From contig JAPUIA010000115.1 in assembly GCA_027297435.1 (NCBI GenBank), positions 60,433 to 124,432 on the forward strand: DNA of 64,000 nucleotides, written 5' to 3'. The notes below the pieces were generated by a model. The model saw only the letters and a program-made list of their open reading frames with translations, did no database searches and was not told the origin of the DNA. This DNA is from Gammaproteobacteria bacterium. GTDB taxonomy: Bacteria; Pseudomonadota; Gammaproteobacteria; Pseudomonadales; Azotimanducaceae. The translations under genes and the position numbers were made by a program. Shown here piece after piece: positions 1 through 64,000 of the stretch (positions within the stretch are counted from its first letter, which is position 1; the number at the start of each line of letters is the position of its first letter).

Positions 1-174
1 GACATGCCGGAGGCGGGAGCCGCCAATATGGTGTCACGCAATGGCGCGACGGTCGCGGTGACCCATTTCGTGCCAGGTCCAGACCAAAAACACGCACTCG
101 TCACCCTCGTCGGGGAGGTGCCTGAAGACACGGCATGGCGCATCGCCAAGTCTATTTATTACCAGTCCCCGTGA
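1..174 (+). CDS. rseB: RseB/MucB sigma-E regulatory protein, C-terminal fragment (cut by window start)
   Basis: Frame 1 reads DMPEAGAANMVSRNGATVAVTHFVPGPDQKHALVTLVGEVPEDTAWRIAKSIYYQSP*, RseB-like C-terminus; followed by rseC-like and degP genes. Confidence 0.6.
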   Translation, partial: DMPEAGAANMVSRNGATVAVTHFVPGPDQKHALVTLVGEVPEDTAWRIAKSIYYQSP

Positions 175-452
175 TTGATGGTGTTTGCAACGGTTGTTCG
201 GTCGGTTGCCGAACGCGCCAGGAAGGCCCCATTGAATTTGATCGGCGGGGTTTACGATTGGCAGCAATGTTGTGTTTCGGGCTACCGTTGTTGGCTTTGT
301 TGCTGAGTGCTGTGGCGATTGAGGCGCTACTCCCCGAATTTCCCGCCGCGGCGCTGCTTGGCTTAGTCGCGACAACGGGTATGATCTCGCGCCTGACCAG
401 GCATGTGGAGGCTTGGCTCGCGCCCAAGTCACCAATTCTAGGGGACCGTTGA
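171..452 (+). CDS. rseC: Short RseC/MucC-like protein (CxxCxxxC cluster plus two hydrophobic segments)
   Basis: GTG start overlapping rseB stop; VCNGCSVGC motif and membrane segments; position between rseB and degP. Confidence 0.5.
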   Translation: MIDGVCNGCSVGCRTRQEGPIEFDRRGLRLAAMLCFGLPLLALLLSAVAIEALLPEFPAAALLGLVATTGMISRLTRHVEAWLAPKSPILGDR

Positions 453-1829
453 ATGCGTCATCGCTGCGTTTTGTTTTTAGTCGCGTTGTTCGTCGGCGTG
501 TGGGTCGAAGCGCAGGAGCTTCCTGACTTTACCGGTCTCGTCGAAGAAAACTCCGCATTGGTGGTGAACATCAGTACGATTCGCTATCGCGACCAGCGCC
601 AACCACGCGGTGAGGAGCTTGAAGATTTTTTTCGACGCTTCTTTCCACCGGGTACTCGCCGTCCTCCTCCGAACACGAGACCCCAATCGTTGGGGTCGGG
701 GTTCATCATCAGCGAGGATGGCTATATTTTGACGAACAATCATGTCGTTGACGGCGCCGACGAAATACTCGTGCGGTTCAGCGATCGCCTCGAGCTCAAC
801 GCCGAAGTGATCGGCGCGGATCCACGTTCCGATTTAGCCCTCATCAAAGTCGCTGCCGATGGGCTACCGGTCGCGCGCATCGGTCGATCCCGCGACCTGA
901 AGGTCGGAGAGTGGGTGTTGGCTATCGGTTCTCCGTTTGGATTCGACTATTCGGTAACCGCCGGAATCGTCAGCGCGAAAGGCCGCAGCTTGCCCACCGC
1001 GCAGAACGAGAACTATGTACCCTTTATCCAGACGGACGTGGCGATCAACCCCGGTAATTCGGGCGGTCCCTTGTTCAATCTCGACGGAGAGGTGATCGGC
1101 ATCAACTCCCAAATCTATTCTAACTCGGGGGGTTTCATGGGCGTTTCCTTCGCCATTCCCATCGATGTCGCGATGGAGGTGGTGGAACAGCTGAAGGCGA
1201 CTGGCCGGGTCTCGCGCGGCTGGCTCGGGGTCGTCATACAAGAGGTCAACCGCGACCTCGCGGAGAGTTTTGGTCTGGAGAGATCCCATGGCGCCCTCGT
1301 CAACCAGGTGTTGGCGGGCAGTCCCGCGGAAGCGGGCGGATTACTCGCGGGAGACATCATCACTAGCTTCAACGACCAATCGATAGAGCGTTCATCCGAA
1401 CTGCCGCATTACGTGGGACGTGCCCGAGCGGGTGTGGAGGCGGAGTTGACGATCGTGCGGGATGGAGAAAGGCTGACATTGATGCTCGCGCTCGGTGAGC
1501 TACCGGACACCGCACCTGGACGATTGAGCAGTGCAGGCGAGAGTGCGGTACAGCCCTCTTCGCTGGGCCTTGCCCTCGAAGAGATTGCCGATAGCCTACG
1601 TGAACGATTGGAAATTACGGGCGGCGTGCGGGTGATAGGGTCTGAAGGTCCCGCCGCCGAGGCGGGTATCCGTCGCGGCGATATCATCACCCGATTGAAC
1701 AACCGTCCGGTCCTCGACCTCGACAACTTCACCGAGATTGCCGAGGCATTGCCGCCTGGGCGTTCGGTACCCGTGCTGGTCATTCGCGGCGAAACGCCGA
1801 CATTCCTGCCTTTGCGCGTCCCTGAGTAG
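453..1829 (+). CDS. mucD: Periplasmic serine endoprotease DegP/MucD-like
   Basis: Signal peptide, trypsin-like motifs (TNNHVV, SDLALIKV, GNSGGPL) and two PDZ domains. Confidence 0.93.
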   Translation: MRHRCVLFLVALFVGVWVEAQELPDFTGLVEENSALVVNISTIRYRDQRQPRGEELEDFFRRFFPPGTRRPPPNTRPQSLGSGFIISEDGYILTNNHVVDGADEILVRFSDRLELNAEVIGADPRSDLALIKVAADGLPVARIGRSRDLKVGEWVLAIGSPFGFDYSVTAGIVSAKGRSLPTAQNENYVPFIQTDVAINPGNSGGPLFNLDGEVIGINSQIYSNSGGFMGVSFAIPIDVAMEVVEQLKATGRVSRGWLGVVIQEVNRDLAESFGLERSHGALVNQVLAGSPAEAGGLLAGDIITSFNDQSIERSSELPHYVGRARAGVEAELTIVRDGERLTLMLALGELPDTAPGRLSSAGESAVQPSSLGLALEEIADSLRERLEITGGVRVIGSEGPAAEAGIRRGDIITRLNNRPVLDLDNFTEIAEALPPGRSVPVLVIRGETPTFLPLRVPE

Positions 1830-1955
1830 GCACCTCCCGGAGACTCGCCTCGGTTTTGGCGATACGCTACACTCGCGCCCGCGCGCCTGCATGCAGGTCT
1901 GCATCAACGAGGCTCTCAAGATTGATACGCTCTTCTTACCCGCCTGGATAAAGTA

Positions 1956-3749
1956 GTGCCCGGCACTGACCACATACGCAATTTCTCCATCATTGCTCAC
2001 ATAGATCATGGTAAGTCGACGCTGTCCGATCGGCTCATCCAGCTTTGTGGCGGTTTAAGCGAGCGGGAGATGGAGGACCAAGTGCTCGATTCGATGGATC
2101 TGGAGCGGGAACGCGGCATCACGATCAAGGCCCGGTGTGTCACGCTCAGATTTACGGCAAACGATGGGGAAACCTATCAGCTCAATTTTATCGATACCCC
2201 AGGCCACGTGGATTTTAGCTACGAAGTTTCCCGTTCGTTGGCGGCTTGCGAAGGTGCGTTGTTGGTGGTTGATGCGGCTCAGGGCGTAGAGGCGCAATCC
2301 GTCGCCAACTGTTACACCGCAATCGACCAAGGACTTGAGGTTTTGCCGGTACTCAACAAAATCGACTTACCCCAAGCCGAACCGGATAAGGTCGCGGCCG
2401 AAATTGAAGACATCATTGGTCTGCCGACAGACGATATATTGTGTGTAAGCGCCAAAACCGGCGAAGGCATCCCTGAACTTCTAGAGCGGCTCGTCGTAAA
2501 AATTCCAGCACCAACCGGCGACACAGAAGCGCCGCTGCAGGCACTCATCATCGATTCACGGTTCGACAACTACCTTGGTATCGTTTCGCTCGTGCGGGTC
2601 GTGGAGGGGCGGATCCACAAGGGCGACCGCATCATCGTCAAGTCGAGCGGCAAGGTGCATAGCGTGGATGAGGTGGGTTGTTACACGCCGAAACGCCATG
2701 CGACGGAGGCGCTCGCTGCCGGGGAAGTAGGCTATGTGGTTGCGGGTATCAAGGACATCAAGGGTGCACCTGTTGGTGATACGTTGGTGCACGCAAACCA
2801 ATCCGACGTCGATCAGCTTCCCGGATTTGCCAAAGTCAAACCGCAGGTATATGCCGGTCTGTTTCCAGTCAATACTGAACAGTTCGAAGATTTTCGTGAA
2901 GCTCTCGCAAAGCTCACCCTAAACGATGCGTCGCTTTTCTACGAACCGGAAACCTCCGATGCGTTGGGCTTTGGTTTTCGTTGTGGATTTCTTGGTCTCT
3001 TACACATGGAGATCGTGCAGGAACGCTTGGAACGGGAGTACGATCTCGATCTCATCACGTCGGCCCCCACCGTCGTGTTTGAAGTAGAGCTAGGCGATGG
3101 CAGCTTCACTCAAGTGGACAATCCTTCCAGGCTACCTGACAACTATAAGGAAATGCGTGAACCCATAGCCGCTGTACACATTCTTGTGCCCCAGGAATAT
3201 GTCGGTAACGTCATCAAGCTCTGTATCGAGCGTCGCGGTGTGCAAAAAAACATGCATTTCTCTTCCGGTCAGGTCGCGATGTCCTGGGAATTGCCGTTGA
3301 ACGAGGTGGTCATGGACTTTTTCGATTACCTGAAATCGGTTAGTCGAGGCTTTGCTTCTCTGGACTACGGTTTCGATCGGTTTGAGGCGTCAAACCTTGT
3401 CAAGCTCGATATTCTGATCAACGGTGAAAGGGTTGATGCCCTCGCGATGATCGTGCACCGCGATCACGCGCAGAAGCGGGGCGGTCAATTGGTCAGAAAA
3501 ATGCGAGAGCTGATCCCAAGGCAGTTGTTTGACGTTGCCATTCAAGCTGCCATCGGTGGTCAGATCATCGCGCGGCAAACCGTGAAGGCGCTCAGAAAAA
3601 ATGTCACTGCCAAATGTTACGGTGGTGATGTGACACGCAAGAAGAAACTATTGGAAAAACAGAAAGCCGGCAAGAAACGAATGAAGCGGTTCGGGCGCGT
3701 GGAGATTCCGCAAGAAGCCTTTCTCGCCGTGCTCAAGTTGGAAAGATAG
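1956..3749 (+). CDS. lepA: Elongation factor 4
   Basis: [34 protein letters not shown]; LepA C-terminal domain. Confidence 0.97.
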
Positions 3750-3768
3750 CAAGAAAAAGGTAGCGAGA

Positions 3769-4551
3769 GTGGATTTGGACTTTCCGTTGATTCTGACCTG
3801 GGCGGTTCTGATTACCGGTGCCATATGGTTGTTTGATGCAGTCGCGCTCAAGCCTCGGCGCGTCGAGGCGCGCAAGGACGAGAGCGAAGAGGATGACGAG
3901 CCGTTGATCGTAGAATACGCGCGCTCGTTCTTTCCGGTGTTGTTGTTGGTATTGGTGCTGCGTAGCTTTCTCGCGGAGCCGTATCAGATACCTTCCGAAT
4001 CGATGGTGCCAACGTTGGAGGTTGGTGACTTCATTCTGGTGAACAAATACGCCTACGGAATTCGATTGCCCGTGTTGGGGACCAAGATCTTCGATGTCGA
4101 TACGCCTAAGCGAGGTGACATCATGGTGTTCATTCCGCCCCACGATTCGCGCTACTTCATCAAGCGCGTCATCGGGCTGCCGGGTGATCATATTCGTTAT
4201 GAGTCGAAAGCACTCTACATCAACGGAGAACGGGCAGAGTACGAATTTGTAGGCCAGTTCTACGAGACCATCGGTCGCGAAGCGGTTCCGGTGCGAGAGT
4301 ATCTCGAAACAATCGATGGCGTTCAGCATACGACCTATCGCTACCCGATTGATGAGCGTCCACGCGAATGGACGGTGCCTGAGGACTCGTATTTCATGAT
4401 GGGAGACAATCGAGACAGAAGTGACGACAGTCGCAGATGGAAATACGTTTCAGAAGATAAAATAGTCGGTAAGGCGGTGGCGATATGGGTGCACAAAGAC
4501 CCCGGTCTCCACTGGCCTACGTTTGAACGCAACGGATGGCTCAACGAGTGA
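3769..4551 (+). CDS. lepB: Signal peptidase I
   Basis: IPSESMVPTLEVGDFILVNK, KRVIGLPGD, MGDNRDRSDDSR. Confidence 0.96.
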   Translation: MDLDFPLILTWAVLITGAIWLFDAVALKPRRVEARKDESEEDDEPLIVEYARSFFPVLLLVLVLRSFLAEPYQIPSESMVPTLEVGDFILVNKYAYGIRLPVLGTKIFDVDTPKRGDIMVFIPPHDSRYFIKRVIGLPGDHIRYESKALYINGERAEYEFVGQFYETIGREAVPVREYLETIDGVQHTTYRYPIDERPREWTVPEDSYFMMGDNRDRSDDSRRWKYVSEDKIVGKAVAIWVHKDPGLHWPTFERNGWLNE

Positions 4552-4558
4552 GGTGCCG

Positions 4559-4930
4559 ATGATGAAGACCAGATCCAAACAGCGTGGCATTTCGGTCATC
4601 GGTGGTCTGGCCGGTGTCGTCCTTATTGCGGCAAGCGTCACAACAGCGTTGCGTATTGGTCCACATTATATTGATTTCAGCACGATTCAGTCGATCATGG
4701 AATCCTTGCCCACGGGTGAAGTCCACAAAATGGACAAAGGGGCAATCAGAGAACTCTTGCGTAAACGGTTTCGTATCAACAATATCCGGGAGTTCGAGGT
4801 TCGAGATATACTGAGTATCGAGCGAACCAAAGTGAGCACGGTCGTCATTATCGACTACGAAGTGCGCGAAAGCCTGTTATTCAATGCGGACATCGTGGTC
4901 ATGTTCGAAGACCAATACGAATATAAGTAA
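4559..4930 (+). CDS. DUF4845 domain-containing protein
   Basis: Small single-TM protein between lepB and rnc; start chosen at ATG 4559. Confidence 0.75.
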   Translation: MMKTRSKQRGISVIGGLAGVVLIAASVTTALRIGPHYIDFSTIQSIMESLPTGEVHKMDKGAIRELLRKRFRINNIREFEVRDILSIERTKVSTVVIIDYEVRESLLFNADIVVMFEDQYEYK

Positions 4931-5597
4931 TCTAGAAAAGCTACAAGCCAAGCTTCATCATACATTTTCGGACCCTGCGCTCTTGACGCGAGCGTTGACG
5001 CATAAAAGCGCCTCTTCAACCAATAACGAAAGACTCGAGTTTCTCGGCGACGCCGTGCTGGGCTACGTGATCGCCGACCATCTCCACCGTACCCGTCTAG
5101 AGGAACAGGAAGATCTGTTGACCTTGTCGCGAGCGAGCCTCGTCAACCGGTATACCTTGGCCCACCTAGCGCGCGAACTGGAGCTAGGCGAGCATCTGAT
5201 ACTTGGGTCCGGAGAACTCAAGTCCGGTGGCCAACAACGCGACTCGATACTTGCCGATGCGATGGAAGGGATCATCGGCGCGGTGCACGAGGATAGCGGT
5301 ATCGAAGCGGCACGCGCAATGCTCGAAAGGTTGTTCGAGCAACGCCTGAGAGACGTCGGTGCGCACAAGATCAAGGATCCTAAAACCGAGTTGCAAGAAT
5401 TGTTGCAGGCAGAGTCGCTACCGTTACCCGCATACGCAATCGTCGGTTCCGAAGGATTAGCTCATGAAAGGGTGTTTGAGGTGAGCTGCGAGGTCTTGAG
5501 CTTGAAGTTACGCGTAACGGCGACGGGTTCGAGCCGCAAAAATGCTGAAAAACAAGCGGCGGCCCTGATGATCGATGAGTTCCAACATCGTGCCTAA
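4884..5597 (+). CDS. rnc: Ribonuclease III (start uncertain)
   Basis: NERLEFLGDAVLGYVIADHL catalytic motif and C-terminal dsRBD. Confidence 0.95.
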   Translation: MRTSWSCSKTNTNISNLEKLQAKLHHTFSDPALLTRALTHKSASSTNNERLEFLGDAVLGYVIADHLHRTRLEEQEDLLTLSRASLVNRYTLAHLARELELGEHLILGSGELKSGGQQRDSILADAMEGIIGAVHEDSGIEAARAMLERLFEQRLRDVGAHKIKDPKTELQELLQAESLPLPAYAIVGSEGLAHERVFEVSCEVLSLKLRVTATGSSRKNAEKQAAALMIDEFQHRA

Positions 5598-6483
5598 GGC
5601 TGAATCGTACTGTGGCTATGTGGCAATCATCGGTAGGCCCAATGTCGGCAAGTCGACGCTTTTGAACCATGTGCTGCGGCAAAAACTGAGCATTACCTCG
5701 CGCAAACCCCAAACAACGCGCCACAACTTGCTCGGCGTCGATACGGAACGGGCGTTTCAAGCCATATATCTCGACACGCCGGGCATTCACGATGACGTTA
5801 AACGCGCGATCAATCGCTACATGGTCAAGAAAGCGACCTCGATACTTGTCGATGTGGATCTAGTCGCCATGGTTTTGGATCGGGACAAGTGGACAGCGCA
5901 CGATGATCTCGTGTTGCAACATATAAAGCGTGCCGGAAAGCCGACGTTTGCCATCATCAACAAGATCGATCTGATTCAAGATAAAGCCGACCTGTTGCCG
6001 GTCATCGATCGGCTAGCGAAAATGCAGCTGTTCGATGAAGTTATTCCTGTATCGGCCCTCAAGCGAGAGGGGTTGGATGTTTTTCGTAAACAGGTGTTTG
6101 CGATGTTACCGGCGCACTCCCATCTATTTCCACCCGACCAGCTAACCGATAAGAGCGAGCGCTTTCTGGTTGGGGAGATCATTCGCGAAAAGCTGATGCG
6201 TAGTTTGGGCGACGAATTACCCCATCGGACTGGCGTGGTCATCGAAGCCTTCAAACAACGCGATGATCTTGTTGAGATTCAAGCGGACATCTACGTCGAA
6301 CGTAATGGCCAAAAACGCATTGTGATCGGCGCGCGTGGCGAGAAGTTGAAGCGCATGGGCAGCGAGGCTCGAAAAGACATCGAGCAACTTCTCGGTTGCA
6401 AGGTCATGCTACATCTGTGGGTCAAAGTGAAAGCCGGTTGGACGGACAGTCGTGTGGAGCTTTCGCGCATGGGATATGACTAG
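5575..6483 (+). CDS. era: GTPase Era
   Basis: GRPNVGKSTLLN, DTPGIH, NKIDL, KH domain. Confidence 0.97.
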   Translation: MSSNIVPKAESYCGYVAIIGRPNVGKSTLLNHVLRQKLSITSRKPQTTRHNLLGVDTERAFQAIYLDTPGIHDDVKRAINRYMVKKATSILVDVDLVAMVLDRDKWTAHDDLVLQHIKRAGKPTFAIINKIDLIQDKADLLPVIDRLAKMQLFDEVIPVSALKREGLDVFRKQVFAMLPAHSHLFPPDQLTDKSERFLVGEIIREKLMRSLGDELPHRTGVVIEAFKQRDDLVEIQADIYVERNGQKRIVIGARGEKLKRMGSEARKDIEQLLGCKVMLHLWVKVKAGWTDSRVELSRMGYD

Positions 6484-7159
6484 AGTTACGCAAGAATCCG
6501 CAATCGTCCTGCACACGCGACCCTACCGCGAGACGAGCTTGATCGTGCAACTACTGACGCCGAACCATGGCCGGGTCGCGGCCGTCGTGCGGGGTATTCG
6601 ACGCACGCGTCGAGGCCACTCTGTGCTGCCCTTCAACGCTTTGCAGGTCAGTTGGTCGGGTCGGACAAGCTTGGTGACGTTGACCCACTTTGAATCGATC
6701 GAGAGTCGCTGGCTAACTGGCAATGCGCTGGCCGCCGCCTGCTACGTCACAGAACTCGTGATGCGCCTGACGCGCGAATGGGAACCGCACGCGCACTTAT
6801 TTGGCTCGGTCGGATGGGTGCTTGGGGTTTTGCAGGCTGGTGGTGACCTGGAACCCGCGCTACGCGAGTTCGAGCGGCATCTACTCGAAGAATTGGGCTA
6901 TGGTCTCGATTTCGTTCGTGATGCCAGCGCCGTCCCCATCCAAGCCGACGGACGTTATCGGCTGGGTGAACAATCAGGTTTCATCGCGAGTGCTGGCGGC
7001 CAAGGATACAGCGGCCGCGCGCTGCTCGAAATCGGCAGCGACTGCTATGACGATCCGGAAACCCGACGTGCCGCCAAACGTATCTTTCGATCGGCTTTAC
7101 GGATTCACCTGGGTCCGAAGCAATTGCTGAGCCGGCGCCTGTTCCGCGATGGCGCGTAA
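6476..7159 (+). CDS. recO: DNA repair protein RecO
   Basis: ESAIVLHTRPYRETSLIVQLLTPNHGRVAAVVRG; position after era. Confidence 0.93.
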   Translation: MTRVTQESAIVLHTRPYRETSLIVQLLTPNHGRVAAVVRGIRRTRRGHSVLPFNALQVSWSGRTSLVTLTHFESIESRWLTGNALAAACYVTELVMRLTREWEPHAHLFGSVGWVLGVLQAGGDLEPALREFERHLLEELGYGLDFVRDASAVPIQADGRYRLGEQSGFIASAGGQGYSGRALLEIGSDCYDDPETRRAAKRIFRSALRIHLGPKQLLSRRLFRDGA

Positions 7160-8450
7160 ACGACTACCACTATTTGTCGATGTCGCCATTGTCGGGCTCG
7201 ACGAGCAAGGCAGGGGCATTGGCGAAGTTCAAGGGCGCCGGGTACGCGTCAAGAACGCTCTACCGGGAGAGCGAGTCAAGGCGAGAGTCTTGAAGCGTCA
7301 GCGGCGCGAGTGGTTGGCGGAAACAGCGTTGGTTTTGATGCCCAGCTCGCGGCGTAAGGCGGCGCCGTGTGCGACGTTTCCGCGTTGCGGCGGTTGTGCC
7401 ATACAGCATCTCGCTGAAACCGACCAACTGCGCCACAAACAGAGGCTTCTGCTCGACGCGTTGCAAACGCAGGGCGTCGAACCGGTGTTGGTACGGCGGC
7501 CCGTGACCGGGCCGTTGTACGGATACCGAACCAAGGCACGGTTGGGCGTGCGGGTGGTCAACGATGAACCGTTGATCGGATTCCGAGAAACCGCGAGTAA
7601 CCGGGTGGTGCGAATGGATACCTGCCTTACGCTGGCCCCATCGCTCGCACGGCTCTTGGGACCGTTGAAGTCGCTGGTCGCCGCATTGAGTGTCAAGGCG
7701 CGGATCCCGCAGATTGAGGTTGCGGCCGGAGATGTCGAGCAGGCGATCATTCTGCGCCACTTAGATCCACTCAGTATCATTGATCATCAAACGCTTGCCG
7801 TGTTCGGTGAGGTCCACCAAGTCAAGGTGCTGACTCAGTCTAGGCGCTACGACGATCTTCAATTGGTGAGCCCGCCGGGCGGATCGCCGTTGCTCAACTA
7901 CAGCGTTCCTCAATATGGGCTGTGCTTCGAGTTCCATCCAGTCGATTTCACACAGGTAAACTTGGCCATGAATCGACGCTTGGTGGCGGACACAATGGCC
8001 GCGCTCGAGCCCGTTGAAAATCGATGTGTCGGCGATCTGTTCTGTGGGATCGGCAACTTTTCGTTAGCACTCGCCCGACTGGGCGCGAAGGTCGTAGGTC
8101 TCGAAGGCAGCGCAATTGCTGTCGAGCGAGCCACGATCAACGCTCGTGTGAACGGTGTTGCTGAGCGATGTGAGTTTCACGTGCAGGATCTGTATGATTT
8201 CGATCGGCCGATCGTATTGAGTGCACAAAGTTTGCTGGTCGATCCGCCCAGAACGGGAATGGGCCAACACGTTTTGCGATCCATTCAAAAGGGAGTGATG
8301 AAAGTCGTTTACGTATCCTGTAACCCGGCGACTTTTGCAGCGGATGCCGATCGCCTCGGCGAGTTGGGCTTCAGCTTGACCGAAGTTGGCGTATACGACA
8401 TGTTTCCGAATACCACCCACGTTGAAACCCTAGGCGTTTTTCAGCGCTGA
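7149..8450 (+). CDS. rlmD: 23S rRNA (uracil1939-C5)-methyltransferase
   Basis: TRAM-like N-terminus, CxxFPRCGGC Fe-S motif, DLFCGIGNFSLALA, VYVSCNPAT. Confidence 0.95.
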   Translation: MARKRLPLFVDVAIVGLDEQGRGIGEVQGRRVRVKNALPGERVKARVLKRQRREWLAETALVLMPSSRRKAAPCATFPRCGGCAIQHLAETDQLRHKQRLLLDALQTQGVEPVLVRRPVTGPLYGYRTKARLGVRVVNDEPLIGFRETASNRVVRMDTCLTLAPSLARLLGPLKSLVAALSVKARIPQIEVAAGDVEQAIILRHLDPLSIIDHQTLAVFGEVHQVKVLTQSRRYDDLQLVSPPGGSPLLNYSVPQYGLCFEFHPVDFTQVNLAMNRRLVADTMAALEPVENRCVGDLFCGIGNFSLALARLGAKVVGLEGSAIAVERATINARVNGVAERCEFHVQDLYDFDRPIVLSAQSLLVDPPRTGMGQHVLRSIQKGVMKVVYVSCNPATFAADADRLGELGFSLTEVGVYDMFPNTTHVETLGVFQR

Positions 8451-8455
8451 CGAGC

Positions 8456-10459
8456 ATGGTCAACGTTTTAAAGGATCTACCGCTCAACAAAGATGGTTCG
8501 ATCGCGCTCGACGTCTGGTCGAAACGTTTGTGTGGTGATCGGCCGCACCTCGATGAAGCGACGATTGTCGGTGCGGCTCGCTTTGTGGGTGATCGATGGG
8601 CGGAGGCGATGCTGCTCAGCGGGGTGGAACTGGCAGAGCTTGTGGCAACCCTGCAGATGGATACGACTTCGGTGGTCGCCGCGTTGTTCTATCGACCGCT
8701 ACGGCACGGCGATCTCGTCGAGTCCGAAGCACGTTCCATCATGGGTGATGAGGCGGCGGTGCTGTTGAGTGCGGTCATTCACATGGCTGATACGAGTCTT
8801 CTGGACCTTTCGAGCTCGCGGATGCTTGCGAGTGAGGCGCAAGATCAAACCGCCAATATTCGACGCATGTTGGTCGCTCTCATTGACGACGGCCGAGTCG
8901 CCGTGCTCAAGCTCGCCGAACGCGTTGTGGCGCTGCGTCGAGCCAAAGAGAGTTCCGAGGTACGTAAGACTCGCATCGCCACCGAAGCCATGACCGTTTT
9001 TGTGCCGCTCGCTAGCCGACTCGGAATCTGGCGACTCAAGTGGGAACTAGAAGACTTGTCGCTGCGTTATCTAGAATCGGACACCTACGTACGCATCGCT
9101 AGGCAGCTAGATGGTAAGCGCAGCGAGCGAGAGAAACAGGTCAGAGATATCGCTGATGAGTTGCAGGAGACGTTTAGCGCCCAAGGCATCGATGCATCAG
9201 TAACGGGGCGCGCGAAACACATATACGGCATCTGGCGCAAAATGCGCACCAAGAACATTGGCTTTGATGAGGTCTACGACGTACGGGCAATACGCGTCGT
9301 CGTATCGGAAGTCGCTCAATGCTATGCGGCGCTTGGCACCATTCATATGCGTTGGCAGCACATACCGAGCGAGTTTGACGATTATATCGCGGTGCCCAAA
9401 CAGAACGGCTACCGTTCGATTCATACTGCGGTCATCGGCACAGACCACAAGATCTTCGAAGTGCAGATCCGCACGAAAGAGATGCACGATGAATCGGAAC
9501 TGGGGGTGTGCGCGCACTGGTCGTATAAAGACGCCGAACAAGAAGACGGTTATTACGCGGACAAAATGACCTGGTTGCGCCAAGTACTCGATTGGCAAGA
9601 GGAGATGGGCGGTCCGCACACGCTATCTGTTGAGTTGCGCGAAAAAATCCGCGAGGAACGCATCTTTGTCTACACCCCACAAGGACATGTGGTGGATCTC
9701 ACGACGGGTGCAACACCGCTGGACTTTGCCTATCGCGTGCACACTGAAGTGGGGCATCGCTCGATTGGAGCGCGCGTCGACGGCGTCGATGTGCCGCTCA
9801 ATACGCCGCTACGTACCGGACAACGTGTGGAAATACTGACTGCAGAGGACACCGAACCGCGCCGCGCCTGGTTGGACCCCTCGCTCGGATATGTGTGTAC
9901 GGCGAGGGCCAAGAGCAAAATACAGGGTTGGTTCCGCTCGTTGGCGTTGGCCCGCAACGTAGCTGACGGCAAAGAGCAGCTCAGGTCCATGATCGACCGG
10001 TTGAGCATTCCAGCGCTTATGGATGAGGAGCTGGATACGCTCGCCGAGGTGTTCGGGTTGGCATCTCGAAATGATTTGTTTCGTGCCATCGCGGTGGCGG
10101 AGTTGCAGGTGTTGGATGTCGTACGTCAACGCTTTGCCAACGCCGAGGCCAGTTCTGGACAACTGAGTCTGCTGCCGGAATTTGACGTTCCAGAGACTCG
10201 GGAAAGCCATACGCTGGAGATATGCGCACACGATCGAGGTGGCCTTTTACGCGATGTCACGATGCTGCTAAGTGAGGACAAGCTTTCGTTGATCTCGAAC
10301 ACGGGCCGAGTCGATAGGACGACGAACACGGCTTGGCTCGTCGTTGAGTTAGAGCTTGGGAATCTGTTCGAGGTGGCAAAGGTAGTCAACCGGCTGCAAC
10401 ACATTAAGGGCGTAATTCATGTGCGACGTATCAAACACATCGGAGCAGAAGTTCGATGA
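8456..10459 (+). CDS. relA: GTP pyrophosphokinase RelA
   Basis: Degenerate HD, synthetase ([21 protein letters not shown]), TGS and ACT domains. Confidence 0.95.
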
Positions 10460-11106
10460 GAGTGATCTTGCTGGGCCCTCCAGGGGCAGGTAAGGGTACG
10501 CAAGCGCAGTTTATTTGTGACGCGTTCAGCATCCCGCAAATTTCCACGGGAAACATGCTCAGAACCGCGGTCGCTGCGGGAACCGAGCTCGGACAACGGG
10601 TCAGAGGCGTATTAGATTCCGGCGCGCTGGTGTCTGATGAGATCATCATCGACTTAGTCAAAGAGCGAATCACCCAAGACGATTGCGCGAATGGGTTCTT
10701 ATTCGACGGGTTTCCAAGAACCATTCCGCAAGCGCAAGCGCTGCAGGCTGCAGGCGTTCCGATCGATGCAGTCGTCGAGATCAGCGTGCCGGATGAAGAG
10801 ATCATCAAGCGCCTGAGTGGACGCCGAATGCACCCGGGCAGCGGTCGCGTCTATCACGTCATCTTCAACCCGCCCAAAGTGGACGACGTCGATGACGAAT
10901 CTGGAGAACCTTTGATTCAACGCATTGATGATAAAGAAGCCACCGTTAAAGAACGCTTGTCTGTGTATCACCAACAAACTCGTCCGCTTGTCGAGTTCTA
11001 TCAAAACTTTTCCAACACGGAAAGTTTGCGTTACGTCACAGTTGATGGGCTTGGAGATGTGAACGACGTCCAAAAAGAAGTACTAAAAGCGTTGCGAAAC
11101 GAGTAG
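10456..11106 (+). CDS. adk: Adenylate kinase
   Basis: [37 protein letters not shown]. Confidence 0.98.
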
Positions 11107-11264
11107 TTATTTTTATTTGAATTACATATCATTCGCTTCGGTCTTACACGACGCTATCTTCTAGCTACTGTAAAACCACTTCTAGACGAAAGAAGTTCAA
11201 GGATTAAGTTCAGTACGAAACTGGATTTATTAACAAACGTATAGGAACATCCGAGGAGACCTGT

Positions 11265-11507
11265 ATGGCGACAGCTAAACGCAAAGCCCCCGCTCGCAAA
11301 AAGAAGCGAGTTGCGAAGAAAGCTACTGCAAAACGGAAAGTAGCCAAGAGAAAGGCTGCACCCAAACGCAAAAAGAAGGCGCCCGCTAAGAAGCGGGTAG
11401 CCAAGAAGCGCAAAGCAGCACCTAAGCGTAAGAAAAAGGCCGCCAAGAAGCGCAAGGCAGCACCTAAGCGCAAGAAAAAGGCACCAGCTAAGCGCAAGCG
11501 GCGATAG
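11265..11507 (+). CDS. Lysine/arginine/alanine-rich histone H1-like (AlgP-type) basic protein
   Basis: 80 aa composed almost entirely of K/R/A/P/V with repeated KRKAAPKRKKKA; GAGGAGA RBS upstream. Confidence 0.75.
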   Translation: MATAKRKAPARKKKRVAKKATAKRKVAKRKAAPKRKKKAPAKKRVAKKRKAAPKRKKKAAKKRKAAPKRKKKAPAKRKRR

Positions 11508-11513
11508 CGTTCT

Positions 11514-11540
11514 CGGAGCACACACAAAGTGTGTGTTCCG
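11514..11540 (+). terminator. Hairpin after H1-like gene (CGGAGCACACAC-AAA-GTGTGTGTTCCG)
   Basis: 12-bp stem with one G-T wobble, 7 nt after the stop codon. Confidence 0.5.
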
Positions 11541-11557
11541 ATTACAAACTAAAGCTA

Positions 11558-11590
11558 CCGCAGCGCCTCGACCGAGGCGCTGCGGCGGGC
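11558..11590 (+). terminator. Strong GC hairpin between convergent H1-like gene and moeA
   Basis: CCGCAGCGCCTCG/CGAGGCGCTGCGG perfect inverted repeat. Confidence 0.55.
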
Positions 11591-11620
11591 TTCTTCTCCT
11601 CGAGAAATGTCAATGTTTGT

Positions 11621-12829
11621 TTAGGCGAGCCCGTACAGGGGCAATACGTCTACGGTCGAACCTCGTAGCAGATCGTCACAATCTTTCGGAATACGTATCA
11701 GACAGTTCGCATGGGTGAAGCTACTCATACGATTTGAGCTCTGATCGCCCGTCGTGTTGACCGTGGGGTGAGGGTGATCGTTAGAGACCACACCTCGCTG
11801 ATACTCTTCGCGACCGGCGCGATGAATGATCGTGTCACGTAACTCGCAGCGAAACGTCAGTGGTGGTGTGGGCGTCGTACCGCACAATTGCGCAATAGCC
11901 GGCTTGGCGATCATGAGCAACGTGACGATCGTCGATACCGGGTTGCCGGGTAGGCCAAAGAACAAGCAATCGCCGATCTCGCCAAACGCCAACGGTTTGC
12001 CAGGCTTGAGGTTCAACCGCCAAAAGTCGAGCGTACCGATTGCCTCCAGCGTGTCTTTGACATGGTCTGCGTCACCCACAGACACGCCTCCGCTGGTAAG
12101 CAGTACGTCGCACCGCGCGCTCGCGGCTAACAGCGCGTGAGAAATTGCAGCCGTATCGTCCGGCAATACGCCTAGGTTGTCGACTTCGACGGGTAAGTCG
12201 GCCAGAAGTTCGACGACCGTATAGCGATTGGAATCGAAAATATTGCCGTAGGCGAGTGCCGAACCCGGCACTTGGAGTTCGTCACCGGTGGAGAAAACGC
12301 CAATACGTGGGCGGGCGAATACTTCTACTTCGGCAATCCCGCAACCGGCGAGGGTACCCACGTCGAACGCGGTAATCGTCTTGCCTTTATGCAGTATGAC
12401 CTGATTTTGCTTCACGTCATGGCCAACGCTACGCACGTTGGCACCCTCGGCGGGGGGCGTCGCAACGATAATCTGATTGTCGCGGACCGTGCAGTCCTCT
12501 TGGATGACGACGGTGTCGGTAGCCGCTGGCAGTGCGGCGCCGGTCATGATTCGTACGCATTGGCCGTTGTCGACAGCGTCGGTGAAGGGGTGTCCGGCGA
12601 GACTCACGCCGATCAATTTCAACGAGTCGAGATTGGCGGACCACAGATACGCATAGCCATCCATTGCTGATGCGCGAAAGGGCGGTAGATCGGTGGGCGC
12701 ACATACGGGGGCCGCCGTTACGCGGTGATGGGCGCGATCTAAGCTTGCGAGTTCCTTGGTGTTCGGCGCGCGAACGTGTTGCAGAATAGAGTTAAGTGCT
12801 TCGTCAAGGTCCAGTGGTTTGGATAACAT
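11621..12829 (-). CDS. moeA: Molybdopterin molybdenumtransferase
   Basis: PFRASAMDGYAY, VFSTGDEL, TSGGVSVGDADHVK, GLPGNPVS; start set at MLSKPLDLDEA. Confidence 0.95.
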   Translation of the reverse strand: MLSKPLDLDEALNSILQHVRAPNTKELASLDRAHHRVTAAPVCAPTDLPPFRASAMDGYAYLWSANLDSLKLIGVSLAGHPFTDAVDNGQCVRIMTGAALPAATDTVVIQEDCTVRDNQIIVATPPAEGANVRSVGHDVKQNQVILHKGKTITAFDVGTLAGCGIAEVEVFARPRIGVFSTGDELQVPGSALAYGNIFDSNRYTVVELLADLPVEVDNLGVLPDDTAAISHALLAASARCDVLLTSGGVSVGDADHVKDTLEAIGTLDFWRLNLKPGKPLAFGEIGDCLFFGLPGNPVSTIVTLLMIAKPAIAQLCGTTPTPPLTFRCELRDTIIHRAGREEYQRGVVSNDHPHPTVNTTGDQSSNRMSSFTHANCLIRIPKDCDDLLRGSTVDVLPLYGLA

Positions 12830-12835
12830 AGCTCT

Positions 12836-13510
12836 ATGTCGCGAATTCTTGGGATAGAAACTTCTGGCGGGCTTTGTTCGGCAGCCGTATTGGTTGACGG
12901 GGACATCATCGAGGATACACGGAAGATGGAGCGTATGCACAACGAGTACGTTCTCGAACTCATCGATGGCGTCATGCGACGAGCACGTCTGGCTCCGACA
13001 TCGTTGGACGGGGTCGCGTTCGGCTGTGGCCCGGGCTCGTTTACTGGGGTCAGAATTGCAGCTTCGGTCGCCCAAGGCATAGCCTTTGGTGCCAATGCTT
13101 GCGTGTTGCCGATCGCCTCGACATTGGCGCTGGCCGACGCTGCGCGCGCCAAAGAAGTTGACATGCCCGATGGAGTGGTGGCGGTAATTCGCTCGCGCCG
13201 TGATGCGTACTATTTAGCGAGTCTCAGATGTGTCGATGGGCGTCTCGTGCCACGACGCGAAGCCTGCCTCTTCGAAGGTCCGCCTGACTGGCAGGAAATC
13301 AACGATCCCCGTTGGCGGTTGGCGGGTCCGATACCTTCATGGCTCGCCGAGGTTGTGCCGATCGAGCGTTGGTGCACCGATATCGCCACCGATGGCACGG
13401 TGGTTGCGCGCCTGGGCTTGGCGGCCCTGTTGCGGGACGAGGGACAAGCACCGGAATTTGGTTTGCCTATCTATGTTCGAGGCGACTCACCGTGGCGAGC
13501 GTCCCGATAG
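12836..13510 (+). CDS. tsaB: tRNA t6A biosynthesis protein TsaB
   Basis: ILGIETSGGLCSAAVLVDG, GPGSFTGVRIAASVAQGIAFG. Confidence 0.93.
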   Translation: MSRILGIETSGGLCSAAVLVDGDIIEDTRKMERMHNEYVLELIDGVMRRARLAPTSLDGVAFGCGPGSFTGVRIAASVAQGIAFGANACVLPIASTLALADAARAKEVDMPDGVVAVIRSRRDAYYLASLRCVDGRLVPRREACLFEGPPDWQEINDPRWRLAGPIPSWLAEVVPIERWCTDIATDGTVVARLGLAALLRDEGQAPEFGLPIYVRGDSPWRASR

Positions 13511-13527
13511 GTCCGGATTAGAGAAGC

Positions 13528-14211
13528 ATGAGACTCTTTCACCACAGCGATGTTAACCCACATCGCTATGCCCAACATTTCGAATTGGTGGCGTGTCAGG
13601 AGCGGCCGCACGATGTCACCGGTTACTTTCTCTGGTTTGATGCTAGCGGTTTATCCATGTTCCGCGATGCTGAGCGAAGCGGCGTCAAGCTCAACGTGAG
13701 CGATTTCGAGCAGCGCACCAACCAGGCACTGATCCTCGCCCAAGCTTGCGGTGCGCACGCGCGACCGAATGTAGTCGATTTGATGGCTGGGTGGGGAGTC
13801 GATGGACTCAGTTTGGCTATGCGCGGCTGTCGAGTCACGTTGATCGAACGTTCTCCGGCTGTTTGGGCGATGCTCGATGAATTCGTATCGCGGCTCACAC
13901 TACCCGTAAACGTCGTATACGCCGATGCACGCGAGTGGTGCGAGAAGGCCACGGCGACGGTGGATGTCGTCTATCTAGATCCCATGTTTGCTCCGCGGCG
14001 CAAAACCGCATTGCCGAGCAAACGCCTGCAATTCCTGCGCGATGTGGCATGGCACGATGACGTGTCGTTGCGATGCTGGATCGAATTTGCCCGACGTGTG
14101 GCAAAGGATCGAGTCGTCGTCAAACGTCGAGCCAAGGATCCGGTGCTGGCGACCCCTGCTTGGCAAGTGCAGGGACGCCAGGTCCGTTTCGACGTCTATA
14201 AGCTCGCCTAA
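13528..14211 (+). CDS. rsmJ: 16S rRNA (guanine1516-N2)-methyltransferase
   Basis: VVDLMAGWGVDGLSLA, VVYLDPMFAPRRKTALPSK. Confidence 0.88.
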   Translation: MRLFHHSDVNPHRYAQHFELVACQERPHDVTGYFLWFDASGLSMFRDAERSGVKLNVSDFEQRTNQALILAQACGAHARPNVVDLMAGWGVDGLSLAMRGCRVTLIERSPAVWAMLDEFVSRLTLPVNVVYADAREWCEKATATVDVVYLDPMFAPRRKTALPSKRLQFLRDVAWHDDVSLRCWIEFARRVAKDRVVVKRRAKDPVLATPAWQVQGRQVRFDVYKLA

Positions 14212-14244
14212 AGCGAGCCACTCGCCTAGACACCTGCCCCGCTT

Positions 14245-16620
14245 CTATCCGCGTAGGATCGCGTAGCGGTACTGTGCGTCGATTACCCGTTCTGACGCAC
14301 GCATCACGTCAGTGACGATTTCGCTGTGGCTGAGTTGGCCGTCGTGAGTTTCTTGGACGACGCCGTCGTCAATGAGTTTGTCGACGAAGGAGTTGAATAA
14401 TCTTTGATCGAAAAATTCCGGAGCGTTGATGTCATAGAGCCGTGACATCTTGCGGGCAACACGTTGACTTTGTTCCTGTAGCTCGGCTCGCGTGTGAATC
14501 GCATTGTCCGGGTTGGCGAGTAGGCTGATGACGATGTAGAGGCGCTCGAGTGTCTGCATGACCACGCTCGACAACAGGTGCAACCGATAGTGTTCACGGC
14601 TAGCGACGGGTGGCGGTAGAAGATGATCATCGGCTACGTGTAGGAGGCCGAAATGTGCCAGGTGCTCAATCCAGCGATCGACGGCGTCCAGTTGGCTACC
14701 CTCCAAACTTTCGGCGTGTAGCTCGTTGGCAAGATACGGGTACACGACCGCGATCATCCGTTTTAAAGAGCTGCGGTGAAACGGCCGGCGTCGCGAGACG
14801 AGCAAGCAACTGATGAGTGAGGGTAGGGCCAGGACGTGTGCAACGTTGTTGCGATACCAAGTCATCAATACGGCCGAGAATGGCGCCAGATAGTACACGT
14901 CACCAAAGTCGTCCTGATCTTTGTTCAGCATGCCGAGGTTCATGACGTAGTCGATGACCTCTTTGCCGTTGAGCTTCGTCACGTTGAAATCGTGGGCGTT
15001 GCTGTCCCATCGTAGCAGGTCCAAATAGCAGTTGACCTGGTCGACGAGCATACGTTCTTCGATCGAAAGACGCGGTGTGCAGAGCATTACCAGCGCGACG
15101 AGATTGATCGGGTTGACCGAGGCCGCTTGATTGATCCGTACGAGAATTTGGCGGCCCAATGCCGACGCGGGGTCGTCATGGCAGGGCTCGGTGGCGCGCC
15201 ACTGATCCAATCGCAAAGGCTGGCCGAAGTTGACCTCTACTCTGCCGAAGTCTTGCCGGATCAACCGAAGACTTCGGAAGATATCGAATACCGACTCCTT
15301 TTGTTTTTCCGAACCCTTCAGTTCGTCCCTATACGAAGCGGCTTCGATGAGCTTTTCGTAGCCGACATACACCGGTACGAATGCCAGCGGTCGAGGTAGC
15401 CCGCGCTCGGCGTGCTCGAGCGTCATCTTCAACAGTCCGACACGCGCCGGAAGCAACCGGCCTGTTCGGGTACGCCCGCCTTCCGGAAAAAATTCCACAC
15501 AATGACCGCGTCGATAGACTTGATAGAGGTATTCGGAAAAGACTGCGGCGTAAACGGGATCGTCGCGAAAGCTGCGGCGCATGAAAAAAGCACCTCCGCG
15601 GCGTAACAGCCCACCTACAACCGGTAAATTCAGGTTATCTCCCGCCGCGATATGCGGCAGCATCAGGCCGTGCTGGAACAGCAGATATGACAATAGCAGG
15701 TAGTCCACGTGGCTGCGGTGAGAAGGCACGTAAACCAGGGTGTGGGTTTGTGCAAGCCCTACAATGCGTTCCAGACCGCGGATTTCGACACCGTCGTAGA
15801 TGCGATGCCAGAACATTTGCAATAGGCGAGCCAAGACGATGATCGTTGGGTAGGACATGTTGGACGCGATCGTGAGTGCGGCCTTGCGGGCTAATTTCTG
15901 GACTTTCTTGACGTCGATGTCATTGGCTGACACTTCTGCATCGATAGCCTCCTGTACCGACCGGCTCGCCACGATTTGATCCACCAGCGTCCGCCGGTGC
16001 GAAAAGTCCGGGCCGAAGGTGGCCACCTTCAGATTGCGCAATCGAACTCGCAAGATGCGGGCGACTTTGCGCACGCGGTGACTTTCGTCGGCATCGACGA
16101 CGTCTGCTAAACGCAGTCCTTCACCAAAGTTCACAACGATGTGGTGGCGGGAAATGAGCAGATTGACGAAACGTTTGAGCCGAGAAGTCGCCGCCCAGTT
16201 CTCCGAGAAGAACAGGCGCAAGATCGAGCGTTCTCGATTGGTGGCTCTGCCCCAGAAAATCTGCACCGGTATGAACTCGACGGAACTCGAAGCTGCAGAC
16301 GTGCTCGCCAATATGCGAACGAGGCGCCTGGAATAGGTACGCATGGTATTGCGGCGTAACCAACCGGTTGGGCGGTTCAGAAACAGAAACCGTCGATCTT
16401 CCAGTTGATCGCCAATCTCGATATTCGATAGTGGGTCGGGCCATCCGTGACCGTTACATACGATGTCCAACACGGCGAGGTCGCTCAGCGATCGAGTCGG
16501 CAGCACGAATACCGTAGCGGGCGGAAGTTGCTCAGGGGGTTCGCCGGCGATGCGGGGTCTGGCAATCCAGCGAATGACGCTGCGGGCAATCCGATAGCCG
16601 AGATTCCGCAGTCCCAACAC
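14245..16620 (-). CDS. plsB: Glycerol-3-phosphate 1-O-acyltransferase
   Basis: VPSHRSHVDYLLLSYLLF, FFPEGGRTRTGRLLPARVG. Confidence 0.95.
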   Translation of the reverse strand: MLGLRNLGYRIARSVIRWIARPRIAGEPPEQLPPATVFVLPTRSLSDLAVLDIVCNGHGWPDPLSNIEIGDQLEDRRFLFLNRPTGWLRRNTMRTYSRRLVRILASTSAASSSVEFIPVQIFWGRATNRERSILRLFFSENWAATSRLKRFVNLLISRHHIVVNFGEGLRLADVVDADESHRVRKVARILRVRLRNLKVATFGPDFSHRRTLVDQIVASRSVQEAIDAEVSANDIDVKKVQKLARKAALTIASNMSYPTIIVLARLLQMFWHRIYDGVEIRGLERIVGLAQTHTLVYVPSHRSHVDYLLLSYLLFQHGLMLPHIAAGDNLNLPVVGGLLRRGGAFFMRRSFRDDPVYAAVFSEYLYQVYRRGHCVEFFPEGGRTRTGRLLPARVGLLKMTLEHAERGLPRPLAFVPVYVGYEKLIEAASYRDELKGSEKQKESVFDIFRSLRLIRQDFGRVEVNFGQPLRLDQWRATEPCHDDPASALGRQILVRINQAASVNPINLVALVMLCTPRLSIEERMLVDQVNCYLDLLRWDSNAHDFNVTKLNGKEVIDYVMNLGMLNKDQDDFGDVYYLAPFSAVLMTWYRNNVAHVLALPSLISCLLVSRRRPFHRSSLKRMIAVVYPYLANELHAESLEGSQLDAVDRWIEHLAHFGLLHVADDHLLPPPVASREHYRLHLLSSVVMQTLERLYIVISLLANPDNAIHTRAELQEQSQRVARKMSRLYDINAPEFFDQRLFNSFVDKLIDDGVVQETHDGQLSHSEIVTDVMRASERVIDAQYRYAILRG

Positions 16621-16657
16621 GGTCTACGGCCGCCTAGCGGCTTGTTGAAACATGCTG

Positions 16658-18613
16658 CTAGTCGGTCTCTTCGGGTTGTATCCCTTGCATGAGATTGTCG
16701 AGACGTTCGGATGTCGGCGAGGTAATTTCCACCTCCCAGATGTCCCGATACTTGCGCTCGGTGACCGCATCGGCCTCATCCTGTGTCCGAATAATCGTCG
16801 CCCGCAAGAATACCAGCAAGTTGGTTTTGGTGCGGGTATCCGATTTGGATCGGAACAACCACCCGATGCCGGGAATGCTGCCGAAGAACGGCACCTTTTT
16901 TCGTGATTGGGTCACATCGTCCTGAATCAAACCCCCGAGTACGATGATTTGGCGGTCTTCCACGAGGATGGTGGTTTCGATCGTGCGTTTGGATGTCACC
17001 ACGTCGGCGAAACCGGCGTCCCCAATGGGCGTTTCGATGACGTTGGTGATTTCTTGTGCGACTTCCAGGCGCACCGAGGTGCCGTCATACACGTGGGGGG
17101 TGACCGTGAGTTGCAGGCCAACGTCTTCACGCTGCACGGTCGTGAAGGGATTGCTGGACCCATCCCCCGAGGTCGTGAAAGAGCCGGTGCGGAACGGCAC
17201 CTCATTGCCCACCACGATCTTGGCTTCCTGGTTGTCCAGGGTCAGGATGCTGGGCGTCGACAGCAAGTTGGCGTCCGAACTGGTTGCCAACGCCGTGATG
17301 ACGGCACCGAAAGAGATGCCGTTGGCATCGATCTTGGCCGCCGCGAGGGTCGGGGTGGTAATGCTCGCGAGCCCCGCCAGCACATCGATCTCCCTCGGTT
17401 CCCCATCCTCACCCGGGCCGATCAGGTTGCCGAGCAGGGCCGAGATGACGCCGTTGAGCGTGGTGCTCACCAAGGGTACGGTTTCGCCGCTCCCGTCCGC
17501 AGCAGCCATTTCTATGCCGATGGCTAGCTGGTCGGTCAGCTGTACCTCGACGATGGCGGCCTCGATGAGTACCTGGGCTCGACGCACGTCGAGCTTCTCT
17601 AGGATGTCGAATATTTCGCTCATCGTTCCGGGGTCGGCGCGCACGACGATCGCGTTCAACGACTCGTCTGCATGGATGGTGGTCGATTCGACGTTGCCGT
17701 CCTCGACGGAGCTGGATCGTCCGCTCATGACGTCGCTCAGGATCTCCGCGACGTTCGCCGCGTCCGCGTGTTTGAGGGTGATCACCTGCACCGCACCAGT
17801 AGCCGTCGCGGGCTGATCGAGGGTGTCGATGAGCTTCAGTACTTCTGCAACAGGCCGTGGTTTGCCGCGAATGACCAGACTGTTGTTGCGCTCGTTGGCG
17901 ATCAACTGAATGCGTTGCGGTCCTGCGGCACCGCGGCCGATCTGTTCCGGAGCAAGCGTTTCGAGCATCGCGACCACTGTGCCGACCCAAGCTTCCTTGA
18001 GCGGCACCATGACGACTTCGTCCTCATTCGATACGTCGATGTGCTCGATGATACGCATCAACCGCAAGATGTTGTCGGCATGGTCACTGATGATGACGAT
18101 GTTCGGTTCTGCGACAGCGGCTATGAATCCGTATTGCGGAATCAACGGTCGGAGAATTTTGACGAGCTCAGCCGAATCCACGTTCTGTGCGGGGATCACC
18201 CGGGTAACCAGTTCTTCAGCGGCGAGTCCCGATAGATCGCCTCCGGCACCGGGCGTTTGTTTGCCCGTCGCGTTCTGCTGTATACGGATGACGTTGCCGG
18301 AAGGGCTTGCCGTGAAGTTGTGTACCCTCAGCACGGATAGGAACAGCGCATACACGGCATCGGAGTCCATGCTTTCGCTCGATATCACCGTCACGTTGCC
18401 TTTCAGGCGCGGGTCGATGACGAAGGTCTTACCGGTGATTTCTGCGACCTGGGCGACGAACTCGTGTATGTCCGCGTTTTTGACGTTGATCTTCCAAGAC
18501 TGCTCTTGGCTCCACGCAGGCTGTGCGAATAGCAGCGGCCCGCTGAACAGGCCGATGACGACGAGCTTTCTAACGAGTGCTTGTCCAGAATGCGGAGCAT
18601 TCTGAGACCGCAC
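16658..18613 (-). CDS. gspD: Type II secretion outer-membrane secretin GspD (start assigned to in-frame GTG; ORF open to 18754)
   Basis: Signal peptide, N0/N1 domains, secretin C-terminus (LLSTPSILTLDNQEAKIVVGNEVPF; VPFFGSIPGIGWLF). Confidence 0.93.
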   Translation of the reverse strand: MRSQNAPHSGQALVRKLVVIGLFSGPLLFAQPAWSQEQSWKINVKNADIHEFVAQVAEITGKTFVIDPRLKGNVTVISSESMDSDAVYALFLSVLRVHNFTASPSGNVIRIQQNATGKQTPGAGGDLSGLAAEELVTRVIPAQNVDSAELVKILRPLIPQYGFIAAVAEPNIVIISDHADNILRLMRIIEHIDVSNEDEVVMVPLKEAWVGTVVAMLETLAPEQIGRGAAGPQRIQLIANERNNSLVIRGKPRPVAEVLKLIDTLDQPATATGAVQVITLKHADAANVAEILSDVMSGRSSSVEDGNVESTTIHADESLNAIVVRADPGTMSEIFDILEKLDVRRAQVLIEAAIVEVQLTDQLAIGIEMAAADGSGETVPLVSTTLNGVISALLGNLIGPGEDGEPREIDVLAGLASITTPTLAAAKIDANGISFGAVITALATSSDANLLSTPSILTLDNQEAKIVVGNEVPFRTGSFTTSGDGSSNPFTTVQREDVGLQLTVTPHVYDGTSVRLEVAQEITNVIETPIGDAGFADVVTSKRTIETTILVEDRQIIVLGGLIQDDVTQSRKKVPFFGSIPGIGWLFRSKSDTRTKTNLLVFLRATIIRTQDEADAVTERKYRDIWEVEITSPTSERLDNLMQGIQPEETD

Positions 18614-18731
18614 TCGTGGAGGGCAAGGATGCCCGACCATTTTTCGAAGAAAAATGCGAGGCTTTCGGAGAAAACCGACGAGGAATATTCGCGGCGCCTG
18701 CGGCGAAATCAGGAGCCGAATTTTCGGACAG
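18574..18731 (-). repeat. Multi-hairpin repeat element, copy 2 (5' end of gspD)
   Basis: Minus strand aligns with 48504-48573: TTTTCTCCGAAAGCCTCGCATTTTTCTTCGAAAAATGGTCGGGCATCCTTGCCCTCC...GCGGTCTC; several short perfect hairpins. Confidence 0.7.
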
Positions 18732-18759
18732 GAACTAACAAGGCTGCTACACATAACGA

Positions 18760-19647
18760 CTACTTCAACGATGCGGTCACGAAGAAACGGCGGCTACCCC
18801 GCTGTATTTCGAGCCGCGCAGACCCCTGTGCCAAGATGTTGTCGAGCTCGAGTTGGTCCTGACTCACGTCACCGACCGGTCTGCCGTTGACCGAAAGAAT
18901 CACGTCCCCAGGCTGTAGGCCAGTTTGGCTCAGGTACGGAGACTGAGCAAGGTTGCCAAGACGGTAGCCCTGTGCGCCGTCCGTGCTCACCGGCTCGATA
19001 CCGAGTTCGATCAGCGCTGATTGGGGATCCGACCGCATTCGATCGCGGTAGCTCTCTACGAACTCACGTGCGCTTGCAGCGGTCTGATTGGCGGGCGTTT
19101 GCGTGTCCCGCGGGTTGCGGCTGGGGGCGTTTGCCGCTTGGTTGACCGGCGCAGTGGCTGTGATACCGCTTGCGCCAGGGAACGTCAGCGTCTCTCGAGT
19201 GCCTGCTCGCCGTAGCACGACATGGTCCGGGTGGACCTCGTCCAATACGGCGTTGCCGGGCAGGGTGTCGCCAACCCCGTAGAGGATACCGGCGCGGCCT
19301 TTCTGTGCCACGATTGCCGCCGAATCCTCCGATATTTCGGCGACGAATACCCCGTTCAGTATCAGCGGCAGTCGCGTCTCGGACGTTGGAGCTGCCTTGA
19401 CCGGCCGACCGTCGGCGTCGGCCTCGCCGAAGAGGTTGGCTTGTAGTATGTCATTTATATTGACGTTTTGTTGACTGCCTGGCGTCTGAGATTGGGGCCG
19501 CGTGCCGCCCGCAACGTCCGGTTGGATTGTCGGGCCAGAGGCCAAAAACAGACCCGTCGTCGCCAGGGTATAGGCGATGAGTGCAATCAGCGCCCACCTC
19601 ACCGGCACCACCGCATTGGTCATCACGCTGTTCAACAGAGCAGTCAT
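18760..19647 (-). CDS. gspC: Type II secretion inner-membrane protein GspC
   Basis: N-terminal TM, GspC HR domain and C-terminal PDZ (GLQPGDVILSVNGRPVGD). Confidence 0.85.
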   Translation of the reverse strand: MTALLNSVMTNAVVPVRWALIALIAYTLATTGLFLASGPTIQPDVAGGTRPQSQTPGSQQNVNINDILQANLFGEADADGRPVKAAPTSETRLPLILNGVFVAEISEDSAAIVAQKGRAGILYGVGDTLPGNAVLDEVHPDHVVLRRAGTRETLTFPGASGITATAPVNQAANAPSRNPRDTQTPANQTAASAREFVESYRDRMRSDPQSALIELGIEPVSTDGAQGYRLGNLAQSPYLSQTGLQPGDVILSVNGRPVGDVSQDQLELDNILAQGSARLEIQRGSRRFFVTASLK

Positions 19648-19677
19648 GTTCTCGATTAGACCCTTAACCGAATGATT

Positions 19678-20397
19678 TTAAAAGATTTTTTCTTCTACTT
19701 CTAATACCACGGCATGGTCTGGATCCCCTCCTGGCCACGGGTTATTTAACATCTTTGTCAGCGACTTTGTTACGCCGATCTTCACATATCCGGACTCGAG
19801 TATTTGCACGTGCATCAAGGGAGTTTGACCCCCCTCGGCGAAGATATCTGCCGTTGGCATCTGGTCGGTTTTGATGAATGCCACCAAAGGCGGCAGCTCC
19901 GTGGCGGCGAGGCGTCCCGACAGGACGTAGCGCACGGGGCCGCCGCTCCAACGGGCTTCGCCGTCCATGTGGGTAATCTTGCCGCCAGCCAAGGTTGCGG
20001 TGAGCGTGCTAATCGATAACGCGCCCGAGAGAACCAGATCGTAGGTGCTGAAATACTGATTGAACAGGTCGGCTTCGGCTCGTCCGGTGATTTCCAGATG
20101 GGTGCCATCGGTGGTCGCCTCTATGGTACCGATCAGGTCCAGTCCTTCGCCCTCGAGTTCCAGGTTGTACGCCGGCGCTAGACGTAGAATCGACAGGGGT
20201 TGAAACGCCCAACGTACCGTGCCGATCAGCCGTCCATCGACGATGACTTGCCCGGCCCCGCGCCAAATCGTGCCCGATGGTTGAGTCAGATCGAGACCCG
20301 GCAGATTGTCCGTCGCGCGGCGCAGCAGTCCAGCAGGCGCAAACGCAACGACGAAACCGATGAACAGCACGAAGCCCCAACCGAGCATCCTCTTCAT
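19678..20397 (-). CDS. gspN: Type II secretion protein GspN
   Basis: MKRMLGWGFVLFIGFVVAFAPAGLL..., GspN-like pattern; adjacent to gspC. Confidence 0.75.
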   Translation of the reverse strand: MKRMLGWGFVLFIGFVVAFAPAGLLRRATDNLPGLDLTQPSGTIWRGAGQVIVDGRLIGTVRWAFQPLSILRLAPAYNLELEGEGLDLIGTIEATTDGTHLEITGRAEADLFNQYFSTYDLVLSGALSISTLTATLAGGKITHMDGEARWSGGPVRYVLSGRLAATELPPLVAFIKTDQMPTADIFAEGGQTPLMHVQILESGYVKIGVTKSLTKMLNNPWPGGDPDHAVVLEVEEKIF

Positions 20398-20401
20398 CAG
20401 C

Positions 20402-21532
20402 TTAAGCGAGCAGCTCTTCCAACACTCGCTCATAGATTTGGGCGAGCGGTTGGAGGTCAGCCACGGACACGCACTCATCAACCTTGTGAATTGTGGCGTT
20501 CACGGGCCCGATTTCTACCAATTCGCAACCCATGGGGGCGATGAACCGCCCGTCAGAAGTACCGCCTGCGGTCGATAACGCACATTCGGTGGCGAGCAGT
20601 TGGCGTACCGCGCGTTGTACGGTGTCGGTCAGCGTGCCAGGACGCGTCAGAAAAGGTTCGCCCGCAAGCTGCCAATGCACCGTGGCGTCTAGAGCATGTT
20701 CATCCAGCAATTCTGCAATCGCCTGTTGTAGCTTCGCGGCCGATTGTTCGGTCGAGTAGCGAAAGTTGCAATCGACGATCAGTCTCCCCGGAATGACGTT
20801 GCTCGCCCCGGTACCGGCCGCGATGTTGGAGATTTGCAAGCTCGTGGGTGGATAGTGATCGTTGCCTGTATCCCACTCGATACGGGTCAGGTGCGCTAAG
20901 AAGGGAGCGGCCCGGTGGATCGGATTGTCTGCAAGATCCGGATAGGCAACGTGGCCTTGCACGCCGTGAATAGTCAGCGTGCCGTTCAGGGAACCTCTTC
21001 TGCCGTTGCGGAGTGTGTCGCCAAGTCGCGTTGAAGAGGTTGGTTCGCCGACGATGCATAGGTCGGGAATGCAGCCGATCTCGGTTAGGTGTTCGACGAC
21101 GTAGCGTGTACCGTATTCGGCCGCGCCTTCTTCGTCACTGGTGATCAAGAACGCCAGCGTCCCGCGAGGTTGCGGGTGTTTGGCGATAAAGTTTTCGGTT
21201 GCCACGATCATCGCCGCGAGGCTGGACTTCATGTCCGCGGCACCTCTGCCAAACAGATAGCCGTCTCTGAGGGTCGGTTCGAAGGGTGGGCTGGCCCAGT
21301 CTGCCAAGTCGCCGGGCGGCACGACGTCGGTGTGACCGGCGAAGACGAACAACGGGGACCCACTCCCAACGGTTGCATAGAAGTTCGTGACGTCTTGCTT
21401 GTCGAGTCTGGTGATGGCGAAGCGCAATGCGGTGAGCCTTGCACGCAACAGATCTTGGCAGCCATCGTCTACTGGCGTGACCGATCGGCACCGTATCAGC
21501 TCGCAAGTGAGGTCGAGTACAGAATCGCTCAT
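20402..21532 (-). CDS. dapE: Succinyl-diaminopimelate desuccinylase
   Basis: LTCELIRCRSVTPVDDGC, FAGHTDVVPPGD, GRGAADMKSS, TSDEEG, GGTSDGRF. Confidence 0.95.
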   Translation of the reverse strand: MSDSVLDLTCELIRCRSVTPVDDGCQDLLRARLTALRFAITRLDKQDVTNFYATVGSGSPLFVFAGHTDVVPPGDLADWASPPFEPTLRDGYLFGRGAADMKSSLAAMIVATENFIAKHPQPRGTLAFLITSDEEGAAEYGTRYVVEHLTEIGCIPDLCIVGEPTSSTRLGDTLRNGRRGSLNGTLTIHGVQGHVAYPDLADNPIHRAAPFLAHLTRIEWDTGNDHYPPTSLQISNIAAGTGASNVIPGRLIVDCNFRYSTEQSAAKLQQAIAELLDEHALDATVHWQLAGEPFLTRPGTLTDTVQRAVRQLLATECALSTAGGTSDGRFIAPMGCELVEIGPVNATIHKVDECVSVADLQPLAQIYERVLEELLA

Positions 21533-21541
21533 AGCGAAAAA

Positions 21542-22537
21542 CTAATTGTGTGCGTGCAACTGATCGTTCAGCGCGATCGCTTTCTTGTTGGTGCGGCATT
21601 GCACTTCGCCGGTTTCGCTATGACGGATGAACAGCATGTCCGATGCGCCGGCGAGTTCGCGGCCTTTGGCGGTGCGTACCTTGGTCCCGAATTCGTCGAT
21701 CACCGACACGCGGGTACCAGCCGTGATGTAAAGCCCGGCTTCGACCGTACAACGGTCGCCGAGCGGTATACCGGTGCCACCATTCGCTCCGATGAGGCAA
21801 TTCCTGCCGATCGTGATGGTGATTTCACCGCCCCCGGACAGCGTGCCCATCGTGCTCGAGCCACCACCGAGATCGGATCCCTCACCGAGCACGACACCTT
21901 GAGACAAACGTCCCTCGATCATGTTGGGGCCAAGTGCCGCCGCGTTGAAGTTGATCGAACCAGAAGGCATGACCGTCGTGCCTTCGCCAAGGTAGGCGCC
22001 GAGCCGTATGCGACTCGAGTCGGCGATACGCACGCCCGACGGGACGATGTAGTTGGTCATTTTGGGAAACTTGTCCACCGAGAGAACTTCGAAGTGCCGC
22101 TGTTCCAGTCGCGCGGTCAGTTGCCGTTCGGCCAACTCATCGACCGCCAACGCGCCTTCGGTCGTCCATGCGACCGTGTCGAGGTGAGCAAAGATGCCGT
22201 CTAGATTCAGAGTGTTTGGCAATGCCAAACGGTGTGACAAAAGGTGCAGTTTCAAAAACGCCTCGGGCGTTGAGCTTACGCCGACGTCGTCGTTGAGCAG
22301 TACTGAGGTGAGCGTGCAGTCCGCTTCGAGCATTGGCTCTAGCGTAGGTTGGTATTCGCGAACGAAGCTCGATACGGATTCAGGGCTCAGAGTGTGCGTA
22401 CCGGATTGAAACTGATCTAAAATCGCTTGTTCGAGATCGGAGTCGGGTGATTTGACCGGTGCTGGAAAGAAGCAATCGATGATGTTGCCGGCGCGACTCT
22501 GCGTCGCGAGCCCGATGGCGAAAGCGAACACGCCCAT
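21542..22537 (-). CDS. dapD: Tetrahydrodipicolinate N-succinyltransferase
   Basis: Left-handed beta-helix hexapeptides (RIRLGAYLGEGTTVMPSGSINFNA), located between dapC and dapE. Confidence 0.93.
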   Translation of the reverse strand: MGVFAFAIGLATQSRAGNIIDCFFPAPVKSPDSDLEQAILDQFQSGTHTLSPESVSSFVREYQPTLEPMLEADCTLTSVLLNDDVGVSSTPEAFLKLHLLSHRLALPNTLNLDGIFAHLDTVAWTTEGALAVDELAERQLTARLEQRHFEVLSVDKFPKMTNYIVPSGVRIADSSRIRLGAYLGEGTTVMPSGSINFNAAALGPNMIEGRLSQGVVLGEGSDLGGGSSTMGTLSGGGEITITIGRNCLIGANGGTGIPLGDRCTVEAGLYITAGTRVSVIDEFGTKVRTAKGRELAGASDMLFIRHSETGEVQCRTNKKAIALNDQLHAHN

Positions 22538-22613
22538 GTCGGTTCCTTATCAACGCGTTGTTAACGCGTTACTCGTAAAAGGGCGGCTAAGCTACCATAC
22601 GCCGCTCGTTGGG

Positions 22614-23810
22614 TCAGCGGTGCGCTTGCCAAGCGCATATTCGCTCGGCGGCATCGACGCATTCGTCGAGCGAGGCAACTAAGGCGATCCGCACATGCCC
22701 ACTGCCGGGATTTCGACCGTGGGCTTCGCGGCTGAGAAACGAGCCGGGTAACACGGTGATATTCAGGTCCTGAAAGAGTGCGGTGGCAAACTCCACATCG
22801 CCCGTCGGGGTTTGCAGCCAAACGTAGAAGCCGCCTGTTGGCTCGGCAAACGTGAAATCGCTCTCGAGAATGGGCAGCACGGCGCGGAATTTTTCACGGT
22901 AACGCTCACGGTTGGTGGTTACATAGGTTTCGTCTTGCCAGGCCAGCTCGCTAGCCGTTTGGACGTGTTCGGCCAACGCACAACCCTCGTACGTGCGGTA
23001 TTGAAAGTAACTTGCCAGTATGTTTGCGTCCCCGGCGACGAACCCCGAGCGTAGGCCGGGCAGGCTCGAGCGTTTGCTCAGGCTGTGAAACACGACGCAA
23101 CGTCGATGGTTGGTGTTGCCGAGCGCGGTGCTTTGTTCCAGCAGCCCTGTTGGTGGAGCGGTCTCGTCGAGATAGATCTCCGAGTAACACTCATCCGCTG
23201 CGATGACGAAATCAAACCGATGGGCCTGCTCGATGAGCCAGCGGTGCGTGGTGGGGGACAGTACGTGGCCAGTTGGATTGCCGGGTGAGCATAGGTACAG
23301 TAGCTCCACCCGTTGCCATATGTCGTCCGGCACCGAACTGAAATCCGGTGCGTAACCATTGGTCAAGTCGGCGTTGACATAATAGGGCTCTGCTCCGCTC
23401 AGCAACGCTGCACCCTCATAGATCTGGTAGAACGGGTTTGGCATCATCACGATCGGGTTCGCTTTGGTTCCAACAACCGCTTGGCCGAACGAGAACAACG
23501 CTTCTCGGGTTCCGGCCACGGGCAACACCTCGACATCCGGGTCGACAGACGCATTGAAACGTCGCTTTAGCCACGCGCTGACGGCTTCTCGAAGTGCGTC
23601 TCGACCCCGCGTTGCCGGGTAAACGGCGAGGTCTCGAGTGAGCCTTTCGGCATCCGCGAGGTGGGCGACCACCGCTGCGGGCGGAGCATGTTGCGGCTCG
23701 CCAATCGAAAGCGCGACATGGGGCCGGTCTTGGGTGGGTGTGAGACCTTGTTTCAACGCGTTTAGACGTTGAAACGGATAGTCTTGAAGGCGTGTGAGGC
23801 GTGGGTTCAT
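22614..23810 (-). CDS. dapC: Succinyldiaminopimelate transaminase
   Basis: Class I/II aminotransferase; PLP site SLSKRSSLPGLRSGFVAGD. Confidence 0.92.
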   Translation of the reverse strand: MNPRLTRLQDYPFQRLNALKQGLTPTQDRPHVALSIGEPQHAPPAAVVAHLADAERLTRDLAVYPATRGRDALREAVSAWLKRRFNASVDPDVEVLPVAGTREALFSFGQAVVGTKANPIVMMPNPFYQIYEGAALLSGAEPYYVNADLTNGYAPDFSSVPDDIWQRVELLYLCSPGNPTGHVLSPTTHRWLIEQAHRFDFVIAADECYSEIYLDETAPPTGLLEQSTALGNTNHRRCVVFHSLSKRSSLPGLRSGFVAGDANILASYFQYRTYEGCALAEHVQTASELAWQDETYVTTNRERYREKFRAVLPILESDFTFAEPTGGFYVWLQTPTGDVEFATALFQDLNITVLPGSFLSREAHGRNPGSGHVRIALVASLDECVDAAERICAWQAHR

Positions 23811-26464
23811 GCCATCAGCGTATCGAGTTGTTGACGCAGGGTGTTCTCCAAGCGATACGCCGACTCTCGATCCCGGATCGGCTCACCAGCCCGATCCTGA
23901 ATGTAGAACACATCCTCGACCCGGTCTCCCAACGTGGTGATACGGGCGCCGAGTACGGCCACTTCGAGGTCGTGAAACAACAGGCCAATGCGAGCCAGCA
24001 AACCAGGCTGGTCAGACGCGAGAATCGTGAGCGTCGAGAAGTTGTCCGACGCGTGGTTTTCAAGTTTGACTTGGGTTGGCCGAGTCAACTGTTTCAGTTG
24101 TCGTGGCACACGCCGTTTTGTGACCGTAATCTTGGGATCGTTCATCTGCTTGGTGAGTAACTTCACGAGCGGTTCACGATCGCCGGCGATTGGCTGGCGG
24201 TTTGCGTCGAGCACGACATAGGTATTGAAGCAGAGCGCGTCTCGTTCGGACGTCTGAATGTTTGCGTCATAGACGGATAAATTCAGTTGATCTAGTGCGA
24301 TGACGCTGGCGGCAAAAAGATTCGGTTTGTCGTTCGTATAGACGAAGATTTCCGTGGCGCCTTCTCCGGCAACCTGACTGACCATATTCTGTACGAGTAC
24401 CAACGCCCCGCTGGCTACGTCGTGAGCATGGACTTTCTGTGTGATATCTGCGATTTGTCGGGGGGTGTGACGCAAGAGAAACTCATCACCCATCAGCGCC
24501 CAGATAGGTTGCACGTCGGCTTCGGTCAGCCTGCCTTCGAGTTTTTCCAACGCGCTTTCTCGACAAGCCCGAATCGTAGCTTGTTTGTCGACGGTCGACT
24601 CCAGGCCGCGGCGCAACAATCTGCGCGTGTCGAAATAGAGCTGACGGAGCAGGGTGGCGCGCCAACTGTTCCAGAGCGTCGGATTGGTAGCTGTAATGTC
24701 CGCCACGGTTAGCGCGTAAAGATAATCGAGACGCCGCTCCGATTTGACGAGTTGGGCGAATTCCAAAACGACGTCCGGGTCGTAGATGTCTTTGCGTTGA
24801 GCGGTGCTCGACATGACCAAGTGATATTGCACGAGCCATTCGACGAGTTCCGTGTCGTCCAGGTTGAGCTCGTGACGCTGGCAAAACGCCACCGCATCCT
24901 GAGCCCCAAGCTTCGAATGGTCGCCACCTCTTCCCTTACCGATGTCGTGGTAGAGACCGGCGATGTAGAGCAGTTCGACCTTAGGCACGGACTTCACGCA
25001 GTGGTTGGCGACGGGATAAAGCTCCGCGCTGGCCCGATAGCGGAAGCGACGTAGGTTGCCGATGACCATCATCGTGTGGGCGTCGACTGTATAGATGTGA
25101 AATAGATCATGCTGCATCTGACCCACGACCTTGCCAAACTCAGGAATGTAGCGTCCCAACAAGCCATACCGGCGCATTCGTGTGAGCTGCGTCACCAGCG
25201 TGTAGGGTGCCTTGAGAAGATCGAGAAACAGTTTTGTGTTTTTGGGATTGTTGCGAAACTCGTCATCGATCAAGTGCACGTGATCGCGAATGAGCCGGAT
25301 GGTTCCGGCTCTAACGCCCGATATATCACGACGATTGGCCATGATCACGAACATCTCCAGCAGCGCGCTCGGTGTTTCCGCAAAAACTCGGTCGTGGGTT
25401 GTCTCCAGGTACTCGTTGTGAATGCGAAAGCGTTCGTTGATCGACTCGTGTTTCGGTTTACCCGTATTGAAGGTTTCTTCGATATGCAGCAACAGGATGT
25501 CGTTGACCTCGCGAAGAGACAGAACGTACCCATAGTATTGGTGCATGAAGCGTTCGACACCGAGCCGGGCCTCCGTGTCGACATACCCCAAACGATGCGC
25601 AAGTTGCCTTTGGTACTCGAATTGCAGTCGATCGTCTTTGCGCCCGGCAACGAGATGCAAACCGTAACGCACCCACCACAGGTAGCGTTTGCCGTTGATC
25701 AGCCAATCGCGTTCCTGCTCGGTAATCACGCCGAGGTCTTGCAATACATGAGGGTCGCTCGAACCGAACTGGCGTTCACAGATCCACATGGCCGTCTGCA
25801 GATCGCGCAGACCTCCCGGAGAGGCTTTCAAATTGGGTTCAAGATCGTAGTCGACGTTGTCGAAGCGACGATGGCGGTTGATTTGCTCGTCGCGTTTGGC
25901 TTTGAAGAACTTCTCCGGAGGCCACAGTCGTGGATGTGCCATGACCTCGTCGAGTTTCCCGATCAACTTGGCGACGGGACCGGAGCCGTCTGTGAGCAAG
26001 CGGCGTTCGAATGTCGCTGTCGCGACGGTGATGTCTTTTTGAGCTTCGGTTTTGCAATCTTTGACGGTTCGTACGCTGTACCCGACATCCAAGTTGAGAT
26101 CGAACAACAGCCGCACAAACGGCTCGATCTCATCCCGGTATCTTTGCGGGTTGTCGGCCAAGATCAGAAGGTCTATGTCCGATGCGGGGTGCAACTCGCG
26201 ACGCCCGTAGCCGCCGACCGCAAACAACGCGAGGTGGTCCTGCGTACTTGCGGAAAACTGCGATTGCCAAAGTTCTACAAGCAGCTGATCGAAGAAACGA
26301 ACCCGCTCTGCAACGATATCTTCGACGTTTTCCCGAGCCCAATAGCGGCGCTCGAGTTCGGCGTTTGCCGAGGCGATGCGGCTTCGAAGGGCTTGAACGG
26401 GCACCGCGCTAGAACGACTCTTCAGAGCGCTGGGTAAGGACATCGGCCCCCTGGCCGGTGACAA
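23807..26464 (-). CDS. glnD: [Protein-PII] uridylyltransferase
   Basis: GGYGRRELHPASDIDLL, HD domain (GLYHDIGKGRGGDHS), two ACT domains; start may be ATG at 26443. Confidence 0.96.
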   Translation of the reverse strand: MSPARGPMSLPSALKSRSSAVPVQALRSRIASANAELERRYWARENVEDIVAERVRFFDQLLVELWQSQFSASTQDHLALFAVGGYGRRELHPASDIDLLILADNPQRYRDEIEPFVRLLFDLNLDVGYSVRTVKDCKTEAQKDITVATATFERRLLTDGSGPVAKLIGKLDEVMAHPRLWPPEKFFKAKRDEQINRHRRFDNVDYDLEPNLKASPGGLRDLQTAMWICERQFGSSDPHVLQDLGVITEQERDWLINGKRYLWWVRYGLHLVAGRKDDRLQFEYQRQLAHRLGYVDTEARLGVERFMHQYYGYVLSLREVNDILLLHIEETFNTGKPKHESINERFRIHNEYLETTHDRVFAETPSALLEMFVIMANRRDISGVRAGTIRLIRDHVHLIDDEFRNNPKNTKLFLDLLKAPYTLVTQLTRMRRYGLLGRYIPEFGKVVGQMQHDLFHIYTVDAHTMMVIGNLRRFRYRASAELYPVANHCVKSVPKVELLYIAGLYHDIGKGRGGDHSKLGAQDAVAFCQRHELNLDDTELVEWLVQYHLVMSSTAQRKDIYDPDVVLEFAQLVKSERRLDYLYALTVADITATNPTLWNSWRATLLRQLYFDTRRLLRRGLESTVDKQATIRACRESALEKLEGRLTEADVQPIWALMGDEFLLRHTPRQIADITQKVHAHDVASGALVLVQNMVSQVAGEGATEIFVYTNDKPNLFAASVIALDQLNLSVYDANIQTSERDALCFNTYVVLDANRQPIAGDREPLVKLLTKQMNDPKITVTKRRVPRQLKQLTRPTQVKLENHASDNFSTLTILASDQPGLLARIGLLFHDLEVAVLGARITTLGDRVEDVFYIQDRAGEPIRDRESAYRLENTLRQQLDTLMA

Positions 26465-27185
26465 GAATGGTGTGTTCCCACTGAGCCGAGAGCTTGTGAT
26501 CCTTGGTCACGACGGTCCATTGATCGGGCAACATCTTTATATGTCGCGAACCCGCGTTGATCATGGGTTCGATGGTGAACGTCATGCCTTCCTCGAGGGT
26601 CAGGCCCGACCCTCGGCGCCCATAGTGCAACACCTGGGGTTCATCGTGGAAAACCTTGCCGATGCCGTGCCCGCAAAACTCTCTCACAACCGAAAAGTGG
26701 TTGGCTTCGGCGTGGCTTTGTATGGCATGACCGATGTCCCCGAGCGTGGCGCCGGCGCGAACCGCTTCGATACCGCGATATAGACACTCTTGGGTCACTC
26801 TCGCCAATCGTTCGGCCAAGACTCTCGGCTTGCCAGCGAAGTACATCTTGCTGGTGTCCCCATGGTAGCCGTCTTTGATCACGGTAACGTCGATGTTCAG
26901 ACAGTCGCCGGTTTTCAGGGTCTTTTTATCGGATGGAATGCCGTGGCAGACGACGTGGTTGACGGACGTACAGATCGACCGTGGAAACGGTGGCGCGCTC
27001 GGCGAATTGCGGTAATTCAGCGGTGCCGGTATGCAATCGAGCTCGTCGACGATGAAGCGATGACAGATGTCGTTCAGATAGTCGGTGGACACGCCGGGTT
27101 GGACGTATTCCCCAATCATCTCCAGGACGCTCGCGGCAAGTCGCCCGGCCTCGCGCATACCGGCGGCGTCGGCCTCATTTGTCAC
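26409..27185 (-). CDS. map: Methionine aminopeptidase (GTG start proposed)
   Basis: SVNHVVCHGIP, LNIDVTVIKDGYHGDTSKMY, EFCGHGIGKVFHDEP, TIEPMIN. Confidence 0.95.
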   Translation of the reverse strand: MTNEADAAGMREAGRLAASVLEMIGEYVQPGVSTDYLNDICHRFIVDELDCIPAPLNYRNSPSAPPFPRSICTSVNHVVCHGIPSDKKTLKTGDCLNIDVTVIKDGYHGDTSKMYFAGKPRVLAERLARVTQECLYRGIEAVRAGATLGDIGHAIQSHAEANHFSVVREFCGHGIGKVFHDEPQVLHYGRRGSGLTLEEGMTFTIEPMINAGSRHIKMLPDQWTVVTKDHKLSAQWEHTILVTGQGADVLTQRSEESF

Positions 27186-27201
27186 TTTTGCAGACACGGC
27201 T

Positions 27202-27230
27202 TTTCCAGACACGGCGGGATATGGTATAAA
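27202..27230 (+). promoter_or_regulatory. Probable sigma-70 promoter for rpsB
   Basis: TTTCCA - 17 nt - TATAAA, about 180 nt upstream of rpsB. Confidence 0.55.
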
Positions 27231-27409
27231 GCGCGCCGCTTGGGAGCAATGTAAATGCTGGCGAGGCTTCCAGGTGCCAGCGATGGCGCCAGCAACGTAA
27301 TCATGACTCACGCGGTTCGACACGAAGTCACGGGTGCCGGTCGACGTCCTCAGGGCGTCACACGGTTTTGATTTCGGGAGCTGCAGAGGCTTAACCCGGA
27401 GATAAACTA

Positions 27410-28585
27410 GTGAACGTAAGCATGCGCGACATGTTGGCTGCAGGTGTGCACTTCGGCCATCAAACTCGTTTCTGGAATCCGAAAATGGCGCCGTTCATTT
27501 TTGGTTCGCGAAACAAAATCCACATCATCAATCTAGAAAAGACCATGCCGGCCTTCGAGGAGGCGCTCGAAGAGCTGCGCAACATGGCCAGCCGCGGCCA
27601 CAAAATATTGTTTGTCGGCACGAAACGTGCGGCCACCAAGGTCATCAGAGAGCAAGCACAGCGTGTTGGCATGCCGTTTGTCGATCAGCGCTGGTTGGGC
27701 GGGATGCTCACCAACTACAAAACCATACGTCAATCCATTCGCCGCTTGCAGGAACTCGAGGCGCAAGCGAGTGATGGCAGGTTGGAAATGCTGACCAAGA
27801 AAGAAGCCCTCCAGAAACGCCGCTTGATGGAGAAACTCGAACGCAGCCTCGGTGGCATCAAGGATATGGGCGGACTACCCGATGCGATATTCGTCGTGGA
27901 CGTACAGCACGAACACATCGCGATCAGCGAGGCGAACAAGTTGGGTATACCGGTGTTTGCCATCGTCGATACCAATAGCGATCCGGACGGGGTCGACTAC
28001 CTGATACCGGGCAATGACGACGCGATTCGTGCCGTTCGGCTATACGTGATGGCGGTAGCCGACGCCATACAAGAAGGTCACGACGACGCGGGCTTGGCGG
28101 TCAGCACTGATGAGTTCGTCGAAGTAGACGACTCTCAAGCACCTGGGGCTGAAAAAGAACGAGTGAAAGCGCCCCCGGCGAAAAAAGAGCGAGAGAAGGT
28201 GGCGGTAGCGCCCGCGGCGAACAAAGAAAAGGAGAAAGCGCCTGCGGCGACTGCAGACGAAGAGGCGCCCTCCGCGGCTAAAGAAGAGAAAGCGGCTGCC
28301 CCCGTAGCGCCTACGGCCGCTGAAGAGAGCGCGCCGGCCACCATTGAAGAGGAGGCGCCCGCGGCCGTTGAAGAGGAGGCGCCCGCGACCGCCATTGAAG
28401 AGGAAGCGCCCGCGGCGAAGGCGAAAGCGAAGGCGCCTGCGGCTAAGGCGAAAGCGCCTGCGGCTAAGGCAAAAGCGCCTGCGGCTAAGGCAAAAGCACC
28501 CGCGCCCAAAAAAACCAAGACGCCCGCGGCGAAAAAAAAGCAAGAGAAGGCGCCTGCAGCCGAAAAGAGCAAAGAGAAGGACTAG
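27410..28585 (+). CDS. rpsB: 30S ribosomal protein S2 with long low-complexity C-terminal tail
   Basis: [76 protein letters not shown]; tail from about residue 235. Confidence 0.97.
28433..28495 (+). repeat. 21-bp tandem repeat x3 encoding APAAKAK in the rpsB tail
   Basis: GCGCCTGCGGCTAAGGCRAAA repeated three times with a single R (A/G) variable site. Confidence 0.9.
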
Positions 28586-28588
28586 TCC

Positions 28589-29434
28589 ATGTCAGAGTCC
28601 ACTAACCTCGTAAAGGAACTGCGCGAACGCACCGGTCTCGGCATGATGGACTGCAAGCAAGCGCTCGATGCGACGGACGGCGACTTGGAGCTAGCCATAG
28701 ACGAGTTGCGCAAATCGAGCGCGCTCAAGGCCGCCAAGAAAGCTGGTAGAACCACTGCCAACGGATTGCTGGGTCTCAAAGTCGCAAATGACGGTAAACG
28801 CGCGGCTATGGTCGAGGTCAATATCGAAACCGACTTCGCTCAGAAGAGCGATAAATTCATCGGCTTCGTCCACGCGGTATTGAATGCCGTGTACGAATCC
28901 AATGAGGATCTCGATAAGCTGCTGGCCGGCGGATTGGATGCCAAGCGTGAAGCGCTGGTACAAGAAATCGGTGAGAACGTCACGGTGCGGCGCGCAGCCG
29001 CGCTCGATAGCGTCGACGGTTTCATCGCCAGCTATATGCATAACGACAAGCGCAAGGCGACCTTGGTCGAACTATCGACCCGGGACGACACGCTCGGCAG
29101 GGATCTGGCAATGCACATCACGGCCCACGACCCGACGCCGTTGGTCGTACAGGCGGCGGATTTGGATCAGGCCGTCGTAGCCAAAGAACGCGAGATCTAC
29201 CAAGCCCAGGCGGAGGAAAGCGGCAAACCCCAGCAGATCGTCGAGAAGATCGTGGAGGGCCGGGTGCGCAAATTCCTGGCTGAGGTCAGCTTGGTCGATC
29301 AAGCATTCGTCAAGGACAGCAACGTCAGGGTGGGCGAGCTCTTGCAGAGCCAGGACAGCGAGTGCCGGCGCTTCGTGCGCTTTGAGGTAGGCGAGGGTAT
29401 CGAGGTCGCGGCCCAGATCAAAGAGATTCAATAG
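28589..29434 (+). CDS. tsf: Elongation factor Ts
   Basis: LVKELRERTGLGMMDCKQALDATDGDLELAIDELRKS; VNIETDFAQKSDKF. Confidence 0.97.
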   Translation: MSESTNLVKELRERTGLGMMDCKQALDATDGDLELAIDELRKSSALKAAKKAGRTTANGLLGLKVANDGKRAAMVEVNIETDFAQKSDKFIGFVHAVLNAVYESNEDLDKLLAGGLDAKREALVQEIGENVTVRRAAALDSVDGFIASYMHNDKRKATLVELSTRDDTLGRDLAMHITAHDPTPLVVQAADLDQAVVAKEREIYQAQAEESGKPQQIVEKIVEGRVRKFLAEVSLVDQAFVKDSNVRVGELLQSQDSECRRFVRFEVGEGIEVAAQIKEIQ

Positions 29435-30154
29435 TTGCAACGAATCCTGCTCAAGCTTTCAGGAGAGGCCCTCGCTGGAGAAGCAGGATTTGGTATCGAT
29501 CCCCAGATTTTGGCTCGCTTGAGTGGCGAGCTTGGCGCCTGCCAACAAGCGGGCGTGGAGATCGCCGTCGTACTGGGGGGCGGCAATCTATTCCGCGGTG
29601 CGGCGCTTGCCGAAGCTGGCCTTGACCGAGTGATTGGTGATCACATGGGCATGCTGGCGACCTGTATGAATGCGCTGGCATTCCAGGATTCACTCGAACG
29701 TCACTCCATTGGCGCTCAAGCATTTTCGGCTATACCGATGGACGGGGTACTACCCGGCTACTCGGTCCACGCCGCCACCGCCGCACTCGAGCGCGGCGAT
29801 GTCGCCATATTGGCCGGGGGAACCGGAAACCCGTTTTTTACGACAGACACAGCAGCGTGTTTGCGGGGCATTGAGCTGAAGGTGGATAGGGTGTTGAAGG
29901 CAACCAAAGTCGATGGCGTATATAGCGCCGACCCAATGGTCGACCCAACGGCAACTCGCTTCGATACGTTGACGTACGAAGATGTGTTGACCCAGAACTT
30001 GACCGTGATGGACTTGACCGCCATCTGCCTGTGTCGAGACTCAAACATGCCGTTGGTTGTATTCGATATGTTTGATGCGACCGCATTGACCCGAATAATC
30101 AGGGGTGAGAAGGTTGGCACCGAAATTCGGGCGCACGATGATATGCATGCATGA
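29435..30154 (+). CDS. pyrH: UMP kinase (TTG start)
   Basis: [50 protein letters not shown]. Confidence 0.97.
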
Positions 30155-30172
30155 ACAGACGGGTCTTAGCCG

Positions 30173-30730
30173 ATGATCGATGAAATTCAAGCGGATGCCG
30201 ATGATCGCATGGGCAAGTCCATCGAAGCGCTCCACAGCTCGTTTGGCCGACTTCGCACAGGCCGCGCTAACCCCAGTTTGCTCGATGGTATCGAGGTGTC
30301 CTACTACGGTACCGATACTCCGCTCAACCAGGTTGCCTCGATCACGGTCGAAGATGCACGAACTCTCGCGATATCACCGTGGGAAAAAAATCTGATACCG
30401 GATATCGAAAAGGCGATCCTCAAAAGCGACTTGGGCATAACGCCCTCCAGCAACAAAGAGCTGATACGAGTGCCGCTGCCGGCGTTGACGGAGGAAAACC
30501 GCAAAGATTTAGCGCGTGTTGCCAAGCAAGAAGCGGAATCCGCCCGCGTGGCCATTCGCAACATCCGTCGTGACGCGATACACGAGGTTCGTGAGTTGGC
30601 GAAAGCGAAGGAAGTTGCCGAAGACGAAGCGCGCAAGGCGGAGGAAAAGATCCAGTCGATTACCGATCGTCGCATCGGAGAGGTTGAAAGCACCCTTGGG
30701 GCGAAAGAAGCGGACTTGATGGAAATCTAG
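30173..30730 (+). CDS. frr: Ribosome recycling factor
   Basis: RTGRANPSLLDGIEVSYYG; after pyrH. Confidence 0.97.
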   Translation: MIDEIQADADDRMGKSIEALHSSFGRLRTGRANPSLLDGIEVSYYGTDTPLNQVASITVEDARTLAISPWEKNLIPDIEKAILKSDLGITPSSNKELIRVPLPALTEENRKDLARVAKQEAESARVAIRNIRRDAIHEVRELAKAKEVAEDEARKAEEKIQSITDRRIGEVESTLGAKEADLMEI

Positions 30731-30784
30731 TGTCCTGTCGCAGAGGTAAATTGATGACGTTACTTCTGGGACAGGACACTAGAT
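30725..30784. repeat. 60-bp near-perfect palindrome (MITE-like or bidirectional hairpin) overlapping frr stop
   Basis: ATCTAGTGTCCTGTC-G-CAGAGGTAA-ATTGATGACG-TTACTTCTG-G-GACAGGACACTAGAT; 24 paired bases per arm with one G-T wobble. Confidence 0.85.
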
Positions 30785-30821
30785 CGCCTCTTTGAGTTGA
30801 AGCACTAAGACGGTACGCAGA

Positions 30822-31562
30822 ATGTCAGAGTTGCAGGCAAGGGCGCCGAAGACAGAATCCGGACGGATTCCGCGCCATGTCGCCATCATCATGGACGGTA
30901 ATCACCGATGGGCTAAACGCCGGCGATTGCCTGGTGCGGCCGGACATCGTGCCGGCGCGAAAAACGTTCGCCCGGTGGCAGAAGCCTGCGCCGACCATGG
31001 TGTGGAATGTCTTACGTTGTTCGCTTTCAGCACCGAGAACTGGCAGCGCCCAAAACGCGAAGTCAGGTTGCTCATGGAGCTGATGCGCAACGTCTTCGAA
31101 AATGACCTGGAGGAACTCAACCGGAGAGACGTGCGCTTGAAGATCATCGGCGATCGTTCGCGGTTTCCTTCCGATCTTCAGATGCAGATGAATCGTGCTG
31201 AGACGCTCACCAGAGACAACTCAGAGATGGTCCTCAACATTGCAGCGAACTATGGTGGTCGTTGGGATATCACCGAAGCTGCCCGCCGTATGGCCCAAGC
31301 CGTGCAAGACGGAGAAATCGGTGTTGGAGACATCACCGAGCAGACCTTCTCCGACTACCTGTCGCTCGGCAAAGTGCCGCCTCCCGATCTGTGTATTCGC
31401 ACGGGTGGCGATCATCGCATCAGCAACTTCCTGCTCTGGGATTTCGCCTACACGGAGCTGTACTTCACGGAAGCTTACTGGCCGGAATTCGACGAGCGAT
31501 GTCTCCTGGATGCGCTCTCCACATTTGACGAGCGCCAACGGCGTTTTGGCCGCCGCGAGTAA
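30822..31562 (+). CDS. uppS: Undecaprenyl diphosphate synthase
   Basis: HVAIIMDGNHRWAKRR; FSTENWQRPKREV; RTGGDHRISNFLLWDFAYTELYFTE. Confidence 0.97.
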   Translation: MSELQARAPKTESGRIPRHVAIIMDGNHRWAKRRRLPGAAGHRAGAKNVRPVAEACADHGVECLTLFAFSTENWQRPKREVRLLMELMRNVFENDLEELNRRDVRLKIIGDRSRFPSDLQMQMNRAETLTRDNSEMVLNIAANYGGRWDITEAARRMAQAVQDGEIGVGDITEQTFSDYLSLGKVPPPDLCIRTGGDHRISNFLLWDFAYTELYFTEAYWPEFDERCLLDALSTFDERQRRFGRRE

Positions 31563-31582
31563 CCGGACAGGGCATTTCAGCA

Positions 31583-32374
31583 ATGCTGCGCAATCGAGTG
31601 ATTACCGCGGTGTGTCTCGCAACTCTGGCGATCGCGGCGATGTACTTCTTGACGCTCGGTTGGTTTGCGGTCGCGTTTTGGTTTGTGGCGGCGCTTGGTG
31701 CTTACGAATGGGCGGGACTAGCGCGCTGGTCCAAACCGCTGGAACGTGGTGCTTATGTAGCGGTCTTTGCCGTACTTGCGTGGTTCACCTACGGTCTCGC
31801 CGACTGGCACGTCCCGGCGTTGTGGCTCGGCGCCGTGTTGTGGTTGTTTGCGATGGTCGGCATTGGGACGTTCCCAGCCAGCACTCGGCTGTTTAGCTCG
31901 CGGCTTGTGGTCGGCGTGTTGGGCCTGGCAATCGTCTGGTGTGCCTGGATCGGGCTTATCGTAATCCGTCAGGTGCCCGATGGCAGCCACTGGCTCTTGT
32001 GGATGTTCATCCTGGTGTGGGGGGTCGATGTGGGCGCCTATTTCGCCGGTCGCCGATTCGGCCGGCGCAAACTTGCCCCCGCCATTAGTCCCGGTAAGAC
32101 GTGGGAAGGGGTGGCCGGCGGTGCGCTGTTGAGCCTGTTGGTGTGCGGATCGGCGCTGGCGCTTGTCGGTGTGTTGGACGTGCGGTGGCTCTTCCTCATT
32201 GGCGTCCTGGTTACGATTTCCGTAATCGGCGATCTCTTTGAAAGCCTGTTAAAAAGGGCTTCCGGCGTCAAAGATTCGGGTACTTTGCTGCCGGGCCATG
32301 GGGGCGTGTTGGACCGGATCGACTCCGTGTTGGCCGTATTGCCGATATTTGCGCTGGTCCTTACATACCTATAA
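31583..32374 (+). CDS. cdsA: Phosphatidate cytidylyltransferase
   Basis: Polytopic; ISPGKTWEGVAGG and SLLKRASGVKDSGTLLPGHGGVLDRIDS signature. Confidence 0.96.
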   Translation: MLRNRVITAVCLATLAIAAMYFLTLGWFAVAFWFVAALGAYEWAGLARWSKPLERGAYVAVFAVLAWFTYGLADWHVPALWLGAVLWLFAMVGIGTFPASTRLFSSRLVVGVLGLAIVWCAWIGLIVIRQVPDGSHWLLWMFILVWGVDVGAYFAGRRFGRRKLAPAISPGKTWEGVAGGALLSLLVCGSALALVGVLDVRWLFLIGVLVTISVIGDLFESLLKRASGVKDSGTLLPGHGGVLDRIDSVLAVLPIFALVLTYL

Positions 32375-32470
32375 TCAACGTTCGTATAAGATACGCGACC
32401 GGAAAGCGGGTACGTGTGCGGAGCGTTTCGCGCATGTCGTGGTCAAAGCCATGAGAAAGGTGAGTAGCGC

Positions 32471-33811
32471 GTGGAAGCCATAAACGTACTGATATACCCA
32501 CTGGCGCTGATCGTCACGCTAGGCTTGTTAGTGACGATTCATGAACTGGGCCACTTTGTCATCGCCCGTTGGTCCGGCGTGAAGGTGCTACGCTTCTCCG
32601 TCGGCTTCGGTCGACCCATTTGGACGCGACTCGACAAGCACGGTACGGAATTCGTCATTGCGCGAATACCGTTTGGTGGTTACGTGCGCATGTTGGACGA
32701 CCGGGATCCCGAGTCGGTGGGCGAGATTCGCCCGGGTGATAAGGCCTATCTGAGCGTGTCGGTCTGGTGGCGCATCGCTATCGCCTTGGGCGGACCACTG
32801 GCCAACTTGCTGCTCGCTATCGTCGTGTATTGGTGTTTATTCGTTGCGGGTGCCACGGTGTACGTGCCCGTAGTCGGTGAGGTGCTCGAAGGTAGTCCGG
32901 CCTATACGGCAGGTTTACAACCGGGCCAAGAAATTATCGCCGTAGATGGCGCAACGACGCGGAGTTGGCAGCAAATCGGTATGGGCCTGCTCGGTCGCTT
33001 AGGCGACTCCGGCAGTATTCAGATCACCGCCCGGGGCCCTGGTGAGCTATCGACGACAGACTACTTACTGCCCATCGAAAACTGGCACCAAGGCGTGGAT
33101 ACACCGGATCTGTTCGGATCTTTGGGACTACAGGTATTGATCCCGGCGATCGTGGGTACGTTGATGGAGGACGGACCAGCCGCCGGCTCCGGATTGCGGC
33201 TCGGGGATCGCATCACGGCGGTCGACGGACAACCGGTAACTGATTTCAGTGGCTGGGCGCTCGCCATCCAGGCGGCACCTGAACGATCCATCCGGCTGAC
33301 CGTCCGTAGAGGTGATGCCGAACGCTACATAGACGTCGTGCCGGCAAGCCGCGAAGCAACGGACGGTAGCGAAGTCGGCTATCTCGGTGTTCGCCCGCCT
33401 ACCCAGGAAGTGCGCTACGGGCCGTTGGCGGCACTGCCACGAAGTGTCGAGGAGATGATCGACAAAACCTCCTTGACCCTGAACTTATTGAAAAAAATGG
33501 TGTTCGGCCAGGTTTCGCTCAAGAATCTGAGCAGTCCAATCATGATCGCCAAAGTCGCGGGCGATTCGGCGCGTTCCGGTTGGCAATCATTTTTCAACAT
33601 TCTGGCACTCTTGAGTATCTCCCTGGGTGTTCTGAACTTACTTCCCATACCGATACTCGATGGGGGTCACGTCGCGTACTGCGTCATGGAGATCGTAACG
33701 GGCAAGCCGGTTTCGGAACGTGTGCAGGCGGTGGGTACTCAGGTGGGCCTATTTTTGGTCGGTAGTATTTTTCTGCTCGCGATATACAACGACCTCACGA
33801 GGTTTTTCTGA
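32471..33811 (+). CDS. rseP: RIP metalloprotease RseP (GTG start)
   Basis: VTIHELGHFVIAR, two PDZ domains, NLLPIPILDGGH. Confidence 0.97.
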   Translation: MEAINVLIYPLALIVTLGLLVTIHELGHFVIARWSGVKVLRFSVGFGRPIWTRLDKHGTEFVIARIPFGGYVRMLDDRDPESVGEIRPGDKAYLSVSVWWRIAIALGGPLANLLLAIVVYWCLFVAGATVYVPVVGEVLEGSPAYTAGLQPGQEIIAVDGATTRSWQQIGMGLLGRLGDSGSIQITARGPGELSTTDYLLPIENWHQGVDTPDLFGSLGLQVLIPAIVGTLMEDGPAAGSGLRLGDRITAVDGQPVTDFSGWALAIQAAPERSIRLTVRRGDAERYIDVVPASREATDGSEVGYLGVRPPTQEVRYGPLAALPRSVEEMIDKTSLTLNLLKKMVFGQVSLKNLSSPIMIAKVAGDSARSGWQSFFNILALLSISLGVLNLLPIPILDGGHVAYCVMEIVTGKPVSERVQAVGTQVGLFLVGSIFLLAIYNDLTRFF

Positions 33812-33818
33812 TTTGTCA

Positions 33819-36173
33819 ATGCGGTTGGGTAAATTAGCGATAGTTGGTCTGTCGTTGGTCGTGGCGGTGGCCCGCGCGGATACGTTCACGATTGCGGATA
33901 TTCGATTACAAGGGTTGCAGCGGGTATCGCCCGGCACGGTATTCAACGAGTTGCCAGTCAACGTCGGGGATACGGTTGACGAGTTGGCCGTACGTCAACT
34001 GATTCGATTGTTGTTCGCAACGGGGTATTTCAACGACATTCGCATGGCTCGCGACAACGATGTGCTGGTCATCACGCTCGTTGAACGCCCGGCAATCGAG
34101 TCGATCGAGATCGACGGTAACAAAGCGATCAAAACCGAGGCATTGTTGGAGGGACTGGGCCAACAAGGCCTTAGAGCGGCTGAAATCTTCAAGCAAGCGA
34201 CGCTCGAGCGCGTCGGCCTCGAACTCGAAAGGCAATATGTCGCCCAGGGCCGTTACAGCGCATCTATCGAAACCGACGTAGAGGAGCTACCCCGCAATCG
34301 CGTCGCGATCAGTATCAATATCGAAGAAGGCAAGACATCCGGCATTCGTCACATCAATGTGGTGGGCGCGAGCGTGTTCCCGGAGGATGAGCTTTTGGAT
34401 GTTATGGAGTTGCAACATCCCAGCTTGTTGTCCTTCTATCGCAACGACGACAAATACAACCGCCAAACGCTTTCCGGCGACCTGGAAAAGCTCGAGTCGT
34501 ACTACAAGGATCGTGGCTATGTAGAGTTCGATATCGAATCCACTCAGGTCAGTATCACGCCGGACAGGCGTGAGGTGTACATCACCATGAACGTCCATGA
34601 GGGTGACAAGTACACGGTTCGCGAGGTCAACCTGATTGGCGAGCTAAACGATGTGCGTCCCGAAGTCTTGAGAAGACTCTTCGTCGTCGAGCCCGGACAG
34701 GTTTTTTCGCAAGCACGGGTAACCGCGACAGAAGAACGAGTCATTCAAGCGCTGGGCAACGCCGGGTATACCTTTGCTACGGCGAGCGGCGTGCCGAGTG
34801 TCAATGAAGACGGTACGGTAGACGTCGAATTCGTAGTGGACGCCAGCAACCGTGCCTACGTGCGACGCGTTACGTTTATCGGCAATCGCGTGACCCACGA
34901 TGAGGTGATGCGTCGCGAAATGCGCCAAATGGAAGGTGGTTGGGCGTCGACGGCACAGATCAACCTATCCAGAGTTCGCCTGGAACGCCTCGGCTACTTT
35001 CGCGAGGTCAACGTCGAGACGCCCGAGGTGCCGGGTAGCGACGATCAGATCGATGTCAACTATTCCGTCGAGGAGCAACCTTCTGGAAGCATCTCGGCGA
35101 CCTTGGGCTACTCGCAAGGTTACGGCTTGATCCTTGGCGGTAACTATCAGGAGAACAACGTGCTTGGTACGGGCAACAGCCTCGGGCTGGGCTTGAGCGT
35201 ATCGAGCTACCAAAAATCGGCTAACTTCAACTACTTCAACCCCTACTACACGCTCGATGGCATCAGCCGAGGCTACAACGTGTATTTTCGCCGCCTCGAT
35301 TACGACGAACGCAATATTGCCCGGTTCAGTACGGACTCGCTGGGAGTCGGAATGAATTTCGGCTTCCCCATCGGCGAGACTCAACGCATCAATTTCGGCG
35401 CTACGATCGAACAGACCAACATCACCGAGGGCCGTTTTCCGGCACTAGAGATTTCCGAGTTTCTCAAGGACAACGGCGACGAGTTTCTCAATTTGAAGAT
35501 GAACTTGTCATGGACCAGTTCGACGCTGAATCGTGGCCTATTCCCGACACGGGGGCGGTCGCAATCGCTGGCCCTGCAGGCATCCGTTCCGGGAAGCGAT
35601 CTGGAGTTTTGGAAGGTAAGTTACGCGGGCGAGCAGTATTTTCCGCTGTTCGGCAACTTTACGCTGCGGCTCAGAACGGAGCTCGGTTACGGCGGCGGCT
35701 ACGCGGACACCACCACTTTACCCTTCTATGAGCACTACTTTGCCGGTGGATTCGGTTCGATTCGTGGATTCGAGACCTCCACCCTTGGCCCGCGCACGAC
35801 CAATCCGACGGAAGATGCCCTTGGCAACCCGATCCCATTGGGCTTCTTCGACCCGGAGGGCGATCCATTCGGCGGCAATCTGCTCTTCGAAGCCAGTGCC
35901 GAGATCATCTTTCCGTTGCCCTTTGTCAGCGACACTCAGCAGTTTCGCCCTGTCTTCTTCATCGATGCAGGCAACGTTTTCAATACCAACTGTCCTAGCG
36001 TGAGCCAGAACTGCTTCGATTTTTCGATGGATCAAATGCGTTATTCCGTCGGGGTCGGCGTTACCTGGCTGACCGGGATGGGGCCCATGACGTTTGGCTT
36101 CGCCAAGCCGTTCAACACCAAACCCGGTGATGAGAGAGAAGGTTTTCAATTTGAGCTAGGCCGCACGTTCTGA
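33819..36173 (+). CDS. bamA: Outer membrane protein assembly factor BamA
   Basis: POTRA repeats, surface-antigen barrel, GFGSIRGFE; start at ATG 33819. Confidence 0.96.
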   Translation: MRLGKLAIVGLSLVVAVARADTFTIADIRLQGLQRVSPGTVFNELPVNVGDTVDELAVRQLIRLLFATGYFNDIRMARDNDVLVITLVERPAIESIEIDGNKAIKTEALLEGLGQQGLRAAEIFKQATLERVGLELERQYVAQGRYSASIETDVEELPRNRVAISINIEEGKTSGIRHINVVGASVFPEDELLDVMELQHPSLLSFYRNDDKYNRQTLSGDLEKLESYYKDRGYVEFDIESTQVSITPDRREVYITMNVHEGDKYTVREVNLIGELNDVRPEVLRRLFVVEPGQVFSQARVTATEERVIQALGNAGYTFATASGVPSVNEDGTVDVEFVVDASNRAYVRRVTFIGNRVTHDEVMRREMRQMEGGWASTAQINLSRVRLERLGYFREVNVETPEVPGSDDQIDVNYSVEEQPSGSISATLGYSQGYGLILGGNYQENNVLGTGNSLGLGLSVSSYQKSANFNYFNPYYTLDGISRGYNVYFRRLDYDERNIARFSTDSLGVGMNFGFPIGETQRINFGATIEQTNITEGRFPALEISEFLKDNGDEFLNLKMNLSWTSSTLNRGLFPTRGRSQSLALQASVPGSDLEFWKVSYAGEQYFPLFGNFTLRLRTELGYGGGYADTTTLPFYEHYFAGGFGSIRGFETSTLGPRTTNPTEDALGNPIPLGFFDPEGDPFGGNLLFEASAEIIFPLPFVSDTQQFRPVFFIDAGNVFNTNCPSVSQNCFDFSMDQMRYSVGVGVTWLTGMGPMTFGFAKPFNTKPGDEREGFQFELGRTF

Positions 36174-36198
36174 TGTAGAATGCCCATCGTTTTTCGCC

Positions 36199-36231
36199 GG
36201 TCCCTTGTCGTTTGCCGCCTTTTTAGGGACC
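36199..36231 (+). promoter_or_regulatory. Inverted repeat in bamA-skp gap that would pair with the SD-like AGGGA before skp
   Basis: GGTCCCT ... AGGGACC ending 1 nt before ATG 36233. Confidence 0.35.
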
Positions 36232-36232
36232 C

Positions 36233-36757
36233 ATGAGGAGTCATGTTTTGATTAAGAAGTTAACCAATTGCTCACTCGTACTGTTGGCGTTCGCGGCGCC
36301 GTTGGCTGCGGCGGAACTGAAGATTGCCGTGTTGGATACCCAACGGGCACTGCTTTCCAGCGAGGAAGCCAAATCCCTGATGGAACAGGTGCAGCAGGAG
36401 TTAGAGCAGGAACAGGCACGAGTAAACGAACTCGGAGACGAGATTCGCGCGCTGCAGGAAAAGCTCGAGAAGGACAGTGAAGTGATGAGCGCAACCGAGC
36501 AGCGTAAAGCGCAAAAAGCCCTGGAAGACAAGGGCATCGACTATCAGTTTCTCGTCAACAAGTTACAGAAACGGGTGAACGACCGCCGACAAGAGCTTGG
36601 GCAGGTCATGGTGCCCAAGGTCGATGCCGTGTTGAAAGATTTGATCGAGCTGGAAGGCTACGATCTCATCTTGGAACGGGGTAATCTCCTATACGTTAAC
36701 TCCAAGCACGATATCACCCGGCGCGTTACGGAAAAGTTGAACGAAAAGCGCGAGTAA
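36233..36757 (+). CDS. skp: Periplasmic chaperone Skp/OmpH
   Basis: Signal peptide, KIAVLDTQRALLSSEEAK, coiled-coil; between bamA and lpxD. Confidence 0.92.
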   Translation: MRSHVLIKKLTNCSLVLLAFAAPLAAAELKIAVLDTQRALLSSEEAKSLMEQVQQELEQEQARVNELGDEIRALQEKLEKDSEVMSATEQRKAQKALEDKGIDYQFLVNKLQKRVNDRRQELGQVMVPKVDAVLKDLIELEGYDLILERGNLLYVNSKHDITRRVTEKLNEKRE

Positions 36758-36759
36758 GG

Positions 36760-37791
36760 GTGACCGGACGGTCTTTCACGCTCCGAGAATTGGCTCGGCA
36801 CGTCGACGGTCGCGTGGCAGGCGAGGCGTCTAGCGTCATCAATGGTCTGGGCAGCCTGAGCAGGGCGGTTGCCGGGCAGATTAGCCATTTGTCGAACCCC
36901 GCGTACCGTGCTGATTTGTCCGGCACCAAGGCTACCGCGGTCATTTTGGTCGAAGACGATCTTGCGGATTGCCCGACCAACGCGCTGGTGGTACCCAATC
37001 CGTACCTTGCCTTTGCGCGCATCTCACAACTTTGGGAGGAGTTGCCAACCCTGGCAGAGGGCGTCGCGCCGACGGCGCAGGTGGCGGAGTCAGCCATGGT
37101 GCATGAAAGCGCGTCACTCGGCCCTGGTGTCGTGGTCGGAGCCGGTTGCCAGATCCGCGAAGGGGTAAGGGTATATCCCAATACCGTGATCGGAGAGCGT
37201 TGCACGTTGGGTAACGAGGTACGGTTGATGGCCAACGTAACGCTCTACAGCGATGTCGAGTTGGGCGCGCGGTCGATCGTTCACGCAAACTCCGTCATCG
37301 GCTCAGACGGCTTTGGCTTCACTCCGGACGCAGCCGGGCGACTCGAGGCGATCGCACAACTCGGGGGCGTGACCATTGGCACAGATGTCAGCATCGGATC
37401 GGGCACTACCATCGATAGAGGCGCCATCGACTACACGGTGATCGAGGACGGCGTGAAGATCGACAACCAGGTGCAGATCGGTCACAACTGTCACATCGGC
37501 GCACATTCGATCATCTGCGGGTGCGTGGGGCTCGTGGGAAGCACCAAGATCGGACGCCACTGTGTACTTGCTGGCATGGTCGGTGTAGGCGGCGACAAAC
37601 CTATCGAGATCTGCGACCACGTGACCGTCAGCGGAATGACGCACGTTTCAAGTTCGATAACCGATCCTGGGGTCTACTCGGGGAGCATCATCCATAATAG
37701 GATGAGCCACTGGAAGCGTAATGCGCTCAGGTTTCAGAAATTGGACGAGTTGGCGAAGCGAGTCGGTCGTATCGAAAAGCGGCTGACGTGA
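36760..37791 (+). CDS. lpxD: UDP-3-O-acylglucosamine N-acyltransferase (GTG start)
   Basis: Hexapeptide repeats, SVIGSDGFGFTPD, KIDNQVQIGHNCHIGAHSIICG. Confidence 0.96.
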   Translation: MTGRSFTLRELARHVDGRVAGEASSVINGLGSLSRAVAGQISHLSNPAYRADLSGTKATAVILVEDDLADCPTNALVVPNPYLAFARISQLWEELPTLAEGVAPTAQVAESAMVHESASLGPGVVVGAGCQIREGVRVYPNTVIGERCTLGNEVRLMANVTLYSDVELGARSIVHANSVIGSDGFGFTPDAAGRLEAIAQLGGVTIGTDVSIGSGTTIDRGAIDYTVIEDGVKIDNQVQIGHNCHIGAHSIICGCVGLVGSTKIGRHCVLAGMVGVGGDKPIEICDHVTVSGMTHVSSSITDPGVYSGSIIHNRMSHWKRNALRFQKLDELAKRVGRIEKRLT

Positions 37792-37824
37792 ATCGCCAAC
37801 CGTTTGGACCACCCTGTTAATAGC

Positions 37825-38286
37825 ATGAGCCAATCAAAAAACATCGAGGAAATATTCGAGTACCTGCCGCATCGTTACCCATTTCTGTTGGTCGATCGGA
37901 TCACGGAGTTGAAAGTGGGAGAGAGCATCCGCGGTTACAAAAACGTCACGATCAACGAACCCTTCTTCACCGGGCACTTTCCCGATCATCCGATCATGCC
38001 AGGGGTGCTCATCGTCGAAGCGATGGCGCAGGTTGCAGGCGTACTGGCGATGGAGACGAAGCAGACGCGCCCCAAAGATGGGACCATCTACTATCTTGCA
38101 GGCACCGACAAGACCCGCTTCAAACGACCCGTTGTACCCGGCGACCGTTTGGACATAGAGGCCAAGGTACTCGTTGAACGCAAGACCTTGATGAAGTTTG
38201 CCTGCCGGGCATTCGTGGGTGAAGAGCTTGCCTGCGAATCGGTCATGCTTTGCGTGGCGCGACGAATCTTGGGAGCCTCTGATTAA
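37825..38286 (+). CDS. fabZ: 3-hydroxyacyl-ACP dehydratase FabZ
   Basis: [36 protein letters not shown]. Confidence 0.97.
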
Positions 38287-38494
38287 TTCTCACCCACGCA
38301 GCGTGACCTACTGGGTTTGTGCCAAGGCGCGATTCGCGGGCAATGGTTGGTTCCACGCGGGCACGGTCCCCGTAGGCCGCGCCCTTCGGGAGCGTTTCGC
38401 GTGCTCCATGGCAGCGTTGCGTCCCTTGCCAATATGGCTAGAGTTTACCTGCGGAACGCGCCTTGCGTGCAAGCACGCGCAACGCTCTGCGAGG

Positions 38495-38523
38495 TTGACA
38501 ATTAATCAGAGTCTCCCTAGATG
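38495..38523 (+). promoter_or_regulatory. Possible promoter, strong -35 (TTGACA) and weak -10 (TAGATG, 17-nt spacer) at lpxA start
   Basis: TTGACAATTAATCA, as in the E. coli trp/tac -35 region; -10 overlaps the lpxA ATG. Confidence 0.25.
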
Positions 38524-39309
38524 ATCGACGCGCGAGCGATAATCGATCCTTCGGCAAAGCTGGGTAGCAATGTCGAGATCGGACCTTGGACGATCATTGG
38601 CCCTGACGTGGAAATTGGTGACGACAGCTGGGTAGGTCCGCACGTCGTCGTCAAGGGACCGACGACCATAGGCCGCAATAACAAGATCTACCAGTTTTCG
38701 ACGATCGGCGAGGATACGCCGGCGGTTGCCTACCACGGCGAGGCGACGACGTTGGAGATCGGCGACAACAACATTTTTCGCGAGGGCGTGACCGTACATC
38801 GCGGTATGACGCAGGATAGGGGCAAGACCCGCGTTGGGAGTGATGGGCTGTTCATGGCCTACGTGCATATCGGCCACGATTGCAACGTGGGCGACCACGT
38901 CATCATGGCCAACAACGCTTCGGTTTCCGGGCATTGTTTCGTCGGCGATCACGCCAACTTCGGCGGTTACGCCGGCGTTCCGCAGTTTCGCTACATTGGT
39001 GCCCACACTCACATTGTGGGCATGAGCTTGATATTGAAGGACGTGCCCGCGTATCTCACCGTCGGTGGCAATCCGGCATCTGCTGTGGGCATGAACGTCG
39101 AAGGCATGCGCCGTCGTGGCTATGACAAAGACCTGATCAGCGAGCTTAGGGAAGCCTACAAAGTGGTGTACCGGCAGGGTTTGACCGTTGACGAGGCGTG
39201 CACGAAGCTGCTCTCGGAACATTCGAATTGCCAACAGATTAAGCTGTTCGTGGACAGCATCCGGCAATCCGAGGTCGGCATCATTCGGCCCCGGTCGGAA
39301 CGCCCTTAA
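38521..39309 (+). CDS. lpxA: UDP-N-acetylglucosamine acyltransferase
   Basis: Hexapeptide repeats; IGRNNKIYQFSTIGEDTPAVAYHGE; NASVSGHCFVGDHANFGGYAGVPQFRYIG. Confidence 0.95.
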   Translation: MIDARAIIDPSAKLGSNVEIGPWTIIGPDVEIGDDSWVGPHVVVKGPTTIGRNNKIYQFSTIGEDTPAVAYHGEATTLEIGDNNIFREGVTVHRGMTQDRGKTRVGSDGLFMAYVHIGHDCNVGDHVIMANNASVSGHCFVGDHANFGGYAGVPQFRYIGAHTHIVGMSLILKDVPAYLTVGGNPASAVGMNVEGMRRRGYDKDLISELREAYKVVYRQGLTVDEACTKLLSEHSNCQQIKLFVDSIRQSEVGIIRPRSERP

Positions 39310-39343
39310 GTAATTCGATGGACCCCATGGTTCGACCAGCACA

Positions 39344-40495
39344 ATGACGATCACCATCGGCATGCTCGCGGGGGAAGCCTCCGGCGACAACCTCGGAGCC
39401 GGCTTGATGGGTGCGCTCCAACGCAGGCACGAGGATCTACGTTTCGTCGGTATTGGCGGCACACGGATGACGGGGCAGGGGCTGGATGCGCTCGCGAGCA
39501 TGGAGCGCCTGGCGGTCAACGGATTTAAGGATCCCATCCTCAAGCTACCGCAACTCGTGGGTTTGTTGCTCGATTTGCGCCGGTACTTCATCGCCAACCC
39601 ACCGGCGGTCTTCGTCGGTGTCGACTTCAACGTGTTCAACCTTTTGTTGGAAGGCATGTTGAAACGTCGCGGCATACCCACGGTGCACTACGTGAGTCCA
39701 TCGGTGTACGCATGGCGTCGGGGTCGTGTCAAACGAATCAACCGATCGGCGGATACGTTGCTGGCACTCTATCCTTTCGAAGCTGAGTTCTACACCGACA
39801 CGGATATTGACGTAAAGTTTGTCGGTCATCCCATGGCGGACGCTATCGCGCTGGACGCAGGCAATGAGGCGGCCAGAGACGCTGCCCGCAGTCAATTGAG
39901 CATTGCCGTAGATGGACCCCTCGTTGCCATACTGCCCGGCAGCCGTTCGAGCGAGGTCGAGCATCTCTTGGAGCGTTTCTTGGACGCGGCCGCGTTGCTT
40001 GCCCAGCGGCTCGATGGTGTGCGCTTCGTTGTTCCCTGTCTGCGCAAACCCATCCTCGAGACGGTATTGCGGTCGTTGGCGCTCAGGCCATCGCTACCGG
40101 TCACAACCTATGAAGGTGATGCGCGTCTTGCGTTGACCGCATGTGATGCGGCGATCGTCAAGTCGGGTACCAGTACGCTCGAAGCCATGTTGCTCAGGCG
40201 TCCCATGGTCGTCAGCTATAGACTCGGCTACTGGACCGCAATCGTGGCCAAATGGCTGGTGCGAACGGAGTTTATCGCGTTGCCGAATATTCTGGCCGGC
40301 GAGCGGTTGGTGCCTGAGCTATTGCAAGAGGCGGCGACGCCCGAGGCATTAGCGGAAAATTTGCTCGAAGAACTGGACAAGTCGCAACGCCAACCAGAAT
40401 ACTTAGCGCGGTTTGACGCGCTGCACCGTGAACTGAAGAAAGACGCAAACGAACGGGCAGCGGACGCGGTGGATGCGGTGCTAGCAGACGGTTGA
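39344..40495 (+). CDS. lpxB: Lipid-A-disaccharide synthase
   Basis: [40 protein letters not shown]. Confidence 0.96.
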
Positions 40496-41118
40496 AGAGG
40501 TACATGGGGCTGTTTGATGATTGGTCGTGGGGGCCTTGCCTGACGGCCGGAGTCGACGAGGTGGGCCGTGGTCCGCTGGCAGGACCGGTTGTCGCAGGGG
40601 CCGTGATCCTCAAACCCGGTCTTAGCATCGAAGGTCTCAAGGACTCGAAACGCCTCAGCGCGAAACAGCGGGAAGCGCTTGCCGATGAGATTCGCGCCAA
40701 GGCGCTGGCATTCGCTATCGGCCGCGCCGAAGTACACGAAATTGATCGCTTGAATATTCTGCGCGCCAGCCACCTGGCCATGCAGCGTGCCGTGCAGGGG
40801 TTGGCGATCGAACCGAGTGTGATCTACGTGGATGGCAACCTATTGCCTAGCTTTGCTTTTCCGGCAGTGGCTGTCGTGAAAGGCGACGTGACCGTGCCCG
40901 AAATTAGCGCGGGGGCGATAATCGCCAAGACGACGCGCGATGCCGAGATGCGACGCCTGGCGAAGCATCACCCCGGCTACGGGTTCGAAAAGCACAAGGG
41001 CTATGCTACGCGGGCCCATCTCGCGGCTCTGCGGCAACTCGGTCCATGCCCCATTCACCGGTTGAGCTTCGCCCCGATGCGTAACGTTGAACGGCACAGT
41101 GAAAGGCTGCCACTGTGA
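40492..41118 (+). CDS. rnhB: Ribonuclease HII
   Basis: [33 protein letters not shown]. Confidence 0.96.
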
Positions 41119-41125
41119 GGCGCAC

Positions 41126-44100
41126 ATGACCGGATTTGTGCACTTAAGGGTACATAGCGAGTATTCGATCGCCGATGGCTTGGTGCGGATCCCTGAGCTG
41201 GCTCGTATCTGTGCTGAACGCAACATGCCGGCCGTTGCGCTGACTGACCGGAACAACTTGTTCGGCCTCATCAAGTTCTACAGAGCCTGTTCCGACGTTG
41301 GTGTGAAGCCCATCGTCGGTGTCGACGTTAAGTTTCGCGATGCGGCGGGTGAAGCGATGCGGGTCACGACTCTCGCCTGCAACGCTGTGGGTTATCGCAA
41401 TCTGATTGCACTCGTCTCGGCCGCCTTTGTCGACACCGATGAACGTGGCGTGGTGAGCCGGGAACAGATCTTTGCCCATGGCGAAGGGCTGATCGTGCTC
41501 TCTGGCGCGAGAGATGGCGAGATCGGGCATGCGTTGTTGCAGGAACACGGGGACCTGGCTCGACAGTTGGCGAGCGCGTGGGCCAATGCATTCTCAGACC
41601 GGTTCTACATTGAGGTGCAACGCACCGGTCGGGTCGACGAAGAGCGTTATCTCAGGGCGGCGTTGACACTAGCCGATACATTGTCTTTGCCCGTGGTGGC
41701 AACCAACGATGTTTGCTTTGTCGATGCCGACGATTTCGAGGCCCACGAAACCCGGGTGTGCATTCACGAGGGTCGCACGCTAGACGATCCGAGGCGCGAG
41801 CGACGTTACAGCAGCGCTCAGTACTTGCGTTCGGCGGAAGAAATGACGGCACTGTTCGCCGATCTGCCCGAAGCGCTTCACAATACCGTGGAGATCGCCC
41901 GACGCTGTTCGGTGTCACTGCAGTTTGGCGATTACCACCTGCCCAACTATCCGGTACCGGCGGGAACGACGCTCGAGAAGTACCTGGAGTCCTGCGCGCG
42001 TGAGGGGCTCGTTCGACGCTTGGATGCGCTTCGCACCCTCGGTTACTACGAGGTGGTTGATGCGACGTACGCAGAGCGTCTCGAATACGAACTCGATGTC
42101 ATCAACCAGATGGGATTTCCAGGTTACTTTCTCATCGTCATGGAGTTTATTGCGTGGGCCCGGGAACAGCGTATTCCCGTCGGTCCGGGGCGTGGCTCCG
42201 GGGCCGGATCGCTGGTCGCTTATGCCTTAGGCATCACGGATCTCGACCCGATTCACTACGGCCTGCTTTTTGAGCGGCTTCTGAATCCAGAAAGGGTTTC
42301 CATGCCGGATTTCGACGTGGATTTCTGCATGGAAGGCCGCGATGCGGTGATTGCGCACGTATCGGAACGCTATGGTCAGGATTCGGTCAGCCAGATCATC
42401 ACGTTCGGGACCATGGCAGCGAAAGCCGTCGTGCGCGATGTTGCTCGGGTGCAAGGCAAACCCTATGGGCTCGCGGACAAGCTGTCCAAGCTGATTCCCT
42501 TCGAGGTCGGCATGACCCTGGACAAAGCCGTTCGCCAATCGAGCGAGCTCAAGGCCTTTATCGACGAGCAGGATGAGGTCGGTGAGATCATGGACATGGC
42601 GTACAGACTCGAAGGCATTGTGCGCAACGTCGGCCGCCACGCCGGGGGCGTGGTTATCGCGCCGTCGCAGCTCACCGATTTCGTACCGCTGTACGTTGAT
42701 GAATTGAGCGGTGGTCTGGTTTCGCAGTACGACAAGGACGATGTGGAGCTTGCCGGACTCGTCAAGTTCGACATCCTGGGTCTCAAAACGCTCACCATCA
42801 TCGATTGGTCGGTGCAAGCCATCAACGCAGAGCGTGCCGAATCTGGCGCCTCGGATGAGGTGCTGCGAATCGAGCAGATTCCGCTCGATGATCGCGTGGT
42901 CTTTGAACGACTCAAAGATGCCCAGACGACGGGCGTGTTTCAGCTCGAATCACGCGGCATGAAAGAGCTCATTCGTGGACTACAGCCGGACGACATCAAT
43001 GACATCATTGCGCTGGTTGCACTCTATCGACCCGGCCCGTTGCAATCTGGCGCGGTCGAGGACTACATCAATCGTAAACACCGGCGTGCCAGGGTCACCT
43101 ATCCGCACCCGTCTCTCGAACCGGTGTTGCGCAATACTTACGGTGTCGTGCTCTATCAAGAGCAGGTGATGCAGATCGCCCAGGTGCTGGCCGGCTTCAG
43201 TCTTGGGCAGGCTGATCTCTTGCGGCGTGCCATGGGCAAGAAGAAACCGGAAGAGATGGCCAAGGTTCGTGCCGAGTTCTTGGAGGGTACCTTTGAGCGC
43301 GGCGTCGATCAGACGCTCGCCAACGAAATTTTCGATCTCATGGAGAAGTTTGCGGGCTACGCCTTCAACAAATCGCACTCGGCAACGTACGCCATGGTGT
43401 CCTACCAAACAGCCTGGCTGAAAACCCACTATCCGGCTCAGTTCATGGCCGCCAACTTGTCGGCCGACATGCAGAACATCGACAGGGTCGTCAACCTCGT
43501 CGATGAAGTCCGGCGTATGGATATGCAATTGAGATCGCCGAGTGTCAATCTCAGCGAGTACCGCTTCACGGTAAGTGACGGTGCGGTCGTCTACGGCCTA
43601 GGTGCAGTGCGTGGGGTTGGCGCTGGCCCGGTGAGCACTATCGTCGAGACGCGAGCTGAAGGACCGTTTACCAATCTGAAAGAGTTTTGCCAGCGAGTGG
43701 ACGCCAAGAAGGTCAACAAGCGCGTCGTGGACGCGTTGATACGCTCCGGAGCCCTCGATGAATTTGCCGCCGATGACGAATCGATCGATGCGGTTCGTGC
43801 CCGAATGTTGTCTGAGCTCAACCAGGCAATACACAGCGCCGAGCAAACCGCACGCGACAAAGCGCTGGGCATGGCTGACATGTTTGGCGGGGTGAGCGCA
43901 ACACCAATCGCGTCGTTGGAAACCGTGCCGGCCCTCAGCGAGAGCGAGCGTTTGTCGTTCGAAAAGGCCACGCTCGGTTTGTACCTGACGGGTCACCCGA
44001 TCGAGACCTACCTGCCGGAGCTCGAGCATTTCTGCACCAGGCTCAAAGAGGTCGAACCCAATAAGTCGTTGCAGATGGTCGCCGGTCTCGTCGTGTCGCT

Positions 44101-44587
44101 ACGTACGATGCGTAGTCGGCGGGGCGCGCCGATGGCTATTGCCGTGGTCGATGACCGCTCCGGGCGCATCGAAGCGTCGATGTTTCCGGAGGTTTTTGAA
44201 CGCGACAAGCACAAACTCGAAAAAGACGGCGTGGTGGTTATCGAGGGTGAAGTGCAATCCGACGATTTTACCGGGGCGTTGAAGCTCCGCGTGGAACGGA
44301 TACTGACCATCGAAGAGGCACGGCAACGATTCTCTCACGGTCTAACGATAGAGTTTTGCGACACCAACGTGCCCGACGATCTTTCGGTACGTTTGAAAGC
44401 GCTGCTCGAACCGCACCTGTGTGAGCAAAGTGGCTGTTCGGTCGCCGTCGTCTACCAGGCTAGTGATGCGGAAGGGCGCATCCAGTTGGGATCCGATTGG
44501 CGGGTGAGTGCTAGCGATGAACTGCTGCATAACCTCAGATTGGAATTTGGCGACGAACGCGTCAATCTTGCCTACTCGAGCGCGTAA
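41126..44587 (+). CDS. dnaE: DNA polymerase III alpha subunit
   Basis: PHP domain FVHLRVHSEYSIADG, GPGRGSGAGSLVAYALGITDLDP, PDFDVDFC, OB fold. Confidence 0.97.
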   Translation: MTGFVHLRVHSEYSIADGLVRIPELARICAERNMPAVALTDRNNLFGLIKFYRACSDVGVKPIVGVDVKFRDAAGEAMRVTTLACNAVGYRNLIALVSAAFVDTDERGVVSREQIFAHGEGLIVLSGARDGEIGHALLQEHGDLARQLASAWANAFSDRFYIEVQRTGRVDEERYLRAALTLADTLSLPVVATNDVCFVDADDFEAHETRVCIHEGRTLDDPRRERRYSSAQYLRSAEEMTALFADLPEALHNTVEIARRCSVSLQFGDYHLPNYPVPAGTTLEKYLESCAREGLVRRLDALRTLGYYEVVDATYAERLEYELDVINQMGFPGYFLIVMEFIAWAREQRIPVGPGRGSGAGSLVAYALGITDLDPIHYGLLFERLLNPERVSMPDFDVDFCMEGRDAVIAHVSERYGQDSVSQIITFGTMAAKAVVRDVARVQGKPYGLADKLSKLIPFEVGMTLDKAVRQSSELKAFIDEQDEVGEIMDMAYRLEGIVRNVGRHAGGVVIAPSQLTDFVPLYVDELSGGLVSQYDKDDVELAGLVKFDILGLKTLTIIDWSVQAINAERAESGASDEVLRIEQIPLDDRVVFERLKDAQTTGVFQLESRGMKELIRGLQPDDINDIIALVALYRPGPLQSGAVEDYINRKHRRARVTYPHPSLEPVLRNTYGVVLYQEQVMQIAQVLAGFSLGQADLLRRAMGKKKPEEMAKVRAEFLEGTFERGVDQTLANEIFDLMEKFAGYAFNKSHSATYAMVSYQTAWLKTHYPAQFMAANLSADMQNIDRVVNLVDEVRRMDMQLRSPSVNLSEYRFTVSDGAVVYGLGAVRGVGAGPVSTIVETRAEGPFTNLKEFCQRVDAKKVNKRVVDALIRSGALDEFAADDESIDAVRARMLSELNQAIHSAEQTARDKALGMADMFGGVSATPIASLETVPALSESERLSFEKATLGLYLTGHPIETYLPELEHFCTRLKEVEPNKSLQMVAGLVVSLRTMRSRRGAPMAIAVVDDRSGRIEASMFPEVFERDKHKLEKDGVVVIEGEVQSDDFTGALKLRVERILTIEEARQRFSHGLTIEFCDTNVPDDLSVRLKALLEPHLCEQSGCSVAVVYQASDAEGRIQLGSDWRVSASDELLHNLRLEFGDERVNLAYSSA

Positions 44588-44592
44588 AGCCT

Positions 44593-45816
44593 TTGTTGAC
44601 GCATCTCCAGACGGAACTCTCTCGATGGCCGCACGAGCGATTGTTCGTCGGGTTTTCCGGGGGGCTCGACTCCAGCGTATTGCTACAGGTTAGCTCCGAG
44701 ACTTCACCCGATGTCTGCGCGCTTCACGTCAACCATGGGTTGCACGCGGATGCCGACCGCTGGCAGACGCACTGTCAGTTGCTGTGCGACCAGCTCGGCG
44801 TTCAGTTTACCGCCTACCCAGTTGAGGTTGGGCGAGGCAATGTAGAGATCGAAGCGCGCAACGCGCGCTATTCGCTGTTCGACGCGGTGCTTGGACCTGG
44901 CGACTTGCTGCTGATGGGTCACCACCGGGACGACCAGGCGGAAAACGTGTTGTTGAGGCTCTTTCAAGGTCGTGTACAGCTTGCTATGCCCCACGCCCGG
45001 CAATTACCCCGAGGTGCCATGCTATTGAGGCCGTTCTTGGGGGTAAGCCGGAACCAGCTCGAAGCCCACGCGTCCCAGCATGGCATCAAATGGATCGAAG
45101 ATTCGGCTAACGCCGATCTGAGCTACGACCGTAACTTCATACGCCACGAGATCATGCCGGTGTTGCGATCGCGCTGGTCGGACGTCGAAGCGGCGCTCGT
45201 CCGATCGGCCGACACCCAGCTGGGTATGGATTCTTTGTTGAGGTTCTTGATCGACGATGACACCGCGCTGCGTTTACAAGCGTTTCCGGATTCCTTACGT
45301 CGTTCGGTACTCCGAGTTTGGCTGCGCCAGTTTGGCGAGTTTACGGTAACGGATCGTGGGCTCGATGCGTTTATCGCACAGCTTGATGCGCCCAAGGACC
45401 GGCAGCCCACACTTGCCTTGAGCCGGGGCACGCTACGCCGTCGCGAACAAGTCGTGCACTACGTTCCGGCGATCGTGTTGGATGATGAATATTCTGTAGC
45501 CCCGCCCGCAACGCTCCGCTTACCGCACGGTGCGCTCACGATCGAAGCGCACGGCCCCTCGGGATTCGCCGCCAGCGGCGATTTACGGGTACGGTTTCGT
45601 CGGGGCGGTGAGCGTATCGGCAAACGCGCCGTCAAGAAGTTGCTGCAGCAGGCAGGCATTCCGCCATGGTTACGCGCGACGTATCCGCTTGTGTACGAGG
45701 GTGACCGGCTGGTTGCGGTTCCCAACATAGCGATAGCCCCGGGTGGTGGGGAAGCGCTCGAGGGGTCCGTAGTTCGTCGCTGGCGAGCCCGGTGGTCGCC
45801 CAAAGGGCACCCGTGA
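44593..45816 (+). CDS. tilS: tRNA(Ile)-lysidine synthase
   Basis: VGFSGGLDSSVLLQ PP-loop; GHHRDDQAENVLLRLFQG; TTG start. Confidence 0.93.
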   Translation: MLTHLQTELSRWPHERLFVGFSGGLDSSVLLQVSSETSPDVCALHVNHGLHADADRWQTHCQLLCDQLGVQFTAYPVEVGRGNVEIEARNARYSLFDAVLGPGDLLLMGHHRDDQAENVLLRLFQGRVQLAMPHARQLPRGAMLLRPFLGVSRNQLEAHASQHGIKWIEDSANADLSYDRNFIRHEIMPVLRSRWSDVEAALVRSADTQLGMDSLLRFLIDDDTALRLQAFPDSLRRSVLRVWLRQFGEFTVTDRGLDAFIAQLDAPKDRQPTLALSRGTLRRREQVVHYVPAIVLDDEYSVAPPATLRLPHGALTIEAHGPSGFAASGDLRVRFRRGGERIGKRAVKKLLQQAGIPPWLRATYPLVYEGDRLVAVPNIAIAPGGGEALEGSVVRRWRARWSPKGHP

Positions 45817-45927
45817 GAGCACCTTTTAGGGGATAAATGGCTTCGTTCGTTGTGGATGCGGAGGCGTTTTGCTATCTTGCAATCCCATCTTGAGCATGAG
45901 CGTGTTCTTGAGTACATGCCAGTCTAG

Positions 45928-47592
<1,665 letters not shown>

Positions 47593-47596
47593 AAAA

Positions 47597-48451
47597 ATGC
47601 AACTCTGCGGATTCGAAGTTGGCCTGTCCGAGCCTTTGTTCGTAATCGCCGGCCCCTGCGTGATCGAGAGCGAAGCGTTGGCGCTCTCCACCGCGGAGGC
47701 GTTGAAGGCAATCACGGACAGGGTCGGCATACCGTTTATCTATAAGAGCTCCTTCGACAAGGCCAATCGCTCATCGCACGAAAGTTATCGCGGCCCGGGC
47801 TTAAGTGAGGGCCTGAGGATACTCGAGAAGGTCAGGACCGACCTTGAAGTGCCGGTATTGACCGACGTACATGAAGACACCCCGCTCGACGAGGTAGCCG
47901 AGGTAGTGTCCGTATTGCAGACGCCGGCTTTTTTGTGCCGGCAAACCAACTTCATCCACAACGTTTGTGCTCAGCACCTACCGGTAAATATCAAGAAGGG
48001 ACAGTTCCTGGCACCCGCAGACATGACCCACGTCGTGGCAAAGGCCAAGGCGACCGGCAATGAGCAGGTCATGGTGTGTGAACGCGGTGCGAGTTTCGGC
48101 TACAACAATCTGGTCTCGGACATGCGCTCGCTGGCCATTATGCGAGCGACCGATTGCCCGGTCGTGTACGACGCAACCCATTCCGTGCAGATGCCCGGCG
48201 GTCTCGGTAGCGTATCGGGCGGCCAACGCGAAATGGTGCCCGTGTTGGCCAGGGCGGCAGTCGCGGTGGGGGTGGCCGGGTTGTTCGTCGAAACCCATCC
48301 CGACCCGGCGAACGCCCTATCTGACGGTCCTAATTCCTGGCCTTTACAGTTGATGGAAGCGCTACTGATCGAACTGAAGGCGCTGGATAGCCTCACCAAG
48401 GCTCACCCGTTCCTGGAAGACCAACTGCTCACGGTAGACACAACAGGGTGA
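47597..48451 (+). CDS. kdsA: 3-deoxy-8-phosphooctulonate synthase
   Basis: [35 protein letters not shown]. Confidence 0.97.
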
Positions 48452-48465
48452 ATCAGGCTATTAAC

Positions 48466-48593
48466 GGTCTCAAAAATGCCGTGCCGGCATTTTTGTTTCA
48501 CGCTTTTCTTCGAAAACCTCCCATTTTCCTCTGGAAAATCATCGCGCATCCCTGCGCTCCTAGAAGCGGTCTCGTTTTTGAGACCGCTTCTAG
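48466..48593 (+). repeat. Multi-hairpin repeat element, copy 1 (kdsA-eno)
   Basis: Serial hairpins: AAAAATGCCG/CGGCATTTTT; TTTTC-TTC-GAAAA; ATTTTCC-TCT-GGAAAAT; GCGCA-TCCC-TGCGC; CTAGAAGCGGTCTC/GAGACCGCTTCTAG; aligns with the minus strand of 18604-18674. Confidence 0.75.
48472..48497 (+). terminator. Intrinsic terminator-like hairpin after kdsA (also first module of the repeat element)
   Basis: AAAAATGCCG-TGC-CGGCATTTTT. Confidence 0.55.
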
Positions 48594-48605
48594 ATTGAGC
48601 CAGTC

Positions 48606-50166
<1,561 letters not shown>

Positions 50167-50170
<4 letters not shown>

Positions 50171-51126
50171 CGGCCTCCGCGCAACCAACGGCTGAACAAG
50201 TACCGGCGCCGCTGAGATGGCCGAGAGCGACGAAGACGGCGCTACCGAGCGCGGTGTTGAAGCGCCGGCCGGAAGATTTTCGGGTGTTCGAACAGCTCCA
50301 CATCGACTTCTCCGGTGACGGCGAACATCTGTATCTGTGCGTCGAGAAACGCGGGCTCGAGACACGCGAAGTCGTAAAGCACCTCGCCAGCCACTTCCGG
50401 GTAATGGCGATGGACGTTGGCTACGCCGGGCTCAAAGACAAATGGTCGGTCGCCCGCCAGTGGTTCAGTGTGCCCACGTTCGACGCGGCCGCAGGGCTAT
50501 CCATCCCGGGGCTAAAGGTCGTGACATCGGCGCGGCACAACTGCAAGTTGCGACGCGGCCGCCACGAGGGTAATCGGTTTGAGATTCGCCTGCGCAACCT
50601 AGCTGGTGCGGAGATCCAAGTCAGGGACACCGCCCCGAACTACTTCGGCCAACAACGCTTTGGCACGGCTAATCTCGATCGTGCCCGTGCCTGGTTGCAT
50701 CAGCGGCGACAACGTCAGGTGTCGCGGGCGGAACGCGGTTGGCACCTGTCCGTGCTGCGCAGCTATCTATTCAACGAAGTGCTGGCGGAGCGGGTCGTGG
50801 CCGGAAGCTGGTGCAGAACCTTGCCGGGCGATGTGCTCTTGGACGGCAAGGCCACGGGTCCGTTGTGGGGTCGTGGCCGTAGCGCCACGGGTGCTGCTGC
50901 TGCGACGCTTGAAAATCGCGCCTTGGCCGGGCACCGGGCGATTTGTGAGGGATTGGAATTTGCGGGCGCGCGACAAAGCCGCCGCGCGTTGGTCGCCGCA
51001 CCTCGAGATTTGACCGTGACGCCTGAAGGGGACGGTGTGGTCATTGGCTTTACGCTTGCAACGGGCGCGTACGCAACGAGCTTCTTAGCCGAGAGCTTCG
51101 CCTTGGTAGAAGAGCGTGTGCCTTGA
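50167..51126 (+). CDS. truD: tRNA pseudouridine(13) synthase
   Basis: KRRPEDFRVFEQL, GYAGLKDKWSVARQWFSV, NYFGQQRFG. Confidence 0.95.
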
Positions 51127-51788
51127 AACGGTTTGATCTGTCAGGCATCGGCATGACCTCCCAGCGCACCCGGGATCGGCTTGTCGCGCGGTTGAGCGAC
51201 CAGGGCATCACACAACCCGCGGTGCTCGATGCCGTTGCGAGTACGCCTCGGCATATCTTCATCGACGAAGCCCTCGCACATCGCGCGTACGAAGACACCG
51301 CCTTACCGATTGGTCACGGCCAAACCATTTCCCAACCCTTCATCGTCGCGTTGATGACGGCGACGTTATTCAACGTCCCGCGCGATCGAGTGTTGGAACT
51401 GGGTACCGGATCCGGGTATCAGGCGGCGATACTCGCCGCGTTGTGCCAGCGGGTCTTCACCATCGAACGGATCGAACCGCTCATCGAGCGCGCCCGGACA
51501 CGCTTGCAAGCGCTGAATCTCAACAACGTGATCATGAAACTCGGCGATGGCTATCGCGGTTGGCCGGAACAAGGACCGTTTGCGGGCATTTTGGTGACGG
51601 CCGCGCCGCGCGTGGTACCCGAGGAGCTGTTTCAACAGCTTGAGGTCGGCGGTCGCATGGTCGTACCGGTGGGAGCGGATGAGGTTCAGGAATTGCGGGT
51701 TATCGATCGCACGCCGGACGGATACGATGAGCAAGTCGTGGAACACGTGCGGTTTGTGCCCTTGCTGAAGGGCGTGCGCACCTCGTGA
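51123..51788 (+). CDS. pcm: Protein-L-isoaspartate O-methyltransferase (start may be ATG 51153)
   Basis: RVLELGTGSGYQAAILAALC; GDGYRGWPEQGPFAGILVTAA. Confidence 0.95.
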   Translation: MKRFDLSGIGMTSQRTRDRLVARLSDQGITQPAVLDAVASTPRHIFIDEALAHRAYEDTALPIGHGQTISQPFIVALMTATLFNVPRDRVLELGTGSGYQAAILAALCQRVFTIERIEPLIERARTRLQALNLNNVIMKLGDGYRGWPEQGPFAGILVTAAPRVVPEELFQQLEVGGRMVVPVGADEVQELRVIDRTPDGYDEQVVEHVRFVPLLKGVRTS

Positions 51789-52660
51789 GCACGGACCGCA
51801 CGGTTGGTGGTTGGTGGGGGATCTATCTGCGTGGTGTGGCCATGGGCATCGCGGAAATCGTGCCGGGGGTCTCCGGCGGTACGATCGCATTCGTTAGCGG
51901 CATCTATCAAGAGTTGGTGACGAGCCTCGCGGCCTTTGGTCCGAAGTCGGTGCTTATGCTGTTCACGGATCCGCGACGCTTCTGGCAACACCACAACGTC
52001 AAGTTCCTGCTGTGTTTGGGTCTCGGTATGCTTTCGAGCGTGGTCTTGTTCGCAAGGGTTTTCAGTGTTGCCATCGCGAACGCGCCAACGCTCGTGTGGG
52101 GTTTCTTCTTCGGGTTGATTGCGGCCTCTGTCATCGACATCGGGCGCGCGCGCCCGCGTGCCACGCTCGCTACGTTCGGTCTGCTCGGCTTGACCTTGGG
52201 GCTCGCGATGAGCGAACTGCCCACCGTTGCCGGCGAACCGGAGTTATGGATGTACTTCGCCGGAGGTGCCTTGGCGGTCTGCGCCTGGTTATTGCCCGCG
52301 ATCTCGGGAAGCTTCGTATTGCTGCTGCTCGGACTGTATACCAGCGTGCTTCAAGCGGTCACCCTTCTCGACTGGTCAATACTGCCGGTGTTCGTGTTGG
52401 GGTGCGCCACGGGACTGGCGCTGTTCAGCAAACTGCTAGCGCTTCTCATGCGACACTACTCCGAGACGATCTTGAGCTTTTTGACGGGATTCATGGCGGG
52501 CGCGCTGGTCAAATTGTGGCCTTGGCAGTTCGAAGGCGAGCTGATGCTTGCGGGTGCGTGGGCCGAGGCCACGAGTATGCCCGCGTGGCCATTGCTCACG
52601 CTGTTGATGATGTTGTTTGGTGGCGGTGCCTTGTGGTTGCTCACCCAGGTCAGACAATAG
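51785..52660 (+). CDS. DUF368 (PopT-type) polytopic membrane protein
   Basis: GVAMGIAEIVPGVSGGTIAFVSGIYQELV signature; WLLPAISGSFVLLLLGLY. Confidence 0.88.
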   Translation: MSTDRTVGGWWGIYLRGVAMGIAEIVPGVSGGTIAFVSGIYQELVTSLAAFGPKSVLMLFTDPRRFWQHHNVKFLLCLGLGMLSSVVLFARVFSVAIANAPTLVWGFFFGLIAASVIDIGRARPRATLATFGLLGLTLGLAMSELPTVAGEPELWMYFAGGALAVCAWLLPAISGSFVLLLLGLYTSVLQAVTLLDWSILPVFVLGCATGLALFSKLLALLMRHYSETILSFLTGFMAGALVKLWPWQFEGELMLAGAWAEATSMPAWPLLTLLMMLFGGGALWLLTQVRQ

Positions 52661-53304
52661 CGATTTTCGGGCTGACCGTGCTGTTGGCCAGTAGTTGTGC
52701 GACCCCCGGCTACCCGGTGATCGAGGAACGCTCACCGATCTTCTCGCCAAGACCCGCAACGTATGCCGTCAAGGCCGGAGACACGCTGTACTCGATCGGC
52801 TGGCGGTTTTCCTTGGACGTGCAGGGCCTCGCTCGCGCCAACGGGTTGCGGCCGCCTTACACGATCTATCCTGGTCAAAGCCTTCGGCTGGTCGTGCAAT
52901 TGCAGCCGAACCGTCGACCGGCGCCGGCATCGAAGGCCACGCATCCAACACTCAGTTGGCGGTGGCCAACCAACAGCCGGGTCGTCCGCGACTATGGTCG
53001 TGGCAACAAAGGGATCGATTTTGCAGTTGCTACCGGGGCCGCGGTCGGTGCCAGCGCCACCGGCGAGGTGGTTTACGCGGGCAACGGCCTCGGTGGTTAT
53101 CAGCACCTCGTCATCATCAAACACGACACCCGCTATCTATCGGCCTACAGTTTCAACCAACCGATGATGGTGCGGGAGGGCCAGCAGATTGAAGCGGGCC
53201 AAACTCTGACCGAGATCGGTGGCCGAGGCCGCTCGGCACAAGCCTTGCACTTTGAAATTCGCAGCAACGGGGAACCGGTCAGCCCAAGGTCGTTGTTGCC
53301 ATAG
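52633..53304 (+). CDS. nlpD: NlpD-like LysM + M23 (LytM) lipoprotein
   Basis: Lipobox-like LLASSC, LysM (YAVKAGDTLYSIGWRFSLDVQGLARANGL), degenerate M23; start uncertain (GTG 52633 in frame). Confidence 0.8.
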   Translation: MVAHPGQTIAIFGLTVLLASSCATPGYPVIEERSPIFSPRPATYAVKAGDTLYSIGWRFSLDVQGLARANGLRPPYTIYPGQSLRLVVQLQPNRRPAPASKATHPTLSWRWPTNSRVVRDYGRGNKGIDFAVATGAAVGASATGEVVYAGNGLGGYQHLVIIKHDTRYLSAYSFNQPMMVREGQQIEAGQTLTEIGGRGRSAQALHFEIRSNGEPVSPRSLLP

Positions 53305-53319
53305 AACTCGGTTTGCTGC

Positions 53320-53643
53320 TCAACGCTCTAGGAGGTGACGTTTCTCGGTTATCTCTCGCCAGTCGTCGGCGTCCGGCAATGGGTCTTTCTGCTCGGTGAT
53401 GTTTGGCCAGGCGTCGGCAAGCTCTTGGTTGAGGTCGAGAAAGTCCTGCTGGTCTTCGGGGAGTTCGTCCTCGGAAAATATGGCGTCGACCGGGCACTCG
53501 GGTTCGCACAGCGCACAGTCGATGCATTCGTCCGGGTGAATGACCAGCATGTTGGGCCCTTCGTAGAAGCAGTCGACCGGGCAAACCTCGACGCAATCCG
53601 TCAGCTTGCACTTGATGCAGTTTTCTCCGACGACAAACGTCAT
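53320..53643 (-). CDS. fdxA: 7Fe-8S-type ferredoxin FdxA
   Basis: [55 protein letters not shown]. Confidence 0.96.
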
Positions 53644-53720
53644 GTCGAACTCCCGGTGAGACAAAAGCTGGCTATTCTAAACATCTTGCCCAAAGCGGCA
53701 AAGTTCATCTTCTCGAGGCT

Positions 53721-56249
53721 TCAGAGATACCCTTTCAGTTCATACAACAAGGCCAGCGCCTGCTTCGGCGTGAGCTCATCGGGCTGTATGTCCCCTAGCC
53801 GTTCACGGACTGGGTCGTGGATAGGCGGCGGTTCGCGAGCAAACAGATCTGGCTGCGACGGATGGTTGTGAACCTGCTGCGCTTCCAGTTCCCGCAAGCG
53901 CGCCTGAGCCTGCTGCAGTACGGAATTAGGCACCCCGGCTAGGCGCGCCACTTGTACGCCATAGCTTTGACTGGCCGGGCCCTCTGCGACCTGGTGGAGA
54001 AATACGATCTGTTGCTGATACTCGGTCGCGGTCAGATGCACGTTGGCAGTCGCGTCGAGCTCGTCAGGGAGTGCTGTAAGCTCGAAATAGTGCGTTGCGA
54101 AGAGCGTGAATGCGCGCGTAGTTTCGGCCAGATACTGTGCGGTTGCCCATGCCAAGGCCAGACCGTCGTAGGTGCTGGTACCGCGACCGATTTCATCGAG
54201 CAGCACCAAACTCGACTCGGTAGCGTTGTGCAGAATGTTGGCCGTTTCCGTCATCTCCACCATGAACGTCGACCGACCGCCGGCAAGATCATCGGCTGCA
54301 CCGATGCGGGTAAAGATACGATCCACCGGTCCAAGATTCGCGGCAGCAGCTGGAACGTAACTGCCGGTGTATGCGAGCAAAACGATGATCGCCGCCTGTC
54401 GCATGTAGGTGGATTTACCGCCCATGTTGGGGCCGGTAACGATCAACATGCGCCGGTCGCCGTGCATGATCAGATCGTTGGGAATGAACGGATCGTTGCT
54501 GGCGGCGCGGACCACCGGGTGCCAGCCTTGTTCGATTGCGAGCATGGGTTCCTCGGTGAAGCTTGGGGGAGCCATGCCAAGTGCCAAGGCGCGCTCAGCG
54601 TAGCAGGTCAACACGTCGAGCTCCGCGAGCGCCGCGGCAGCGTGGCGAAGCTCGACGACCCGGCTTGCAAGCTCGTCCAATAATTCGTCATACAGCTGCT
54701 TTTCCAGCTTCAAGGCTCTGGCTTGACCGGTCAACGCTTCGTCTTCGAAGGTTTTCAGCTCTGGGGTGATGTAACGCTCGGCATGCTTCAGTGTCTGGCG
54801 ACGCACATACTCGGCGGGAATTTCTCCGCTCGCCGCACGACTCGTCTCGATGTAATAGCCGTGCACGCGATTGTAGCCGACCTTCAACGTGCTGATGCCG
54901 GTACGCGCCCGTTCCGTTTGTTCGAGATCGGCCAACCACCGGCTGGAGTTTGCGGTGAGGTCGCGCAGATGATCGAGATCTCTGCTGAACGCTGCAGCGA
55001 TCATGCCGCCGTCTCTGATGGTCGCCGGCGGCGACTCGACGATCGCGCGGGTGAGCAATTCGCCGATGTCGGAAAAGTGTGGAAGTTCTTTACCGAGCGA
55101 GGTGAGGTGATGCGACGACGAATCGCCTAGCAGGGCACAGATGGCAGGTAGCTGATCGATTGCGGCTCGCAGTCTCGCGAGATCTCGCGGCGATGCCGAG
55201 TGCAGACCCACACGCGCGACGATGCGTTGCATGTCACCGATCTCCACCAGGCGTTCGCGCAATGGCTCGTGGGCATGTTGCTCCAGACAGGCCGTAACTG
55301 CTCCTTGGCGTTGTTGTACGGCGTGTGCGTCTCTTAAGGGTGCATTCAGCCAGCGTCGCAACAACCGCCCACCCATGGCGGTACGGGTCGTGTTCATCAA
55401 GCCAAACAACGTCAGGTCGGCTGCGCTGCCGCTATCGATTTCCAGGTTGCGGCGGCTGTGTGCGTCCAACTTCAGATAGTCGACGGCCGCTATGGGCGAG
55501 ATGCGATCGATATAGTGCAGCTGTTGGCATTGAGTCGCCTGAGCGTAGCGAAGCACGGCTGCTGCGGGGCCGACGCAAGCGTTGTCTGGTTCGATGTCGA
55601 AGGCAGACAGGTCTTGGGTACCAAAGTGCTGCGTTAGATGCTTGAAGCCGAGGTCGCTATCGAAGGCGAGCCCATCCTGGATGTTGCAATCGATGCCTGC
55701 TAATTCAGGGAGCTCTGTCGGTGTCAGTATCTCGCTTGGCTGAAGATGTGCGATCTCACTCAATAGCGTGCTGGCGTCGGCAACGGTTAGCGTCTGCAAC
55801 TCGCCTCGCGCGAGGCTCAGAAGGGCGATCCCATACTCGCTGCCGTCGCTTGCAAGGCCCATCAAGAGGCTTTCGTCCGTCGAGGCGAGCAGGGCATCGT
55901 CGGTAATGGTTCCTGGGGTCACTATCCGTCGAACCTGTCGCTCGACAGGTCCCTTGCTCGTGGCGGGATCGCCGATTTGCTCGCAAATCGCCACCGAGAT
56001 GCCCAGTCGTACCAGTTTGGCGAGGTAACCGTCCACGGCGTGAAAGGGCACGCCGCACATCGGAATCGGTGCCCCGGCGGATTGCCCGCGAGCCGTCAAC
56101 GTGATGTCCAAGAGCTTGGCGGCGCGTTTGGCGTCATCATAGAAGAGTTCGTAGAAGTCGCCCATTCGGTAGAGCAGCAAATGTTCGGGATGCTGAGCCT
56201 TGATGCCAAGGTACTGCTGCATCATGGGCGTGTGGCTGGCGCGGTTCAT
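53721..56249 (-). CDS. mutS: DNA mismatch repair protein MutS
   Basis: [67 protein letters not shown]. Confidence 0.97.
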
Positions 56250-56338
56250 CGTTGTGAAATTCTCTCTTAAACTCGTAGCTCGATCGAGCATCGATTTGTA
56301 CGCTTGCTCTGGTTTGGGCTTTGGGGTGTTGCCATCAC

Positions 56339-56358
56339 TACTGATTAAATATACAGTA
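56339..56358 (+). promoter_or_regulatory. LexA (SOS) box upstream of recA
   Basis: TACTGATTAAATATACAGTA compared with consensus TACTGTATATATATACAGTA. Confidence 0.8.
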
Positions 56359-56388
56359 GTCCTTCACCATACTAAACGTGGAACACCC

Positions 56389-57510
56389 ATGGTCGAAAGC
56401 ATATCCCCAGACATCGCTGGCAAGAAACCAGGCGCCAATCAAAAAACAGCAGGCAAGCAAGATAAGCGAGACGAGAATAAGCAACGTGCCCTGAGTGCAG
56501 CACTCGCGCAAATCGAGCGGCAGTTCGGCAAGGGTTCCATGATGCGTCTCGGTGACCACGAACTGGTTGCCATACCGGCCATTTCCACCGGCTCGCTCGG
56601 GTTGGACATCGCACTGGGCATCGGTGGTCTGCCGCGCGGCCGTGTCGTCGAGGTTTATGGTCCCGAAGCTTCCGGCAAGACCACGCTGACACTGGAGGTC
56701 ATTGCGCAAGCACAAAAGGCCGGGGGCACCTGTGCGTTCATAGATGCAGAGCACGCTCTCGATCCCATCTATGCCAAAATCCTCGGGGTGGACATCGACA
56801 ACCTGTTGGTTTCACAGCCAGACACTGGCGAACAAGCCCTCGAAATCACCGACATGATCGTGCGCTCTGCCGCGGTCGACGTTGTTGTGATCGATTCCGT
56901 CGCGGCGTTGACGCCCAAAGCCGAAATCGAGGGTGAAATGGGTGATTCCCACATGGGTTTGCAAGCCCGTCTGATGAGCCAGGCGCTGCGCAAAATGACC
57001 GCTTCCATCAAAAACTCCAATACGCTCGTGATCTTCATCAACCAAATTCGCATGAAGATCGGCGTCATGTTCGGGTCACCGGAAACGACCACCGGGGGCA
57101 ATGCGCTCAAGTTTTACTCGTCGGTGCGTCTCGACATTCGTCGCATAGGTGCGGTGAAAGAAGGCGATGAAGTGACGGGCAACGAAACCCGCGTCAAAGT
57201 CGTCAAAAACAAGGTCTCCCCACCGTTCCGGCAGGCCGAGTTTCAGATCTTGTACGGCTCAGGCATTAACCGCACGGGCGAGATTATCGAACTTGGTGTC
57301 CAGCAAGGCATCGTCGAGAAGTCCGGTGCCTGGTATGCTTATAAGAACGATCGCATTGGTCAGGGGCGCAAGAATGCCGCCGACTACCTGGAAGCGAACC
57401 CCGAGATCCGTCAGGACATCGAGGCGCAAATTCGTAGTCAGCTGCTGCCAGAAGCGGGCACCGACGTAGGCGACGTCGTCATCCCCGAACCGGCTCAAGA
57501 TTCGTTGTAA
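56389..57510 (+). CDS. recA: RecA recombinase with Lys-rich N-terminal extension
   Basis: [65 protein letters not shown]. Confidence 0.98.
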
Positions 57511-57522
57511 AGGGCTGGGAAC

Positions 57523-57987
57523 GTGGCTGAATTCGCCGACGTTGAAATGCTCGAGGACGACACGTTCAGAAAAACGCTCGACCGGGCAGTCAGGCTGCTC
57601 GGTCAGCGCGAACACGGGCGCATTGAGTTGGAACGCAAGCTGGTTCGAAAGGGTTTTCGCGAAGATGTGGTTCACGCGGTCGTCGATAAGTTGCAAGCGG
57701 ATGACCTGCAGAGCGATGAGCGGTATGCGGCAGCGCTGGTGCGACGTCGTATCGAGCGCGGCTACGGACCCATCTACATTCGCCAAGAGCTACGCCAGCG
57801 CCGGGTAGACGATGAACTCGCCGAAGCCGAGCTTACGCACACCGGTGAGTTTTGGCTCGGCGAAGCGTGTCGCGTATTGCAGAAAAAATTCTCGAATCGC
57901 ACTAACGCGCGGGACGCACAAGGTCGGTTTCTAGCACGACGCGGATTCCCCGCTGATTTGATCTACCGGGCCCTAGGGAAACTCTGA
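57523..57987 (+). CDS. recX: Regulatory protein RecX
   Basis: RAVRLLGQREHGRIELERKLVRKGF; after recA. Confidence 0.92.
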   Translation: MAEFADVEMLEDDTFRKTLDRAVRLLGQREHGRIELERKLVRKGFREDVVHAVVDKLQADDLQSDERYAAALVRRRIERGYGPIYIRQELRQRRVDDELAEAELTHTGEFWLGEACRVLQKKFSNRTNARDAQGRFLARRGFPADLIYRALGKL

Positions 57988-58014
57988 TCGATTACACGTC
58001 ATAGAGCACTGTCA

Positions 58015-58046
58015 CCGCAGGTTCTATATACTTGCGGCCGTTTTTT
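58015..58046 (+). terminator. Intrinsic terminator after recA-recX
   Basis: CCGCAGGT-TCTATAT-ACTTGCGG followed by CCGTTTTTT. Confidence 0.65.
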
Positions 58047-58060
58047 ACTAGCCTAATCGT

Positions 58061-60667
58061 ATGAAAACTGCCGAGGTACGCGAACGCTACCTTGCATTCT
58101 TTGCGGAACGCGAGCATCGGATCGTGCCGTCCAGCACGCTGGTGCCACACGATGATCCGACCCTGCTTTTTACCAACGCAGGTATGAATCAGTTCAAGGA
58201 TGCATTGCGGGGTCGAGAGGACCTCGGTTACAGGCGTGCCACCTCATCGCAGCGGTGCGTGCGGGCGGGTGGCAAACACAACGATCTCGAAAACGTCGGT
58301 CATACCGCTCGGCACCTGACGTTCTTCGAGATGCTTGGCAATTTCAGCTTTGGCGACTACTTCAAGGAAGAAACCATCGGTTGGGCGTGGGAGTTCGTGA
58401 CCGACGTTCTTGGACTGCCGGAAGACCGGCTGTGGGTGACGGTACATCCCACCGACCAAGAATCTCGCGATCTCTGGCAGAAAAAGATTGGTCTTGCCGC
58501 GGCCCGCGTCGTCGATCATGAAGACAATTTTTGGGCCATGGGTGAAACCGGACCCTGCGGACCTTGTACCGAACTGTTTTATGACCACGGTCCTGACGTC
58601 GCCGGTGGTCCGCCTGGATCGGCCGACGAAGACGGCGACCGTTTCATCGAATTTTGGAATTTGGTGTTTCCAACGTTTGACCGCGCGCCGGACGGCGAGC
58701 TGAATCCCTTGCCGCAGCCTGGGGTGGATACGGGTATGGGACTGGAGCGCATGACCACCATCGTACAAGGCGTGCACAGCAATTTTGAAATTGATCTCTT
58801 TTGCAGCCTCATGAATTCGGCGGGTCGGTTTGCCGGTATCAACGAACCACGCGAAATACTTGCCAATCCTTCGTTGCGGATCATTGCCGACCATCTGCGC
58901 TCGAGTGCGTTCCTCATAGCGGACGGCGTGATGCCGGGCAACGAAGATCGAGACTACGTATTGCGGCGGATCATTCGGCGAGCACTACTACAGGGCTACA
59001 AACTCGAGATTCGTGAACCGTTCTTCCACACGCTCGTCGATGATCTGGTCATTGAGATGGGCGAAGCGTTTCCGTTGTTGAAAGATCGGCAGGCTGAGAT
59101 TACGACGGCGTTGCTGAGAGAGGAAGAGCGGTTCAGTGAGACGCTCGACCAGGGCATGCAGTTGCTGGACAAAACCATTGGTGAGATGAAGGGCGATTGC
59201 ATACCGGGTGATGTGATATTCCAACTGTATGATACGTACGGATTCCCGACGGATTTGACGACGGATGTCGCACGCGAACGCGGCCTTGACGTCGACATCG
59301 AAGGTTTTGAAGCTGCCATGGAACGGCAACGCGACCGGGGTCGAGCCTCGACGCGATTCGATTTTACACTGGGCCAACGTATCCATACGGATTCGAAAAT
59401 TGAGTTCGTCGGATACGACTCGACTTCCGATGCAGCAAAAGTGGTTGGCCTGTTCGATATCGACGGTGCAAGCCTTGACCTCGTGCGTCCGGGCGACACT
59501 GCCGTCGTGGTTTTGGATCGAACGCCGTTTTACGCCGAATCCGGTGGCCAGGTGGGCGACAATGGTGTGCTGACGAGCGCCGAAGTGCAGTTCGCGGTCG
59601 ATGACACCCAGGCCTCTGGTGATCAACATCTCCACGTTGGTGTGCTCAACGAGGGCGAGCTGAAGGTAGGCGCTGAACTGACTGCCTCGGTTGATGCCGG
59701 GCGACGCCAGAAAATTCGCCTCAATCACTCTGCTACGCATCTGTTGCATGCGGCGTTGCGCGGGGTTCTGGGTGCTCACGTTCAACAACGAGGCTCTTTG
59801 GTGGACCCGGAAAGGTTGCGCTTCGACTTCTCGCATCCGCGGCCGGTCGCTAAGGAAGAAATCGCTCAGATAGAGAAGTTGATCAACCAACAGATACAGC
59901 GCAACAGCGACGTGGTCGTCGACCGTTTGAGTTACGACGAAGCGATAGCCAAAGGTGCTATCGCACTCTTTGGCGAGAAGTACGGGGACGAGGTGCGAGT
60001 GCTGTCCATGGGAGGCGATTACTCCGTGGAGCTCTGCGGTGGTACCCACGTCACCCGTACGGGAGATATTGGGTTTTGCAGAATCACCAGCGAAACCGGC
60101 ATTGCTGCTGGCGTACGGCGAATCGAAGCGGTGACTGGAGAGCGTGCGTTAGCGCGCGTGGATCAGACCGAGCAAATCATCGATGCACTCAGCACGACGC
60201 TGAAAAGCACGCCGCACGACCTGGTCGGTCGTGTCGCCACGCTGGTCGCCGAGAATCGGCATTTGGAAAAACAGGTTGCTCAACTAACTCAACGGTTGGC
60301 CTCCGGCGAGGGGATCGACTTGGCGGGATCCGCTCGGGATGTGAACGGTATTCAGGTGGTTGCGGCGGAAGTAGAGGGAGATGCGAAGGCAATGATGCAG
60401 ACGCTCGACATGCTGAGATCCAAATTGGGCACAGCGGTCATCGTTCTGGGACAAGTTACAGGTGGCAAGGTCAATTTAGTTGTGGGCGTCTCGGAAGACC
60501 TTACTGACAGGCTATCGGCTCCGGAACTCGTCAACGATGTTGGTTCGATCGTCGGCGCTAAAGGTGGCGGCCAACCCGGCATGGCGCGGGCGGGCGGTGG
60601 TAACCATCCGCAAAAACTATCGGAAGCGCTCGAGCGTGTTGCAGGCTGGGTCGCGGAGCGTGCTTGA
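58061..60667 (+). CDS. alaS: Alanyl-tRNA synthetase
   Basis: FTNAGMNQFKDALRG, GETGPCGPCTELFYD, CGGTHVTRTGDIG. Confidence 0.98.
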   Translation: MKTAEVRERYLAFFAEREHRIVPSSTLVPHDDPTLLFTNAGMNQFKDALRGREDLGYRRATSSQRCVRAGGKHNDLENVGHTARHLTFFEMLGNFSFGDYFKEETIGWAWEFVTDVLGLPEDRLWVTVHPTDQESRDLWQKKIGLAAARVVDHEDNFWAMGETGPCGPCTELFYDHGPDVAGGPPGSADEDGDRFIEFWNLVFPTFDRAPDGELNPLPQPGVDTGMGLERMTTIVQGVHSNFEIDLFCSLMNSAGRFAGINEPREILANPSLRIIADHLRSSAFLIADGVMPGNEDRDYVLRRIIRRALLQGYKLEIREPFFHTLVDDLVIEMGEAFPLLKDRQAEITTALLREEERFSETLDQGMQLLDKTIGEMKGDCIPGDVIFQLYDTYGFPTDLTTDVARERGLDVDIEGFEAAMERQRDRGRASTRFDFTLGQRIHTDSKIEFVGYDSTSDAAKVVGLFDIDGASLDLVRPGDTAVVVLDRTPFYAESGGQVGDNGVLTSAEVQFAVDDTQASGDQHLHVGVLNEGELKVGAELTASVDAGRRQKIRLNHSATHLLHAALRGVLGAHVQQRGSLVDPERLRFDFSHPRPVAKEEIAQIEKLINQQIQRNSDVVVDRLSYDEAIAKGAIALFGEKYGDEVRVLSMGGDYSVELCGGTHVTRTGDIGFCRITSETGIAAGVRRIEAVTGERALARVDQTEQIIDALSTTLKSTPHDLVGRVATLVAENRHLEKQVAQLTQRLASGEGIDLAGSARDVNGIQVVAAEVEGDAKAMMQTLDMLRSKLGTAVIVLGQVTGGKVNLVVGVSEDLTDRLSAPELVNDVGSIVGAKGGGQPGMARAGGGNHPQKLSEALERVAGWVAERA

Positions 60668-60669
60668 GG

Positions 60670-61905
60670 ATGGCACTCATCGTTCAAAAATATGGCGGTA
60701 CGAGTGTTGGGAGCACCGAACGCATCCTGGCGATCGCCGAACGAATAGTTCGTTGTCGAAACGAAGGAAATCAAGTCATTGTGGTTGTTTCGGCCATGGG
60801 CGGCGAGACCAACCGGCTCGCAGGCTTGGGTAACGAGATTTCGGCGAATCCGGCTGCGCGCGAAATGGATGTGCTGTTGGCGTCGGGCGAACAAGTATCG
60901 GTCGCCTTGCTCAGCATGGCCCTTGCGGATCTTGGCTGCCCGGGACGTTCGTTTTTGGCCAACCAGATTCGTATCTTTACGGATGGCAACCACCAACGGG
61001 CGCGTATTCAGAACATCGAAACGGAAGCCTTAGACGCAGCGGTCGCAGAAGGTGTTGTGCCGGTGATCGCCGGATTCCAGGGAACGGATTCAACGGGTAG
61101 CCTCACCACGCTCGGACGCGGCGGTTCCGATACGACGGCTGTGGCCATAGCGGTGGCGATGAAAGCCGACGAGTGTCAAATTTGCACGGATGTCGATGGG
61201 GTCTACAGTGCTGATCCGCGAATCGTCGAAGACGCCAAACGGCTGTCGAGTGTCACGTTCGAAGAGATGCTGGAACTTGCAAGTCTCGGATCGAAAATAT
61301 TGCACCCCCGATCCGTCGAGTTCGCGGGCAAATACAATGTAGCGCTACGCGTGTTGTCCAGTTTCGAGGATGGCCCCGGCACGCTAATTACTACGGAGAC
61401 GCCAACCATGGAGCAACCGATCGTATCAGGCATCGCCTACGCTCGCGACGAAGCGAAGATTACGATGTCCGGCGTACCCGATATTCCGGGCGTTGCCTCC
61501 AAAATACTCGGGCCAGTGGGCCGCACGGCGACCGAAGTCGATATGATCGTGCAGAACACGGGCGCTGATGGGTTGACGGACTTTACCTTTACGGTAAAGC
61601 GACAAGACTTCGAGAGTACCCTCAAACTCCTGGAACCGGTGCGGCAATCTCTTGGGGCTCGCGAGCTCAGCGGTGACAATAAGATTGCGAAAGTATCGGT
61701 GGTCGGTGTCGGTATGCGTTCACACGCGGGCGTGGCAACTCGGTTATTTGACGCGTTAGCTGACGAAAACATCAATATCCAGATGATTTCGACCTCGGAA
61801 ATAAGGATTTCTGTTGTTGTCGCGGAGCGCTACTTGGAACTGGCGGTGAGAGCCATTCATGACGAATTTGATCTCGCGAGTTCGGGAACGCAACCCGACA
61901 CATAG
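60670..61905 (+). CDS. lysC: Aspartate kinase
   Basis: MALIVQKYGGTSVGSTERI; GRGGSDTTAVAIA; tandem ACT domains. Confidence 0.97.
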   Translation: MALIVQKYGGTSVGSTERILAIAERIVRCRNEGNQVIVVVSAMGGETNRLAGLGNEISANPAAREMDVLLASGEQVSVALLSMALADLGCPGRSFLANQIRIFTDGNHQRARIQNIETEALDAAVAEGVVPVIAGFQGTDSTGSLTTLGRGGSDTTAVAIAVAMKADECQICTDVDGVYSADPRIVEDAKRLSSVTFEEMLELASLGSKILHPRSVEFAGKYNVALRVLSSFEDGPGTLITTETPTMEQPIVSGIAYARDEAKITMSGVPDIPGVASKILGPVGRTATEVDMIVQNTGADGLTDFTFTVKRQDFESTLKLLEPVRQSLGARELSGDNKIAKVSVVGVGMRSHAGVATRLFDALADENINIQMISTSEIRISVVVAERYLELAVRAIHDEFDLASSGTQPDT

Positions 61906-62029
61906 TCGCGCTTGCTAATCTTGCCGAGACCATTAGTCTTGTAGCTTGAGCATTCCGAAAATAGGGAAGCTTGTTGGCGTAGGCCGGCATTCGAATCGTG
62001 CACGGACAGCGATACAGGGGGGTGACGGT

Positions 62030-62221
62030 ATGCTGATTCTGACCCGACGAGTCGGGGAAACCTTGATGATTGGGGACGACATCACCGTCACGGTGCTGGG
62101 CGTGAAAGGCAACCAAGTGCGGGTTGGCGTCAACGCGCCGAAAGAGGTTGCCGTGCATCGAGAGGAGATCTACGAGCGAATTCAAAGAGAACACGGTAAT
62201 CTGGCGAAAGCGGTCGAATAA
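62030..62221 (+). CDS. csrA: Carbon storage regulator CsrA
   Basis: [52 protein letters not shown]. Confidence 0.98.
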
Positions 62222-62250
62222 AGGTCGTTTGAGTAACGGAATTTCACAAG

Positions 62251-62278
62251 AAACGGGGCCTTGAGGCCCCGTTTTTTT
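62251..62278 (+). terminator. Intrinsic terminator after csrA
   Basis: ACGGGGCC-TTGA-GGCCCCGT followed by T-run. Confidence 0.92.
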
Positions 62279-62367
62279 ATATCCCATGTTGTTCGGATTT
62301 AGCTTGACGTTCTCCTGGTCGCCTCGAACCAGTAGACTAATCTGGCCAAAAGATAAGGGGCAGATAG

Positions 62368-63138
62368 ATGTCGGAAAGCTACGTTACCGTACAACGCGAT
62401 GGGCCCGTCGCCGTGGTGGCCTTCGACCGCAAGCGCAACCTCAATGCGTTCGATGGCCAACTCATCCTCGAACTCACTGACGTAGCAAGGTCGTTTCATG
62501 ATGATCTGGAAACTCGAGCGGTCGTACTCACCGGCAGCAAAGACTATTTCTCGGCCGGCGCCGATCTGGAAGACCTCGCGTCGCGCGACGACCCAGAGGT
62601 CTCAGAACTGCAAAAACGCCACACTTTTTTCCGCGGAGTGCGCCTGTGCGAAGCCTGGGAAGCAATGCCGCAGATCACCATTGCAGCCATGGAACGCCTC
62701 GCGGTTGGCGCCGGCGTCGCGCTGCCGCTCGCCTGCGACTGGCGGGTGATGGGTGAAAGCTGCTTCCTTTATGTGCCTGAAGTCAAAATCGGTCTGAACC
62801 TTCAATGGGGTGCTTTGCCCCGCCTGGTCAATCTGGTCGGTCCGGCACGCGCCAAGCGGATCTGCATTCTGTGCGAAAAGATGGATGCACAAACGGCGCT
62901 AGACTGGGGGCTGATCGAAGAGATCGCTGCCGATGGGCAGGCGGCCGCCAAGGCGATGGAACTCGCCCGGGCCGCCGCCGAAATGCCACCAATTGCAACG
63001 CGCATGATCAAAGAAGCGGTTAATGTCACGGCCGGCGCACTGAACCGTACGGCAAGTCACGCAGACGCCGATCAGAGTCAGTTGACAGCGGCATCTGCAG
63101 ACGCTCGAAATGCACGGGATCGATTCAACAAAAAATAG
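62368..63138 (+). CDS. Enoyl-CoA hydratase/isomerase (crotonase) family protein
   Basis: ERLAVGAGVALPLACDWRVMGESCFLYVPEVKIGLNLQWGALPRLVNLVGPARAKRI. Confidence 0.9.
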   Translation: MSESYVTVQRDGPVAVVAFDRKRNLNAFDGQLILELTDVARSFHDDLETRAVVLTGSKDYFSAGADLEDLASRDDPEVSELQKRHTFFRGVRLCEAWEAMPQITIAAMERLAVGAGVALPLACDWRVMGESCFLYVPEVKIGLNLQWGALPRLVNLVGPARAKRICILCEKMDAQTALDWGLIEEIAADGQAAAKAMELARAAAEMPPIATRMIKEAVNVTAGALNRTASHADADQSQLTAASADARNARDRFNKK

Positions 63139-63183
63139 CGCTGGGCAATCCGCCTTACCGCTGGTCCATCCCTTACCCAAACC

Positions 63184-63207
63184 AAAAAGGGCCTTGTGCC
63201 CCTTTTT
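63184..63207 (+). terminator. Terminator-like hairpin after crotonase gene
   Basis: AAAAAGGG-CCTTGTGC-CCCTTTTT. Confidence 0.7.
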
Positions 63208-63211
63208 AGTT

Positions 63212-63225
63212 TGGCGGAGAGGGAG
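63212..63225. other. Candidate integration att-site remnant (tRNA-Ser 3'-end-like, minus orientation)
   Basis: TGGCGGAGAGGGAG is the complement of CTCCCTCTCCGCCA, resembling the 3' end of bacterial tRNA-Ser; sits directly before an integrase gene. Confidence 0.35.
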
Positions 63226-63366
63226 TCCGCCCAAAACCGGTCCGATACTGTCCGAGAGAGTCTAACACCTTACTCTAGGACCCCGTAAGCATTGGACTTA
63301 CGGTCTATACACGCCCGAGCGCGTCCACTACAATCCAGACTCCACTGGTGGGTACAGAGGTGGATC

Positions 63367-64000
63367 ATGGTCACCACGCGCCACACAGGCATGACGGTGC
63401 GTAACCTGCTGAGCGCCACGAAACTGAAGGCAAAAAAGCCGGGCATGCACGCCGATGGCGGCAACCTCTACTTGCAAGTCAAAGCGCAATCGTCTGGGAA
63501 CATGAGCCGTAGTTGGGTATTTCGCTACATGGCCGCCGATGCCAGGCGCCGAGAGTTGGGACTCGGACCGTTGGTAGATGTCAGTCTGGCGAACGCCAGG
63601 ACCAGGGCAGGACAGTACCGAGCTATGCTGCGCGATGGCATCGATCCCCTGCAGGAACGTAGCAGACGACGCCAGGAAATGGCACTCGCCGCTTCCCGAG
63701 CGATCGCCTTCAAGGATTGCTGTGCTGACTACATCGAGGCTCACGCACCCTCATGGCGGAACAGCAAACACAGGTCGCAGTGGGAAAACACCCTCAGCAC
63801 GTATGCCTATCCCATCATGGGCAGTCTGCTGGTGAGCGACATCGGCACCGAGCACGTCGAAGCGGTGCTGCGCCCCATCTGGAACACCAAGCGTGAAACT
63901 GCACGGAGACTCCGAGCACGAATCGAACGGGTGCTGTCCTGGGCTACGGTCCGCAAGTACCGCCAGGGAGACAACCCGGCACGCTGGGATGGCAACCTGA
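63367..64000 (+). CDS. P4-type tyrosine integrase, N-terminal part (truncated by window end)
   Basis: Open frame ATG..window end: LLSATKLKAKKPGMHADGGNLYLQVKAQ (DUF4102-like N-terminus), RRRELGLGPLVDVSLANARTRAGQYRAMLRDGIDPLQER, WENTLSTYAYPIMGSLLVSDI. Confidence 0.88.
   Translation, partial: MVTTRHTGMTVRNLLSATKLKAKKPGMHADGGNLYLQVKAQSSGNMSRSWVFRYMAADARRRELGLGPLVDVSLANARTRAGQYRAMLRDGIDPLQERSRRRQEMALAASRAIAFKDCCADYIEAHAPSWRNSKHRSQWENTLSTYAYPIMGSLLVSDIGTEHVEAVLRPIWNTKRETARRLRARIERVLSWATVRKYRQGDNPARWDGNL

Follow-up and report, generated by a model that had tools for sequence, protein, structure and literature searches.

The window, by which we mean the whole stretch of 64,000 nucleotides that was analysed, carries between kdsA and eno a complete element of 136 bp on the plus strand (48458..48593), which we call type A. 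Its limits follow from the alignment of 20 copies, from comparison of their flanks and from a full-length covariance-model match (C19:108890-109025). The preliminary description had rightly placed a structured element in this junction, although the extent it gave, 48466-48605, had to be corrected. The upstream gene (47597..48451, +) encodes a member of the DAHP synthetase I family (Pfam DAHP_synth_1), is named kdsA from its context, and ends with a stop codon 6 bp 5' of the element. The gene eno (48606..49895, +; Pfam Enolase_N and Enolase_C) starts 12 bp past the element. The enolase is otherwise full-length and is interrupted by a single in-frame TAA at about codon 257 (49374-49376, between ..YVDAT and VLAGEG..), which may be a sequencing error of the draft assembly or a real lesion. 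The sole Rfam match of the window is a t44 RNA (RF00127, score 46.6) at 27289-27395.

Folded as single-stranded DNA, the kdsA-eno copy forms exactly five hairpins, with a free energy of -38.4 kcal/mol and a z-score of -9.2 against dinucleotide shuffles. H1 (48471..48495, +) has an A-tract/T-tract stem, AAAAATGCC..GGCATTTTT, and 97.8% of its cells are paired in the 20-copy alignment. H2 (48504..48516, +) reads CTTTTC-TTC-GAAAAC at this locus and GGTTTTC-TNC-GAAAACC or GGTTTGC-TNC-GCAAACC elsewhere, with two-sided changes in 5 of its 7 pairs across genomes. Such changes were also seen in 6 of the 8 pairs of H3 (48523..48539, +; ATTTTCC-TCT-GGAAAAT) and in 3 of the 5 pairs of H4 (48544..48557, +; GCGCA-TCCC-TGCGC). 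H5 (48560..48593, +) is a terminal palindrome, CTAGAAGCGGTCTC..GAGACCGCTTCTAG, that occurs elsewhere in solo or partial copies.

A second element in the window, of 160 bp and type C, lies on the minus strand at 18575..18734, as established by a covariance-model match (C19:79018-79170, E=9.3e-15), the type C alignment and the end motif. A copy at gspD had been noted before; it is indeed there, and its position is now corrected to within the 5' part of the gspD reading frame (16658..18754, -; Pfam secretin and GspD N0, translated with and without the insertion), between 5-bp direct repeats, GTTAG, at 18735..18739 (the 5' copy, -) and 18570..18574 (the 3' copy, -). The element and one GTTAG together make 165 bp, or 55 codons, within codon 6, and the frame stays open. 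Removal of the 165 bp in silico gives MCSSLVRKLVVIGLFSGPLLFAQPAWSQ, with the predicted GspD N-terminus MCSSLVRKLVVIGLFSGPLLFAQPAWSQEQSWK, which from its sequence looks normal, like a textbook Sec signal peptide. Translation of the present gspD may start at a GTG or ATG of the element, or further upstream.

The starting observation was that 48504-48573 (+) resembles 18604-18674 (-), and the best 60-base alignment does match at 46 of 60 ungapped positions, versus 33/60 for the runner-up when that 60-mer is compared with both strands of the window and at most 34/60 for shuffled versions (200 shuffles). The compensatory difference pointed out between the two, GCGCA-TCCC-TGCGC in the kdsA-eno copy against GGGCA-TCCT-TGCCC in the gspD copy, was likewise confirmed. 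Each segment lies within a larger element, of type A/B and type C respectively, and because these are different subfamilies the resemblance ends at both sides. A BLASTn search of the 4.2-Mb draft genome with 111 bases around the kdsA-eno copy found 23 places at E<1e-11, and a covariance model built from 20 copies, with the gspD copy left out, found 31 places at E<=2e-6, the gspD copy among them at E=9.3e-15. Together with the matches across the family described below and the score of 46/60 against shuffles, these copies refute a chance likeness of two ordinary intergenic hairpin regions; nothing is left in favour of that explanation and we give it virtually no credence.

An alignment that included the flanks resolved a common 136-bp element in two forms, A (CTATTAGCGGTCTC...GGTTTTCTTCGAAAACC...) and B (CTACAACCGATCTC...GGTTTGCTACGCAAACC...), whose ends read SAASCGRTCTC beside TA. 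Form C, which includes the gspD copy, has the same core as A and B with different ends, TTCCTGTCCGGAAATTCG on the left and AGAATGCTNCGCATTCTGGACAAGCACTA on the right, and measures about 143-160 bp. The type C end motif is also borne by forms D and E and by solo end hairpins. Type D (two loci, L106 and L115, on G000:C167 and C75) is a different body on type C ends: it is 187 bp long, has another interior (..CCTGGGCCAGGGACGGCCCGG..), and TAGCTA repeats flank both copies. Neither element of the window has an Rfam match at the gathering score, and none was found at E<=1 over 8 element loci. We found no description of the five-hairpin family in the open-licence literature, and part of a survey of 40 genomes for stem-loop repeat families (PMC2267715) holds none that is recognisable as it.

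The other 8 genomes of the genus lack the element, by BLASTn and by covariance model alike. A scan of GTDB species genomes with the core pattern matched three other MAGs, all labelled Gammaproteobacteria, and the same pattern found no match in viral contigs. With a core model comprising H2-H3-H4, matches were obtained in at least 18 of 207 genomes and at least 8 of 37 genera of the family, counts that are lower bounds because searches on this scale score only a few candidates in each genome. In an order-wide search (394 genomes), only weak, partial, H3-H4-like single or double matches appeared beyond the family, in four other families; those of the form CTCGCATTGCCC-TTC-GGGCAATGGCGGTGCATCCCTGCACCG (L178-L182) possibly reflect a wider H3-H4 module. 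The copies from CR05bin32 (L088, L090, L093-L097) carry a short tandem unit, GCGTACGCAGT, in variable copy number between H3 and H4.

Covariation is evident in the core stems. Among 39 copies of forms A, B, C and E, 7 of 20 core pairs show two-sided changes, and the covariation score exceeds that of all 500 shuffles and all slid controls. Among the 71 matches from all genomes, in an alignment fitted to the model and so favourable to covariation, 14 of 20 core pairs show such changes, with up to five pair types per position (0/500 shuffles). Stems are rewritten in other genera, as in GGATTGC-TAC-GCAATCC and CGAAAACC-TTC-GGTTTTCG (L134), and those of H3 are much longer at two loci (L142, L156); across genera, the order of the hairpins, their short loops and the linkers CCTCSC and CATCC persist. 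Within the genome H3 shows decay, one of its pairs being broken in up to 7/19 copies. The preliminary description had proposed a dispersed, structured and hitherto undescribed repeat family with compensatory changes, and had let that proposal depend on further copies and on covariation among homologous loci; with more than 20 copies by BLASTn and 31 places by covariance model at E<=2e-6, covarying homologues and no Rfam match, it is borne out. Its suggestion of a structured RNA is a weaker possibility. The hairpins are ordered and covary, but a preference for the RNA of one strand is lacking: the mismatches in the 20-copy alignment are about equally A.C (15) and G.T (10), and therefore give no sign of RNA of one strand being kept. 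The model-fitted alignment has 24 G.T versus 12 A.C, an excess to which we give little weight because that alignment rewards G.T.

The type C-like copies have inverted ends, TAGTKCYTGTCCRGAA, with the motif TAGTKCYTGTCC at both, that is, terminal inverted repeats, while the ends of type A/B copies are similar but imperfect. The end motif is specific, a reversed control giving 0 matches versus many true ones in 12 genomes, and opposed pairs of it lie about 40-180 bp apart. Integron attC sites were considered for these RY-rich ends and dropped on inspection by eye, the ends being YTARYTAG and not RYYYAAC/GTTRRRY. The flanks of type C-like copies repeat TARYTA, a target-site duplication of about 6 bp: identical 6-mers flank 13 of 30 copies versus 2.6 expected, and the central dinucleotide of the flank repeats is equal in 22 of 30 versus 6.4 expected (0/20000 shuffles in each case). 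An independent position-by-position scan peaks at the same flank offset. The target itself sits inside a palindrome, YTARYTAR. For type A/B the position scan gave no target-duplication signal; these copies sit as C-TA...TA-G, which fits equally a TA duplication (as in ERIC, Correia and RUP, of IS630 type) and a fixed end sequence. One further copy (L202, G132:C77) interrupts an internally deleted reading frame identified by eye as an IS256-like transposase. Its joined flanks overlap, by BLAST, by exactly 6 bp, TAACTA, and no uninterrupted paralogue of them was found.

Among about 21 type A/B copies, 9 have the stop codon of a gene exactly in the 3' junction of the element and 1 has it at the 5' junction; for the 30 type C-like copies the numbers are 19 and 5. 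This orientation bias at stops, 28:6, has p=0.0002, the genes for these counts having been called by codon score only, with doubtful calls at L010 and L014. TARYTA contains TAA/TAG, so that a gene-sparing insertion will often hit a stop codon, and of the non-coding TARYTA sites observed in this analysis 4 of 9 are at stops anyway; we have accordingly toned down the idea that stop codons are targeted by a special mechanism. Placement at stops would follow largely from a TARYTA target combined with the loss of gene-breaking insertions. Several of the C-termini look natural by eye, such as that of SdhA, ending ...QPMERKY. The sdhA-sdhB junction holds an element here, while in two complete congeners the genes overlap with essentially no spacer. 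Congener junctions at four loci (L162, L163, L165, L166) have other palindromes directly behind the sdhA TAG stop, e.g. TTAGCGCCTCCAAGTTGCTGCGCAACTCGGAGGCGCTGTAG, and judging from these sequences the junction appears to be struck by unrelated repeats as well.

Taken together, these results make it probable that the elements, which measure about 90-190 bp and have five ordered hairpins, H1-H5, are MITE-like, non-autonomous transposable elements of a new family. This reading is supported by the dispersal of the copies (about 31), their absence from 8 congeners and patchy presence in the family (18/207), and also by the duplication test, the TAACTA overlap, the repeats at gspD, the sdhA-sdhB comparison, the specific ends and the covariation of the core. 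A transposase supplied in trans would cut at the ends of the element. Type C-like copies duplicate about 6 bp of their TARYTA target, and the 3' end of the element usually points toward the gene that ends at the insertion site. We infer mobilisation in trans from the ends, the duplications and the copy number, because the draft genomes searched yielded no transposase bearing such ends: among 12 of these, no opposed ends stood at transposase-scale spacing, and the loci around end motifs held only elements of 40-190 bp and ordinary host genes, with no autonomous partner. The gspD copy entered codon 6 with the frame retained, and type A/B copies, which share the core and have other ends, would presumably move like type C. 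Counted against the MITE-like reading are the conserved internal structure with its replaced stems, which exceeds what a MITE typically needs, and the lack of an autonomous partner, of a type A/B duplication and of an orthologous empty site in a near-identical strain, the congener sdhA-sdhB junctions being too diverged or holding other palindromes.

The resemblance to REP/BIME sequences that had been suggested does not hold in the strict sense. Such repeats are mobilised by a RAYT, an IS200/IS605-like tyrosine transposase, which acts on a GTAG head plus a hairpin and makes no target duplication. The present elements are also palindromic and mostly intergenic, with tetranucleotide-like ends (type B starts with CTAC, which is GTAG on the other strand), and the genome does have a RAYT gene. 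However, the flanks of the only gene that passes the family cut-off (C33:12023) hold another REP, GTAGGAGCGGCTTCAGCCGCGAT, and not the present repeat; the GT(A/G)G head with a single imperfect palindrome is missing, the body has five hairpins rather than one or two, and the type C-like copies show both target duplications and inverted ends. For type C this explanation is largely refuted, and overall we regard it as very improbable. The RAYT locus itself (L031, G000:C33:10523-12628), where REPs of the GTAGGAGCGGCTTCAGCCGCGAT type flank the gene after a pyruvate kinase-like gene, is a separate repeat system. Selection on a transcript is a somewhat stronger competitor; the element would then be a structured RNA (3'-UTR element, terminator or sRNA) that is conserved and only incidentally multicopy. 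In its favour, the hairpins are ordered and covary strongly from genus to genus, type A/B has an A-tract/T-tract stem in H1, and since the 3' end abuts gene stops far oftener (28 versus 6 for the 5' end), the element is usually read in one direction in the messenger of the adjoining gene. Against this, RNA of one strand should favour G.U, whereas G.T mismatches number 10 versus 15 A.C in the 20-copy alignment. The neighbouring genes are unrelated, one copy lies in coding sequence, the element is absent from congeners and without an Rfam match at E<=1, and a consensus terminator scan does not call H1, leaving the idea that H1 is a proven terminator unsupported. We therefore consider an RNA function unlikely.

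The hairpins may be kept through recognition of folded DNA, through a benefit as 3' untranslated region or through correction of palindromes by template switching. They might have no function at all, the covariation being only apparent and produced in MITE-like DNA when imperfect palindromes are perfected by template switching or correction during replication. The compensatory pairs track subfamilies, the decay within the genome is strand-symmetric, and at H3 it is in places uncompensated, all of which would suit this explanation; it nevertheless leaves unexplained a fixed number and order of hairpins, TNC-type loops and the CCTCSC and CATCC linkers over 8 genera with exchanged ends, and we think of it as a minor possibility to be taken seriously. 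Within the MITE-like reading, the hairpins would be kept for a role at the DNA level, perhaps as single-stranded or cruciform structure in transposition or replication, or else the palindromes would be repaired by template switching, and inserted copies could then serve as portable 3'-untranslated hairpin arrays. More tentatively, and with considerable doubt, we suggest that selection acts on the five-hairpin body as such, which would be recognised in its folded form, as single-stranded or cruciform DNA, and would work as an exchangeable, cargo-like module on ends A, B, C and E. If so, the elements would be neither MITEs, which are defined by their ends, nor REPs, which are defined by one hairpin, but a separate class of structured mobile element, whose insertion behind stops in a preferred orientation would supply a portable 3' untranslated region.

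As a rule, a MITE-like repeat looks like nothing but its parent insertion sequence and decays. In the present family an ordered multi-hairpin body has persisted in at least 8 genera with nearly every stem rewritten and with swappable ends, and it is therefore testable whether the transposition machine recognises folded DNA. The elements also reshape genes, lying on stop codons, between sdhA and sdhB, between kdsA and eno and, in frame, within the signal peptide of a secretin, and the set of copies is a ready model for detecting the family elsewhere.

Bacterial MITEs have been given a working definition of less than 200 bp with inverted ends, target duplications and stem-loops, and ends in common with an autonomous insertion sequence are not required of all of them (PMC2229807). 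The five-hairpin elements, short (about 136-160 bp), multicopy (about 31 copies) and without a transposase gene, fall within this definition. Like ERIC, Correia (NEMIS) and RUP (PMC2229807), they are non-coding and under 200 bp, have inverted ends, a target duplication, a terminal TA and stable stem-loops, and are mostly intergenic and at times inside genes. Unlike these, they have several separate ordered hairpins and not one long stem-loop, their type C duplication is about 6 bp of TARYTA with no related insertion sequence found, and their body is conserved across genera through paired changes while the ends are exchangeable. The gspD copy, at 55 codons, recalls the Rickettsia palindromic elements (RPE; PMC2229807) as palindromic mobile DNA in frame in a protein gene; here there is one clear in-frame case and most copies are intergenic. 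With REP/BIME and RAYT (PMC2817692) they share dispersed palindromes, often just behind genes, and mosaic arrangements with solo hairpins, but they have target duplications and no unit of GTAG plus a single palindrome, and the RAYT goes with another REP. Finally, the Yersinia YPAL/RU-2 elements (PMC2229807; YPAL about 168 bp) also have internal inverted repeats and target duplications at dyad-symmetric sites, although the YPAL duplications range from 3 to 26 bp, whereas those described here are of about 6 bp with a fixed consensus and accompany a multi-hairpin core.
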